From NCBI GenBank assembly GCA_016906335.1, contig JADEYG010000015.1, positions 620,001 to 684,000 of the forward strand: DNA of 64,000 bases. Direction: 5' to 3'. Positions 1 to 64,000 of this stretch are shown here, one piece after another; the first letter of the stretch is position 1; every line of letters begins with the position of its first letter. This DNA comes from Novakomyces olei (lineage: Eukaryota > Ascomycota > Novakomycetes > Novakomycetales > Novakomycetaceae). The notes under the pieces are model-generated. The model was not told the origin of the DNA. It was given only the letters and a program-made list of their open reading frames with translations, and did not search any database. Made by a program: the position numbers and the translations under genes.

Positions 1-66
1 CGGATCGGGTGCAGTGAACTTTGCACAAGTGTATCTTCGTCAGCAGAGAAGCTTTTACTGCTGTCA

Positions 67-107
<41 letters not shown>

Positions 108-2258
108 TATTTTGCTGTAAATATTCATATTGATGTTGTTGTCAGGGTTAGCGTTATTGTTGGTATTCGCATTTCTTGCATTTCTCTTTTCATTTGCAAA
201 TAACCGGTTCAGTGGGCCATTTAAAACGTGATCAAGTACGCCTTCCGCGTCCTTGTTACTCTGAAACGATATTGTTGAAGCAGTATCACTGTTGATTGTG
301 GCAGTCGCTGCACTATGATGGTGCTGCTGATGGTGATGTGGGTGGTGAAAGTGAAGGGTATCGGCTCCCTTTTCTTCCGACCAGCAAAACCTCCAAGTGG
401 GTGATTTCTTTAACACCAACTGCTGCCTGCCATCACATCGAAACTGCATGCAAAAAGCCAGTAAAATTTGCTTCACCACCAAGGGGCTTGATGCAGTATT
501 AATCACACGCACAATACGATTTAGTGTCATTGTAAAAGCAGCCACATCAGAGGCCATAAAGGCCTCCATTAGAATTTTTAGTAGGGTATAAGTGACCAGC
601 GAGAGGCCAGAAAATTCCGCTGTATCACAGTGCAACCGGCCGCACAATTCTACGACGATCCGTTCCTTGTCTGCTAATCCTTCACTGTCGACAAAATGTC
701 TCTGTGACCATTGTAACATTCCCTGAATCACATTGAAATCCTCTTCCTTGGCTAGAGCAGAGAACATTGTGTTTTCCAAGTCAGTGCAGGGTATATTCAG
801 CATTGGCAAAATTTCTGTAAAAGTTGAGAGCAAATCAAAGGCTCGCAAGCGAACAGCGGGGCTCGCGGTCCTAGTGTTTTGGAAGCATTTTGAAGCGAAA
901 GCTACGCATTTGTCCAGCTCTTGCTTGGGCATGGCCATGAAATCCTGAGACTCGTAGTACTCGAGCACAAAGATAAGTATATCATCAGTACAAAACTGGC
1001 TAATTGAGCGGAACAGTGAAGCCAGAGCTGCTTCGTCTTGAACAGAAGAATTGTTGGATCCTTCTGTATGAGAAGCTGATTGGTAAAGTTGTTGAACGCA
1101 CGATCTTATCGACTGAGCCAATTCCTCTCCGCTTTTACGATCAGCCTCCACCGTTTCATCAAAACTGGAAGCAATTTCTTGCAAAAGCGAAAGTGACACA
1201 AGGAACTCAGTTAGCAAAAGACTGGCGGATTTATACAAACTTTCCAATATAAAGCAAATATCCTTATTTACAGCGGCATTTCGTAGCCGTAGAGCGTTTC
1301 GAATAGTAGTTAGGCAAAAAACTTTAGTCAGACCCATTGGAGTCGCCCACGAAGTGTCGAGTAAAAGATTCCCAAGTACAGAAATGGCCCCACGCGTATC
1401 CAGGATTCGTGCGCCCTTAATCTCCAAAATATTCCTTATCGACAGTAGTGTCAGAGTGGCCACGTGGCTATTTAAAAAGTTTTTCATTAGCAGCAAGGCC
1501 TCCTCTTTGAACTGTGACGTGCCAATCATGGCACTACACAAAACCTCCACAATGGGTCCACAAGCATCGGAGGGAATAACTCCGAACCGCAAAACTGCAT
1601 CAAAAATAGCTATACACCCCAGAATATCCTGTGCCGACGTAGTTTTACGCGCTACTCCTGCCAGATCCAAAAGAATCAATGAAACGTGTGGTTGAGCCAG
1701 CAGGTGAAATTGAAACTTGAAGATACTTGCTAATAGAGTATACATCCTCTGTAATTCGGATTCTGACCGTAGTGCAAAAGCAGCCGCCATCCAATCCCTT
1801 AGTACTTGAAGAATATTATCTTCAAAGGGCATTATATCCCGGCCTCCGTTACACAAAGCCTCCAAGGCAGAGATTCGGGAGCTTATGCACTCTTGTGCGT
1901 TCGGCCGGCGAACAAGGTCCTGAAAGAACATGTACCTGTCAATTGGAGCATACTCACGCTGCTCCGTGGCTAGTGCGGCTGCCATAAAATCGTAGCATTG
2001 AGATATTACACTCAAAGTTACTCGTGCAGAATTATTGAGCAGTTCGCGTACTCCCGTCCAGGCTGCCACTACCTCCGTTGCAGACAATTCACTGACATGG
2101 GAGCTTAGGGTTTTCAAGGCCGCTACACGGTCCTGCGACCTGGTCGCCTTGTTTACAGCTTTGATCGCTTGTCGAACACTTTTTGCGACGGCATCGTCGC
2201 CCGCGCTGCTAGTCCCACCTTTTTTGAGGCCAAGGGCCTCGAATAGCGATTTGTTCAT
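1..2258 (-). CDS. tsc2: Tuberin (Tsc2), N-terminal part, runs off left edge
   Basis: An uninterrupted minus-strand frame of about 752 codons starts at the ATG at 2258-2256 and is still open at base 1, so the C-terminal half, where the Rheb GAP domain should lie, is outside the window. The protein is alpha-helical and repeat-like. The segment around residues 110-330 follows the tuberin N-terminal domain: an alanine- and leucine-rich 'RISALEALCNGGRDI' block corresponds to the 'LEVFKALTDNGRHI' block of human TSC2, followed by the 'DAVLRFGVIPSDA' and 'LLMKNFLNSH' helices. From about 440 down to 60 the protein becomes low-complexity, with a His-rich patch and a poly-Asn run encoded by an ATT microsatellite. 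Tuberin with Tsc1 restrains Rheb and TORC1; fission yeast has it and budding yeast does not. The gene is divergent from cse1. Family assignment rests on remembered alignment, so it is strong but not proven. Confidence 0.82.
63..108. repeat. (ATT)n microsatellite inside tsc2 coding sequence
   Basis: About 15 ATT/GTT triplets read as poly-Asn on the minus strand in the tsc2 frame. The sequence lies in the low-complexity linker and the repeat stays in frame. Confidence 0.85.
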
Positions 2259-3162
2259 TGCTGCGCTTAATTGACGCGCCGCCGTCTCATTTCGGATTCT
2301 TCTGCTTTTTATTACTCGGCGCTTTTGATTTGGGCATCGCCGCTCGCGTTTTTTCAATTTTTGCAATTAAGCGAAATTGCCTATCTCTATATAGATAAGC
2401 ACACGTGAGTGACTAGACTGATTTTCTGTGTGCTTTGCAGAAAAGTACGTAATAATGTGTACGTTACTATCGATAATTTACGTAATAAACTACATTCAAT
2501 CTCCGTTTACAATGATACGAAAACTCGAGCCCATTTATTTCCACGACTCGTTCCCCTCAGACTCGGCCGAAGACGTAGAGTATTACATAAAGAACCGAAA
2601 CGTGTGGGTGATAAGAAGAATTTTTGCTCCGAGTGTGGATCTGTAGTAGTCTAGAGCACTTTAAAGATCTAAAGTGAAGGAGTTCAAGTAATGGCACAAG
2701 CCAAAGGTAACCTTACGACGCTCCTGCTAAATTATAGGAGGTAAGGTTACATACTGCTCTAAATTCCATCAGTAACCTTTTCGCAATCCCATATTTTTCC
2801 CTAAATTACTATTTAATGGGTCAGCCAATGCCGGGCTTGAAATAATATTATTTGGAATAAAAAATGCAAATGCAAATTCAAATTCAAATAAACAAAACAA
2901 AATAAAATTAAATTAAATTAACTGCGGCACGTTTCATAGAACGATGACCGCTATATATATCCCGAGCGTATAGCCGCCAAAGAGTAAATGTTTATTTTTT
3001 AATAAAAGTTCAGGTGTGCTTTGTGTACCAATATTTATAAATATTATAAATATTATAAAGTTTTTTTTTAAGACTTTTAATATACGAAGATCTATCCAAA
3101 ATACAGGTTATATTTGACATTGCATAACCAATCCACGCACAGCAAAAAAAGTGTGAACTGCA
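2259..3162. promoter_or_regulatory. Divergent intergenic region tsc2/cse1
   Basis: About 0.9 kb between two start codons. It holds a hairpin-forming inverted repeat (2707-2750) and AT-rich sequence near cse1. A 63-codon plus-strand ORF begins with ATG at 2455 and ends at 2646; an overlapping frame ends in a CxxC-containing tail. Neither resembles a family I know, so I do not call a gene here. Confidence 0.5.
2707..2750. repeat. Inverted repeat with potential hairpin
   Basis: The arms GTAACCTTAC (2707-2716) and GTAAGGTTAC (2741-2750) are perfect reverse complements. Inside them CTCCT and AGGAG pair as well, leaving a 4-nt bulge and a loop of about 10 nt. Confidence 0.7.
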
Positions 3163-6100
3163 ATGGATCCGGAACAGCAGCTGGCGCAGTTGTTAGGCTC
3201 CAGCCTGGATCCAGCACAGGCAAAATCAGGTATGAACTTTAAAAATTCAGTGCTCGAACCTGTCCCTGTTCTTTTGGGTTAAAGCTAACATTTACGCGTT
3301 GTTGTAGCTGAGACACACTTGAAAGCAGCCGAAGTTCAGCCCGGTTTTGCTGTAGCACTGCTTGGATTGATCCGCAATCCTCAACACAGTAATGCAGTAC
3401 GGCTTGCAGGGGCGCTTTTCTTCAAAAACTTTTTGAAACGTAACTGGGCGGTACGTACCTCGTGCATTTTTCTTTTTACACCATAGTCTGATGTAGATGT
3501 TGGACTACCACTCCTGCTCTTCATCAGCTCTTGTCCGATTTTCATATAATCGCTAATATAGGTTTAGGATGAAGAAGGGCACCACCGGCTCAATGATTCA
3601 GATGTCACCACTATTAAATCCAATATCGTAGCTCTTATGATTGAGAGCCCACCGAGTATTCAAACTCAGCTAGGCGAGGCTGTAAACGTGATTGCTGACA
3701 CGGATTTCCCGCACGATTGGACGAATTTGCTCGATGTACGTATTTTTGCTTGGGGTCGATTCATTATGAAACCGATCAAGTCTATTTTATATTCTATACC
3801 ATTCCCTCTTTTATTGTCGCTTCTTTTTTGCTAACGACCAAGGACTTGATTGCTCAACTCGATCACAATGACATGCGTAAAGTTGTGGGATCGCTGCAGA
3901 CGGCGCACTCAATTTTCAGACGGTGGCGGCCGCTTTTCCGAACGGACGAGCTCTTCAAAGAAATAAAGTTCGTTCTCGACAAATTTACAGGACCGTTTCT
4001 GGATATCTTTACGGTATTTGCAAAATACAATAAATGAAACAAATGGCTAATGTATAGTTTACAAATTCCGAGATTCAAAGACTCTCTGGGGATAAAGATG
4101 CTTTGCTGCTGGCAGCGCAAGCGTTTTTGACAGAGTGCAAATTGTTTTACGATTTCAATTGTCAAGATATCCCTGAATTTTTTGAGGATAATTTGAGCGC
4201 CTTTATGTCTGTATTTCATTTTTACCTTACTTATTCCAATCCCCTACTGGAGTCTGATGATCCAGAAGTCCCCGGGCTCCTGGAAAAGATAAAGACTAGC
4301 ATTTGTGAAATTATCCAATTGTACGCACAAAGGTACGAGGATATATTCACACCGCTACCAGAATTTCTCAACACGGTCTGGCAGCTTTTAACGTCAACCG
4401 GTTCAGAACAGAAATATGATGATCTTGTCAGCAAGGCCATGGCCTTTCTGTCTACAGTTATTAAAATACCCAGTCATGCTCAAGCATTGAATAGCGAGGA
4501 TGCTTTACGTCAATTTGTGGAGCGAGTGGTCATCCCGAATATGAGACTGCGTGAATCAGATATTGAAATGTTCGAGGACGAGCCAATTGAATTTATTCGT
4601 CGGGATCTGGAAGGCTCTGATAGCGATACGCGCAGAAGATCTGCGTCTGACCTTGTGTCGGGTCTTATGGATGCTTTTGAAGCCAATGTCAGCAGTGTCA
4701 TGATGGGCTACATCAATCTATTTCTTCAGCAATACTCACAAAATCCTTCGGAAAATTTTCTGTCAAAGGATATTGCCTACTACCTGCTGTCCTCCGTTGC
4801 GATTAGAACACAAAGCAGCAAACGTGGCGTGTCATCTACCAATGTTATGTTTGACATTGTCAGTTTTTTTAATGCAAATGTTGCTGGAGATCTTTCTCAA
4901 AGCGCTGTGCATCCAATCATTCGGACTGATGCCATTAAATACGTTTATTCTTTTCGAAATCAGCTCACTCTCGACCAGATTCGAAGTGTGCTGCCTATTA
5001 TTGTTAATAGCATTTCCTATCCTGATTATGTTGTCTACACTTATGCAACAATTGCCATCGAGAAATTGCTTACTATCGAGCGCGACTCCAAGCTCGTTTT
5101 TGATTCGGAGTCTGTTGCTCCGCTGGCACCCTTGATATTCAGTGGCGTATTTGGGAAATTAGAGAAAGCTACAAACACGCAAAGGCTAGCTGAAAACGAT
5201 TACCTTATGCGATGTATTGTCCGGACTCTAGTCACTATGAAAGAAACTTCACGAGCATCTGTTGATCTATTGTCTCGGCAACTCGCAATGATTCTCAGTG
5301 AAGTTAGCAAAAATCCTTTTAACCCTCGATTCAATCACTATCTCTTTGAGGCTATCGGTGCTTCCGTTAGGTAATTTTGATTTATTTATATGTACATATA
5401 CATCATATACAAATATATATCGATTTTTAATTTTTTTTTTCGTTTGATTGGGCTATTTTCGTTTGTTCTTTCTTCTAATATCCAGATTTTCGGGACCCAC
5501 TGAGCTCTCCAAATACGAAACCATGCTATTCCCCGTGTTTCAAAGCATTCTACAAAACGAGGTTACGGAATTCATACCGTACGTATTTCAGATATTAGCG
5601 AAAATGGTTGAGAGTTCGCAAGGGAGCCCTCTATCGCCGTTCTTACAGGGGCTTGTTATGCCTTGCTTGGCACCAGCTTTATGGGAGTCCAAGGGCAATG
5701 TTCCCCCTGTAGCTCGATTTTTACAAGCAATTATAATGAAGGATTCAGAAACGGTTGGGAAAGACAGTTCAACAATCGTTGCCGTCCTTGGCGTTTTTCA
5801 AAAATTGATATCATCAAAAGCGTTTGATATTTATGGATTTGATATTTTAGAAACTGTATTTTTGGCATTGCCGGGGTAATTATTAAAGTTTTGTCTGTTT
5901 ATTAGTATTTCAATTCGTCTGCAATTTTATCTATGCTTCATATGAGCTTTGCATATTTCCTGCACAACATATTTTACTAACATGCGTAGAAAAATCCAAC
6001 CGGATCATATTAAGCATATCTCTACTTTGCTTCTAACTCGTTTACAAACGGCGAGGACTGAACGATTTTTGATGCGTTATGTTGCGCTTTTGCATTTCCT

Positions 6101-6789
6101 ATCTTGTCTTTCGGATAAGGGATATGGGCCCGAGTTTGTAGTACAATTTATTGATGGTGTTCAGCCGGGGTAAGAAAAAAATTAGCCACAATTTATATAA
6201 TTGTCTAACATTTTTATAGGCTGATGTCTCAAATTTATTCTGTGTTTATACTGCCGAATACGCAAAAGCTCCAAAGCAGAATCGAAAAGAAGTTCGCGAT
6301 TGTGGGAATGACTGAAATGCTATTGCTGTTTGAAAGCACACAATCCTACAGCCAGCTTCAGTAAGTGAATAAAGAATGAAGATATGAAAACAATCGCATA
6401 TCTTTTATGAAAACAGAAACAATTACAATTTAAAAATAAAAAGCATCAAACTTAAAGCAGTAAAAATGCTAACAACTAGTTTTCCAACGCTTGTGGCTCT
6501 TTTGAAACTCTTGGAACTTCCAACAGAAATACATCAGGACAATTCAAATCAGCTGGAAGATTTCGAGGCCTCAGAGGACGTGACATTCCAGGCAAGCTAC
6601 TCTCGGCTGAGTACATTAACTTCGGACCGCTTAGATCCGTGCCCACAAATCGAGGATAGTCGTGAGTACTTCATCTCGAGACTCAATGCTGCTCATCAGC
6701 AAATGCTTCCGCCCGTGTTTACAAATTCAGTCCATCAATTGCCTCAGGATGCAAAGTACGCTCTGGATAATTACAAGATAAAAGTTTGA
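3163..6789 (+). CDS. cse1: Exportin-2 / importin-alpha re-exporter (Cse1), 9 exons
   Basis: Exons: 3163-3229, 3308-3450, 3568-3735, 3843-4013, 4058-5370, 5486-5875, 5990-6169, 6220-6360 and 6480-6789. Together they give 960 codons plus stop, matching the length of yeast Cse1. Every junction keeps frame and has a GT donor and AG acceptor; several introns show CTAAC just before the AG. Cse1 is a beta-karyopherin that carries importin-alpha back to the cytoplasm bound to Ran-GTP. The first exons form the importin-beta N-terminal domain ('FKNFLKRNWA', then 'DFPHDWTNLLD'), followed by the long Cse1 HEAT core in exon 5 and the CAS C-terminal helices in exons 6-9. The shortest intron, 4014-4057, is 44 nt. 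The last acceptor (6479) was chosen because it alone continues the frame. The gene is divergent from tsc2 and convergent with mto1. Confidence 0.93.
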
Positions 6790-7184
6790 CCAGTCTCTGT
6801 CAAAGATGTCTGAGCAACATGGCAAAACTATGCCAAAATGAGACTGTTATACTATAAAAATGGAGAATGAAAATTTGTTGTAGTCACCACTGTATCGATA
6901 TTAAAAATGGGCTTGTAAAAAGTATAGAAATTATTCTTATGTAAATCCCTTACAGAGCCTTTACTGAAATAGAAACGGCCGTAATTCTAAAGGAATGAGT
7001 GGTCGCTGAAAAGTACTCTAAAAAGTTATTGAATAATATAGTTTTAAATTCATACAATTTAGTGTACAATGATTAATTAGTACCTCATCAACATCTTTCA
7101 TAATTTTAGCCATATTCATCCTTGCAAATCCTCATATAAAACATCCTTCTCCCTAAAATGCAAATTTCCGTCTAAATGATACGT
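6790..7184. other. Convergent 3' intergenic region cse1/mto1
   Basis: About 395 bp of AT-rich sequence between two stop codons. It should contain both 3' UTRs. I see no gene. Confidence 0.6.
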
Positions 7185-9638
7185 TCAAGCCTGCTTGAGA
7201 ACTTGGGATCCCAGTGCCCAATTTGTGCTGCTTTTGAGATACCGCATTAAATGCATAAGACTCACTGGAGTAATGCCCTGGATTCTTCGGGCCTGGGCCA
7301 GAGTCTCTGGACGTACTGTATCCAAGATTTGTCGCTGTTCAATAGTTAAAAAGTCTAATAGACAGAAATCGATATCCCCCGGAATATGCATTAATTCTTC
7401 CTTGCACAGCAAAGCTCGGGCTTGAGCGTCTTGCTTTTCCACATAGAATTCGTATTTAGCTGAGAACTGTTAGCGATAGTAGATAAAAAATTAATTAATT
7501 AATTAATTAATTAAAATAAAATAAAATAACTCACCCTCAGTCTGTAACCGCTCACACATTATCCTCGAAAGTTGTGATAATTGTGGTATATGCTGCAAAA
7601 ACAATTCAATACTATTTTTATCATTTCTCAGCAGTTCCCATGCCCTATTTGAATTAGTACTGTATTCAAGCAGGAACTATATCGAACAATATATTATTTA
7701 TGTATTATCATAATTTTTTTATTATCATAATTTGTTTCCTTTAATTTTTCCCTCCAAGTTTTTTCCTTTATTTTATATTATTTATGTTTCACTTACGACC
7801 GCCAAACTCCATCATCGGCTAGGGTAAAGCCAGCCCGGATCCACGCGTGTGGAGTACGAATATCCGCCTTTAGGGCACTTTTGCCCGATTCTAGAGCCGC
7901 CATTGTACGCATGTGCATAGCAGCGCGTTCTTCACCCACAACTCCAACTGCGATGCCCAAGTCAGTGAGCCTTACATCAGCATTGTCCGGCCTTAAACTT
8001 AGGCGGTACTCGCTCCTAGATGTAAACATTCGGTAGGGCTCCTTCACGCCCTTTAGTACTAGATCGTCAATCAGCACGCCAATGTAAGCCTGATCTCGTC
8101 GCACAGTAATTGCCGCCTTATTTAAAGCTTTCAGCCCGGCATTCATACCGGCAACAATACCCTGAGCAGCGGCTTCCTCGTACCCTGTTGTGCCATTAAT
8201 CTGCCCAGCCAGCCAAAGGTTGGCAATGCGTCTTGTTTCCAATGTGCTCTGCATCTCTCGTGGGTCGATAAAATCGTACTCTACCCCATAGCCAGGCTGC
8301 AGCATTACACAGTTTTCCAGGCCCCGTATCGACTGGAGCATGGCAAGTTGCACATCTGCTGGCAGCGTTACACTGATCCCGTTCGGGTACCAGACAGGCG
8401 TGTCCAGCCCTTCTGGTTCCAGCCAGACATTGTGGTGCTGTTTTAATGGGAATTTAATTACTTTAGACTCGATCGAGGGACAGTAGCGTGGGCCGTTTAC
8501 CGTCTCCCGAATATGAATTGATCGTGATAGATTTGCACTCACAATTGCGTGAGTTTGGGCGTTAGTGCGGGTCAGGTAGCAGTGCAGCTGTTCATCAATC
8601 GCCACACGGCTGTTCATGTAGCTAAAGGGCCGAGGAGGGTCATCGTTCTCCTGCCGCGTCATGCAACTGAAGTCTATACTCCTACCGTCAATTCGTGGTG
8701 GAGTTCCCGTCTTCAATCGGCCCAGTGTAAATCCGTGCAAACGGAACGAGTTGCTTAGAGCGTGAGCAGCCGCCTCGCCAATACGGCCTCCGCTCGTAAC
8801 TTCCAGTCCAATGTGCAGTTCGCCACCCAAAAAGGTCCCCGTTGTAATTACAACCTGGTCTGTAGCGATCCGTCTGCCGCCCTCTAGAACGAGCCCACAG
8901 GCGCGTGGCCCTGAGTCGCTAGAACACGTTTCCAGATCGTGAACTGACGCCTCGATAACTCGCAAGTTCGGAATACTGCTGATTTCTTGCTGCATAAACT
9001 TTCGGTAGAGCGATCGGTCCATCTGCGCTCGAGGGCCCCATACTGCAGGGCCTTTTGAGGCATTGAGCACTTTGAACGAAATTCCAGCTTTATCGCAAAC
9101 ACGCGCACAGAGCCCGTCGAGCGCATCTATTTCGCGAATTAATATGCCTTTGCCTACTCCCCCGAACGATGGGTTGCACGACCTTGTATTAGTTTGAAAT
9201 ACATAAAAGAATCTCAAAGGCAAAGAAAATAAACGACTCGTTCTTCGAATTGGCTGATGATTTTATTTTTTAAAATTTATTTTTTTAATTCCTTCATTTG
9301 AAAAAAAGATTTGACGAGCCCAAGTTGGTTTTACTAATAAACTTGACGCAATCAAAAAGCTGTGTCAAAGAGTCGGTAATAAAGAAAACTCAATAGAAAT
9401 AATTAAAATTGGTCAAGTCAAATTACATTGTTCCAATCGACTCAAACTTTGGTGTCACAAGTATCGTACTCGCACCAACTCGCGCAGCAGCTGCTGCTGC
9501 TTCAACGCCCGCATGGCCTCCACCGATAACTGTTACTTGAGCAGTAAAATCTGCAACAGACGATGCTTTCCGTACGGCAAAAATTTGTGTGCGCAAGTTT
9601 GCGCTGCGGCCCCAGCGACGTAGAATCGTGCAAAGCAT
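7185..9638 (-). CDS. mto1: Mitochondrial tRNA uridine modification enzyme MTO1/GidA, 4 exons
   Basis: Exons on the minus strand: 9638-9427, 9182-7797, 7644-7535 and 7459-7185, giving 660 residues, normal for fungal Mto1. MTO1, with the GTPase MSS1, installs the 5-carboxymethylaminomethyl group on wobble uridine of mitochondrial tRNAs. The N-terminus looks like a mitochondrial presequence (Arg-rich, few acids) and is followed by the FAD-binding '[12 protein letters not shown]' (about residues 36-47). Both GidA signatures are visible: '[11 protein letters not shown]' and '[17 protein letters not shown]'. The C-terminal helical tRNA-binding domain spans exons 3-4. The start is the ATG at 9638. 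Exon 1 ends with AT and exon 2 begins with G, so a Met codon spans that junction. The 53-nt intron 7534-7482 region carries a TAATTAAT simple repeat. Confidence 0.93.
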
Positions 9639-10459
9639 CAAGCTCAGCGGCCGCGAAGCAGCAAATTACAATTTATTCCTACAAATATTTATCCATTAAT
9701 TTGTGTTTTTATAAAAATAAATATATTTAAATTAATTAATTAATAAATATATAAATATATAAATTAATAAATAAACTAAAATAAAATAAAATAATTAATT
9801 AATTAAAATATATGATACAGCGAATGGATAAATGAACGCAACATTATAATTTACGGCTGTTACTTGGAAATTGTATGGCAGAATAGGCGGACTAATGGCC
9901 ATACTGATCAAATGCCAGATTACTTTGGATTTGGGGTACAGATGATCGACATACCAATGGCCTCCAATATAAAGTGGGCCGGCGACTTGTTCTATTAGTG
10001 GAATGTATTTACTATATCTCTTTTACAAGTATTATATCATACTTCGAACAACTTCGATACATTACTTGAAAAACAGTGTCCTCAAGTAATAGGTTCGGGA
10101 AAATTCGGAATTCGGCACACGACAGCGCAAAGGCTGGACTCTAGGTATTCTCAATTTGATTCTACGCAAGGCTCCTTCAGTAGACGAGGCAAAGCGGCAA
10201 TTACAAATACTCAGAATGGCCGTTACAATTTTACAGTGGCGTCTATTGTTGAACGCAAAATGATATTCTATCTCGTATTTTCAAAAAAATTCTGGATCGT
10301 TTTACACGTATAGACTCGCTATGAACAAGGACTAAAGCAGTAACTGCATGTATGCAGGGTTAGTAGTACTTTTACTATATTATAATAAATTATATATAAA
10401 TTATATATATTTATATACATATCCACAAATATATCCCATCCACAACACTTTTCAGAGCA
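9639..10459. other. Intergenic region with unresolved open frames on both strands
   Basis: Between mto1 and ups2 lie open stretches that no single model explains. On plus, a 57-codon segment follows an AG at 10092 (10093-10263, ends TGA) and reads as a helical, Lys/Arg-rich tail ending 'LQWRLLLNAK'. Another plus frame is open over about 9826-10311 apart from one stop near 10001. On minus, about 10025-9790 is open and hydrophobic, with 'GPLYIGGHWYVDHLYP'. A small multi-exon gene is possible, but I cannot choose strand or exons. The flank at 9661-9820 is AT-rich with TTAATTAA-type repeats. Confidence 0.3.
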
Positions 10460-11075
10460 ATGAAGTTTTTCGAGGCCGTTTACACGTTTGACTACCCGTG
10501 GCAACAGGTATCGGCCGCTCACTGGCGCAAATATCCAAACGAGTCATCTGCTCATGTTATTGCCGTCGACACATTACGACGGGAAGTTGACTCTAAAGGC
10601 ATTTTACGTACCGAGCGTTTGATCACGTGCCGGCAAAGCGCACCAGGATGGATTGTAAAATTACTCGGAGGAATGGACGACAGCTATGTGCGTGAAGTGT
10701 CTACCGTAAACCCCAAGACAAACGAGCTGACGTAAGCTTCTACCGATTACCTTTTGCCTTTTAATCTGCACTTTTATTTTGAGCGGCAAACTAATTTACA
10801 GTCTGTTCTCGACAAACCTCACATTCAGCGGATTCCTGCAGGTCGACGAAACAGTGCAGTACCGGCCACACCATGCGAATGCAGACCAGACGGAGTTTGT
10901 GCAGGATGCTCAGATTGTAGCAAAAGCGTGTTTCAAGCGTCTTGCTAATAAAATCGAAGACTGGACTGTCGAACGGTTTGGCCAGAATGCTGTAAACGGA
11001 CGTCTTGGTATGGAGAGTGTACTCGCGCGTATTTCTACTAGTATCTTTCGCGAACAGCAGCCGCAACAGCAGTAG
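10460..11075 (+). CDS. ups2: PRELI/MSF1-domain lipid transfer protein (Ups2 type), 2 exons
   Basis: Exons 10460-10731 and 10802-11075 give 181 residues. The split codon is AC|T and the intron ends TTTACAG. The whole protein is a PRELI/MSF1 domain. The opening 'MKFFEAVYTFDYPWQQV' and 'HWRKYPNESSAHVIAVD' match Ups2/PRELID3 much better than Ups1. In yeast, Ups2 with Mdm35 moves phosphatidylserine across the mitochondrial intermembrane space to the inner-membrane decarboxylase, feeding phosphatidylethanolamine synthesis. The C-terminal 'NKIEDWTVERFGQNA' helix and 'NGRLGMESVL' are also typical of Ups2. There is no targeting presequence, as usual for this family. Confidence 0.93.
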
Positions 11076-12512
11076 AATAAGAGGGAAGTCGCTATACAAT
11101 GACGAATTTTAGAAGAGTATTGACGATGGTTTACTCTCAAAAAGTGGGGTTTAAAAGTCTCTTGAGCAGATTCAGAAAGCACATGGAACGCCTAATATTG
11201 ATCCAAGAGCAATGAAATGAAATGGTTTTTCAGTAGAATTTGGGAGCTGCTTGTGCTCCACTATTACGCGGCCCTGCTGTTCAAGAACTTCAACTATACA
11301 TGCACCACTATACAGACTTAAGCCAATTTAAAGACGGAAAAAAGTGTGTTGTTTGCTGGTTATACGGATTCTCGGTTGTTGTTTTTTCGGTGTTTGGATT
11401 TTCAGTGTTTGAACGGTCAGCGTCTGGTTGAACGCTGCTGGTGAACCCAGCAATGATTTCAAGGCAAACCTGGAAGGTGTTTGCCTTTGTATATTTACTA
11501 TCAAAAAGTTTTGGCAATGTTTTTTCAAAAATTGTTTTGTTTTACACTAATGCAATTATAATGTAATATTTATTCTAGCGACTAGCCTTACACCTCGTTT
11601 TAATATCACAATGTGCTGTAGTACCCAAATTTAATGTCCAAGCGACGCGCTTTATAGACTGTCATTCATCGCGGCAAATCAGCAAATAGGGAGTGCGTGA
11701 ACAAAGGTTTAAGAACCGGTCAGCTCAATAAATGTTCAGTTTTGGCCATTTGAGTTGCGCTCGCATCTTTTGCACAGTTGCGGTTCCCGTGCCAGAGGGT
11801 GTAATGTATAATTATAATAGAGCCGATACCTTTACCGCAAACAGTTACGTTATAAACTATATGATCCTGTCTTTAGTTTGTCTTTGCCTAATCGCAGCTA
11901 AACCAATTGACATGTTTGTGCAAAAGATGATAGTCGCTCCAACACAATGTCGGATTCTAAAAACTGACTTTTCCTCATTTAACAGACTTTATTTTCGATT
12001 TAGCACGAGATAATAATATATTCATATGAATAAATAATAAATAAATTAATTAATTAATTAATATTTTAGGCAAATAACGATATAATGAAAAACGCAAAGT
12101 AATGAAGTGGACAAGCCCGAATATCTCCAAGCGTACGTGTACACGCGTACATGTCTGTCTGTGTATCGAGGTTGTGTTTAGAGTCGCGGCAATGATAAGA
12201 AAGCGCGCTTAAGATTGCGAGGCTTTTGCAGTCCAAAAGAAGTTAAGGAGTCAATCAAGGTAAAGCGGAGTACAGGGCTCAGTATTACTCTTGAAGTCTG
12301 CAGAGCAGTGCTTATTTTCCAGCGTACAGGTAAATCCGAGCATAACGGGGTCAAAGAGCACACGTCGCTTTAGGAACAAAATCTTGTACTGCAAATGCAG
12401 CGAACCTGTCTCGGACGGGCATTCGCGTTATTTACTCTGACAATCGATCAGTCACCCGTAAATCAATGATCTGGAAGAACCAGCCAGCCAACCTCGTTTG
12501 CCACTGTGCGCT
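11076..12512. other. Intergenic region ups2/nem1
   Basis: About 1.4 kb. It holds several short ATG-started plus-strand ORFs (11126-11215, 11217-11321 and 11732-12013), none matching a family I recognise. The 93-codon ORF at 11732 has one hydrophobic stretch around residues 42-56. A TTAATTAA repeat lies at 12040-12060. The stretch before nem1 should be its promoter and 5' UTR. Confidence 0.4.
11732..12013 (+). CDS. Doubtful small ORF, one hydrophobic segment
   Basis: A 93-codon ORF with a true ATG. It has one possible membrane segment ('YMILSLVCLCLIA') and no motif I know. It could be chance in a gene-poor interval; I list it only because it is ATG-started and not a shadow of another gene. 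Confidence 0.15.
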   Translation: MFSFGHLSCARIFCTVAVPVPEGVMYNYNRADTFTANSYVINYMILSLVCLCLIAAKPIDMFVQKMIVAPTQCRILKTDFSSFNRLYFRFSTR

Positions 12513-14201
12513 ATGAATTCTTTGGCCCTTGTATCTTCCGGCATCGACTATGCATTTAGACGGCCGAGGCATCGGCCCGTGGCTCAGCCGTCAGAGGAAA
12601 AATTGCCGCACAGCACTGACGTAAAAGGTCTAGACTCTAGCGAAAAAGGCACAGAGTCGTCAACGTTAGTAGGACGGATACTGCAGGCAATTTTGGCACT
12701 GTTCCAAACGGAAAACCAGTGCTTTACTTTGAGATCCGTGCTTTTTGGCATATTAAAACTTGTGTTTTTCCCAATATATTTGCTTTTGAAGAGGCAAGAG
12801 GCTCCATTGGCTCTGGGGAAACGAGACGGGCACCCTTCTCCAGTCCACGAGGGACCAGTGCAGAATGCCGGACCAGTTTCTAGCTCATCGGATTCAGGAG
12901 CAGACGTGGGTCCGTCAAGATCAAGCGTCCAGTCTAGTGTGGCACACGACTCTGCTACATCCTCAGACTTTTTGCCTTCTCTACCATCGAGCCTAGACCT
13001 AATAACTTTGCCTGGCGAGGGAGTACGGGATGAATCGGGCAAGTTTGCTGTACAAAATGACCAAAAAGAACTTGTAGCAGATTCTTCAAATCTACAGTCA
13101 AATCTACACGAGAACCAGGAATCGAGGCACCACCTTACCCGTAGTCGCTCTGCGGCTATTCGGTCCTTTTCAGATGAAAAGAATGAGAATATTATTGAAA
13201 ATGTGAATAATGGCAACGACAATGGCAATGAAGATACTAGCGGCGACAATGAGGAGCCTCAAGTGATTATCCTGCCTCCACCCCCACCTCGCCCTCCACC
13301 TCCTCCTCGTCCGGCTGCCCGGCACCGCCGTGATTCAAGTACGTCTTCGACTCTTTCAAGTACGAGCTCTGAGCAGTCACAAGAAGAGGCACTGGCCGAT
13401 TCTCTGGTCACTCGTGCCTCTGAGGATAGTCTAATGCCCTCCGCAATGACTCAAGGCCATCCACATCGAACTCTGAGGCTTCAGCTTTACGAGTCAGAGT
13501 CCCTGAAACAAGCTATGGCTCATCCGTCAGAGGCATTAAGGTCACCCAAACCTCCTCCAGCAGGAAACGGAGTAGCAGCAGCTCACAAGACGAGACTCGT
13601 GGCATCGAAACTGAGACCCGCTCAAATTCATCGGCCACTGATCCCGAAACTTGGCCGGTCAAATCGTAAAACATTAGTGCTGGATCTTGATGAGACGTTG
13701 ATCCACTCGCTTGCTCGTGGAGGCCGGATGTCGGGAGGGCATATGGTGGAAGTTAAACTAAGCTTGAACTACGCTATCTTGTACTACGTCTACAAAAGAC
13801 CACACTGTGATTTCTTCCTGCGAATGGTGGCAAAATGGTACAATGTCGTCATTTTTACCGCCTCTGTTCAGGAATACGCTGACCCCATTCTGGACTGGCT
13901 CGAGCAGGATCGCAAAATATTTAAAGCACGGTTTTACCGGCAGCACTGTACACTTGTGGACGATGCTTTTGTAAAAGATTTGTCAGTTGTTTCTCCCGAC
14001 TTGTCACAGGTTATTATACTCGACAACTCGCCTCTCAGTTACGCTCTGAATGAGGACAATGCTATTCCCATTGAAGGCTGGATCAGTGACCCGTCTGATA
14101 ACGATCTACTCTACCTTTTATCCTTCTTACAGTCACTCTGCCACGTAAAAGACGTGCGCACTGTCCTGGGCCTAAGACTTGGAGTGCATGATGTTCGGTA
14201 G
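12513..14201 (+). CDS. nem1: Nem1-type HAD phosphatase (CTDNEP1/Dullard family)
   Basis: A single exon of 562 residues starting at the ATG at 12513; an upstream in-frame TTG is not a start. Nem1, with Spo7, dephosphorylates the lipin Pah1 at the nuclear/ER membrane and so controls phosphatidic acid to diacylglycerol conversion and nuclear membrane growth. The N-terminal third contains a hydrophobic segment (about residues 73-95, 'LFGILKLVFFPIYLLLK') suited to membrane insertion. A long Ser/Asp/Asn-rich disordered middle includes a poly-proline stretch. The FCP1/SCP catalytic domain occupies about residues 380-560. The DxDxT motif is D391-L-D393-E-T395, 'KRPHCDFFL' and 'IIFTAS'-like motifs follow, and the motif III region is 'VIILDNSPLSYALNEDNA'. 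The ending 'EGWISDPSDNDLLYLL' is characteristic of Nem1. Confidence 0.93.
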   Translation: MNSLALVSSGIDYAFRRPRHRPVAQPSEEKLPHSTDVKGLDSSEKGTESSTLVGRILQAILALFQTENQCFTLRSVLFGILKLVFFPIYLLLKRQEAPLALGKRDGHPSPVHEGPVQNAGPVSSSSDSGADVGPSRSSVQSSVAHDSATSSDFLPSLPSSLDLITLPGEGVRDESGKFAVQNDQKELVADSSNLQSNLHENQESRHHLTRSRSAAIRSFSDEKNENIIENVNNGNDNGNEDTSGDNEEPQVIILPPPPPRPPPPPRPAARHRRDSSTSSTLSSTSSEQSQEEALADSLVTRASEDSLMPSAMTQGHPHRTLRLQLYESESLKQAMAHPSEALRSPKPPPAGNGVAAAHKTRLVASKLRPAQIHRPLIPKLGRSNRKTLVLDLDETLIHSLARGGRMSGGHMVEVKLSLNYAILYYVYKRPHCDFFLRMVAKWYNVVIFTASVQEYADPILDWLEQDRKIFKARFYRQHCTLVDDAFVKDLSVVSPDLSQVIILDNSPLSYALNEDNAIPIEGWISDPSDNDLLYLLSFLQSLCHVKDVRTVLGLRLGVHDVR

Positions 14202-14453
14202 CTTTGCGGCTCAGCAGTTCCGCGTCTAAGCTCAATCCATCACCTTATTAGAAGCCTCCAGAGATCGATAGATTATGCTGAGCAATTTTGCCTCACGATC
14301 AGCTTCAGCTCTATTATGGACCAATTTGTTATTGGTAATATTAAAGGCTACAATATCAAAAATACAAGGCAATTTACATTATGGTTGGGAGTTAGATTTT
14401 GAATTTGAAAACCGTCTTTAATTACTAAATTAATCGCCGCCCAAACGATGTGA

Positions 14454-14895
14454 ACAACTGCGCTCTCCAATATGTATACCAAAGTATACAATAATTGCCA
14501 TCCCAACTCCCAATTTAATGAATGCCTTCGCAATCAAAAGCAAATCCCAACAAAGGTGCTCAACAAACGCCACCAGCGCAGAGCCTTTTTCGTGAAAAGA
14601 GTAATTATTACCCTCTCCAACATGTATACCAAAGTATACAATTACTACCATCCCCACTCCCAATTTAATGAATGCCTTCGCAATCAAAAGTAAATACCAA
14701 CAAAGATGCTCAACAAACGCTATCAGCGTAGAGCCTTTTTCAAGTGAAGTAATAACTACCCTCTCCAAAATGTATACCAACGTATACAATAATTGCCATC
14801 CCCACTCCCAATTTAATGAATGCCTTCGCAATCAACAAAAGTAAATACCAACAAACCTGCTCGCACATCAGCGCAAGACCTTCTTCACGTGAGAG
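14454..14895. repeat. Tandem array, unit about 150 bp, three copies plus a partial
   Basis: The landmark CAATTTAATGAATGCCTTCG recurs at 14511, 14661 and 14809, so periods are 150 and 148 bp. Copies diverge by scattered substitutions. On the minus strand the first two periods keep an open frame (14831-14430) with a repeating protein pattern, 'AKAFIKLGVGM...IVYFGIH'. Confidence 0.8.
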
Positions 14896-14935
14896 GTGGT
14901 AAAGAGATGTTTTAACACCTCTCATGTGAAGAAGG
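14879..14935. repeat. Long inverted repeat (hairpin)
   Basis: A left arm of 20 nt at 14879-14898 pairs with a right arm at 14916-14935 with a single mismatch, separated by about 17 nt. It sits exactly at the end of the 150-bp tandem array. Confidence 0.75.
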
Positions 14936-16333
14936 CTCTGCTCTGATTACATAGAACAGAACCTTCCGGACATTGATTTCCTTATCAATGTCCTCGCAAG
15001 CTATACTAGCAGCAAGCTGTCAAGCAAAATGCTAAAAAGTAAAAGTCATGTAAATGCGAAGTCAAAATCATCATGGACGAGATCTGTACACATCTTACAT
15101 CTTGAAGCCAAGATTACGAAGAGGTCGTAGCGGCTAATCTTCCCTCTTTCGAATAGTCTCGATCTCTCAATCCCTACTGTTGTGGTCCTACCCGATTACC
15201 AACATACATTGAACCAGCGGGTCATACAAGCAAACACTAAAGGAAACCCTCAAAACAATCACACAAGCAATTTGGAATCAAGCGCTGTGAATATGACAGT
15301 GGAAAATAAATCTCGGAATACATAGGCCACGGGAAAATTGCATCAAAACTTTGAATGCCAACCCGAAAGGCAAACCTGGATGAGCGTTGCCAGACAATAT
15401 AAAATGAAGCTGGGATGCGAAAGCCAGAGGACGTATAGCTGAAAATACAAACAGATCACACGCAGAGCGATACTGCTGGGAGAATATTAAATGATGTGCC
15501 AAGCAAAAAGGACTGGAAGTATTGTAACACCGAGGAAAAGTGCACAAGGTACGCGGTCAAATCTGAGCCAAACGTGGCAAGTAGAGCCCGAAACGTGTAG
15601 CGTCGTAGAACGTGAAGGTCACCAGCATTCTTAGGAAAATAATACGTAGCCATAGCAAATGCAATATATCGAGGCCTGGCAGTTGCGTAAACGGAATACA
15701 AATGTCGAATATACAGTTGCAAACGTCGCTAAAAAGACGTCGCCATCTGGTCCGCAAGTGAAAACCAAAGACAAAGTGTACGATACAGAGTATAAGAGTT
15801 TCGAACGTGGCGACAAAACTGTGGCGTCATACTGAAAAAGTTTCCAAAACCAAGCAAACGAAAAGACCAAACGGGCGCTGGAGATTAAAGTCCTCCGATG
15901 TGGATGCTGGACCAAGGCGGCGTATCGATTACGTCTTATACCTTATTAGCAAATGAAGGAGGGGAGCACCAAAGACGCTTCACCGGTCTCCGGGCCCAAA
16001 CTGACAATAGTAGAAGCCTATCCTCGTACGATATCACGTAAAAACCAAAAACCGGTCCGATACTTTCGAACACGGCCAACCCACCGTCTTATGCCATCTT
16101 TCTATGTCCAAATACAAAGGACGTAAGGATCCGTTGCACTCCACTATATATACATATATATTCGAGGAGGCGGATGAAAATTATTCGGAGGGGGCTTGCA
16201 CATATTTATACCTTTTATTGGGAAAACCCTGATTTAGAAAACCCTAGTGAATTCAAGTTATACAACAGCATTATGAAGCAAGGTTCTAAACAAAAACTGA
16301 TTTGAAAACCTCTTTCGTCAAATTTGAGAAATT

Positions 16334-17077
16334 ATGAACGCGCAAGTGGCCGAAGTGTCGGGCGATATGTCCTCATCACAGGATCAGGTACTTTGATAGT
16401 CTCAAACACGAAATCTGACAGTTTTCAGGAGATTCTTGCGATGAAAAACCGAGTAGCAGAGATGGAAGCAGAGGCCGCAAAATTAAGAGAGTTGCAAGAC
16501 ACGCTTAGCCGCGAAACTGCAGGCTTGGAGGAGGACAGAGAGGAAATTGATGCTCGATCCGTGTTTGTGGGGAACGTTGATTATGGAGCCACACCGGAAG
16601 AATTGCAGAGTCATTTTGCGGGATGTGGAGCCATTAACCGAATCACGATTGTATGCGATCGGTTTGGACAGCCTAAAGGGTATGAGCTGTAAATTTGTCA
16701 TCGCGTGTTGGCCTCTCTGATTTGTTTTTCCAGCTTCTTTATGTGTTTAGCGTTGATATACGTTTTCTTTTAGATATTTTTCTGTCCACGTTATATTATG
16801 TGTCCATTTGCACAGCTCTTCTGACTGCTCTAGGTTTGCTTATGTCGAATTCGCGGAACCAAACCAGGTTGCCGCTGCCTTGGTCATGAATGAAACTACC
16901 TTCCGGGATCGCCAGCTCAAAGTGACGCCCAAGCGTACCAACATCCCTGGCATGTCGTCGCGTAGCCGTGGTCGGGGTCGTGGAGGCTATCGCGGAGGAT
17001 ACCGCGGCTATCGCGGTGGCGGATTTCGAGGGAGCCGTGGAGGATACCGTGGACGCGGTCGCGGAGCACCTTACTAG
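16334..17077 (+). CDS. pab2: Nuclear poly(A)-binding protein Pab2 (PABPN1 type), 3 exons
   Basis: Exons 16334-16387, 16429-16679 and 16834-17077 give 182 residues. Intron 1 is only 41 nt. The layout is that of fission yeast Pab2 and human PABPN1: a short N-terminus, a coiled coil (about residues 19-55, '[17 protein letters not shown]'), one RRM (RNP2 '[10 protein letters not shown]', RNP1 'GFAYVEF' across intron 2) and an arginine-glycine-rich tail with many RGG/RGY repeats. Pab2 binds nuclear poly(A) and links it to exosome-mediated RNA decay and polyadenylation. The RGG tail is a typical arginine-methylation target. The start is the first ATG and the short first exon gives '[14 protein letters not shown]'. 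Confidence 0.92.
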
Positions 17078-18571
17078 TATGAGAGTACTAGAGATATATA
17101 ATCTGTGCAACCAGGCTCTAAGGGTATCTCGTGTCTGAACATCGAGACGCACAAAAAGAGGCCGAGGCTTTTGTGCAAAAGTTTCAAAACAATTGAGAGA
17201 ACAAAGAAGAAGATGAGAATTCCTTAAGAAAAGAAAAAGAAACACGATTATCCCAATAGAGCCAATTGTAATTACGCAAGAAAATCCTGGAGAATAATTT
17301 AGAGAATAAAAGTCAAGAATAAAAAGTTACTAAGTCTGCGGATGGCAATATGTGCAGCCATCTGGTTTGTGTTGGTTCCTCTTATTCATCTGTTTTTTCT
17401 ATTTGTATGTATATATATTTTTTTTTTGGCAATTTTTATTTGTTTATTATACCTTTGGGCTTTTGTACTCACTGAGCGATGAAATGAGTATGGCATGTAT
17501 TTAATGAGGAGTTTTATTGCCGTAAGTATTGGCTGGAAGTCTGCGATAGAAAAATACGTAATAAGAACACCAGGCTGCGAGTGTATGGATATTGCTGCAT
17601 CTGCATTGCCGAAGATTATGGTCCTCAGTATCACAATCATATTAAAAAAGCATTTTTATTATGGATGTACATATTGTACAGGAATACATTTTGTATGGAC
17701 AAATCTTGGTCTATTTGCACAAAAGGTCAGGCCAGGTTGAAAGCTAGATGTGCCAGTATGACTAAGCGCATTCCGTTGAGAATGAAAAGAATTTGATTGT
17801 TCAATTTTGCATGCAAACATTTGATCATCTGAATTTGCGATAATATAATAGGACCAAATGTTTTACCTACATTCTATAACGAGAACAGTAGTACATTTCA
17901 AGCAGTACACAGTAGCACAAACTCAAACTAACTGCGGTCGGCTGTGTGGCCCAATCCACTGTATCGAGCTATGAAATGGTATCTATTATATCCATTGCAC
18001 TAGTTTCATAGCAGTAATTCTCATTGCAAGTAATCTTAACCAAAATGACGGTCCTTTGGCTATGTGTGCCATCGATCGAGTTGGGCAACGCACTAATCAA
18101 GATATACGGTCCGTGTGTCGACTTGGAATTATTTCATGCTAATTGCTGTGTAGACAATAAAACAAACAGCTTTATTTAATTTTACAGCCCCAGTGAACAT
18201 TGAATCTTTTCGTAGACAGGCCGTCTTTATCCGTCGACGCCCAAAGTACTGGACATTTTACATGTGCGAGTAATCTTTTAATAGCAGTGCTGAAACAGAC
18301 CTACATTGGTGCATGCTCGCACCATCCTCGTGTACCAGTAATTCAAGCAGGTTTACCCTTCGTAATGTCATTTTCATACATCTCATAATATGAGGGCATA
18401 CGCACATACAAGTGTATGGGCACATCTTCACTATACTATACAATCAATTCATTGCACCAAAAATCAGTCGTATTTTTCACTGCTTTTGTTTTTTATGTAT
18501 GTATAATTATATCTAAAATTGTGATCTGGTCCCGCAGCACTTTGCAGAGTCTTACTTTTCCCGGTGTTGCG
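17078..18571. other. Intergenic region pab2/rsp5
   Basis: About 1.5 kb of AT-rich sequence. An ATG-started ORF of 81 codons (17495-17740) is present but resembles nothing known to me. Part of this stretch must be the rsp5 promoter and 5' UTR. No RNA gene was recognised. Confidence 0.4.
17495..17740 (+). CDS. Doubtful 81-codon ORF
   Basis: It starts at a true ATG and has a mixed hydrophobic composition with 4 cysteines in the middle. No motif, domain or splice context supports it, so it may be chance. Confidence 0.15.
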   Translation: MYLMRSFIAVSIGWKSAIEKYVIRTPGCECMDIAASALPKIMVLSITIILKKHFYYGCTYCTGIHFVWTNLGLFAQKVRPG

Positions 18572-19948
18572 ATGGCTTCCGCGTCAAATGGACAGTAAGT
18601 CTTTTATGCGTCGAGACAAGGGCTCCAGATTTCTGCAGCCGTTTGCCTTTGCTCAACTAGTTGGCACGACTAATCATACTTTACAGGACACGGAAGATCC
18701 GGGTCACCATAATAGCGGCTGACGGGCTATACAAGCGCGATCTGCTCCGTACGTTCAACGACTTGATATTATGAGCAGCTTCATTCTCATCGAGTCTTTG
18801 TTGTGTGGACTGACTAACACACAATTAGGACTTCCCGATCCGTTTGCTGTACTCACAGTCGACGGCGAGCAGACGCGCACTACTACCGTAATCAAAAAGA
18901 CTCTTAATCCGTACTGGAATGAAGCCTTTGATGTGTACGTCTCTTTTTTCCAAGGCATTTTGTTCCTCCTCCCAAGTCGATGCCATTGGCTTGCTTTTGG
19001 TCGGGTTTTGCTCTAATTCGTCCCATGGTCTCTTACTTTTGTCCCTCCATCAAATCTGTAGTTTGCTCTACATTTATTTCTAACAATATTTCCATCTCTC
19101 TGTGGTTGGCTACTAACCTCGTCGTAGAACCGTCAAAGAAGCAAGCATTATTGCCGTACAAGTGTTTGATCAGCGGAAATTCAAAAAGAAGGATCAAGGA
19201 TTTCTCGGTGTGATCAACGTCCGTGTCGGCGATGCCCTTGACCTTACCGTCGGGGGCGATGGTATTCCCGCATTTGTTTTCACTTTTTTCATTGTTTGGC
19301 TTTCATCTACTCTTGCTTTGACGTGCCGCCACTGATTTCTTGTTGCACCAATACTTGGTTTATATTACAACTTGTTACATTGTACCTTATTCCCAAGTGT
19401 TGAAACGCTTTACTGGCACCAGTCTTGCGTGCTTGACCTTGGCCAGTTGCTCAGCAATCACTCGCTCTTGCCAAGTTTTGGTTTAGAGCAATTTATTTAC
19501 AAATTCAAAACCAATTTATTTACAAATTCAATTCCAACCAATTCAATTTCCCTTTGTTTTTCTGGCCTTCTACTTTTTTTCCTTTTGTTGTTTTGCCTTT
19601 CCCTATCTTTCTAACCATCCAGAAATGCTCACTCGTGACCTGAAGAAATCGAGCGACAACATGGTGGTTCATGGAAAACTCATTCTCAACCTGTCGACGG
19701 CTATCAATACACCTGTGCGTACAGGTCCTGCGCAGTCTACAGAGAATCTGGCGGACGGGGTCAACCGTATAACGGGTGATATTGGCTCCATCGGTATCCG
19801 TGACCGGTCGCATGCCAGTTCAGCGTCCTTGAATGCCGATGCCGGCATTAATGGCAGTGGCAGTAATAGCAACAATATAAACAGCGCAGCACCAGTACAA
19901 GGTGGACCTTCAGCTAACGGCGTCGGCGGCACACAGGCGTCTGGAGCC

Positions 19949-19989
<41 letters not shown>

Positions 19990-21790
19990 CTACTCCTCTT
20001 CTGCCTCCTCGCATGCACTGTCCTCCTTTGAGGACCAGTACGGCCGGCTGCCTCCTGGGTGGGAGAGGCGTACAGACAATCTGGGCAGAACGTACTACGT
20101 AGACCATAATACCCGCTCGACTACATGGACGCGGCCGAGTGCAATGCACTCTGACGCTGATAGACAGAACCAGACTGAGCTGGAGCGTATGAGGCACAAC
20201 CAGAGGACTCTGCCAGAGGACAGGACGAGCAATAATGTATCTCCTCTGCCTCCTCAGCAGCAGCAGCAGCAGCAGCAGCAATCTGCCTCACAGCCAACAG
20301 GGATGTCTGTCCTATCCTCGTCCGCAACCACAGCAGGAACAGGTGAACTGCCGGCTGGATGGGAGCAGAGGACGACGCCGGAAGGCCGTGTCTATTTCGT
20401 AGACCACAATACACGCACGACTACCTGGGTCGACCCTCGCCGGCAGCAGTACATCCGGATGTACGGCCAAGGCGGCCCTGGAAGCACCACTATCCAACAG
20501 CAGCCAGTATCGCAGCTGGGCCCTCTGCCCTCCGGATGGGAGATGCGCCTGACAAACACGGCACGAGTGTACTTTGTGGACCACAATACAAAGACCACAA
20601 CGTGGGACGATCCCCGACTGCCGTCTTCACTGGACCAGAATGTTCCACAGTACAAGCGCGACTTTAGACGTAAACTGATCTACTTTCGCTCACAGCCGGC
20701 ACTGCGGCCGCAGCCTGGTCAGTGCAATATTAAAGTCAGGCGGAGCCATATCTTTGAGGACTCTTACGCTGAGCTCATGCGGCAAACTCCACAGGACCTG
20801 AAAAAGAAGTTTATGATTAAATTCGACGGTGAAGACGGATTGGATTACGGAGGACTCTCGCGCGAGTTTTTCTTTTTGCTCTCGCACGAGATGTTCAACC
20901 CGTTTTACTGCCTTTTCGAGTACTCTGCAGTAGACAATTACACTCTGCAAATTAACCCGCACAGTGAGGTTAACCCTGAGCATCTCAACTACTTCAAGTT
21001 TATCGGCAGAGTCGTGGGACTGGCCATCTTCCACCGCCGCTTCCTCGATGCCTTTTTCGTTGTGTCCCTGTACAAATTGATGCTCAACAAAAAGGTCACC
21101 CTGGCCGATATGGAGTCGATCGACGCCGAGTTCTACCGCAGCCTTGTATGGATCCTGAAGAACGATATCGACGGAGTGCTGGATCTTACTTTTTCCACCG
21201 AGGACAATAGGTTTGGTGAAATAACAACCGTCGATTTGAAGCCCAATGGACGTAACATCGAGGTCACAGACAGCAACAAGCAGGAGTATGTCGACCTCGT
21301 CACTGAATGGCGGGTCTACAAGCGTATTGAAAGCCAGTTTAAATCTTTCCACGAGGGCTTCAATGAAATGATCCCACAGGAGCTGATCAATGTCTTTGAC
21401 GAACGGGAACTGGAGCTCCTGATTGGCGGTATTGCGGAAATGGACGTGGACGACTGGAAAAAGCATACTGATTATCGGACGTACACAGAAAACGATCAGA
21501 TTATTCAATGGTTCTGGGAACTTGTTCGTGAATGGGACAATGAAAAGAAATCAAGGCTACTGCAATTCACCACGGGAACCTCTAGAATCCCGGTTAACGG
21601 GTTCAAGGACTTGCAGGGCAGCGATGGTCCCCGCCGGTTTACTATTGAAAAATCAGGAGAAATCACACAGCTGCCCAAGGCACATACATGTTTCAACCGG
21701 CTCGATTTGCCCCCTTACACTTCCAAAGAACAGCTCGATAGTCGTTTAAGTTTTGCATGTGAGGAAACGGTTGGATTTGGGAATGAATAG
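18572..21790 (+). CDS. rsp5: C2-WW3-HECT ubiquitin ligase (Rsp5/Pub1/Nedd4 family), 5 exons
   Basis: Exons 18572-18594, 18687-18748, 18829-18934, 19128-19261 and 19623-21790 give 830 residues (yeast Rsp5 809, fission yeast Pub1 767). The C2 domain (about 8-150) is spread over five exons: '[12 protein letters not shown]', '[12 protein letters not shown]', '[10 protein letters not shown]'. Next comes a linker with a Gly-Ala run (GGAGCA repeats near 19950-19988) and a poly-Gln tract. Three WW domains begin near residues 252, 351 and 409, each with the YYVDHNT or YFVDHNT core. The HECT domain fills about 480-830; catalytic Cys798 is in '[14 protein letters not shown]', and the chain ends 'EETVGFGNE', close to the family consensus. 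Rsp5 ubiquitinates membrane transporters and other PY-motif partners at the plasma membrane, endosomes and Golgi. In fungi it is often essential. Confidence 0.95.
19943..19990. repeat. GGAGCA/GAGCAG tandem hexamers coding Gly-Ala
   Basis: About eight hexamer units encode a Gly-Ala run in the Rsp5 linker between the C2 and first WW domain. Confidence 0.8.
20257..20281. repeat. CAG trinucleotide repeat coding poly-Gln
   Basis: Nine CAG/CAA codons in a row lie in the Rsp5 linker between WW1 and WW2. Confidence 0.85.
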
Positions 21791-22485
21791 AACCTGGTCG
21801 CCAGTTAATTATTGTTTTATTGTTATTTTTATTTATTTTTCAGGTCAGTTTGATTTTTTTACCGTCTACCTTTTTCCGTTTATTTTTTTTTTTCCAATTA
21901 TTGAAGGAGGGTATTTCTACGAGTCAGTCTCGCGATTTAGTATGGCCTTTATTAATTCATTAATTAATTTATCACGTTTCTGTTATATCATGCCAGCACA
22001 AATTGATACATAAATCAAGATTTCCAAGGTCTATATAACTAGTTCATTCTTTTATCGTTACTACGACAGTGGCTGCACGCTTGTTTGCTTTCCTCTCTGC
22101 CTTTTGACCACATTTTTCCGTTCTCCTCCACCCACACACTTGCGATTCTTATGATGTTGATTATTATTTTATCTTGCTGCGCGACCCAAAGAGACTAGTC
22201 TTATTTAATTTACAAAATTAATGATTTGCCGATTCGCTCACTCAATTAATCTTTTGAGTCTATTGTGGAGCTCAATCAAACTAGGCGCTGATAGTCCATT
22301 TTTCTAGTAAAGTTGGATGGCAAAAACAGGCTAATACTCCATTGATCTGTAATTCCAGGCCTTTTACATTGTTTTATTTAGTCTTACTCTGGCGTAATTA
22401 TTATATTTATTATTATTTGTATAGAGAACAGGCAATACCAACAATCAACTTTTTTGCAATGTATTCTAACGTGAAAGCAAATTTT
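21791..22485. other. Convergent 3' intergenic region rsp5/pdf1
   Basis: About 0.7 kb, T-rich, between two stop codons. I see no gene. Confidence 0.5.
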
Positions 22486-24787
22486 TCACCTTGATTTCTG
22501 CAGTCTGGCTTGATGAGCCCCTCTCCAGGCACTCCATTCTTCAAGAAGCCTATCGCGGTGAGGAATTGCGGTCAGTGTATCCTTGACATAAACACCTCTA
22601 AATATATCGAGATCAAGCAGCGCATTTACCAGGCCACTGGCATATAGACCGGCTACCGCAAGCCTCCAGACAAGAGCAAATGCGATTCCAGCCGCAATAC
22701 CCGCTACAACTTGTATCGTTGTATGATACGCCAAAACGACACGAGCCACGGAGACGCCTATAGTCAAGCCGAGAGCACAGGCAAAATAAACGAGCCCAGT
22801 TCCTGTTTGGAAAATGGAAAAAAGTCTTTGTGACTTTAATTGCGCTTGGACCGAATGAGCATCAGAGAGTTCCATCACGAAATACGCCAGGAAAAAGCCC
22901 ATAAACTGGGCGTGACTACTAGGCATTCCATAGCCATGACCTTGAAGTTGTGCGGGCCTTTCCGCCTTTATGAACCGTTTAAGAGCAAAATTAAACAGCT
23001 CACAGGCTACTTGCCCCGCGGCCATTAGCACGATCCTCATCTCTCGAGTCCATAGCGCTAACGTGCCATAAGCAATAAACAGGGCTTGAGGCACCATAGA
23101 TAAGAGAGCCATGACGTAAGCCAAGGTTGATGACGGGTCATACAAGACTTCAAATAAGGCTAAATGTTAGAACTGAATTGAGCCATATAAATTAGTCCAT
23201 AGATCAATTGCCATTTTTATTTTCATTTTCATTTCTTATTTTTACTTTTATTTTTTACTTTTTAAGTTTCAGTTTCAGGCTGTGCATCTTTCTGTGTATT
23301 ATTATTAAAACTTACAAAGTGGAACAAGGTTCTCCGTAGACCTTTTCTGCATCAGTTTCGGTGACGTTTGGAAGTTTAGATCTAAACAATTAGGGGAATC
23401 TTTCGTGCCAGCATATGTCTCTGCATTTAGCTGCTCTCCTTCCTTTTCACTACCAGTTCCATTCTGAGCTCGCCCATTATGCAAAACAGTCGTTCCTTCG
23501 ACTTTTCCGGTGAAAGTGTCCCGCTTTTCGCAAATATATTCCCGCACTATTCGTTCAAACGTACTCTTCCCAACGTCCATATGTTCTCCAGGCACGGTAA
23601 GTCGATGCAGCCTTCCGCCCATATCCAGTTCTTTTAATCCAAGCCAGTCCTCCTGGTAGAGAGGGTGCTCTTGCATTGGAACCATTTCCCCTTGCGCGTC
23701 TTCGTCATCAAACCAAGCTGATCCAGCTGGGCGTACAACTGTATCATTCTCAAACCTAATCAGCACAAGACTCTGCAAGGAGGCCAAATTCAATCTATAT
23801 TTGCGATTTTTCTCCTCATGTTCATTATTGATATCAGCCAGAAATTGCGAGTGTTCCAGGTAAGCGGCCATTTCACTAGTTTTACGGAAATACTGAGCCT
23901 GTATTAGATGAGATTGGATCCAAGGACGCCAAACTCCAGCTCGTATTAGCGCTCTAGCACGACGGCACCAAAACGATGCTTGATCATCACACTGAGGCAG
24001 ATCGTTTACTCCAAAATGCTGAGACCCCCAAGTTATGAGTGAGCGAACAGGCGGGTCGTTGCACCTTTCCACGTACGCACTAACAGTAAGCATTGCAAAT
24101 AAGAGGGCGAGTCAAAGATAACAGAATAAAACAGGGAAAAAAAGAGCAGTGAAGAAAAAAGGACAAGGAGAGAACGCAGTTATCCCTAAATACGATCAAC
24201 TATTCCTAAACACATCCATTATCCCTGATTGTGGCCCCATTCCTCTATAATACAGACTTTAAGGAGCCGTACGATGAAAGGCTCAAACGAGCGACGAGGG
24301 CAAAAAAGAAACGAGAATTAAATCAGAGACTCTTGAACAAAAACTGATTGAAAATTAGAGTAGACGGCGTAGAAGGTAGCAATCGGATTGAATCGATTAA
24401 GACCAAAACCAGGGACAGACAAGATCATCGAGAGCCAACGGCAATCTGCAATTCTTACCGTAAAAACTGGCCACCCTGACTGAACCCGATCGCATGGAAT
24501 CCGTTCTGCAGATTGGGGTCAGACTTCAACTGGGTACAGACTCCCTCCAATTGGGCATTCACTGAGCCCCAGAACCCAGCACGTTCATCGTCCTGGGCGT
24601 CGGCGTAGAGCGAACGAGTATAGCCGCCTGTAATATTGGCAATCTCAGATGCACGCTGTACCATTCCTTCTGAATCGTAAGTGTCACCTAACCCGTGCCA
24701 CAAAACGACGGCTGGTGCTTGAAAGCAGAGCGCGGTAGCGCGCACGCTGAGCAACACGAGCCAGAGCCATTTTTCCGCGTTAACCAT
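22486..24787 (-). CDS. pdf1: Palmitoyl-protein thioesterase / dolichyl-diphosphatase fusion (Pdf1 type), 3 exons
   Basis: Minus-strand exons 24787-24459, 24079-23316 and 23159-22486 give 588 residues. Exon 1 has a signal peptide (hydrophobic core 'LWLVLLSV') and 'VVLWHGLGD'. The thioesterase nucleophile is Ser103 in 'GFSQGGQF'; exon 2 carries the 'RFENDTVVRP' Asp and the 'GEHMDVG' His. Exon 2 then ends with a hydrophilic linker holding a dibasic Lys-Arg ('LMQKRSTEN'). The 156-nt intron (donor GTAAGT, branch CTAAC, acceptor TTTAG) joins phase 1 to exon 3, the PAP2-type dolichyl-diphosphatase: 'KRFIKAERP', 'MPSSHAQ' and 'ARVVLAYH', with several membrane helices. Read alone, neither half is complete: the thioesterase would merely read into the intron, and the diphosphatase would lack a start codon. 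In S. pombe Pdf1 has the same order and is cut by the kexin Krp1; the Lys-Arg here is the likely site. Confidence 0.88.
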
Positions 24788-25781
24788 GGATGATCATACT
24801 TTGGTCACTGTTCACAACACTGTTCATATTTGGCAACTTTGTATATCGTCAACTGGAGAATATGGCGATTAAATAATAAAGTTGGAACTAAGTTTGTTTT
24901 AATCGTCAGTGTTACTATGGGAATTGATTAAATATGAACGACAGCCAATGTAATAGAGTTGGCCACCGTTAGTACAGTTAATATGGGGAATAATAGTTTT
25001 AGAATTGTGCAAAGTTACGGATTAGAGTTTGTATTATAGTCGGTTGGAGTTACTATGGGTAAGTTGAAGTATTGATTAAATATTGACCAAATGTGTATAT
25101 ATAGATAGAGCTGTACAGCTGCGAACGCATACTGAAACTCAAAAATTATATACTTGTGAAGAGAATGATACTGTTAATAAAGATTGTTGAGAAATGGACT
25201 CTATATAACTGTTGAATATAGTAAGTAGGTTGGAACTTGTTCTTATGGTAGATTAAATGAATTAGAAATTCTCGATTGCTTTAGCTGAATCTCCCGAAGG
25301 GTATGAGGGTTCGCTTGAGCTGTATATATATAACTATGTATTTTTGAGTGAGGTCCTGTAAAGCTAAAGTCAAACAACTGACATTCTTGGTAGAATTGTC
25401 TTAGCCGGTCAGTGAGTCTGCGAGTGTATTATTATAAGGGAATAGTGGATTCATATTTCAACAATAACTTATATTTAACTCTATTTGAAATAATTACGGT
25501 CTCCTTACATTCTATATTCCGTCTTTACCAGATCTATATTTATATTTAATATATTGAATATTATATGTACTTTGAGCTTTGTGGACCTTTCTCGTTTTTT
25601 CTACAATCAGATAGTCAGTATCAACCATTCAAACTTTAAAATAACTTGATATTAAAAGATAAAAAGCTCGCTTGAACAGTACGTTATCGCGAACGATAAA
25701 AATAATTTTTATCAGACACATTAATAATATGATGAAAGTGCCGTAATACTCCAAAAAGCATTAGTGCATTTCACAGTGCCA
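24788..25781. promoter_or_regulatory. Divergent intergenic region pdf1/cfd1-cia1
   Basis: About 1.0 kb between two start codons. It is AT-rich with loose recurrences of GTTACTATGGG and TTGATTAAATAT. I see no ORF with domain content. Confidence 0.5.
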
Positions 25782-27955
25782 ATGCCTCCAGTTCCAAATT
25801 GTACGTCGCGACGTCGCTTTTGTTTCCTCAGAATTCTGTCTTCATCAGCCTCTGTCTCCAACTTTTGTCTTTGAACATTTATCTTTCAACATCTCTCTTT
25901 TAATTTCACTTTTCCCTTGTTGATTCGCACGGGTCCACTAACGCACTAGCGCTCTCAAATGTACGGCACATCGTCCTCGTGCTGTCCGGCAAAGGCGGCG
26001 TCGGCAAGTCCAGTGTGACAATGCAGCTGGCGCTTACACTGGCACGCGAGTCACACAGAGGCCGGCCGCTAAGAATCGGAGTTCTGGACATAGACTTGAC
26101 GGGGCCTTCGGCTCCGCGAATGTTTGGCCTCGATGACGAGGCCACTGTTTCGCGTGTCCGGCAGTCGAGTGCCGGCTGGATCCCCGTTTACGTGGATGGC
26201 GAGACGGCAATTGGCGTAATGTCTATCGGATTCCTTCTTGATTCCCGTGGCGATGCTGTTGTATGGAGAGGACCCAAGAAGACTGCCATGATCCGCCAGT
26301 TTTTGACCGACGTTGTGTGGGGCAATTTGGATTACTTGCTCATAGACACTCCGCCGGGGACGAGTGATGAGCATATTAGCGTTATCGAGACTCTGCTCTC
26401 GTACGAATTGCCGCCCTCTCGCTCTGGAACCAGTCTCGTTTCCGGAGCAGTGCTGGTAACGACACCCCAGCAAGTCGCTGTCCTCGACGTCCGGAAAGAA
26501 CTCGACTTTTGCCGTAAAGTCGACGTGCCCGTTATCGGGATCGTAGAAAACATGTCTGGCTACATTTGCCCTTTTTGTGCTGACTGTACAAACATCTTTA
26601 GCAGTGGAGGCGGTGAAGCAATGGCTCAAGAGTACAATGTGCCCTTCCTTGGCCGAGTGCCGATTGATCCAAAATTGGTGGAGTTGATTGAAGCCAAGGG
26701 AGAGGGTGGGGATAAGAGTCTGCACCTGCCGGACAGGTACAAGACGTTACAAATTGCTCCGATTTTTACAGGAATTACTACAGCAATCCGCACGTTTTTA
26801 CGCGATACTGACCCAAAACTGGTGGAAATTAAGGCATTCGAGGGCCACACTGACCGTGTCTGGCAGGCGGTTCAGCACCCGACACTGCCGCTGCTTGCCA
26901 CTGCCTCTTCAGACAAGACTGTACGCGTCTGGAACACAAAGACTGGGCAGCTGATTGCAATTTTAGAGTCCCAGCATAAAAGATCCGTTCGGTCTGTTGC
27001 CTGGCGGCCGAACCTTAACCAGAATAGCTCAACGACTACCCTGGCAACTGCCTCGTTTGATGGGACGGTAGCAATCTGGGAAAATGTTGAAAACGATTTT
27101 GAGCGAGCAGCAGAGCGGTTCGAGTGTATGGCTACTCTAGAAGGCCATGAAAACGAGGTTAAATCTGTGGCCTGGTCGCCCAGCGGATCATTGCTGGCAA
27201 CCTGTTCAAGAGACAAGTCCGTGTGGATCTGGGAGGTCTCTGGAGAAGACGAGGAGTACGACTGCCTGGCCGTCTTGCAGGAACATACACAGGACGTTAA
27301 ATGCGTTTGCTGGCACCCGCAAGAGGAGCTTTTAGCCAGTTGTTCGTACGATGACACTGTACGGCTCTGGCGGGACGATGGAGAAGACTGGACGAGTGTA
27401 GCTATTCTGCAAGGCCACAATTCAACTGTATGGAGCGTTGATTTTGGTCCGGATGAGACAAAAGAGTCTGTAAACACGTCTCCTACAAATGCTGCTAGAT
27501 TGGCCTCCGTTTCCGATGATGGCACATTACGGATATGGAGACGGCAAAAGGGCAAAGGCGGGCCCATAGCCGATGCCATTCCGAGTGTAATAAGACCCGA
27601 TTTGACAGAGGAATGGGAAGAGGAAGCAGTTCTACAGGTTAATAGCCCTCTGTACTCTGTCGCCTGGTCGAAACGGACGGGCCGTATTGTCTGTGCCGGT
27701 AGCGAGGGGATTTTATATGTATACGAAGAGAATACATCTGAAAATGAAAAGGAAGAAGTAGATTTACAAAACAAGAGTACAATTCACAGCGAAAAAGATG
27801 CTTTCGTTTCTACCTGGACACTTGTCGCCCAACTGCCTCGAGCACACGGAGTGTTTGAAGTGAATGGCGTCTCTTGGGGAATTGACGCCAACAAAAACGA
27901 GACTTTATACTCTGCCGGCGACGACGGTGTCGCCCGTGCTTGGAGAATAGAGTAG
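25782..27955 (+). CDS. cfd1-cia1: Cfd1/NUBP2 ATPase fused to Cia1 WD40 protein, 2 exons
   Basis: Exon 1 (25782-25800) encodes 'MPPVPN' plus one base; the intron 25801-25949 ends CTAACGCACTAG; exon 2 is 25950-27955. The product is 674 residues. The N-terminal about 280 residues are an Mrp/NBP35 P-loop ATPase: deviant Walker A '[10 protein letters not shown]' near residues 18-27, '[11 protein letters not shown]', and a C-terminal Cys213-Pro-Phe-Cys216 that bridges a [4Fe-4S] cluster between scaffold subunits. From about residue 288 to the end come seven WD40 blades ('[12 protein letters not shown]', '[13 protein letters not shown]', '[12 protein letters not shown]'), matching Cia1, the platform that hands clusters to nuclear and cytosolic apoproteins. 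S. pombe has the same fusion (SPAC806.02c). Early and late steps of cytosolic Fe-S assembly are thus in one chain. The 19-nt coding first exon is notable. Confidence 0.93.
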
Positions 27956-28171
27956 AAAAATGTAGAGTTATTACGGTTGCATTAAATTAAATCTTGTTTC
28001 ATGTTTGCATGTGGCCGTTACTTATCATAATAAATGATAAAGTGTCTTAACTCAAACAATAGCTTAATGCTTATCTATTACAAATTTCATTAACGCATGA
28101 ATTTAATTGAAACAAACAAATAGATAAATAAATGAATTAAATTAGTCAACAAGTCCTGCAAACGCCGTGCT
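27956..28171. other. Convergent 3' intergenic region cfd1-cia1/swc4
   Basis: A 216-bp AT-rich spacer between stop codons; nothing else visible. Confidence 0.6.
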
Positions 28172-29941
28172 TTACCGCTCCTTCTTCAACTTTTTATCAG
28201 ATCCATCACGCAAATCATCAGTCGCTTTCCGTTTATCTGATTCTTCAACTTCACTTGAAGCTTCCTTTTGCCCGCTAATAATTCGTTCAGGCGTGGCTGA
28301 AAGTGAAGCTGATCGCTGATGCAAATTGCCATGCTTTTCACCCACTGACTGTGACATTTGCCTGTCAGCATCCAGTTTGTCCGTCAAGGCTTTTACTTGC
28401 AACATTTGCACAATCGAATCTTGCAACTGCTCCAATTTTTTACAATTTCTGACGGTCGGCATAAACAGTTTGGGTGCTATTCCTAGCTCCTGTAGGGCTG
28501 CCTGCACTTTGTTTGCTAGCGATGCCTTCACTGGTGGGATTTTCTGGCTCCGAATATAAGCAACTGCGGGCAGTTTATCATGCCACGAGACTCCGTACAT
28601 GTGCTCTTCACGGGGGGACATTTTTCTTAATTTTTTATTCATTTCTGCCTGAACTTGTTGATCTGCCAGTGCTTGCTGTGTCGCTGTGTCCCTTCGTTTT
28701 CGTGCTTTATCCGCCTGTTGCATACCCAGAGCCATGGCCGATAAATTCTGACTGCTATTTAAATGAGCAGTTGATTCTGGTTTTGAGCCTGATTCAATAT
28801 GGCTTCCCGCTTCTTCCAGGACACGGAGGAGTTCTCTCCGCTCTTGCTGAAGCCGTATTTCGTGGGATTCAATACGACGCGCTTCCAGTATCAGATTCTC
28901 TTCCTCTTTAATTTCCTCAGGAGATCTTCGTGAAAGTCGCTCTATCATCGCCTTTCGCTGGAGCTCTCTGTCTTTATCAAACATCATTTGGTTGAACAAT
29001 GTCTCTTGTGCATTGCTCATCCCCTGCGGGTTACGAGCCAAAAGCAGCTTCCGGCAGACCGTATAATACCGGTCCTTAATGTCCTCCAGTGACCGATTAT
29101 TCGCATATTCGTAGCGATCGTGTACAATGATAAACCGGAGATCAAATTCACGGCAAAGGGAAAAGAGGTAGTCTGTCTCCTCCTGGCTCCAGTCGTCATC
29201 TGTTCTTAGTAAAATTCTAATAAATAATGTAGAACAGGCAAAAGAAGAAAATAATAGTCGAATCAAACGGTAATGTTCAAAGTTGTAAGAAATAACATGA
29301 TGGTGAATATGCATAAACGAAACAGACAAATCGCGTCTTTGAGCCCAATCGGCGCTAAACCAGTTTGACCAAACCAATGCACTCTGCAAGATACAAAGAG
29401 GCAAAGTAAGAAACTATTATGAACGGATTCAATGCGGGGGTCAAGCGTATACGCAAGAACAAAAATATAGAATATAATAAAAAACAATAACTACATCAAA
29501 CAAAAATCCTGACAGGGCGATACCTTTCAAATACTCTTCATACTCGTGATCCGTGTAAGTATAAACGTCAGGCTCAACATTAAACTTTTCAAATTTGTAT
29601 GGCTCATCCGCCTCTGCCTTTAACCGCCAATGACCGAGTACCAGATCGTCATTACGGGCTCGATTCTTAAACTCATGCCATATCCTGTCATCAGCAGAGC
29701 TTTAAGCGCCACCTTACCATTGCTTAGCTTTCTGTCGCAACTTTGGCTTTTCCTTTATGCGATTCTGTAATACAACTAGTGGTGGTGAGTTCTCTCCAAG
29801 CAGCGAGTACAGCTCTCGAGCCAGACCGTCCAGCTTTGGCGGAGCGCCCTGTGAAGAGCGCGGCCGACGAGCAGAGGCCGGCTGCTTTGATCGGTCCAAG
29901 CCATCGAGCTCGAGGACGTCTCTAATGTCAGACGAAGACAT
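28172..29941 (-). CDS. swc4: SWR1/NuA4 complex subunit Swc4 (DMAP1 family), 3 exons
   Basis: Minus-strand exons 29941-29718, 29684-29524 and 29199-28172 give 470 residues (yeast Swc4 476). The N-terminus 'MSSSDIRDVLELDG' is the canonical Swc4/DMAP1 start. The SANT/Myb-like domain begins at the exon 2/3 junction: 'DDDWSQEETDYLFSLCREFD' and 'IIVHDRY', then the conserved 'SLEDIKDRYY'. A long charged coiled coil and a basic tail follow. Swc4 is shared by the SWR1 remodeller (Htz1 exchange) and the NuA4 acetyltransferase. Intron 1 is only 33 nt, with TGATGACAG at its 3' end. Intron 2 (324 nt) carries an open reading frame that extends exon 3 upstream, but conservation of 'EYLK-DDDWS' shows it is spliced out. 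The gene shares a short promoter with spc25. Confidence 0.92.
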
Positions 29942-30193
<252 letters not shown>

Positions 30194-30989
30194 ATGGCAG
30201 AACAGCCGCAGCCGCAGATGTTTGCGCCAATGCCGGAAATAAATTTACCCTTTGACGATCTCAAAGAGCGAATGGACGCGTTTTCTATACAATTTAAGAA
30301 TTTCTGCGGCCAAAGGCGTGATGAGGTTAATTCATCTCGAGAAAAGTATGCTTTAGCTTTAGCTTCCGATCGCGACGAGCAATCGCTGCTGCAACGGCAA
30401 TTGCTACTGTTTCGTGAACGCGAACAGGAAGCGGCAGAAGCGATGCGTAAAGAGCACACTGAACGGGACGACGCGGAACTCGCAATGCGTGAGTTTAACG
30501 AAAAAAAAGCACAGATGGAGTCGCGTCGCGAAGAGTCGCGTCAGCAGATTGCTCGAGTGCAAGAGCGCATCGCAGCACTTCGTCAAGGTTCGAAAAGAGC
30601 AACTTGAATTTTGACTAATTTTATTGCAGAACGAGAACAGGAACTTGCAAGGATCCGAGGCCAGTTGGAGAAAAATGGACCAGAAATTAAGTTTTGGCAG
30701 GATCATTTGGCCATGACTATCCGTCCGTGTGACGTGGATGCTATTAAATTTGTGTTTTCAAACATCGATGATCGGGACAATGACCGCGAATTTAGTATTA
30801 CTATTGACATTTCCAGTGTCGATTACAAAGGTAAACACAATCGTGCTCTTTACGAACTAACGAACAGTAACGTGCTGTGAACCGCCGCTTCCAGTTATGA
30901 CCGACCTGTTGGCGCAATTGAATCGTACACGGTCTTTTTTTCGATTTCTCATATTGGTGCGCAAAGCGTTTCGCGATAGTGTTAAGTAG
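30194..30989 (+). CDS. spc25: Kinetochore protein Spc25 (Ndc80 complex), 3 exons
   Basis: Exons 30194-30587, 30630-30830 and 30895-30989 give 229 residues, normal for Spc25. The start is the ATG at 30194; an upstream in-frame TTG is ignored. The first about 150 residues are a coiled coil rich in Glu, Arg and Gln ('REREQEAAEAMRKEH'). The C-terminal RWD-like globular domain begins near 'EIKFWQDHL' and has 'VFSNIDDRDNDREFSITIDI', followed across intron 2 by 'LNRTRSFFRFLILVRKAFRDS'. This matches the Spc25 end in which the last helix packs against Spc24. Spc24/Spc25 anchors the Ndc80 rod to the inner kinetochore (Mis12 complex, CENP-T). Intron 1 is 42 nt. Confidence 0.93.
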
Positions 30990-31159
30990 GAGTTGGGAAC
31001 GTTTGAATTTGCTTTCTAGTACTCGGAAAACATTTGATTTTAATCCTTCAACGTATTGAATCTGTATTATTATTTCTTTAAAATTACAGTAATGTTTGAA
31101 GCCCGACATTAGCTTTTGCCAGGCAAACACATTTATCTAGTTTATGTACATTGTTCAGC

Positions 31160-34100
31160 TCATACATCTATATCACGCAGCTGGAGGACAGAATCAACGA
31201 TAAATCCGTCCACGCCGTAAGCATCTTGTAACTGCCGACTTGACTCGTCAAGGTTGCCTTCACCATGTGTTACAAGGATAAGACCTGCTTTTTTGATTGT
31301 ACGCATAAGCGCTGGAATACGGATCTGTTTGTCAGAAACAATAATTAAAACGGAAAAAAGGGAAAACAAAAAGGAACAATGGTTCGTAGACTGTCATACC
31401 TGAGACACAGCAGACGTGATTATGCCAATCAGATTATTTGTCCTCGCAAAGGATACTGCATGACGGACCGACATACACCGTTCACTCGCCTGATCAGTGA
31501 GCAGACGAAGCGCATGTGCACTGGCAACATCAGCGTCGTTCACATAGTTAGAAGGCTCGCCCAGCCGTGTTGGAATTCCCAGTTTTCTTGCCAAAAATAC
31601 AGCATCTGGATGGTTAGAGTAACTAGTTCAATAAAAGAAAGTAGACAGAAAAAACAATAGAAAAATAGAAAATAGAAAACTAAACAATAGAAATAAAATA
31701 AATACATAAAATATACATAAGACCAAATGTAATAGAAACAGAAACAATTGAAATTATTAACGTACAATTAGGCTGTTTCCAATTCAGAGCAAGACAAACG
31801 TCTGGGTTACAGGATGAAAAGAAAACGCTGCGAGCATTCGAGTGGTTATGTGAGTAGGCAAAGACGTCCGCCAAAATACTATCAACCAGTACGTTAATAT
31901 CGAGTGTTGAAGTTATTCCCAAGAGCCTTTGCTCTGCCGGAACAGGAACCACAATCTGAGCGTGAACGTGAATGCTCTCCGGTAGCAATTCAAGCAACTG
32001 TGCCAAAGAACAATAAGTCTGTGTGACGAGACTCTGTGATCTTCCCGGTAAAGTTTCCTTGCTTATGCGATCCAATCTTTCCTGTTGTGACTCGCTGGCA
32101 CAAATAATACAAAACTGTTTAAAAGTTACATCACTAACTGCCAAATCCAAATGATCAGTGGGCAGCCACCATGCAGGGTAAACAACGGGCACATTGTCCT
32201 TTGTTATTTGAACAACAGCCCTAATGTAACTGCCGCTCAGTGAAGAGGCAGTAACAAAGCTCTCACTGAATTGTGAGGACGTGTTTGCGTTACCATTATT
32301 ATTATTATTATTGATGTTGTTGTTAGCATTGTTATCGCCAGACGCGGTTTGAAACGAATGAGGCATGGAAAGAGGCATACTTGGTAAAGCAGCATTTGAC
32401 GTCATAGGCGGCTGTTTGACCGTACGAGTAGAAATCCAATAAGTATCAATTTTGCTCCCATACTCTGTATTTTGCAGGCCATGAAAAGGAGTTATAATCT
32501 TGTACTCGAAAGTTAATTCCCCAGTAACTTCCACTAGAGGGTCAAACAGGGAACACACAAAAGTGCCCTGATGATTAGAGGCAAACCATCCAGTAGGCAC
32601 TGCTCCTCTGGCGACTAGCCGTGACCCGAATATAGGAAACACTTCAAACTCTATAGAAAAAAGTGATAAATCGTCAACCTGAAAGGTGACTGTTTGGCCT
32701 TCGTCAGGCAGCGGAAAAATAACGTTCTGTGGAAGAATGCTCGCCAGAGTCTCGCCCGTTTTGCTCGGGTACCGGGAAATAACAGACAGTTTGCTCGACT
32801 CGAAAATTTTAATGCTCTGTGAAGCAAAATCAACCTGAGCCTGTGTTCGTTTGAAACAGTCTGGCTTCAGTGTCAATTGAACAAAGGTTTTTCGGTCCAA
32901 GAAATTGTGGCCATAACTGCGTACGGGGATAATGGGTGGTGGCAGGAGAAGATCAGGGATGATTTCGCCGTCAGTATTGGCGCCTAGCTGTGCAGCACTA
33001 GGCATGAACTCTCTACGCTCTGGGTCCTTGGGGTCAAGGTTGGAGTCTAACCCATCGGGACTAGTACTAGCTTTACTAGCATTAGTATTAACTGCCGGCT
33101 CTTCAGACAGTCCAATTCCCGCGGTGGGACTAGCGTTCAAGAGCAGATTGAGACAGGTCGGGTGGCCCTCCCAGGCGGCATGATAAGCAGGAGAATGCCC
33201 ATCTTCATCGACAGCATCGAGCTTGCATCCATGCTCAATCAGCTCTCGTAACACTTCGACTTTTCCCTCAGCAGCAGCGAAAAACACGGGGGTCCAAAGG
33301 TTGAAGGAGTCGTATTCCTCCAACGAGGCTCCGTACTCTAAAAGTAGGGTTATAAACCCTAAGTATCCAGCACGGGCCACTATATGTTGCGGGAATAGGC
33401 CCTCCGTGTTTCGTACAATTTTAGCACCCGACTGCAACAACAATTGTGTTGCCTGCAAATTGCCACGCTGACACGCCATACCGAGTGGAACGTAATCCGC
33501 CTCATTGCGTGGATTCACATCAGCCCCGTGCAAAAGTAAAAGCTGTACGCATGCAGTTAGTCCGTATAGTATAGCATAGTGGAGCGGCCGGTACAGATTT
33601 TGGTCTAGTGAATTCACATCTGCTCCATGGGCAAGTAAGATCTCGGCGCATTTAGTATCACAGGTTTGCAGGCAAGCGTAGTGCAAAGCTGAACGGCCAT
33701 ACGCATCTTCCTGCTCTACGGGGCTGAGACTGGCAAAGAACTCGACAAGTTCTGGTCTCTGAGCAATAGTGGCCTCGTGCAACATTGTACGGCCAGATAT
33801 ATCATCGCGAAAAGAAAGATCAATTTTTAATTCAGTGGCCATTTCACGTACACAGACAGCGGGAACCCGTTTAATGGCATACAAAAGGCCTCGCGAAAGG
33901 ATGACACTGCTCTTGAGGCTTGAGGCGTCGTCACGTAAAAGTAGCCTCCTTACGTCGTCCAGACGGCCACTAGAAATAGCATTAAACACCTGTGTCTCTA
34001 ATTCGTCAATCGCATTCCGCGGCTGAGAGACAATGTTCTTGTAAAGACGGACATCTTCGCCGTTCGCCCACGCTTCGAGCTGCAAAATGGCGGAAGTAGT

Positions 34101-34720
34101 AGTGTCGACAAGAAGCGACAGGGTATCACGATTGAAGCAGGCTCGTACCTCGACCTGGCGAGATAGGTACAGTTCTTTCATGTGACTCTTGCTCCGTTTG
34201 TCCCATTTTTTAAGTGCTTTGTAAAAGCCGGTAGCATTGAGCTCAACAAATTGCTGTAGCTTATTCAAGTCTTTCTCAAATTGCTCATAGGCTTCACGGA
34301 TAACGACAAGAGAGGGTAAAATGCGCGCTTTTGCGGGGTCTTCAATACTTTGCTGGAAAAGGCGTCTTTGCTCTTCCAATATGTTGAGGCGTGTCCGCAG
34401 CTCGGTTTCTCGCAATTCATAAAACTCGTTTACCTTATCAAGCTCGCGTTCCAGCTTGAAGAAAAAGGTTGCTCTATTGTCTTTGAGCGCGTCTCCTCTG
34501 GCCGGGTCATCTAGGGCATTTATGATCTTTTTGAGTGCCTTGTAGTTGATATAAAAGGGAGCAAATTCGGGCAATTGCTGCCGTGCGAGGTTTTTACCAA
34601 ACTTCCTATCAAATGTTAGTGTACCGTGAAGATTTCAGATTTATTTATTTTATTTCATTCCAAAATTCTTTTTCAATCCAGCCTTCCACAGTGTTCGGCC
34701 GGAAAAAAGTGGCCGTACAT
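31160..34720 (-). CDS. pho81: Pho81-type SPX-ankyrin CDK inhibitor, 4 exons, split start codon
   Basis: Minus-strand coding segments 34720-34719, 34605-31766, 31605-31400 and 31324-31160 give 1070 residues (Neurospora NUC-2 is similar in size). Exon 2 begins G AAG TTT GGT, right after a CTAAC branch and TAG acceptor. The best upstream partner is an AT at 34720-34719 followed by a GTACGG donor, so the initiator ATG is split and the protein starts 'MKFGKNLARQQLPEFAPFYI', the usual SPX N-terminus. Domains: SPX to about 200, six or so ankyrin repeats about 230-480 ('GRSALHYACLQT', 'YRPLHYAILYG', 'GHSPAYHAAWEG'), then a C-terminal glycerophosphodiesterase-like domain to the end. In fungi this protein senses phosphate and inositol pyrophosphate and inhibits the Pho80-Pho85 type kinase under phosphate starvation. 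The exact first exon is inferred. Confidence 0.88.
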
Positions 34721-35576
34721 GGCAAGGGAAGCTGCGACTCCCCTGGGATTGCTCCTTCACGTTCTCTTTGAGCAAGGTCACATGCACAATAACCAAAAGG
34801 CAGTGGCACAAGAGAGAAAAATGGGTAATATTAACAACAAAATTTCCAGATAGGTTCGGCCAGACCACCGAGCGCACTAGTCAGATTCCACTAGTACAAT
34901 ATCCTGTTGAAATTCCAGTGAAAATCAGCCTTGCATGTCGTCCGCCTTGGAGTAAATAGTACAACAGTACTTTGCATTTTTATTATTTTTGAATATTCCT
35001 TACTCTGGCGTTATTCTGCATACGCCATTATCCACTCTAACGCTCAAACTATGGTGTTGCGCCGCACGTGAAACATTTACTGGCTATTATTGGACTTTAG
35101 TCGCCCTATTATCGTACCTAAACCTTACTTATAGTGTGTATCGCTAAATAAAAATGAAGTACCAATATTGCGAGACGATCTTAGACTATTTATTACATTA
35201 GGATCACGAATTTTGTAAGTCCTCCTCAAGTCTAACCCTGGCTAACCCTAACATAGATAGATTCATGGACGTTCGCCATGGTTTCTGGGTCTCGTCCCTA
35301 CGGCAAATAATGTATACATACATTTCTCCAAGGTACTGGCGCCTTTTTGTACAAATTTAATCTAAACAATTTGATTCAATTTAATTTATGCGTAAACTAT
35401 TCAAAGGCACAACGGCCTATACTATTTATCTCTACCTCGCATATCTCTGGACGCGCCTTATCTTCCATCTCCAAGTTTCGTGACAAACCTGGTTCGATAT
35501 TACAATATATAGAGTACGTTAGTCTGTACATTGACTGATGACAATTATATAGCCTTACACAATACCGCGCGTCCAC
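34721..35576. promoter_or_regulatory. Divergent intergenic region pho81/ect1-tmk
   Basis: About 0.85 kb between start codons. A GACGCGCC near 35450 and CGCGCGT at 35566 resemble MCB/SCB-like cell-cycle boxes, fitting a thymidylate kinase gene, but short GC motifs like these are weak evidence. No ORF of interest. Confidence 0.4.
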
Positions 35577-38078
35577 ATGGATAAAGAACTGGACGCCCAT
35601 CGTGTCTGGCTAGATGGCTGCTGGGACTTTTTTGTAATACTTTAAGCTCTTCAATTCTAACTTTGATAGCATCATGGTACTCGAAACCGCAAGTCTAAAC
35701 TACTAACGGGCAAGGCCATGCTGGAGCGATTAGACAAGCCAAACTTATGGCGCCAATTCTCGTGGTCGGATGCCATTCCGACGAAGACATCGAGCGTAAT
35801 AAAGGCCCAACTGTCATGAAACAGCCAGAGAGGTATTTGCTTTATTAGACGTTCGTTCTCTAAGTCTAAAGACTCGCTGCAATTGCCGCTTGCCGCTGGG
35901 TGGACGAAGTAGTCCCTAATGCCCCGTACGTCACGCAGGTAGAATGGATGGATCGGTATCATTGCATGTACGTCGTACACGGTGACGATGTTACTACCGA
36001 CGCTGCGGGCAACGATACTTATGCTCAATTGAAAAAGTTGCACAGGTATATTGACGCGTTTAATACGTGTACGCTTTGCATTCATATACAGGCTACGGTG
36101 TCCCTTGTCGTCATCTACTTTACAGTTTTCGACTTGCTTTTGCTAGTTTGCAGTTTACTGTCCTCTATACGCTATTATTTCCTAGTATCGAGCGAACAAA
36201 CGAATTGATCTCGAACAAAATATCATGCTTTTCGTGTTTAATTGCCACATACTTACTTTTGTGATCTAACATACAGGTACAAAGAATGCAAGCGTACTAT
36301 TGGGATTTCAACAACCGATTTAGTAGGCCGAATGCTGGTGGGAACGAAGGAGCACCATATATCGCCCTTATCAAATTTTGTAACGCGACAGAGCACTGTA
36401 TCGGTATTTGAAGATTATGCAAAGGCGAGTGATGCAGTCGCGCCTTGGGCAACCCTGTTTCGCATTGATCCTCTCAGCGATTCTCCTCCACAAGTCTTAG
36501 TGGAAGGCGTGCATCCTTCAGAGAGTTGTGTTCCGATATTTGTATCAGGAGCATGGGATCTGTTCTCTCCAACCCATATTGATTTCTTACGTCGTGTCCA
36601 TGAAGCTCATACAAATGCGTTTGTTGTTGTGGGCATAGAAGATGATCGGGTATGTTTGTCAAATTCCCTAATTTTGTCAAGTACATTTGATTTTATCATC
36701 AAATTTATCATAAATAAATGAATTTCAGTCTTCCAAGTTCTATCTTTATTAATTTTTTCCGGCTGCCTATTGTCTCTTTGCGAATGCTGGGCTTTACTTG
36801 CCATTTGTTTATATTTCGTTCTTACTTTTTTGCATTCAGTTTGAATATCAATTTGATTATACTTTCATCTGTTTTGTATTATCATTCTTGATAATTCTTT
36901 ATTCGGTTTCGGTGAAGTCAGTCTTATGTTATCCTCTTGACATTGTCTCCTTGAAACTCTTTTCTTGTTTATTTACCTCATCATCTAATCCGTAGACAGT
37001 CAATGGCCATGAAGGCTTCAATTTCCCTATAATGAACCTTTACGAACGTACGCTCTGCCTTCTACAATGTCGTTATGTGTCTGCTGTTGTTATGGGAGTC
37101 CCGCGTAAGTTGGATCCGGCTATTCTTGCCTCATTACCCAAAGATTTCCGTCCGCGTTATATTTACCGACCGGGCGTTGACACGGCAATTGCCACTGGCT
37201 CAGTTGCTGAACAAGACTTGCGGTTCAATGACGTCGATAATGTCCGTACAATAAATGATCTGCAGTTCAATACGAGCAGCAGCCTTATTGTTCAGCGAAT
37301 AATGGACCGTCGAACGGAGTACGAGTTGCGACAGGCAAGAAAGACGGCTAAAGCTGATCACGAACAGAGACTAAAAGCCGAGGCGGCTAAAGAAATCCCT
37401 ATTAGCAATGCAGCACTGGCATCAGCGGATAGTAGAGGCCGACTGATTGTTATTGAGGGCCTCGATCGCAGTGGAAAATCGTCCCAGGCCGCCCGATTAC
37501 AGGAAGCGTTAACGGTAAAAGGTACCCAAGTCAAATCTTACAAGTTTCCTGATCGCGGAACAATTATGGGTAAAATGATCAATGAGTATTTGCAAATGAA
37601 GGCAGAGATGGAAGATCATGCAGTTCATTTGCTGTTTGCGGCCAACAGATGGGAACGAGTGGGCGATATTTTACGAGATTTGCAAGGGGGTACCACAGTG
37701 ATTGTGGACAGGTTTTTCTATTCTGGTATTTGCTTTTCTGCGGCAAAGCAGCTTTTAAACGGCCAGCCGGCACTCGACTGGGACTGGTGCAAAGCACCAG
37801 ACAAGGGCTTACCCATCCCTGATGTTATCTTGTTCCTCAATGTTTCTCCACAAGTTCAGCGGGAAAGAGGAGGGTATGGACAGGAAAGGTACGAAACACA
37901 GAGCCTGCAGGAGAGGGTACGCACAAACTTTGGGAAAGCTCAGTCAGACTTTGAAAAGCGTGGCGGGTTATGGTGCGAAATTGATGCTAATCAGTCAATG
38001 GATGCTGTTACTGGCCAAGTTGAAAGGGCGGTAACCTTGTTGTTCGAAGAGGACCCTGGACCACTGACGAGATTTTGA
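35577..38078 (+). CDS. ect1: Ethanolamine-phosphate cytidylyltransferase fused to thymidylate kinase, 6 exons
   Basis: Exons 35577-35633, 35670-35676 (7 nt), 35715-35832, 35872-36045, 36277-36649 and 36996-38078 give 603 residues. Residues 1 to about 375 are a CDP-ethanolamine synthase: 'VWLDGCWDFF' then H20-H-G-H23, 'ILVVGCHSDEDIERNKGP', 'WVDEVVPNAPYVT', 'RTIGISTTDLVGRML', a second cytidylyltransferase-like domain ('FVSGAWDLFSPTHIDFL'), and 'SSLIVQRIMDRR'. Exon 6 then continues without break into a full dTMP kinase (about 392-603): P-loop 'GLDRSGKS' (Lys404), 'KFPDRGTIMGKMINEYL', 'DHAVHLLFAANRWE', 'VDRFFYSG' and lid 'GYGQERYE'. No Met lies between the C-terminal Ect1 helix and the P-loop. 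The chain would make CDP-ethanolamine in the Kennedy pathway and dTDP for DNA synthesis. The second Ect1 HxGH reads S-P-T-H and is probably inactive, as in some other fungi. Confidence 0.92.
35670..35676 (+). other. 7-nt microexon of ect1-tmk
   Basis: CATCATG is flanked by a 36-nt intron (GTAATA donor, TCTAAC branch, GATAG end) and a 38-nt intron (GTACTC donor, ACTAAC branch, GCAAG end). Including it restores H-H-G-H, the catalytic signature of cytidylyltransferases, and keeps frame on both sides. Skipping it changes phase by one. Confidence 0.8.
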
Positions 38079-38756
38079 TCTGATCTGTAGATAGCAGGTA
38101 TAGTATTTGTATTGTTATCAGAGAATAACAAGCGCTTTTTTGTGTCTCTTTCAGACGTATTCAGAAATTAATAGTTTGTTAATATTTATTTATTTAGTTT
38201 TTTCTTTCTTTTTTTCCTTCTTCCATTTCTTATTTCGTTTTTTTTTTTTTTTTTTTTTTTTGATTAAGTACGTGTATTACATACGGCCACCACCGACACT
38301 CTTATAGAATTTGACCAGAATAGTAACATATAAATATTGCCATCCGATTAAATGCAAAACAACAGGTATGCAAAAATGTTTAATACGAGTTTGCTGTTAT
38401 CGGGGACATATTCTCAAAAAGAAAATACATTAAAATACATAATACTACAATAAAATAAACGTCGAATTTGCAAATGATGGATGCACTGCTTGAACTTGCT
38501 TTTGAAACTTTTGCCAAAGAAATGCACCAGTGAATCTGAACTCTTTTTCTTTCATTTCCATTTTATTTTCATTACCCTCCAATTCCCTCCCTCCATTCTG
38601 TCCTTCGCAAAGGATATTATTTGCTCATATTATTAGCATTATTGCCATAATTATTAAAAACAGTTGATTGTGCAATTCTTCCTCTTTCCCTGTCTCTGTC
38701 ATGCATGTTACCCAATCTTCTTTTGAATCTTCTTTTCCAATTTTCTTATTAACTCC
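38079..38756. other. Convergent 3' intergenic region
   Basis: T-rich sequence with a 23-nt T run near 38240. I see no gene. Confidence 0.5.
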
Positions 38757-40129
38757 CTACTCTTGTTCATTATCCCTGTCTGTCTCGTCAATACCCAGCG
38801 TCGAATGCCGCAAGCTCGATTGTGAAGGCTGTTGAGCATGGCCGGCCGATCTTCGATTGCCTCCATTCCCGTTGCCAAAATTACTACTGTTATTGTTTCC
38901 GTTAGAGGCCGATGTGATCATCTCGAGACTCGACATGCTAGACGGTCTCCGTGCATGGTGCTTTGGAGGAATAGCTGGAGGAGGTACAAACCCGTCTTGA
39001 TCAGGGACAGGAGAAGCTGTATTAGCAGTTGATTCTGGAGAATGAGGGTGGTTTCTTCCAGTTCCTACTCCTGCTGCTCCGCCTTGAGCTGCTCCAGCTC
39101 CAAAATTTCTAGCTCCAGCTCCGTGTCGACCAGGGTCCATGCCCCATCCACGATACCCTCCGTTACCTGACTCGTTGGCTGTACCTGTAAAAGCAGGACC
39201 TGATCCGGAATTAGAACCAGTAATCGTGTTGTTTGGCCTGGCTCCTCGCAAAGCTCCTGCCCCAACTGCTCCTGCCCCAACTGCTCCCGCTCCAGCAGTA
39301 GCAGCGTCAAACCCAGATCCATTGGCTCCATTAGCAGCTGCAGAGCCAGTATTAGCTCCATTAGATCCGCCTCTAGTAACACCGGCAGTGTTTCCGTCCG
39401 GGTGAGGATTGTCAAAGTTAGGGTTGAACCCGTACTCCTCCGCCTCTTTTCTCCGTAGATCCAAGGCTGCCTGGTGGCTCTTGTGCCTCCGCCATAGGAA
39501 CCATATCAGCCCAAGGATTAAGAGGACCCCAACGACGGGAATAACGACGGCTACGGCTATTAGCCCTCCGCCGTGAAGGCCGCTGCGATGGTGGCTGATG
39601 GATCCTGAGCTTGGATCGGTAGATGAGGCTCCAGGCCGATCAGAGTCGACCGTGGGAGAGGAAGATGCTAATCTTGTTGATCGCTGAGATAAAGTTGATG
39701 ACGGCGAGGAGGAAGAAGCGGGAGGAGCGAGGGAGGTGAGCGTAGATACTACAGGCGAAGAAGAGGCACTCTGAGTTTCCACAGAGGTTACTGTGACGAT
39801 TATAGGACCATCGCTAGCCGAGCTTGTTAGTGTCGATTCTATAGCAGAAGTCGAGGGCTCAGGCGGGATGGTTGTCGTTATAACAACCGATGACGACGAC
39901 GATGACGAGGCAACGGGGGTCGTCGGGATTGGGACGCTCGATGAGGTGAGTGTAAAACTGGCAGTAGTGAGCCCCGTCGTGGGTACAACAGCAGCTGTTT
40001 GTCAGTATTTAAATTAAAAAGAATTTTTGATCAATAAGACAAGTCAAGTGAAGCGTCTCTTGCATAAGCAAGATAACGGCCGGCCGGCTTGCTGCTGTTT
40101 GGGGACAGGCACTTACTACTGTTTGACAT
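38757..40129 (-). CDS. Ser/Thr-rich single-pass membrane protein, 2 exons, function unknown
   Basis: Minus-strand exons 40129-40117 (13 nt, 'MSNS') and 39994-38757 give 416 residues. The intron has a GTAAGT donor and CTGACAAACAG end; the first exon is the best phase-matching ATG but is inferred. About 110 residues of Ser/Thr-rich, probably O-mannosylated ectodomain precede one membrane helix ('LIAVAVVIPVVGVLLILGLI'), then 'WFLWRRHK' and a Gly/Ala/Asn-rich cytoplasmic tail with GAGAVGAGAVGAG runs. There is no signal peptide, so the helix is likely a reverse signal-anchor. The layout resembles ascomycete Mid2/Wsc-like wall sensors and many Ser/Thr-rich single-TM proteins, but no wall-binding domain is seen. 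It lies in tandem with another single-TM protein gene upstream. Confidence 0.65.
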
Positions 40130-40956
40130 GTTTTTTGCGCAATAGCAAAACTGTTACAGGAGCCGAATTATTGCCAGTTCCCTGTTCAATCGATCAATGC
40201 TTTGCGCCAAGAATAGAGTTTCAGTTTGAAAATTGGCTGAAATACGGCACTTGAGCAGATGCAAAGAGCTGCAGTTGCTCAGACTGACAGCGATTTCTCA
40301 ATATCTCGGTCGGCGACTATTGAGTGGCCCTTCTCTATAGCGGAGGCTTTTGTATATCGCGAGACGAACAGCCGTCCAAAGCTCAGCCGAAAGACTCAGC
40401 ACGGCACTGCTCGGAACCTGAGACCAGCCAGGCAAGATCCAGATCAAAGGCTGCCGAGAAAACTCGGCTGCTTGAAAAAAAAGACTAGAGAGAAATTCAG
40501 TAGCGCGAACAAACGAAAAGATCAGTAAAGGGCCGACCGGCCCAATGACGACGGCAACGTGGCACAGTCCTTATACAAAGCCGACGCGTCCAGACGCGGT
40601 ACGCGCGCGAGTTCTGGCGCCCTTGATTGCTTCTTTTTGTATTGTTTCTTTGTCTGCGCTCTGCAGCGCTGACCTCGTGTGAGTGAGTAAATTGTGTATA
40701 ACTCGTCCTCCACATACATTATTACGGCAAACTTCTATATTTAGGCGACTAGTCAGTCCTCAGAGTTGACAAGTCAATTGCCAATGTTTCGGGTTTCTTA
40801 TACGTGCCTTATTCGTCGTTACTTGATCAATCGCCTCTTTGGGACAAACAGGGCTGAACCATTGGACAGTTTCGTATAACTTTACTTTTTCCAGTTTGTT
40901 TATTTTTTTTTTGTTTACATCTTTACAGTATTGCTAAGATATATTATCGGTAATTC

Positions 40957-40990
<34 letters not shown>

Positions 40991-41556
40991 GTCATTTTAT
41001 TTTTTTTTCTGACAAAGCCAACCCACGAACTGGCCGAATCCTCAGACTGTCGTCCCACTGAAGCGCTGCTTTTTATCGTAAAGTCCATAAACGTGCGCGA
41101 CACAGTGCTTCTTCACATGGCCACAGGTTCAATTCTTACGACTACACAATAAACTAAAGAACTCATCATAAACTCTGCAAACAAATTCAATTCCAACAGT
41201 ACGACAGATGTTTCTAATGCACAACAGTATACGAGTTCGAGCAGCAAACACAAACCTAAGCAAAAATATGTCGACGAAATATGGACGGAAAAAGACACGG
41301 AGAAATAATAGTTAGATCAATAAATAGTAAATAAATAAATAAAAAAAAGACTTGGTCTTTATGCCGCTCGTCATGCATTCTCAATCACACATTTTCCACT
41401 CCCATTCACTCACATGCTACCTGCCACGATCATCCTCACAAGTTTTACGTAATCCTCAATCGTTTTTGACTACATTTCTATTTAAAAAGTCAAGAGACTG
41501 TTTTATTTCCTTTCAACCACAAAAAAACCGTACGCCTCCCGCCTTGTATCACACGC
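40130..41556. other. Intergenic region between two membrane-protein genes
   Basis: About 1.4 kb. It holds a short ATT microsatellite (40958-40990) and an open plus-strand stretch (about 41010-41152) of ordinary amino-acid composition but no recognisable domain. No other feature. Confidence 0.45.
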
Positions 41557-43752
41557 TCAGCTGACATTACGATTCTCTCTCATTTCCCATGCTGGCCTTA
41601 GAGACTGAAGGGGCTCATTACCAAGACGGTGCCTTGCCGGTTTATCAGGCACTAAATCCAACCGCATCAGACTCTGGCTGTTTGTTATTCCAAGCCCTGA
41701 AACAAAGCCCGACGCTTTGGCAATGGACCCCACATTAGACCCATTGTAATTCGACCCTGTGTCTGAAGCGTTAGGCGACGTGGCCACGCTGCTGCCACTC
41801 ACGTTACGAAACTTTTGTGGGGGCGCAAAGTCGAGAGACGTAAATGTGGAGGACTTGCGAAGTGCGTGCGGAGTTGGCAGCTGCCTTACATCTCCGCCCA
41901 GAATGGGACTCAATGGCGCATTTGCCAGTCGTGCATTTATATTGCTAGAACTCTCTGACCCCTGTACCCCTCTCTTGCGATGCTGTGACGGGGCAGCGTA
42001 GTCCACTTCCGACCCGAGTCCGCCGAGTTTACTGGGCGGAGGCAAATTTTCCAGAGGTCTCAAGGGCGCTGGAGGCGACCTTGGAGACTCGTAGGTCGGC
42101 TGCGCACTCAGAGGCATATTTCTAGGCCCATTCATGCGAGCGGAAAAGTTCGGCCCTCCAGTTTTTATACGCAGATTATTCGGAACTGATTGTGGCAGCC
42201 TTGGTGGAGGTGTCATTACTTGACGGTTAGGCAGGTTCCATTCTTGTGCATTTTGTGTGCCTGCTTGCGACTGGAAATACTCTTGGTAAACGCTTCGGAT
42301 CCGGATTGCTCTTTCCTCATCTGTTTCATCGATTCCGTCTTTTCCGGGAGCGTAATGGCCATCGTACTGCCAGCTATTCGCGTCGGCTGTGTTGCCCAAA
42401 GGTGGAGACTTTTCGTTCATATACCTGACTGCATCATAATCCTCGAGCCCTTGGTTATAATAGGCTGCTGAATTGTGCTTAGCGTAAGCTTGAGCATAGC
42501 CTTCGTCTTGGCGAGTGTATTGGTGATTGTAATTCTCATTGTAATTCTCGTTGTAGTTTTCATTGTAGTTTTCATTGCAGTTTTCATTGTAGCTTTCATC
42601 GGTGTAGTGCTGATCATAGTCATAGCCAGGATCACTTACACCTTCAGCATTTATACGGCCATCGCTCTCCAAACGGCCATTCGCTACCGCTTCTATTCCC
42701 GCCTTGCTATGTCTCGGTGTTGGCTGAACAGAACCCAGAGATTCGGCGATGTACACTGAAGAAGCTGGTCGAGAAGGCTCTGCTGCCTCATCTTTGTCTT
42801 TGCCTTGATGAGCATCGCCGTCAGTAAATGGATCTTTAAGAGGAGCTTCGCTATGAATATCTCTATCAGCCAATTCCTTGGGCACAGGAAGATCCTTTTG
42901 CAAGGGTCTTCCATTAGGGACCGCGTCCCTTTGGACTCCCAATTGCTCTTTATGGGTCTCTTCAAGACCCGAATTGCTTGCCGCCTGGTCCACCATATCC
43001 TCCCGTCCTTCGTCGTCATTATTCGTAACGACTCGGGAAAGTTTTGATTGAGAACGGGACTCGTGCATCGCGGGAGGCGCCAGCAGATTGGTGCTTGAAG
43101 ATGAAGTGTACAGCGACTGAGCTCTTGCTGATAGGGCAGAGTCCTGTGTACTGCTGCGGCGGCCACTGTTAAAACTGGTGGGCGAGCCTGAGCGCATAGC
43201 AAACTCGTCTGCTCCACGAGCCAAAAAGTAAGGCGAAGCAGCACCACCGTCATAAACATTGCGTGAAAGAGCGTTCAAAGAATCTCGAGAAATGGTCTTT
43301 TCATTGGGGGGAACAAACGGCAATTCTACACCATCAATAGCATCATCATCGTCAGCAGGAACCGCAGACTGACGTGGTCCGTCAGCAAATTTGGTCTCGC
43401 CAGGCGGAAAAGTTGCAGAAGCGGTAGAGCGTGAAATACGTGGTTCAGACTCTGCATTCGGTGACAGATTTGAGGCCCTACTGCCTACGAAAAAGCCGCT
43501 GACACGAGACGAAAACGAAGGTTTGGCCGGTTGAACGCTGGCAGTACCTCCGGAAGCCGATGGGTACTGAATGCCATAGTCCAGGCCATCTTCTAAATCG
43601 GCTTTAGCTTCACGCCGAAGACGCCGCTGACTGCGTCGATGCAGGTATAACAGCACAACAAAGGCCACAGCTATTGGGATACATGCTCCAAGGACAATCG
43701 GAAGAGTTTCGTTGTCAGAAGGCCGCTCGTCATGGTCTTTATGTTCGGGCAT
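41557..43752 (-). CDS. Single-pass membrane protein with long disordered tail (SKG6/Tos2-like architecture)
   Basis: A single exon of 731 residues starting at the ATG at 43752. A short charged N-terminus is followed by one membrane helix (about 17-39, 'IVLGACIPIAVAFVVLLYL') and then 'HRRSQRRLRREAKADLEDGLDYGIQ'. The Arg-rich stretch after the helix followed by an acidic '(D)LEDGLDYG' element is like the ascomycete SKG6/Tos2 membrane-anchor family. The rest is Ser/Asn/Pro-rich and low-complexity, including a tandem NENY repeat coded by 12-bp units at 42520-42600. Relatives in yeast mark the bud or septin region; function here is an inference from architecture only. No signal peptide. Confidence 0.7.
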   Translation of the reverse strand: MPEHKDHDERPSDNETLPIVLGACIPIAVAFVVLLYLHRRSQRRLRREAKADLEDGLDYGIQYPSASGGTASVQPAKPSFSSRVSGFFVGSRASNLSPNAESEPRISRSTASATFPPGETKFADGPRQSAVPADDDDAIDGVELPFVPPNEKTISRDSLNALSRNVYDGGAASPYFLARGADEFAMRSGSPTSFNSGRRSSTQDSALSARAQSLYTSSSSTNLLAPPAMHESRSQSKLSRVVTNNDDEGREDMVDQAASNSGLEETHKEQLGVQRDAVPNGRPLQKDLPVPKELADRDIHSEAPLKDPFTDGDAHQGKDKDEAAEPSRPASSVYIAESLGSVQPTPRHSKAGIEAVANGRLESDGRINAEGVSDPGYDYDQHYTDESYNENCNENYNENYNENYNENYNHQYTRQDEGYAQAYAKHNSAAYYNQGLEDYDAVRYMNEKSPPLGNTADANSWQYDGHYAPGKDGIDETDEERAIRIRSVYQEYFQSQAGTQNAQEWNLPNRQVMTPPPRLPQSVPNNLRIKTGGPNFSARMNGPRNMPLSAQPTYESPRSPPAPLRPLENLPPPSKLGGLGSEVDYAAPSQHRKRGVQGSESSSNINARLANAPLSPILGGDVRQLPTPHALRKSSTFTSLDFAPPQKFRNVSGSSVATSPNASDTGSNYNGSNVGSIAKASGFVSGLGITNSQSLMRLDLVPDKPARHRLGNEPLQSLRPAWEMRENRNVS
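42520..42600. repeat. 12-bp tandem repeat coding Asn-Glu-Asn-Tyr
   Basis: About six imperfect units, read on minus as NENY/NENC, inside the tail of the membrane protein. Confidence 0.8.
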
Positions 43753-44584
43753 GAGGCCTGCCCGCGTTGAGCAACGTTTTAGGGGTCGAAGAAAAGAGCG
43801 AGTTCAATTGCTGATTTAGTCAGCAATTGCAAATTAAAAGAATGGACAGTTGTCGAGTCAAAGCTGGCATGTACAAGTCAAACAGACCGTCTAGTCATGA
43901 AAGACGGGTGTAAATCAGGCAGGAAAAAAGACTGCAACAGTTCCCGCCACCAGTCTGACGTGACTAGGCTTAGTTTTCAAGCAATTGCCTCGGAACCCGA
44001 GTTTCTGAGGATCTGTTTTGATACCCTTCGATGTCTCCTAGCTCGAGCCAAATAATACGAGTTTCAAACCCAAAAACACGTGCAGAAAATAGAAAAAGTC
44101 GTCAAGACAATAAAAGAGCGTATGTTTAAAGAAAGAAAAGAGACTTTATGCCTCTACAATGCCAATACACGAAAGCAACGCCGTTCCAAAACCCGTGGAA
44201 TAGACGCGGGTTTGGCGGGTACGCGCAGACTGAAAAATAAATAAATAAGTAAATAGTGTGTTTTTATCCTCGAATATTTATTTTGGCATTATTATTTACT
44301 TTTCTCTATACTTTCTGACTCGTTAAATACTTGATTGCTCGCTTACTTGTACGCGAAACACTTATTGGGTTTCTGGGTGTAAGTCTCGTCGAGATATAAT
44401 TAAAATGATATAAACAACAATATGGAAATAATTATATATTATTGTTATGCAAATGATATGTACATTTTATATAGGGGAACTGACTACTATGGCAATCCTA
44501 AATGAATCTAAATACTAAATGAATCTGTATGATGATAGTCGAGTACTTTTGGCCGCATGTAGCATCTTGCTGGATTGCTTAAAG
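43753..44584. other. Intergenic region
   Basis: About 0.8 kb, likely the promoter of the membrane-protein gene plus the 3' UTR of the Alba gene. Nothing else seen. Confidence 0.5.
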
Positions 44585-44941
44585 CTATCTCTTGACTGGC
44601 TCAATACGAATCGTAATTTCGGCTGCTGGAGGCTTTTTCCGCTTTTTCAGCACGGAAACAAATGGATTCTCATCTTCATCTTCAATAGCCTCCTGATTCT
44701 CAGCCTCGCCCACTTGAACAGACTGTACAAATCGATCTCCGTTGCTAGTATCAGTAAGGCGGCGTCGTATCACCTCGGCTAGGGACACAGCGCGCACAGA
44801 ATACTGTCCTGATCCCATAATGGCCACTGCCTGTCCTCCTGAAGGAGCTAAAAGATGGGAAACTGCCTTTTCCGCCGCATTGTTGACGCGCACACTGGGG
44901 CCCATGCGGAGGACCAGCTGATCCAGCTTCTGTGTCGCCAT
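44585..44941 (-). CDS. Alba-domain nucleic-acid-binding protein
   Basis: A single exon of 118 residues starting at the ATG at 44941. Residues about 14-70 ('SVRVNNAAEKAVSHLL', 'GGQAVAIMGSGQYSVRAVSLAEVIRRR') have the Alba fold pattern of RNase P/MRP Rpp20/Rpp25-like and related fungal Alba proteins: a beta strand, a helix, a glycine turn and a second helix. The tail is acidic, then basic ('KKRKKPPA'). It could be an RNase P/MRP subunit (Pop6 or Pop7 type) or a free Alba protein; sequence alone does not decide. Divergent from crm1. Confidence 0.75.
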   Translation of the reverse strand: MATQKLDQLVLRMGPSVRVNNAAEKAVSHLLAPSGGQAVAIMGSGQYSVRAVSLAEVIRRRLTDTSNGDRFVQSVQVGEAENQEAIEDEDENPFVSVLKKRKKPPAAEITIRIEPVKR

Positions 44942-45810
44942 TCTCCTGAAGCCTTAACGATCATTGGACCATGGCTGCTTGACTGTACTCCAGGAAGACT
45001 GTAATTTGACCCATATGTATACACAGACAATAAGAATAATAAATAATATAGGATGTGACACGAAAATAATATACACTCAAACTAGCAAACACAAAGGGTA
45101 TATTATCCACGATAAATATATGGGCTACGAAATGACCTAATAAACGCGACTCGTTTTGTCGAGTTCACACTATGTCCATTCTACGAGCAATCTCTAGCAT
45201 TAAGTGGTAGTCTAGTGGTCTTTAGAAAAAGACGCTTTAAGTGCGTAATGAGCATACGTGTCGTATGGGCCGTATATTATTCGGAAATGTATATAAAGGC
45301 CAGCCTTGACGCAGCATTGCCCTGCTCTCCTGCAGGGTAAAGCGCAAAGATTAATTAATTAATTAATTAATTGATCAATTAATCAATAGCAGTCATTAGT
45401 AATTTTTTAATTAAATAATCAGTTTCTCTGAATGATGCAAGTAATGAATGACTAATAGCTGCTCACTCACTTTTCATTATATTTCTATTTGCCAGGGTTT
45501 TCCACGCCTACTTGAAACGCAAAATAAAGACCGCTGACTGGCGTGCATATACAGTTTTCCCTGCTTTTGCATTCACCACAGGCCGTTTTCCCGCGTGTGT
45601 AGGCACTGACACGCGTGAGTGCTATATACTTTTGCGTATACCCGTTCCCTTTTGCTTTCTCTGTCGAGGCCAAGTGTCCACGGACTGTATTCCGTGCACG
45701 GACACATCCGAAGCCGTGTACCGTGGAACAAGAACGTGTCTCGTCAAGCATACTATAGAGTATTATAGTCTTTGTGTTTGCTCCGGGACGAGTCTTTAGA
45801 GGGACGCCTG
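44942..45810. promoter_or_regulatory. Divergent intergenic region Alba gene/crm1
   Basis: About 0.87 kb. It includes a TTAATTAA repeat at 45352-45372. A TAGTCTAGTGGT near 45210 looks like a tRNA D-arm but no tRNA fold follows. Confidence 0.45.
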
Positions 45811-48800
45811 ATGGAGGCAATTCTCGATTTTGACCGGGAGCTGGACCTTGGTCTACTGGACCGAGTTGTGCAAACATTCTATTCTGGAAAGGGTACCGAG
45901 CAGGCGCAGGCGCAGGCTGTCCTCACACAGTTTCAGGAGCACCCGGACGCGTGGACACGGGTAGACTCTATTCTCGAACGATCTGCCGATTACCAGACTA
46001 AATGTAGCCCATCTTTATACCTTTGCGAATACTAACTTTGCAGACCTGGCTCTTTCTATTCTCGACAAGTTAATCCAGACACGATGGAAGATCTTGCCAG
46101 CAGAGCAGCGTCAAGGTATGGATTCGTGTTTTGTGTTTTTTGTTCTGGCGTTGATTTATCTGTGTGTTGAGCTGTTCTTTTTTTTTTTTTTTTTTCTCTT
46201 TGGGTCTGCATCATGTAATAACCTCAAGGAATCCGCAATTTTATTGTTGCCGTCATCATTCAGTCGTCCTCAGATGAGGCGTCCCTCACGCGGCAAAAGT
46301 CTTATCTAAACAAATTGAATCTGACGCTTGTACAAATTCTCAAGCAGGACTGGCCTCAAAATTGGCCCAATTTTATACCGGAAATTGTGAGCTCGAGCAA
46401 GGTGAACCTCAATTTGTGCGAAAACAATATGGTTATTCTTCGACTCTTGAGTGAAGAAATTTTTGATTACTCTGCCGAGCAAATGACCCAGAACAAAACC
46501 AAAAACTTAAAAAACCAAATGTGTGGTGAGTTTTCCGAAGTCTTCCAACTCTGTTACGAAGTCTTGCAAAAGGCTCAGAAACCGAGCCTTGTGAAGGCGA
46601 CATTGGACACATTGCTGCGTTTTCTCAACTGGATTCCCCTCGGATACATATTCGAGACTGATATCATTGAAACCTTGCGCGACCGTTTCCTTAAAGTCCC
46701 GGAGTTTCGAAATACTACGCTAAACTGCTTGACCGAAATCGCCGGGCTTCAGGTTCCTGAACAGTACGATCACAAATTTGTGACTCTGATAAATCTTGTC
46801 ATACAAAGCGTACAATCGATAATGCCTCTGTCTGTTGATATAAAAGACGCTTATGAAAACGCTACGGGACCGGATCAAGATTTTATACAAGATCTCTCTC
46901 TCTTCTTAACCGCGTTTTTGGGCACTCATCTAAAGTTGATTGAGACTCCTGAGCACAAGGATGTGAATTTAATGGCACACTTTTATTTAATAAAAATTTC
47001 CCAGGTGGAAGAGAGAGAAATTTTCAAGATTTGCCTGGAATACTGGTCGAAACTTGTAGCTGAGTTGTACGAAGAGATCCAGCGTCTCCCTATTACCGAT
47101 ATGAACCCTATGATGTCCTTGAGCTTGGGCTCTACACTAGCAAATGGTGGTGCAGCAAACCCGACAATGCTAGCAAATATTCCCCTGCGTAAGCACATTT
47201 ATAGCGAAGTTTTATCCAATTTGCGTCTCGTAATGATCGAGCGAATGGTAAAGCCTGAAGAGGTCTTGGTTGTCGAGAATGAAGAAGGTGAGATTGTTCG
47301 TGAATTTGTGAAGGAGAGCGATACAATCACTCTTTACAAGAGTATGCGTGAAGTACTGGTGTACTTGACGCATCTAGATGTCGTTGATACGGAGAATATA
47401 ATGACGGAGAAGCTAAGCCGTCAAATAGACGGAAGTGAGTGGTCTTGGGCAAACTGTAATACTCTTTGCTGGGCCATTGGATCCACTTCGGGCGCCATGA
47501 ATGAAGAGACTGAGAAGCGCTTTCTAGTAACAGTGATCAAAGATCTTTTGGGTCTGACAGAGATGAAACGTGGCAAGGACAACAAGGCAGTAGTGGCCTC
47601 AAACATTATGTACATTGTGGGCCAGTACCCTCGTTTCCTTAAAGCACACTGGAAGTTTCTAAAAACTGTGGTGAATAAACTATTTGAGTTTATGCACGAG
47701 CTGCACGAGGGTGTGCAGGACATGGCATGCGATACATTTATTAAAATTGCACAAAAATGTCGGAGGCATTTCGTCTGCCAGCAAAGCGGTGAATCCGAAC
47801 CATTTATCAATGAAATTATTAGAAACCTGGACAAGACCACGGCTGATCTGTCCCCGCAGCAAGTTCACACATTTTACGAGGCCTGTGGGTATATGGTGTC
47901 AGCCCAACCGCAAAAGCAGATACAGGAGCGACTTATTGCAGACCTAATGGCTCTGCCTAATTCCGTCTGGGACAACATTATTCAGGCTGCTGGTCAGAAT
48001 GTAGATGTGCTGAGCGACTCAGATACTATTAAGCTTATTGGAAATATCTTGAAAACAAACGTGGCTGCTTGCAGCTCAATTGGAGCCTATTTCTATCCGC
48101 AAATTGGAAAAATATACATGGACCTCTTGGGCCTTTATAAGGCAGTGAGTGGAATAATTTCTGATACAGTGGCCGCGGATGGAATGGTAGCTACGAAGAC
48201 ACCGAGGGTTCGTGGACTGCGAACAATTAAGAAGGAGGTTTTGCACTTGGTGGAAACATACGTGACTAAAGCTGAAGACTTGGAGCTTGTTGCAAACGCT
48301 CTAGTGCCGCCGCTCTTGGAGGCAGTACTAACGGATTACCAGCAAAACGTACCCGAAGCTCGAGATGCAGAAGTGCTAAACGTGATGGCCGTGATTGTAT
48401 CCCGTTTGCACGTGCATATTACCGACAAGATTCCGATTATTCTTCAATCAACGTTTGAATGCACCCTGTTGATGATCAGTAAAGACTTTTCCGAATTCCC
48501 AGAGCACCGTGTCGCCTTTTTCAAGCTCTTACGTGCCATTAATTTGAGCTGTTTTCCCGCACTGATGCCATTGCCGGCTCCGCAATTCAAGCTGGTAATG
48601 GACAGCATTGTATGGTCGTTCAAGCATATCGGGAGAGACATTCAAGAAACTGGGCTGAACATTCTTCTGGAAATGATCAACAATTTTTCAAATACAGATG
48701 CGGCCACTGCGAGTGCCTTTTACCAGACTTATATGCTCAGTTTGCTGCAGGATATCTTTTTCGTGCTCACGGATAGTGATCACAAGGCAGGATTTAAACT

Positions 48801-49212
48801 TCAGAGCCATATATTAGCGAGACTGTTCTACATTGTTGAGTCGGGCCAGGTGCAGGCGCCCTTATACAATCCCGTGCAAACGAATGGAAAATATGTGAGC
48901 AATGCAGAATTCCTGCGTGGCTTTGTAGCGGATCTATTGCACAACGCTTTCCGGCATTTGAGCGCGGCCCAGATTGATGCTTTTGTCGACGGATTATTTG
49001 CTTATAATCAGGATTTGGTGAAATTCAAGCTCCATCTTCGTGACTTTTTGATACAGCTGAAGGAGTTTGCTGGTGAGGACAATGCAGAATTATACCAGGA
49101 GGAAAAAGAAGCCGAGATTGCGGAGCAGCAGCGATTGGAGCGTGAAAAGGCAATGAATGTTCCAGGGATGATAAAACCTTCCGAAATTCAAGTGGAGGAG
49201 GAAGAGCTATGA
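45811..49212 (+). CDS. crm1: Exportin-1 (Crm1/Xpo1), 3 exons
   Basis: Exons 45811-46003, 46044-46115 and 46229-49212 give 1082 residues (S. pombe Crm1 1078). Crm1 carries leucine-rich NES cargo out of the nucleus with Ran-GTP. The N-terminal importin-beta domain reads 'HPDAWTRVDSILERS' and 'IQTRWKILPAEQRQG' across exons 1-3. The Xpo1 domain ('VQILKQDWPQNWPNFIPEI') and HEAT core follow, with the highly conserved 'RGKDNKAVVASNIMYIVGQY' and 'GVQDMACDTFIKIAQKC' in the NES-groove region and an acidic C-terminal tail 'QVEEEEL'. The residue equivalent to human Cys528 and budding-yeast Thr539 is Thr532 (codon 47557-47559, 'GLTEMKRG'). Intron 1 is 40 nt; intron 2 contains a T run. Confidence 0.96.
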
Positions 49213-49575
49213 CTTGACGATAAAGAGGCTGCCGCTAAGGCATCTGTGCTAGATCTACCTCCTCGGCATCTGCTAGTGGAACCTACGGATGAATGGGCTG
49301 AAGGATGGTGGTGTTGACGATTTCAAAAATCAAGACATTACATATGATTTATATATTTACGCAAAATAACCCCAAACTAGTCGATCAACGTGTCTTTTTG
49401 TGACAAGGGGCGGGTAAAACGTGCTCTTTGCAGTTTGTTTACTGGTAGAGGTTTTAATATTAAAAATTGTGTATGAGACTTGGTCCATTAATAAAGCAAA
49501 CAGAGCAAGTCGAAATTGTGGACATTTCTTTGCTTTCCGCATCAGCGCTTGACTCTCCAATTTAAGCGTCAACGC
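49213..49575. other. Convergent 3' intergenic region crm1/uL3m
   Basis: About 360 bp; nothing seen. Confidence 0.5.
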
Positions 49576-50662
49576 TTATTTCCTGGTGTGGGCAGCCGGG
49601 CGGATATACTTTCTGATAGCGTCTCTGACATAGACGGGCGCCTTGTCAGGCCCAGGAACGCTGCCTTTGACGAGAATGACCCCGAGATCTGTATCGACCT
49701 GCAAGACGCGTAGACTGTGAACAGTGACAAATTTACCGCCCATCCTTCCAGCCATCTGTAGTGTTAGCATTCGTCTCGGCAGCAGTCATTGTGGAGCAAG
49801 ATTGTAGCGGTATAATAAAGCGCGCCCAAGTCTAGCCAGTTTTAATAATTCCTACTAGTAGTTCCTACTAGTGATTCTCACTAGTAATTCCTACTAGTAA
49901 ATCTCACTAGTAATTCCTACTAGTAATTCCTCTAGTAATTCCTCTAGTAATTCCTACCTTTTTCCCGGGCAAAACTCTTCCCGGAGTCTGATTCTGGCCG
50001 GTAGACCCAGCGGATCTGTGTGACAGCGAGTGGCCATGCGAGGCCGGAAGGCCCTTGAACCCGTGCCTCTTCATCACTCCAGCGAACCCTTTCCCCGTAC
50101 TTTTGGCCTGCACGTCAATGTACTCGCCCTCCTTGAACCAGTCGCTCGGGATCACTGTGCCCGAGGGCAAAAGGCCCTCTGGTCCACTGACCTGGAACTC
50201 GTGGATGAACCGCTTCGGCGCTACATTGCCGTGGGTAAAGTGGCCAAGCAGAGGCCAATTAATCTGGTCCGGCCGCCTCAGTCCTGCGCCAATTTGGACG
50301 GCATAGTACTTGTCACCACTCCTCCGGCTCTTGCTCTGGACTACTTGCACTCGATCAAACTCGAGCACTGTGGCCGCGTGCAGTACTCCCTCTTCGTCAT
50401 AGATACCCGTCATTCCGCGCTTAATAAGAATCGCACCTGAACGATGTGGCAACTGCCTCCGCCCGTGCGCCACCACGTGCGCTGACTCGAGTAGTGTGCG
50501 TTGGCGTACTTGCACCTGCTTTTTGGCTGGCAATAGAGGAATCCCACTAAACCGGTCGAGTGCCGTTTGTGCCGCTTGTGCCGAGCGGGCCGAGCGGGTA
50601 CAGCCCGCAGTAAAGTGCCGTTTGGCTGACGCGCAAACGCGGAACGCGCGGATGCGTATCAT
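49576..50662 (-). CDS. mrpl9: Mitochondrial large-subunit ribosomal protein uL3m, 2 exons
   Basis: Minus-strand exons 50662-49958 and 49755-49576 give 294 residues. The N-terminus is Arg/Ala-rich without acids, a mitochondrial targeting sequence. The L3 fold is clear: '[19 protein letters not shown]', '[13 protein letters not shown]', '[20 protein letters not shown]', '[16 protein letters not shown]' and '[17 protein letters not shown]'. Exon 2 continues '[17 protein letters not shown]', exactly the bacterial L3 'PGKKMAGQMG' junction. uL3m lies near the peptidyl-transferase centre of the mitoribosome. The 202-nt intron is largely built of short repeats with core TACTAGT. A copia-type element sits 54 bp upstream of the start codon. 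Confidence 0.93.
49847..49957. repeat. Intronic short tandem repeats with ACTAGT core
   Basis: Roughly eight units of AATTCCTACTAGT-type repeats fill the donor half of the uL3m intron. The core ACTAGT is palindromic. The donor GTAGGAATTAC belongs to the repeat itself. Confidence 0.85.
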
Positions 50663-50715
50663 TGCAGAAAATTGCCGCTCGCCTGTACGTCTCTGCCTGA
50701 AAATAAGTGCAATTT

Positions 50716-50869
50716 TGTTGGAATATGTTGAAATACATCTAAATATGGGCCAAACCTAATTATTATTTATGCAACTTATACACACTATTGCTTATGAAGC
50801 CTATACTCACATACAATTATTTATATAGGTTGTAGCTAGAATTAGTAAATTTAACACAAAAGTTCAACA
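50716..50869 (+). repeat. 5' LTR of the copia element
   Basis: 154 bp, beginning TGTTGG and ending TTCAACA, preceded by the target-site copy AATTT at 50711-50715. Confidence 0.95.
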
Positions 50870-50982
50870 GGTTATGAGCCTGGATCGTTAGCCTTCAGAG
50901 CCAACAAAAATTTTTTGCTATCCAAAAAGCACTATCGTTTAATTAATTCTGTTCTCCCTTATCACCTGACAATCCTGTCATA

Positions 50983-53900
50983 ATGGAAACAGACGCACCA
51001 CTGAATATGCCTGCTCAGCCTCAAGGAAATAGCAGCTACTCTGCTCAAACAGCCCCTACGAAAATCTCTTTTCAGAAGCTCCGAGGCTCTGAAAACTACG
51101 ATATATGGGCGCAGAACATGAAGGCCCATCTCAATGGGCTTGGCTTGTTTGGTTACGTCTCTGGCCGAATTAAGGAGCCAGAGAAGAAAGTCAAGGAAGT
51201 GAAGGACGAAAAGACGGCCGAGATCGAGGACGACACGGCGTCTATCCTCTCCGACGACGATTACGAGGATGTAAGCGATGAGCTAGCCACCTGGAAGCGC
51301 AACTGCTCCCTAGCTCTAAGCTACATCTTGAGTAATATATCTGTTGAAATCAACAGACGTGTGAAAAGACTTACAAGTCCCAAGGAAGTTTGGAGACTTT
51401 TGAAAAGGGAATATGCGCAGGCAGGTTTCTCCTACGTCGGTACTTGCTACCAAAATTTCTTCAGCCTGAGACTCCCCAGTGAACAGGCTAGAACTCCAGA
51501 GGAGTACTGCCGTAAGTTCGTCGACCGCCTAGAAACCTTTGAGTCTGCAGGGGAAAAGGTCGGAAGATATACACAAATTTATACTTTCCTTACTGGTATA
51601 GAAATGGAGTATAGTCAGTTTGTCCAAATACAAAAAGACACCTACGACGTAAAGAACCCACTAGACCTTGACGTGATAATAGAACGCTTTCTAAATCACA
51701 GTCGTGGCCGGGTTGCAGACTCCGAATTGGCATTAGTCGCCAAAGGAGCCAACTACAAGAAAAGGGACCAGTGCAGTTTCTGCAACAAGACTGGACATCT
51801 CTCGGAAAATTGTTGGAAAAGGTTCCCCGAAAAGAGACCAGGAGTTACAAAAAGGGGGCCGAAGGAGGCGACCAAGACGTTTGTTGCCTCTGCGCAAGTT
51901 TCTTCTTTTACGGCAGTGCCAAATACAACGGCATGGATTGTGGACTCAGGTGCTACACAGCACATGTGTAACAGTCCAGCTTGGATTACGAACCTTAAGC
52001 CCACGAACAATCAGTGGGTGGAGACGGGGTCAGGCAAGACTCCGGCCCTAGGAGTTGGCAACGTCACACTCAATGTGCGCAAGCCAAGTGGTGTGGTAAC
52101 GCAACTCACATTTGGCAACGTACTTTATGTGCCAGCTCTGCCCATCAATCTTCTCTCCATGACAATACTTGTCGAGCGAGGTCTGAACTTTGAGATACGC
52201 TCTGAAGGGCCTTTGGTCAGACACGCAGGAGAAGATGAGGTACTTACGAAACTAATCAGTTATAAGGGCCACTGGATGTTGGATTGTATTGGTCAACCGA
52301 CAAGCAAAAACCAGTCCAAAGACGAAGCAACAGCCCTTATCGTAGCCACAGAGAATGTCTGGCACAAGCGTTATGGTCACGCTTCGGCCAAAACAATCTC
52401 TCAGACGGCAAACCATGTTATAGGCATGGACATTGCCCCGGCATTAGAGCCGGAGGGTGCATGTACAGTCTGCGAACTCTCCAAGTCGCACAGGACAGTA
52501 CATCGCCAGACACTGGAGCGAGCTACCGAGAAGCTCGACCGAGTCTACATGGACTTAATGGGTCCAATGAGCCAAATATCCAGAGACGGATACCGCTACG
52601 TAATCATCTTGACCGATGAAGTCAGTCGTTTTCGCTGGATCATACCTTTGACCTCGAAAACAGCTAGCTCAGTTCTTTCGGCAATAAAGCTCTGGACTGA
52701 ATTCATCAAGAATTACTTCAAGGCAATGCCAAAGTCCATTCGCACAGACGGCGGTCTTGAATTTACCTCTGCTCAACCCTGGCTTACATCACTGGGAGTT
52801 AAAATTGAAAACACCGTGCCATATACGCCTGAGCAAAATGGAATGGCAGAGCGTAGCAACGGGCTAATAAGTGAAAAGGCCAGGGCACTCAGCATCGGAG
52901 GATGTTTGAAGGAAGACATGTGGTATGCAGCTATGGAGACAGCTACATATCTCCTCAACGTACAATTCACCAAAACGCTGAACATGACACCTCATGAAGC
53001 ACTTTATGGGACACTGCCACGAGTGGACCACATTAAAGTGTATGGATGCAGAGTATATGTCCACATCCCACATGAAAAACGTGTCAAAAGCGACAAACTA
53101 GGCAGTCGTGCACAGATTGGCAAGCTGGTTGGTTACGAAAGCCATACCATTTATAAAATCCAGCTGCCAAGCGGCCAAACGACACGGTCAAGTCACGTCA
53201 GGTTCGATGAAAACACCATCGATGACTACACCGGCAACAACATCAGCAGCCCACCAAACTTTCAGGTGCCTGATGAAGAAAATGCTGCCTTGTCCCCACT
53301 CCTGACACCGCTGCCGTTGCAGCAGCCGGAGGGTGAGGACAGTGATAAAGTCACTATCACCGAAGGGCCGCCGACAACGACAGCAGCGGACAGGAGTGAG
53401 GAGGACTCATCAAACAATGAAAAAATCCAACAAGCTAGCAACACTCACGCTGAGCCGGAGCAAGCTAACAACACTCACGCTGAGCCGGAACAGCAACTGA
53501 CAATAATTAGTGAAGCACCTGTGCCGAGCCTGCGTCGGTCAGCACGTCTAAACGAAACGCAGAAGTCTCTACTTACTGTTGCTCATGCAGTTTACATAGA
53601 GCCGCAGACTCTCCGAGAGGCACTCGAGTCCCCACAAGCTCGGGAATGGACCGAAGCTTGCCATGCGGAACTCAAGTCGTTAGACAAAAACGAGACCTGG
53701 ACGTTAGTGAACAAGTCCGACATTGAAAAGGGCAAGCACGTCTTAAAAGGCAAATGGGTCTTTAAAATAAAGAGAGACACAGAAGGCAATGTGCAAAAAT
53801 ACAAAGCAAGATGGGTTGTAAAAGGTTATTTGCAAAAGGAAGGAATTGATTACCAAGAGACCTTTGCGCCTGTAGTACATACCGCGACGTGGAGAATGGT

Positions 53901-55152
53901 ATTGGCCATTGTCGCATTCAAAGATCTGGAATGTGACCAGATGGACTTCGAAACCGCTTTTCTGAACGCACAAGTACAAGAAGAAGTGTACGTCGAACAA
54001 CCTGTCGGCTTCGAAACCGGAAAGGACCAAGTATGCAAGCTTCGCAAAACATTGTATGGACTAAAACAGTCTCCACGCGAGTGGTACAAATGTCTGCGCC
54101 AGATGTTCAGGCAGCTTGGGTTCATTCCCCTTAAATCCGATAACTCAGTATTCGTCCGGGACGAGAATGAAATAATTCTCGCCCATACAGACGATTTGCT
54201 GGTCATCGCAGCTACAGAATCAAAGTTAGCTGACATTAAAAAGGAAATTAAAACGGCTTACGTAGCCAAGGACCTCGGTCCGGCGAACCTTTTCGTCGGA
54301 ATACAAATTGTACGAGACAGAAAGCATAGAAGCATAGAGCTTAAACAAGAACACTATGTCACTAATATGCTTGAACGCTTCGGAATGATGGACTGCAAGG
54401 CCATCGAAACCCCAATGGCCGAGGATAGAGAGGCCATTGGTGGACAGCCCGAGTCAGAGCCGACCAAAGAGATGCAAACGCAGTACCAGCAACTCATAGG
54501 TTCGCTGCTCTTTGCGTCGACTCAGACGCGACCCGACATAGCCTACGCGGTTAACACCCTGGCTCGACATATGCACCGGCCAAGTGAAGAGCACTTGACT
54601 GCTGCCAAAAGAGTCTTGAGATATCTAAAAGGAACAAAAACTTACAGTATCAAGTATAGATTCAGCAAGGACAACATGGACCTAAAGGTCCATACGGACT
54701 CGGACTGGGCAGGCGACCCAGACACCAGACGGTCATGCTCTGGTTTCATACTCTTGGCCGGTGGAGGACCTGTGTCGTGGAGATCAACTCTCCAAACGAC
54801 AGTGGCTCTCTCCTCCACTGAGGCCGAGTATGTTGGCTTGTCGATCAGTGGCCAAGAGGTGCTGTGGGCCCAACAGCTCCTCTTGGAACTGAACTACAAT
54901 GAGGACGACAGATTGCCTATGATTGTCCTGGAGGACAACCAAGGCGCTATCGCCCTCGCCAAGAACCCGCAATTTCACCGAAGGACAAAACACGTAGCCA
55001 TCCGATGGCACTTTGTCCGTGAGCTAACGGAGTCAGAAAGAATAAAAATCAAGTACATACCAACCGCTCGTATGGCAGCTGACGGCCTTACAAAACCGCT
55101 CCGCAAGCTACTGTTTAAAAACTTTACAAAGTTAGTTGGAGTGAGCGAATAA
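50983..55152 (+). CDS. Copia Gag-Pol polyprotein (element gene)
   Basis: A single 1389-codon frame. Order: Gag helical region to about 260; zinc knuckle 'CSFCNKTGHLSENC'; protease with 'WIVDSGATQHM'; pre-integrase and integrase (about 470-760, 'ENTVPYTPEQNGMAERSN'); reverse transcriptase (about 900-1150, 'YGLKQSPREWY'); and RNase H at the end ('VALSSTEAEY'). Integrase before reverse transcriptase is the copia order. Gag and Pol lie in one frame, as in many copia elements. It belongs to the element, not the host. Confidence 0.95.
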   Translation: METDAPLNMPAQPQGNSSYSAQTAPTKISFQKLRGSENYDIWAQNMKAHLNGLGLFGYVSGRIKEPEKKVKEVKDEKTAEIEDDTASILSDDDYEDVSDELATWKRNCSLALSYILSNISVEINRRVKRLTSPKEVWRLLKREYAQAGFSYVGTCYQNFFSLRLPSEQARTPEEYCRKFVDRLETFESAGEKVGRYTQIYTFLTGIEMEYSQFVQIQKDTYDVKNPLDLDVIIERFLNHSRGRVADSELALVAKGANYKKRDQCSFCNKTGHLSENCWKRFPEKRPGVTKRGPKEATKTFVASAQVSSFTAVPNTTAWIVDSGATQHMCNSPAWITNLKPTNNQWVETGSGKTPALGVGNVTLNVRKPSGVVTQLTFGNVLYVPALPINLLSMTILVERGLNFEIRSEGPLVRHAGEDEVLTKLISYKGHWMLDCIGQPTSKNQSKDEATALIVATENVWHKRYGHASAKTISQTANHVIGMDIAPALEPEGACTVCELSKSHRTVHRQTLERATEKLDRVYMDLMGPMSQISRDGYRYVIILTDEVSRFRWIIPLTSKTASSVLSAIKLWTEFIKNYFKAMPKSIRTDGGLEFTSAQPWLTSLGVKIENTVPYTPEQNGMAERSNGLISEKARALSIGGCLKEDMWYAAMETATYLLNVQFTKTLNMTPHEALYGTLPRVDHIKVYGCRVYVHIPHEKRVKSDKLGSRAQIGKLVGYESHTIYKIQLPSGQTTRSSHVRFDENTIDDYTGNNISSPPNFQVPDEENAALSPLLTPLPLQQPEGEDSDKVTITEGPPTTTAADRSEEDSSNNEKIQQASNTHAEPEQANNTHAEPEQQLTIISEAPVPSLRRSARLNETQKSLLTVAHAVYIEPQTLREALESPQAREWTEACHAELKSLDKNETWTLVNKSDIEKGKHVLKGKWVFKIKRDTEGNVQKYKARWVVKGYLQKEGIDYQETFAPVVHTATWRMVLAIVAFKDLECDQMDFETAFLNAQVQEEVYVEQPVGFETGKDQVCKLRKTLYGLKQSPREWYKCLRQMFRQLGFIPLKSDNSVFVRDENEIILAHTDDLLVIAATESKLADIKKEIKTAYVAKDLGPANLFVGIQIVRDRKHRSIELKQEHYVTNMLERFGMMDCKAIETPMAEDREAIGGQPESEPTKEMQTQYQQLIGSLLFASTQTRPDIAYAVNTLARHMHRPSEEHLTAAKRVLRYLKGTKTYSIKYRFSKDNMDLKVHTDSDWAGDPDTRRSCSGFILLAGGGPVSWRSTLQTTVALSSTEAEYVGLSISGQEVLWAQQLLLELNYNEDDRLPMIVLEDNQGAIALAKNPQFHRRTKHVAIRWHFVRELTESERIKIKYIPTARMAADGLTKPLRKLLFKNFTKLVGVSE

Positions 55153-55216
55153 AGTAAGTAACCTTACCACGTGATCCGCGCATACAGGCTTACCGTGCCC
55201 GCCGCCTGGGAGGGTG

Positions 55217-55370
55217 TGTTGGAATATGTTGAAATACATCTAAATATGGGCCAAACCTAATTATTATTTATGCAACTTATACACACTATTGCTTATGAAG
55301 CCTATACTCACATACAATTATTTATATAGGTTGTAGCTAGAATTAGTAAATTTAACACAAAAGTTCAACA
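55217..55370 (+). repeat. 3' LTR of the copia element
   Basis: 154 bp, identical by eye to the left LTR, followed by target-site copy AATTT at 55371-55375. Confidence 0.95.
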
Positions 55371-55965
55371 AATTTGTTACTGCTGTAGAATTGATATAGA
55401 ATGAAATATTTGTAAAAATATAGTATATAGGCATAAAGCAATATAGAATAAGGTAAAGGAAATATTTAAAGGAAATATTTAAAGGAAATATTTAAAGGAA
55501 ATATTTATAAAATATAGTATATAGGCATAAAGCAATATAGAATAAGGTCAAGAAGGAAATATTTATAAAATATAGTATAGAGGCATAAAACAATATAGAA
55601 TAGATATAGAATGAAATATATTGCAATATAGAATAAAGATATAGAATTATATGTTGCAAGTGTATTGTAAAAATAAGATTTGTAAAAATAAGATTATTAT
55701 GATAATATGTTGTAGATATAGTATAAAATACAGTACACTTGGACTTGGCATACTTTATTATGTCAATAGATCCATAAATACATTACCCCCGTCCCCACAT
55801 ACGAAGGGACTGAGCCAAGCCGAACTGCTGCTTCTGCTTCAGTCATTTCTCGACGGCAATCATACCTTTCCACTGTGTCTTTGCCCGTTGTCTGAGACTG
55901 ATCCTTCCTTTGCCTGAAATTCACGTCAGCGGCAATTGTTGGTGCAGTGTTTAATCCTGTAAAGT
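55371..55965. other. AT-rich repeat-bearing intergenic region upstream of cue5
   Basis: 55385-55690 is made of loose direct repeats: four copies of AAAGGAAATATTT (55455-55505) and two to three copies of a longer unit ending 'GGCATAAAGCAATATAGAATAAGG'. The part nearest cue5 should be its promoter. Confidence 0.6.
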
Positions 55966-57847
55966 ATGGCCGCAACACCACCCATAAGCGAGGATCCGCC
56001 CGCCGTGGCAAAGCAAGACACGGACCCGTCAGTGGCTACTCTGAAGGAGGCCTTTCCTGATATTGATGTATGTCTTGATCTTTAGTTTTTGGTACAATGG
56101 CGGCTATGTGTGATGTTCCGTTATCCTATTTTCTCATACTTGCTCGTTCTTGAACTCCTGCTTTTCTATACTCTCTGCTTTTCTATACTCTCTGCTGTTC
56201 TTGAACTCCTGCTTTTCTATACTCACTGCTTTTCTATACTCACTTGCTCCCTCTTTACGGCGCGTATATGTTACTAACTATCAATCAGACCAAAGTCATC
56301 CGCGCCGTGTTTTCCGCTAGCGCGGGTAACGTTGAGCGCGCATTCAACGCGCTGCTGGGTAAGCCTTGATGATTTAGTATTAATTAAATTGTTTATTTAA
56401 TTAAGTATTTAATTTATTTAATTAATTATTTAATTTATTTAAATATTTATTTGAATTTATTAGTTTATTTATTTATTTGAATTTATTTGAATTTATTTAT
56501 TTATTTATTTATTTGTTTGTTTATTTATTTGTTTGTTTGTTTGTTTCTTTCTTTCTTTCTTTCTATATTTAAATATTTAATATTTATTTAAATCTGTTTA
56601 AATTATAGATTTAAATTAAATATTAAATTCACCAACTAAAATATACCAATTATATACTGACACTGGCAGGCATGTCTGACCCGGACTATACGCCAGAGCC
56701 TCCGCAGCGACCGCCGAGGCCGGCGTCTACTCCGGCGCGTGACCCTCTACCCCAAGCGAATGTGGCAGAGGCAGGCGCAGACCCGGCAAAGACGCAAGAG
56801 CAGCTGGATGAGGAGTACGCGAGGCTGCTGCAGCAGCAGTTTGAAGAAGAATCGCTGCAGGAGCGAAGAAGCTTCCCCCGGGAGCGGTATCAGGGCGCAG
56901 GACGGTACACTGATCCAACACAGGACCCGACACAGGAGCGGTCGTGGTACGACGAAGAGCTGCCCAAGATTCGTGACCAGGTAAGCCGTGGCTTCAACGA
57001 GACAAAGACGCGTGTCTCCTCGTTCGTTACAAGGCTGCGAGCCAGAATAGAGGGCGAAGAGGAGGAAGTGCCGAGTGACGCTTATGACGCTCCACGCGTC
57101 TCTGAAGCGCAGAGGGAGTACCTCCACTCTCGCTGGCAGAACCAGTGGTCTGAGCGCCAATCACAGGACTCGCCTAGGCGGGCGGCCACACGGTCCTCTG
57201 CTGGAGGAGACGCTTTTGATTCTGATCCACGAGTTCTCAGCGACGACTTGTCCAGGCATCTGCAGCTTCAGGACGAGGCTTCAGCCGGAGATTTGGACAC
57301 TGGTCCTCCTCGACCGGCTCGGCCTGCAGTGCCAGCAGGCACAAATGCCTCTGCTCTTGCAGGAGCAGCAGCGAGTTTGGGGGAAAAGAAGAATCAGGAT
57401 GCTGTGGCCAATGCTCGGCTGCGGACAGAGAGGCGGCAGTCGTCCAATCGATGGGAACCTATCTCCATATCCGCCTCGTCTGATCCGGCAGACGATGATC
57501 CGTTTGATCTCGGAGACGATGACGATGACGATGACGATGATGCCTTTCTCAACAGAGGAGCAAAGAGTGCAAGGGAGAGTGTAAGGGAGAGTGCAAAGGA
57601 GAGTAGTGCAAAGGAGAGTAGTGCAAAGGAGAGTAGTGCAAAGGAGAGTAGTACAAAAGAGAGTAGTACAAAATATGATGGTGGAGCAGCCGGGAGTAAG
57701 CAAGCCGATGACGGGGTCAAGGGAAAAGAGTCAAACAAAAGTATTCTGGAGAACGAGAAAAGCGAGCCGTCAAGTACGGCAGATGAAGAGCAGCTCACCT
57801 TGCAAGAACCGATTGCCTTGACGGATAATACGGACAAGAGCAAATAG
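55966..57847 (+). CDS. cue5: CUE-domain ubiquitin-binding protein (Cue5 type), 3 exons
   Basis: Exons 55966-56067, 56289-56358 and 56670-57847 give 449 residues. The CUE domain (about residues 22-58) is split by both introns: 'VATLKEAFPDID', 'TKVIRAVFSASAGNVERAFNA' and 'LLGMSDP', including the MFP-like 'AFP' and the di-Leu 'LL'. A conserved second block, 'LDEEYARLLQQQFEEE', resembles the Cue5 region that follows the CUE domain. The tail is acidic and disordered with a (SAKES)n repeat at 57585-57665. Cue5 in yeast links ubiquitinated proteins to Atg8 for selective autophagy; I see no certain Atg8-interacting motif. Intron 2 (56359-56669) is almost pure TTTATTT/TTTG low complexity. Confidence 0.87.
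56380..56620. repeat. AT-rich low-complexity tract in cue5 intron 2
   Basis: Runs of TTTATTT, TTTGTTTG and CTTT tetramers fill the intron. Confidence 0.8.
57585..57670. repeat. 15-bp tandem repeat coding Ser-Ala-Lys-Glu-Ser
   Basis: About five units of GAGAGTAGTGCAAAG-type sequence, in frame in cue5. The last units change Ala to Thr. Confidence 0.85.
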
Positions 57848-58467
57848 AGTACGAGGTATTATTAGTCATTCACGCACGGCCATAATTGTTTGTGTAGGAA
57901 ACAAGGGAATATTAATATATATCGAATCGCTTCTTCTTCCATAAGCCTATTCGTACTCGCTGTTATACTTATAGCCTCTAATGTTTGTCTACATCTATTC
58001 TTTTGGTTTTTTTTTTTTTTTTTCCTAAATTTTTTAATTCATAAAATCCGCTACAAGCGCCGCGCATTTCCAATAAATCCAACCAGATTCTAATGGGTCA
58101 TTAAATATTCGTACCATTTAAACCTTGTTTCTACACGTATACGTTTCGCCCGACTTTTGGAATTGGTCTAGTCTTCCATTGTACCCCCTGAGCCTCTCCC
58201 CTTCCGCCGCAAATATAATATAATAACAAAATAGCCGTAGATGAAGATAATCTGAATATAGATATCTGTATAACAAAGTGAATAAAAACAATGAATAGAA
58301 AATGAATAGAAAATGAACAGAAAATGAATATAGAAAATGGCCAAACAAAGCAAGAAAACGGCAAACAATCAACCCCTGGACAATGCCCGACTCGTTAAAT
58401 ATATTTTCAAAGCCAATCAGGCCACATTAATGCACACTAATGCACAATAGTAATGCACGCAGTCCCT
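57848..58467. other. Convergent 3' intergenic region cue5/CHY-RING gene
   Basis: About 620 bp with a T run near 58010. No gene seen. Confidence 0.5.
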
Positions 58468-60678
58468 CTATCTGCACCAGCCCATATTGGGCAGCAGCTC
58501 ATTGTCTCCAAAAGGCGACGTAACAAGTCCATCATCGTCGTCGTCGTCGTTGACGTAATTCCCCTCTGAATTTTCAACCTCGTTCAACGCATCCTCATCG
58601 GCCAAAACCCCACCGGCGCCGTGGAGCAAAGCGCTCATTCCGAAATGGCCAATCAGAGCCCTTATTCCGGCATCGTAGACACTGCCTCCGGCTACATCAG
58701 ACGTGACAGTCTCCATTGCCGCATTTGAGCTGGCGAGACTGGACACTGTGTCCCTGCGACTGCGAGTAAACGCTTCGCCATAGCTCCGATCGGACTCGTG
58801 GAAGGACTGGTCCAGCATTAGCGACCCGGCTTCTCCATGGGTCATGACGTCGGCAATAGTCGGCAGAGTGGTGGGTAGCAGCGGCCGTGTCTCCCGGCAA
58901 GACAGGGACCTTTGCCGGGTCTCTGCACCACCCAAAGCCTCGGCCCGATCTTGGCCCGGCAGCTCTCCCGTACGCCGGGCCTCGGGCTTTATAATACTCT
59001 GAACAGCCGTATTGTAGCTGCGGCAGGCAGTACATTTATGGCCCAAGAAATGATGAGCAACCTCACTTCGAGCCTGGCAATCATTGCAGAGGACACAGGC
59101 AGTCCATGTATCATACGGACTCGGCATTGCCTGCCTGGCAATCTCTAAATCAAGCAGTCTGAACGTATATTCCATGTTGCCCAGGGTCTTGAAGCAAGTA
59201 GGGCAGCGGTAATTGGTCATCACGTACTCGTGATAACAGCCCTGGTGGATCGAGTGCCCACACGGCATAAAGACGACAGTCTCTGTGCTGGTAAAGAGCC
59301 ACTCTCCGCAGATTGGGCAATTACACTCTGTCGATCGCTCAATGCACCGATGGGATCCCTGTAGCGAAATTGCCATACAGACATTGCACGTTTTGCAGTG
59401 GAAATAGTCCTTTCCGAGCCCACGGCCGATCCGACATATTCCACAGTCGTTGCAGTGATAGATGTCCTTGTTGGGCGTATCGTCCCACAGCCTGCATCGA
59501 TCGCAGTAATACGCAGCCATTCGAGAATGGCAAAAGGCACAGTACTGAGCCGCTGGTTGGGCTTTAAGGCAAATCATACACAGCATTTCACTGGTCTCTT
59601 TACGGTTCAGCTGGTGCGGTTCACTACGCCCGTCATTGGCCGATGCAAATTCATCATCGTGGCAGAACCTGCAGGGCGTCCATACACTGCACTGTGAGCA
59701 ACGAAGCTTGCAACTCCTGCGGTAATGCTTGCATCCCAGAATATTAAGGTCTTCGTTGTAAAAGGTCTTTGTTATATCCTGCAGCGTAAGACTCGAGGGC
59801 CCAAGAGGCGCACTCCGGTCCGAGTCGCGGAACGCTTTCACCTGAGAATTGACGTATCTCTCACTCAGTACATTCTGCATTGCCTGTGCCCGCTCCCGCT
59901 CTGATAAATTGCTCTGCCGGATCATGACTAGCCGCCTCCGCATATCCGCCTGCTCCTGTACGCTCACGTCTCTCGACAGGCTGCCAATTGCTTCCCCACG
60001 CAGCAAGACTGGCGTACTAGACTCTGTATTTGTCACAGTACTAGATACTGTATTTGACTCTGCTGCTGCAGATGCAATGCTCGGCCGATGGTGAGACCCT
60101 GTGGCCGGCTCAGTCTGGACCATCCCGTCCAGGCCCCTTGTCTCCTGTGACTGAGAGTCTTGGCTGGAGGATCCTTGGTGGGCTAAAGCAGCCTGCTCCG
60201 AGTCCCCGTCCCTACTAATCGCTAGACTCTTCTCTGAGCCGCAGAGAGAGCTTTGCAAAGACGCTCGGCCCGTCTCCACGAGCAGTGTGGCAGTAGAGCC
60301 CTCTTCCTCATCACTGTCCCCATGCCCCGAGTGTGAGGGAAGCAGTCCCTCTTCAAAGGACGACGCGTGCTGCTGAATACGCTGGGCCACGTCGCGTAAG
60401 AACGGTGGCACTGACAAACTGTCGGACCAGGACGCGTAGAGCTGTGACAGCGATGCTGGAACCAGCCCGGAGATAGATCTCGATCCCGGGAATAAGGAAT
60501 CGCCCTGCCCGCTGCCATCGCCAGTGGGCGATGGCAGGCAAGTCGGACCCGGCTGGCGATGGAAATCTAATGGCTCAGAGAGCCGCTGCTGCTCGTGGCA
60601 GCTCAAACAGGCAGAGCTGCTTCGGTGCTGCGAGTGCCTCAGCAGAGACGAATCGTCGGCCCGTTGGAACTCTGTCAT
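58468..60678 (-). CDS. CHY-, CTCHY- and RING-type zinc finger ubiquitin ligase (RCHY1/Pirh2-like)
   Basis: A single exon of 736 residues with ATG at 60678. The first about 310 residues are Ser/Gln-rich and disordered. Three linked zinc modules follow: a CHY finger ('GCKHYRRSCKLRCSQCSVW' to 'QYCAFCHSRMAAYYC'), a CTCHY finger ('YHCNDCGICRIGRGLGKDYF', 'HCKTCNVCM') and a RING-H2 ('CNCPICGEWLFTSTETV', 'CGHSIHQGCYHEYV', 'YRCPTCFKT'). A rubredoxin-like cysteine pair module ('CVLCNDCQARSE', 'HKCTACRSYNT') closes the core, as in human RCHY1/Pirh2. The rest is disordered with an acidic Asp run. Such proteins are E3 ligases; fission yeast has homologues of this class with a similar long N-terminus. Substrate unknown. 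Confidence 0.92.
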   Translation of the reverse strand: MTEFQRADDSSLLRHSQHRSSSACLSCHEQQRLSEPLDFHRQPGPTCLPSPTGDGSGQGDSLFPGSRSISGLVPASLSQLYASWSDSLSVPPFLRDVAQRIQQHASSFEEGLLPSHSGHGDSDEEEGSTATLLVETGRASLQSSLCGSEKSLAISRDGDSEQAALAHQGSSSQDSQSQETRGLDGMVQTEPATGSHHRPSIASAAAESNTVSSTVTNTESSTPVLLRGEAIGSLSRDVSVQEQADMRRRLVMIRQSNLSERERAQAMQNVLSERYVNSQVKAFRDSDRSAPLGPSSLTLQDITKTFYNEDLNILGCKHYRRSCKLRCSQCSVWTPCRFCHDDEFASANDGRSEPHQLNRKETSEMLCMICLKAQPAAQYCAFCHSRMAAYYCDRCRLWDDTPNKDIYHCNDCGICRIGRGLGKDYFHCKTCNVCMAISLQGSHRCIERSTECNCPICGEWLFTSTETVVFMPCGHSIHQGCYHEYVMTNYRCPTCFKTLGNMEYTFRLLDLEIARQAMPSPYDTWTACVLCNDCQARSEVAHHFLGHKCTACRSYNTAVQSIIKPEARRTGELPGQDRAEALGGAETRQRSLSCRETRPLLPTTLPTIADVMTHGEAGSLMLDQSFHESDRSYGEAFTRSRRDTVSSLASSNAAMETVTSDVAGGSVYDAGIRALIGHFGMSALLHGAGGVLADEDALNEVENSEGNYVNDDDDDDGLVTSPFGDNELLPNMGWCR

Positions 60679-60962
60679 CGGCCGTTGCTGTTCATAAAAG
60701 TTGTCATATAAACAGTCGTCGTTTTTGGCTACGTATACGATCCATATAATATTGGCAAACCGATAGATTGATAGATTCTGTTATTGGGTATAGCTATATT
60801 ATACTATTGTATCATTGTATTATACTATTATACTATTATACTATTATACTATTTATTATATATGGAAGCATGATTAATTCTGTTCCCGAATGTCGGCGTA
60901 AAAAGACCGATAATGCCGACTATCAGATCTATAAAATAACCGCCAGAAATCGCAGGTCGGGA
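60679..60962. promoter_or_regulatory. Divergent promoter CHY-RING gene/apd1
   Basis: 284 bp between start codons. A TACTATTA repeat (60800-60850) lies inside. Confidence 0.5.
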
Positions 60963-62270
60963 ATGGACAATTTCAAAAAGGCACTTGGCCTTGGCCAGAA
61001 AGAAGTCAATCAAGCACCTATCACAGACAGCCCGTTTCCGTTATCGTCGTCCCCATTGGCCTGCTGGACCTGCGAAAGCGGGTGCGAACAGTACCCCGAC
61101 TCTGTGCTGAAGAACGTAGAGCGGAAGCAGCCACTCTACCACTCGACAAAACCGGTACGAGACCCTGTTGTTTTTGTATTTTGGCTCCATTGTTGGTCGG
61201 ACGAGCGTGTAGAGCGATTGTCATTTCTCAATTGTCGATTGTCAATTGTCAATTGTTAAATTGTTTTGTGCTTTACCGTTGACTCTTTTGTATGCGTTTA
61301 CTAACAAGCATTCAAACAGTTTTCCGTGTGGTTTGTCGTTGCTACGGGACAGCAAGACTGGGAACATTCAATCGAAGATGTGAAACACTCTCACGCGCAG
61401 GCAATCAGCACATCGTTACAGAGACCGCACGTCAAAAGATTTCTAGATAAACTGGAGAAAGAGAAGCCCGGCTGCAATCGCACTGTCATTAATAATGCTA
61501 ATATTCCTCCTTCTCGAGGAGCACTTCAGCGTGGCGAAGACTATAGCAAAGCTCATGGGTATTCGCAGTCTCTAGAGTCTGGCACCGATGTCTGGGTTTT
61601 GCCTTTTTGGCTTCGTTTTCAGGGCGTTACTCCCGAAAACGTAGATGCTATGATAGATTTTGTCCTGGACGGCAGTTATAAAAGTCTTCAAACGTCCGTC
61701 GAACTTGAAGGCATGGCAGTGCACCGGCTACCTTTTGATAGTATTGTGTTTATGTGCAGCCACAAGACAAGAGATAAACGGTGCTATATTACGGCTCCGT
61801 ACTTGCAGCGAGCTCTGCATGATTGCCTCGACGCAAAGGGAATTTATCGCGATCAGCCTCATAATATGGGCGAGGCTGGCGGTGTATTCACCGCGTTCAT
61901 AAGTCACATTGGGGTATGTGCAGTGTGAAAAATTAAAATAAAAGGGCAAAATTAAACTTGGAAAGCAAAGAAAACAGAAAAACAAAAAAAAGAGAGAATA
62001 ATTTAATGAATTGAATAAATTTTGGAAATAAAAATTACTAAAGCTCAGGGTCATAAATTTTCGGGAAATGTAATCGTTAATAGGTCGCCCTTCCTTCAAG
62101 CTTCCTCGGATGAAATCGTTGGATGGAACGCGGGACAGGGTGAATCTATTTGGCTCGGACTCGTGCAGCCTATACATATCCCGACAATAGTAGACGAGAC
62201 GATTATAAAGGGGCGGGCTATACCGTCCCTTCTTCGCGGGGGTCGGGCAGGTACCGGGCTATCGTGGTGA
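60963..62270 (+). CDS. apd1: Apd1-type thioredoxin-like ferredoxin, 3 exons
   Basis: Exons 60963-61154, 61320-61913 and 62049-62270 give 335 residues (yeast Apd1 316). The C-terminal half is the Suc-Fer/thioredoxin-like domain ('DSIVFMCSHKTRDKRC'). The 2Fe-2S ligands appear as Cys210-x8-Cys219 and His260-x3-His264 ('SHIGGHKFSGNVIV'). This 2-Cys/2-His arrangement is known for Apd1 and Aim32. 'ESIWLGLVQPIHIP' and 'LLRGGRAG' are further conserved blocks. The last three residues are Leu-Ser-Trp. Apd1 is a cytosolic redox protein needed for resistance to hydroxyurea and redox-active drugs; its exact substrate is uncertain. The start is the first ATG of an exon encoding a Cys-rich 'CWTCESGCEQYP' patch. 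Confidence 0.9.
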
Positions 62271-62730
62271 ATTGGCACTGGTATAGATATTTAGAGTGTG
62301 CACATTAATGTAGTATATAGGTGAGCCAACACGTTCACATACTTGTAGCGAAAAGACTTGGAAATTTGGCGCTTATTGAAATTCTGGAAAACTAATAAGG
62401 ATGCGTATTACATGAGAGAAAATATGCATTGAGAAAATATAGAAGTTGGAATAGCTGCTTCATGTTGAACAAAACGCGTAAATGAAAGATTTCCAATGGA
62501 AATCTTACGTCAGAGTCAACTCTTTTTAGCCTCCGTTAAGTTTCTGCCCAACGATTTGTCTGCAGAGACTAAACTAAGCATTGTGATTTAGGTAGTAGGC
62601 AAAAATCGAAATAAGTTTTGTGCGACATCAATACCTCTCTGTCCCCAAGACGTCCCCAACCCTTTACCATCCACTGTTCTCATTAAACTTTTGATCGATG
62701 GATATTCTAGTACCAAACGTTTCGGCTTAT
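62271..62730. other. Convergent 3' intergenic region
   Basis: About 460 bp. Nothing seen. Confidence 0.5.
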
Positions 62731-63537
62731 TCACACTTTTTTAAATTTGTACCGAAACTGTTCAAGGGCGGCAATGGATTTCCGACCGTCTATAACTTGC
62801 CGGCACGACTCGCCCACAATAACAAGAGCCAAAGGTACTGTCCATGCTGACAGGGCCAGTATATACTCGACACGCTCATGTCGGACTTTGAGGTGCCCAA
62901 GGCACACAACAGCCATGAGTAAAAGAACCATGGCCAGCAAAATGTTCAAGTAAGGCAAAAACTGGCGAATAGGCCCGGCCCCATAGCTTTTTTCACTCCC
63001 ACGTTCGAGGTAAAATACGACAAACAGATTTATTGTTATATTGCTCAAAGCCAAAAACGAGAGCTTTGCCTGAACTGCGAGAGGTAGTTCTCCGCATATT
63101 GTACGTACGAAAATAGGCCTTAATGCCGCCACAAACAATACAGAAATAATCGCCAATAACCACTTGATCATAATCAGTCGCTTGTTAAATTTCACAGTTC
63201 TACTTACCCTATTGCGGTGGTATTGCCGCTCATTCTGAGCCTTGAGCGTGGCGATTAAAGCTTCCTGCTCTGATTACTAGTAAGCAAGTGGAAGGATACC
63301 AGGATAGATTCGAGCTTTACATCTAAAAAAATTCAAAAATCAAATCAAAAAATAATTCAAAAATAATTCAAAAATAATTCAAAAATAATTCAAAAATAAA
63401 AATAAAAAAAAATTTAAAAAAAATGGAAATAGAAATTAAAAGAAAAGCCTACCATTCTCGTCTAGCAGTGTTTCCTCTGTGGTTTCCGGGCCGCTGGCAG
63501 ATTCGACGTGAGCTCTTGCGCGCAAAAAGCTCCGCAT
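62731..63537 (-). CDS. Four-helix membrane protein of unknown function, 3 exons
   Basis: Minus-strand exons 63537-63453, 63269-63208 and 63162-62731 give 192 residues. All junctions are in phase: GAG is split as G|AG, then AGG|TGG. The first about 50 residues are hydrophilic: 'SGPETTEETLLDENEQEALI' then 'ATLKAQNERQYHRNR'. Four predicted membrane segments follow ('WLLAIISVLFVAALRPIFV', 'LSFLALSNITINLFVVFYL', 'YLNILLAMVLLLMAVVCL', 'YILALSAWTVPLALVIV'), then a short basic tail. The acidic 'DENEQEALI' element before a helical, basic linker looks like uncharacterised ascomycete membrane proteins I have seen, but I do not know a name or function. Without the two upstream exons the ORF would begin inside an intron. 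Confidence 0.72.
63336..63405. repeat. 11-bp tandem repeat AAAAATAATTC
   Basis: About five units in intron 1 of the four-helix protein gene. Confidence 0.8.
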
Positions 63538-63560
63538 CCCAAACCTTTAATCATCAATCA

Positions 63561-63918
63561 ATGTACGTAGTATGTGCGAATATTACATATTATTCGTGCC
63601 GTAAGCTTTTCCAAAGTCGATCATATATAATATTACAAGATTATACAATTATATATTATAGAATTTTATGATAAAATAAAAATAAATTAAAAATAAAAGT
63701 AAATATATATTCTATAGCGATAAACACAGCGATAGTCGCGTATATTATAATAGGCAGTCCTTTAACATCGCAGTCGGTTTTATATGGCAAAAGAAATGTA
63801 CGGCCTCCACGAATGAAAGGCTGGATATCGACACGGGTGGAGGCGCCGTTTGTGAATCACGCATTTGTTGGAGGCTTCAGCTATGACGCTTCGCGAAAGT
63901 GGTACTTTCCGCTGAAAT
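63561..63918 (+). CDS. Putative 5' exons of a gene leaving the right edge
   Basis: Exon 2 at 63718-63918 is open, follows a CTATAG acceptor and ends in a GTAAGC donor. It encodes a hydrophobic segment ('AIVAYIIIGSPLTSQSVLY') and then 'MKGWISTRVEAPFVNHAFVG'. A phase-matching first exon with ATG is 63561-63600, but it would start only 23 bp from the opposite gene's ATG, so it is doubtful. No family recognised. Confidence 0.3.
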
Positions 63919-64000
63919 GTAAGCTTCAATGCCGTTTATACGTAAATTGCTATTGTCTCCGCGTCACTCATTGGCTGCCTTTGTACTGTATACTTATCAT

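Follow-up and report, generated by a model that had tools for sequence, protein, structure and literature searches.

The Ect1-Tmk gene and its product

In a stretch of 64,000 nucleotides from contig JADEYG010000015.1 of Novakomyces olei (hereafter the window), a six-exon gene on the forward strand (35577-38078) joins the ethanolamine-phosphate cytidylyltransferase Ect1 to a thymidylate kinase, Tmk. Its exons join to 1812 nt, which encode 603 amino acids and a stop codon, and its five introns, all GT...AG, measure 36, 38, 39, 231 and 346 nt. The protein consists of Ect1 (residues 1-375), a short linker and a type I Tmk (residues 390-603), with both enzymes whole. The elements of the locus, in window coordinates and with the evidence for each, are:

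34635..35576, no strand: upstream region up to the neighbouring reading frame, candidate promoter (no ACGCGT, no [AT]CGCG[AT])
35577..35633, + strand: exon 1, start codon and codons 1-19 of Ect1, MDKELDAHRVWLDGCWDFF (upstream in-frame stop, continuous Ect1 homology across the splice join)
35670..35676, + strand: exon 2, a 7-nt microexon that with exon 3 gives the HHGH active-site motif, residues 20-23
35715..35832, + strand: exon 3, first cytidylyltransferase domain of Ect1 (splice join, homology)
35872..36045, + strand: exon 4, first cytidylyltransferase domain of Ect1 (splice join, homology)
36054..36059, no strand: lone ACGCGT in intron 4 (background 0.25 per kb)
36277..36649, + strand: exon 5, RTIGISTT (residues 125-132) and start of the second cytidylyltransferase-like domain (splice join, homology)
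36996..37391, + strand: first part of exon 6, end of the second Ect1 domain and C-terminal Ect1 helix (homology, predicted helix)
37278..37391, + strand: C-terminal Ect1 helix, residues ~338-375 (predicted helix, 95-132 of the exon-6 model)
37392..37433, + strand: Met-free linker, residues 376-389 (low predicted confidence)
37434..38075, + strand: thymidylate kinase domain, residues 390-603 (Pfam, structure matches, motifs)
38076..38078, + strand: stop codon of the fusion (translation of the spliced frame)

The fusion of Ect1 and Tmk is a real gene. An in-frame TAG at 35550 precedes its ATG, the homology to Ect1 of other organisms runs uninterrupted in the alignment through all five exon joins, and exon 6 is an open frame of 360 codons, compared with a longest stop-free frame of 195 codons in 2000 mononucleotide shuffles (three forward frames). 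An earlier interpretation of the letters alone (the sequence-only reading) had proposed this gene, and its coordinates, exon count, frame and placement of Lys404 in the P-loop (EGLDRSGKS, residues 397-405) are borne out. It was also right that exon 6 runs into Tmk without a stop or an intron, but the kinase, which it put at 212 residues, has 214 counted from Arg390.

The N-terminal part contains the tandem pair of cytidylyltransferase-like domains required for Ect1/PCYT2, and the Pfam family CTP_transf_like matches two stretches of it (the best at residues 12-135, E 7e-31). In a sequence search of solved structures, the best match is human PCYT2 (3elb), over residues 7-352 with an E-value of 3e-80 and 273.8 bits, against 91.2 bits for the choline enzyme 4mvc, which places the protein closer to Ect1/PCYT2. 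The HxGH and RTxGISTT motifs are active-site signatures of Ect1, as the P-loop, FPDR, DRx and LID motifs are of Tmk, and the sequence-only reading held that both halves of the fusion had kept theirs. This is true of the first Ect1 site, with HHGH at residues 20-23 and RTIGISTT at residues 125-132, and of Tmk, but not of the second Ect1 site, which reads SPTH where animals and Debaryomyces keep HxGH (HPGH in Debaryomyces). Since unfused fungal Ect1 is also without HxGH in the second domain, having SxGH in Neolecta (SPGH), Protomyces (SAGH) and Morchella, the absence of this motif is not decisive for membership in Ect1. To judge from its sequence, the N-terminal part would form CDP-ethanolamine.

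The C-terminal part matches the Pfam family Thymidylate_kin at residues 396-582 (E 2e-39) and, in the sequence search of solved structures, human TMPK (1e2d) at residues 387-585 (E 1e-48). It carries the motifs by which a type I Tmk is recognised, namely a P-loop with Arg (DRxGKS) at residues 397-405, FPDR at 427-430, DRx, in the form DRFFYSG, at 481-487 and the LID arginine motif RGGYGQERYE at 534-543. An AF2 model of the exon 6 translation alone, made with 45 aligned sequences, reaches a pLDDT of 93-98 per 10-residue block in the Tmk part, except for two blocks at 77 and 82; in the Ect1 part confidence is low (31-84 per block), as one would expect for a truncated domain covered by only three aligned rows. 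With this model as query, Foldseek returned human TMPK (1e2f) first, with an E-value of 1.6e-24, an rmsd of 1.5 A and a TM-score of 0.93 on target length. The fused Tmk has a 7-residue insertion before WxWC, common only to the related fusion P0001, described below, among the nine rows aligned. The expected activity of this part is phosphorylation of dTMP to dTDP.

At the junction, the C-terminal end of Ect1 is kept in the alignment as in Neolecta and Protomyces, and Tmk is whole with its own start Met gone; in the aligned stand-alone enzymes this Met lies 2-10 residues ahead of the conserved Arg at the beginning of the first strand of the kinase. Two whole proteins have therefore been joined end to end. 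As the sequence-only reading had observed, no Met separates the last Ect1 helix from the P-loop: the in-frame ATG that most closely precedes the P-loop, that of Met346 (37302), falls within this helix, and the one after it, at 37566 (Met434), lies past the P-loop. A Met at the position of Met346 is also found in P0001 (IMDRR / IMSRR) and in the unfused Dothistroma Ect1 P0038 (IVQRIMDRR). In principle, a Tmk could be translated from Met346, with 44 extra residues at its N-terminus.

Related fusions and the origin of the gene

The protein search for the domain pair suggested by the sequence-only reading yields at least two more fusions. We searched with the whole protein, scoring the 8000 candidates with the most shared words, and among the best 120 of 486 matches Ect1 is joined to Tmk in two further proteins, P0001 and P0011. 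P0001 (350 aa; 53% identical over 57% of the query) comprises the C-terminal part of Ect1 and Tmk; its record begins inside the second Ect1 domain, and the N-terminal Ect1 half is not in the record. It aligns through the junction and likewise has no Met on the way from the last Ect1 helix to the P-loop, with a linker that differs from that of Novakomyces in length and sequence. P0011 (587 aa; 34% identical over 84% of the query) contains both Pfam domains. With the Tmk part as query and proteins of about 331-1055 aa as targets, six matches came up, P0001 being the one Ect1 fusion among them, and P0011 was missed; when the Tmk of P0011 served as query, only P0011 itself carried PF01467 among the best 120 of 2385 matches (about 209-665 aa). 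The count of at least two other fusions is a lower bound, as distant ones are missed, for example P0011 with the Tmk-part query. The fusion is probably rare, and it also occurs in at least one relative.

P0001 bears on the question of whether two neighbouring genes were fused by an assembly or sequencing artefact. The assembly does have indels, as a comparison of its two Pct1-like copies shows (C11 and C12; four gaps, 338 versus 437 aa), but no stop interrupts the frame in either domain or in the linker, and P0001 is an independent sequence with the same order and a like junction; we find an artefact hardly credible.

N. olei is sister to Schizosaccharomyces with 100% bootstrap support and a long branch (PMC7912804). 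Stand-alone Tmk is found in S. pombe (210 aa), S. cryophilus (210 aa) and Saitoella (two records of 209 aa), and stand-alone Ect1 in Neolecta (363 aa) and Protomyces (367 aa). Because Tmk is separate in two fission yeasts and Saitoella, and Ect1 in Neolecta and Protomyces, the gene is most likely a derived fusion and not an assembly error, and the simplest reading is that it arose in the Novakomyces line after the split from the fission yeasts. It is possible that an older Ect1-Tmk fusion was split again in the fission yeasts.

Trees were calculated for both halves, one for Ect1 with 42 rows (39 hand-picked from the 120 listed proteins plus the three fusions, without choline-enzyme rows) and one for Tmk with 50 rows (47 hand-picked plus the three fusions). 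The query and P0001 are sisters in both (100/98). The Ect1 half takes a basal position in Ascomycota, beside Protomyces and Neolecta, with modest support (85/81, 84/73), and the clade of query, P0001, Protomyces and Neolecta that Taphrinomycotina predicts is not recovered in the Ect1 tree and comes near rejection (p-AU 0.0575). The Tmk tree is poorly resolved, with 25 of its 47 inner branches open; in it the fused Tmk groups with neither Schizosaccharomyces nor Saitoella, and such a grouping is not rejected (p-AU 0.38). P0011 has a very long branch in both trees. The Ect1 data do not reject a single clade of the three fusions (p-AU 0.176), and for Tmk the tree constrained in this way does slightly better than the unconstrained one (p-AU 0.52). 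One origin of the three fusions is possible, and two are also compatible with the trees. One could go further and speculate that the fusion of Ect1 with Tmk happened more than once, separately in the lines of Novakomyces and of P0011, that joining phosphatidylethanolamine synthesis to dTTP supply was advantageous and that the pair forms a link from growth to replication; this strikes us as improbable.

Copy number and the number of products

The assembly that was searched has 14,339,745 bases in 15 contigs; the published genome is described as 14.3 Mb in 15 scaffolds with 43.8% GC (PMC7912804), and the window has 44.4% GC. The sequence-only reading had proposed a check of the same genome for a second stand-alone dTMP kinase. 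By profile search and protein search of the whole assembly (E<=10), none was found, the single Thymidylate_kin match being the fusion. As 13.4% of BUSCOs are missing from the published genome (PMC7912804), a second tmk could lie in unassembled sequence. Protein and profile searches of the assembly found no second Ect1 either. The Ect1 protein query gave seven matches, namely four exons of the fusion gene, two near-identical Pct1-like copies (on C11 and C12) and one weak match (E 0.19), and the CTP_transf_like profile gave four, namely the fusion gene, the two Pct1-like copies and a C7 frame without a significant Ect1 match. The genome search copes with introns, having recovered the intron-split Ect1 itself. 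The two Pct1-like copies differ from each other by four gaps, with no mismatch over 3388 columns, and their frames are 338 and 437 aa long.

We are fairly confident that the one gene gives one polypeptide with two independent enzymes, that its C-terminal part is the sole dTMP kinase, and that it came about by an in-frame run-on of ect1 and tmk. By this account, ect1 would have run in frame into a downstream tmk, so that the stop codon of ect1 and the start codon of tmk were lost, leaving Tmk to be expressed from what was the ect1 promoter. A full-length mRNA would encode the single polypeptide, whose N-terminal part would convert CTP and phosphoethanolamine to CDP-ethanolamine and whose C-terminal part would convert dTMP to dTDP as the cell's only dTMP kinase, both sites presumably being active and nothing being channelled between the two. 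Enzymes of the Tmk family form dimers, and a Tmk dimer would be expected to make the whole fusion protein a dimer. Points against the account include the degraded HxGH-type motif in the second half of Ect1 and the fact that the fused Tmk does not group with fission yeast Tmk in the tree.

Alternatively, the locus might yield two products: a promoter within intron 4 or intron 5 would give an additional, short mRNA, and a separate Tmk would be translated from it, starting at Met256, Met276 or Met346. Introns 4 and 5 do stand out with 231 and 346 nt against 36-39 nt for the others, but for N. olei the published median intron length is 261 nt (PMC7912804, Table 2), so that both are ordinary. The ACGCGT in intron 4 at 36054 could likewise be taken as a promoter element, yet a single copy matches the background of 0.25 per kb, and it is probably a chance occurrence. 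As to the start codon, Met346 is in frame and P0001 has a Met there as well, but so has the unfused Dothistroma Ect1 P0038, and this Met therefore need not be an evolved Tmk start; an mRNA that includes the start of exon 6 would, moreover, present two out-of-frame ATGs (37003, 37009) upstream of its first in-frame ATG, at 37032. We consider a separately made Tmk unlikely. A second way to obtain two proteins would be a post-translational cut of the chain into Ect1 and Tmk. The linker is short, of low predicted confidence and perhaps exposed, but the linkers of the Novakomyces fusion and P0001 are unlike in length and sequence, and such a cut seems very unlikely to us.

The proposed S-phase link and comparison with known fusions

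The sequence-only reading had proposed that the fusion would tie a step of the Kennedy pathway to an essential nucleotide kinase linked to S phase. The MCB box, ACGCGT, has a role in S-phase transcription in yeasts, and a tie of lipid synthesis to S phase might be expected to show in such boxes. Four S-phase control genes of our own choosing from the same genome all have ACGCGT within 943 bp of the start codon (RNR large subunit 4, RNR small subunit 2, PCNA 3 and thymidylate synthase 1), the start codons having been set by eye from translations, so that a 5' intron would shift the upstream region. The upstream 943 bp of the fusion gene contain neither ACGCGT nor the relaxed form [AT]CGCG[AT]. 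As a background, at least one ACGCGT is present in 251 of 1262 overlapping 943-bp segments of the 64-kb window, and [AT]CGCG[AT] is missing from 695 of the 1262; by these counts, absence of MCB boxes is the ordinary state of a gene here. That the fusion gene has none where four of four controls have them makes S-phase transcription less likely, and the proposed tie of the Kennedy pathway to S phase is not supported. The promoter weakly suggests that the dTMP kinase lies outside the S-phase transcription programme.

In a stronger form of the single-chain account, compatible with it, the coupling itself would have been selected, a fixed ratio or co-location of phosphatidylethanolamine synthesis and dTTP supply keeping membrane growth in step with DNA synthesis. 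The occurrence of the fusion in P0001 (53% identical) and the distant P0011 would agree with this, but a neutral fusion would presumably persist too, because a half that is the sole dTMP kinase cannot be lost. Both ect1 and tmp1 came up as new cell-cycle genes in a single deletion screen of S. pombe, whose authors speculate that genes such as ect1 connect metabolism with the cell cycle (PMC3866870), and in the green alga Desmodesmus phosphatidylethanolamine and Ect1 are up in G1 (PMC8202326). However, the screen scored 513 of 4843 deletions, 276 of them new (PMC3866870), so that the double match is weak and suggestive only. Against selection also stand the lack of any substrate or product in common and of an MCB box upstream of the fusion gene, and we regard it as rather doubtful. 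The fusion may couple the two pathways functionally, or it may be a neutral accident.

In S. pombe, ect1 (SPAC15E1.05c) may lie next to SPAC15E1.04, the gene for thymidylate synthase. SPAC15E1.04 is named in PMC3815194, a literature search for SPAC15E1.05c yielded no paper, and PMC3866870 treats ect1 and tmp1 as separate genes. To the sequence-only reading, Ect1 and Tmk were familiar as separate proteins of yeasts and animals, and not in this fusion. It is not unique, P0001 and P0011 being fused as well, but we found no paper on it in the full-text literature, searched for thymidylate kinase with a lipid enzyme, bifunctional fungal fusions and the Kennedy pathway, with most subscription papers outside the scope. 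Thymidylate kinase is not mentioned in the main text of PMC10411802, and the word 'fusion' is absent from the main text of the N. olei genome paper (PMC7912804). The Ect1-Tmk pairing is thus new relative to the literature searched, whereas a bifunctional fusion as such is already known, in Hal3-thymidylate synthase.

Stand-alone fungal Ect1 (PCYT2 family) has the same two-domain order, HHGH and RTxGISTT motifs and C-terminal helix region, and the fusion differs from it in continuing without a stop past the C-terminal helix into Tmk and in its second-domain motif, SPTH. Stand-alone type I Tmk (S. pombe Tmp1, Saitoella, human TMPK) has the same P-loop with Arg, FPDR, DRx and LID motifs and the human TMPK fold, whereas the fused Tmk has no start Met and is fused at its N-terminus. 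Tmk also lies within other longer predicted proteins, with an S9 peptidase in P0122 and P0242, with a Lys-tRNA synthetase in P0219, and in P0121 and P0123-P0125. None of them contains Ect1, according to the sequences of P0121-P0125 and, for P0219 and P0242, to their Pfam domains only; P0122 and P0219 are included in the Tmk tree.

The thymidylate synthase of the same genome (on C5) is a 623-residue frame with an N-terminal Flavoprotein domain (PPCDC/Hal3-like) at residues 56-237 and thymidylate synthase at 338-623, and two successive steps of dTTP synthesis are thus the C-terminal halves of fusions in this genome, each locked to an enzyme of unrelated function, one for membrane lipids and one for a cofactor. 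The one dTMP kinase that the assembly yielded sits in such a fusion, in a lineage adjoining the fission yeasts. This would offer a clean system in which to set frozen accidents against a coupling of membrane growth with DNA precursor supply, and the phenotype of an 'ect1' knock-out in N. olei would be misread unless the Tmk half were supplied.

Hal3-thymidylate synthase of S. pombe (SpHal3) is a single polypeptide, the N-terminal part of which has PPCDC activity and the C-terminal part of which is thymidylate synthase (PMC4978486); the fusion also appears in a table note on the genus Schizosaccharomyces (PMC9604783). It has the layout predicted for Ect1-Tmk from its gene, in which an enzyme of the thymidylate pathway follows, as the C-terminal half, a metabolic enzyme unrelated to it, and it belongs to the sister lineage. 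Ect1-Tmk differs from it in that the partner is Ect1 and not PPCDC/Hal3, and the step towards dTTP is that of the kinase and not of the synthase. SpHal3 offers the best model for Ect1-Tmk, which by analogy most likely comprises two independent enzymes on one chain.

Small and repeated elements

Window 35670-35676: 7-nt coding microexon of the ect1-tmk fusion gene, flanked by two introns of less than 40 nt each
Window 50947-55152, forward strand: stop-free Copia-like gag-pol frame of 1401 aa
Contigs C11:13655 and C12:13839: Pct1-like copies near the contig starts (L002 and L003)

Exons such as the 7-nt microexon may partly account for why so few genes (3779) were annotated in the published genome (PMC7912804). 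The gag-pol frame, identified by eye, is taken to be a Copia-like retrotransposon. The two Pct1-like copies are 99.9% identical, with 4 gaps between them and open frames of unequal length (338 vs 437 aa), and represent either a recent duplication or an assembly duplicate. Among the database records, a predicted Bremia lactucae protein (P0126, 437 aa) contains the whole thymidylate kinase twice in tandem, in a repeat that is exact by eye; this arrangement is probably an annotation or assembly artefact.

MCB boxes at S-phase genes

L016 1404-1720: cluster of 4 ACGCGT boxes upstream of RNR large
L021 1759-1928: cluster of 3 ACGCGT boxes upstream of PCNA

Given these clusters upstream of S-phase genes, the Novakomyces lineage seems to employ the MCB programme.

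Two further fused frames

Window 25904-27955, forward strand: P-loop ATPase and WD40 propeller in a single open frame of 683 aa
L017 528-2399 (contig C5, about 227028-228899), minus strand: PPCDC/Hal3-like flavoprotein domain fused to thymidylate synthase

Residues 19-264 of the 683-aa frame form a Cfd1/NUBP2-like P-loop ATPase, joined to a propeller that looks like Cia1; S. pombe SPAC806.02c is a Cfd1-Cia1 fusion. The N. olei thymidylate synthase lies C-terminal to the Hal3-like domain in one fused frame, so that the range of this fusion now includes the Novakomyces lineage. The same fusion is found in Schizosaccharomyces, and its presence in both suggests that it is older than the split between them.
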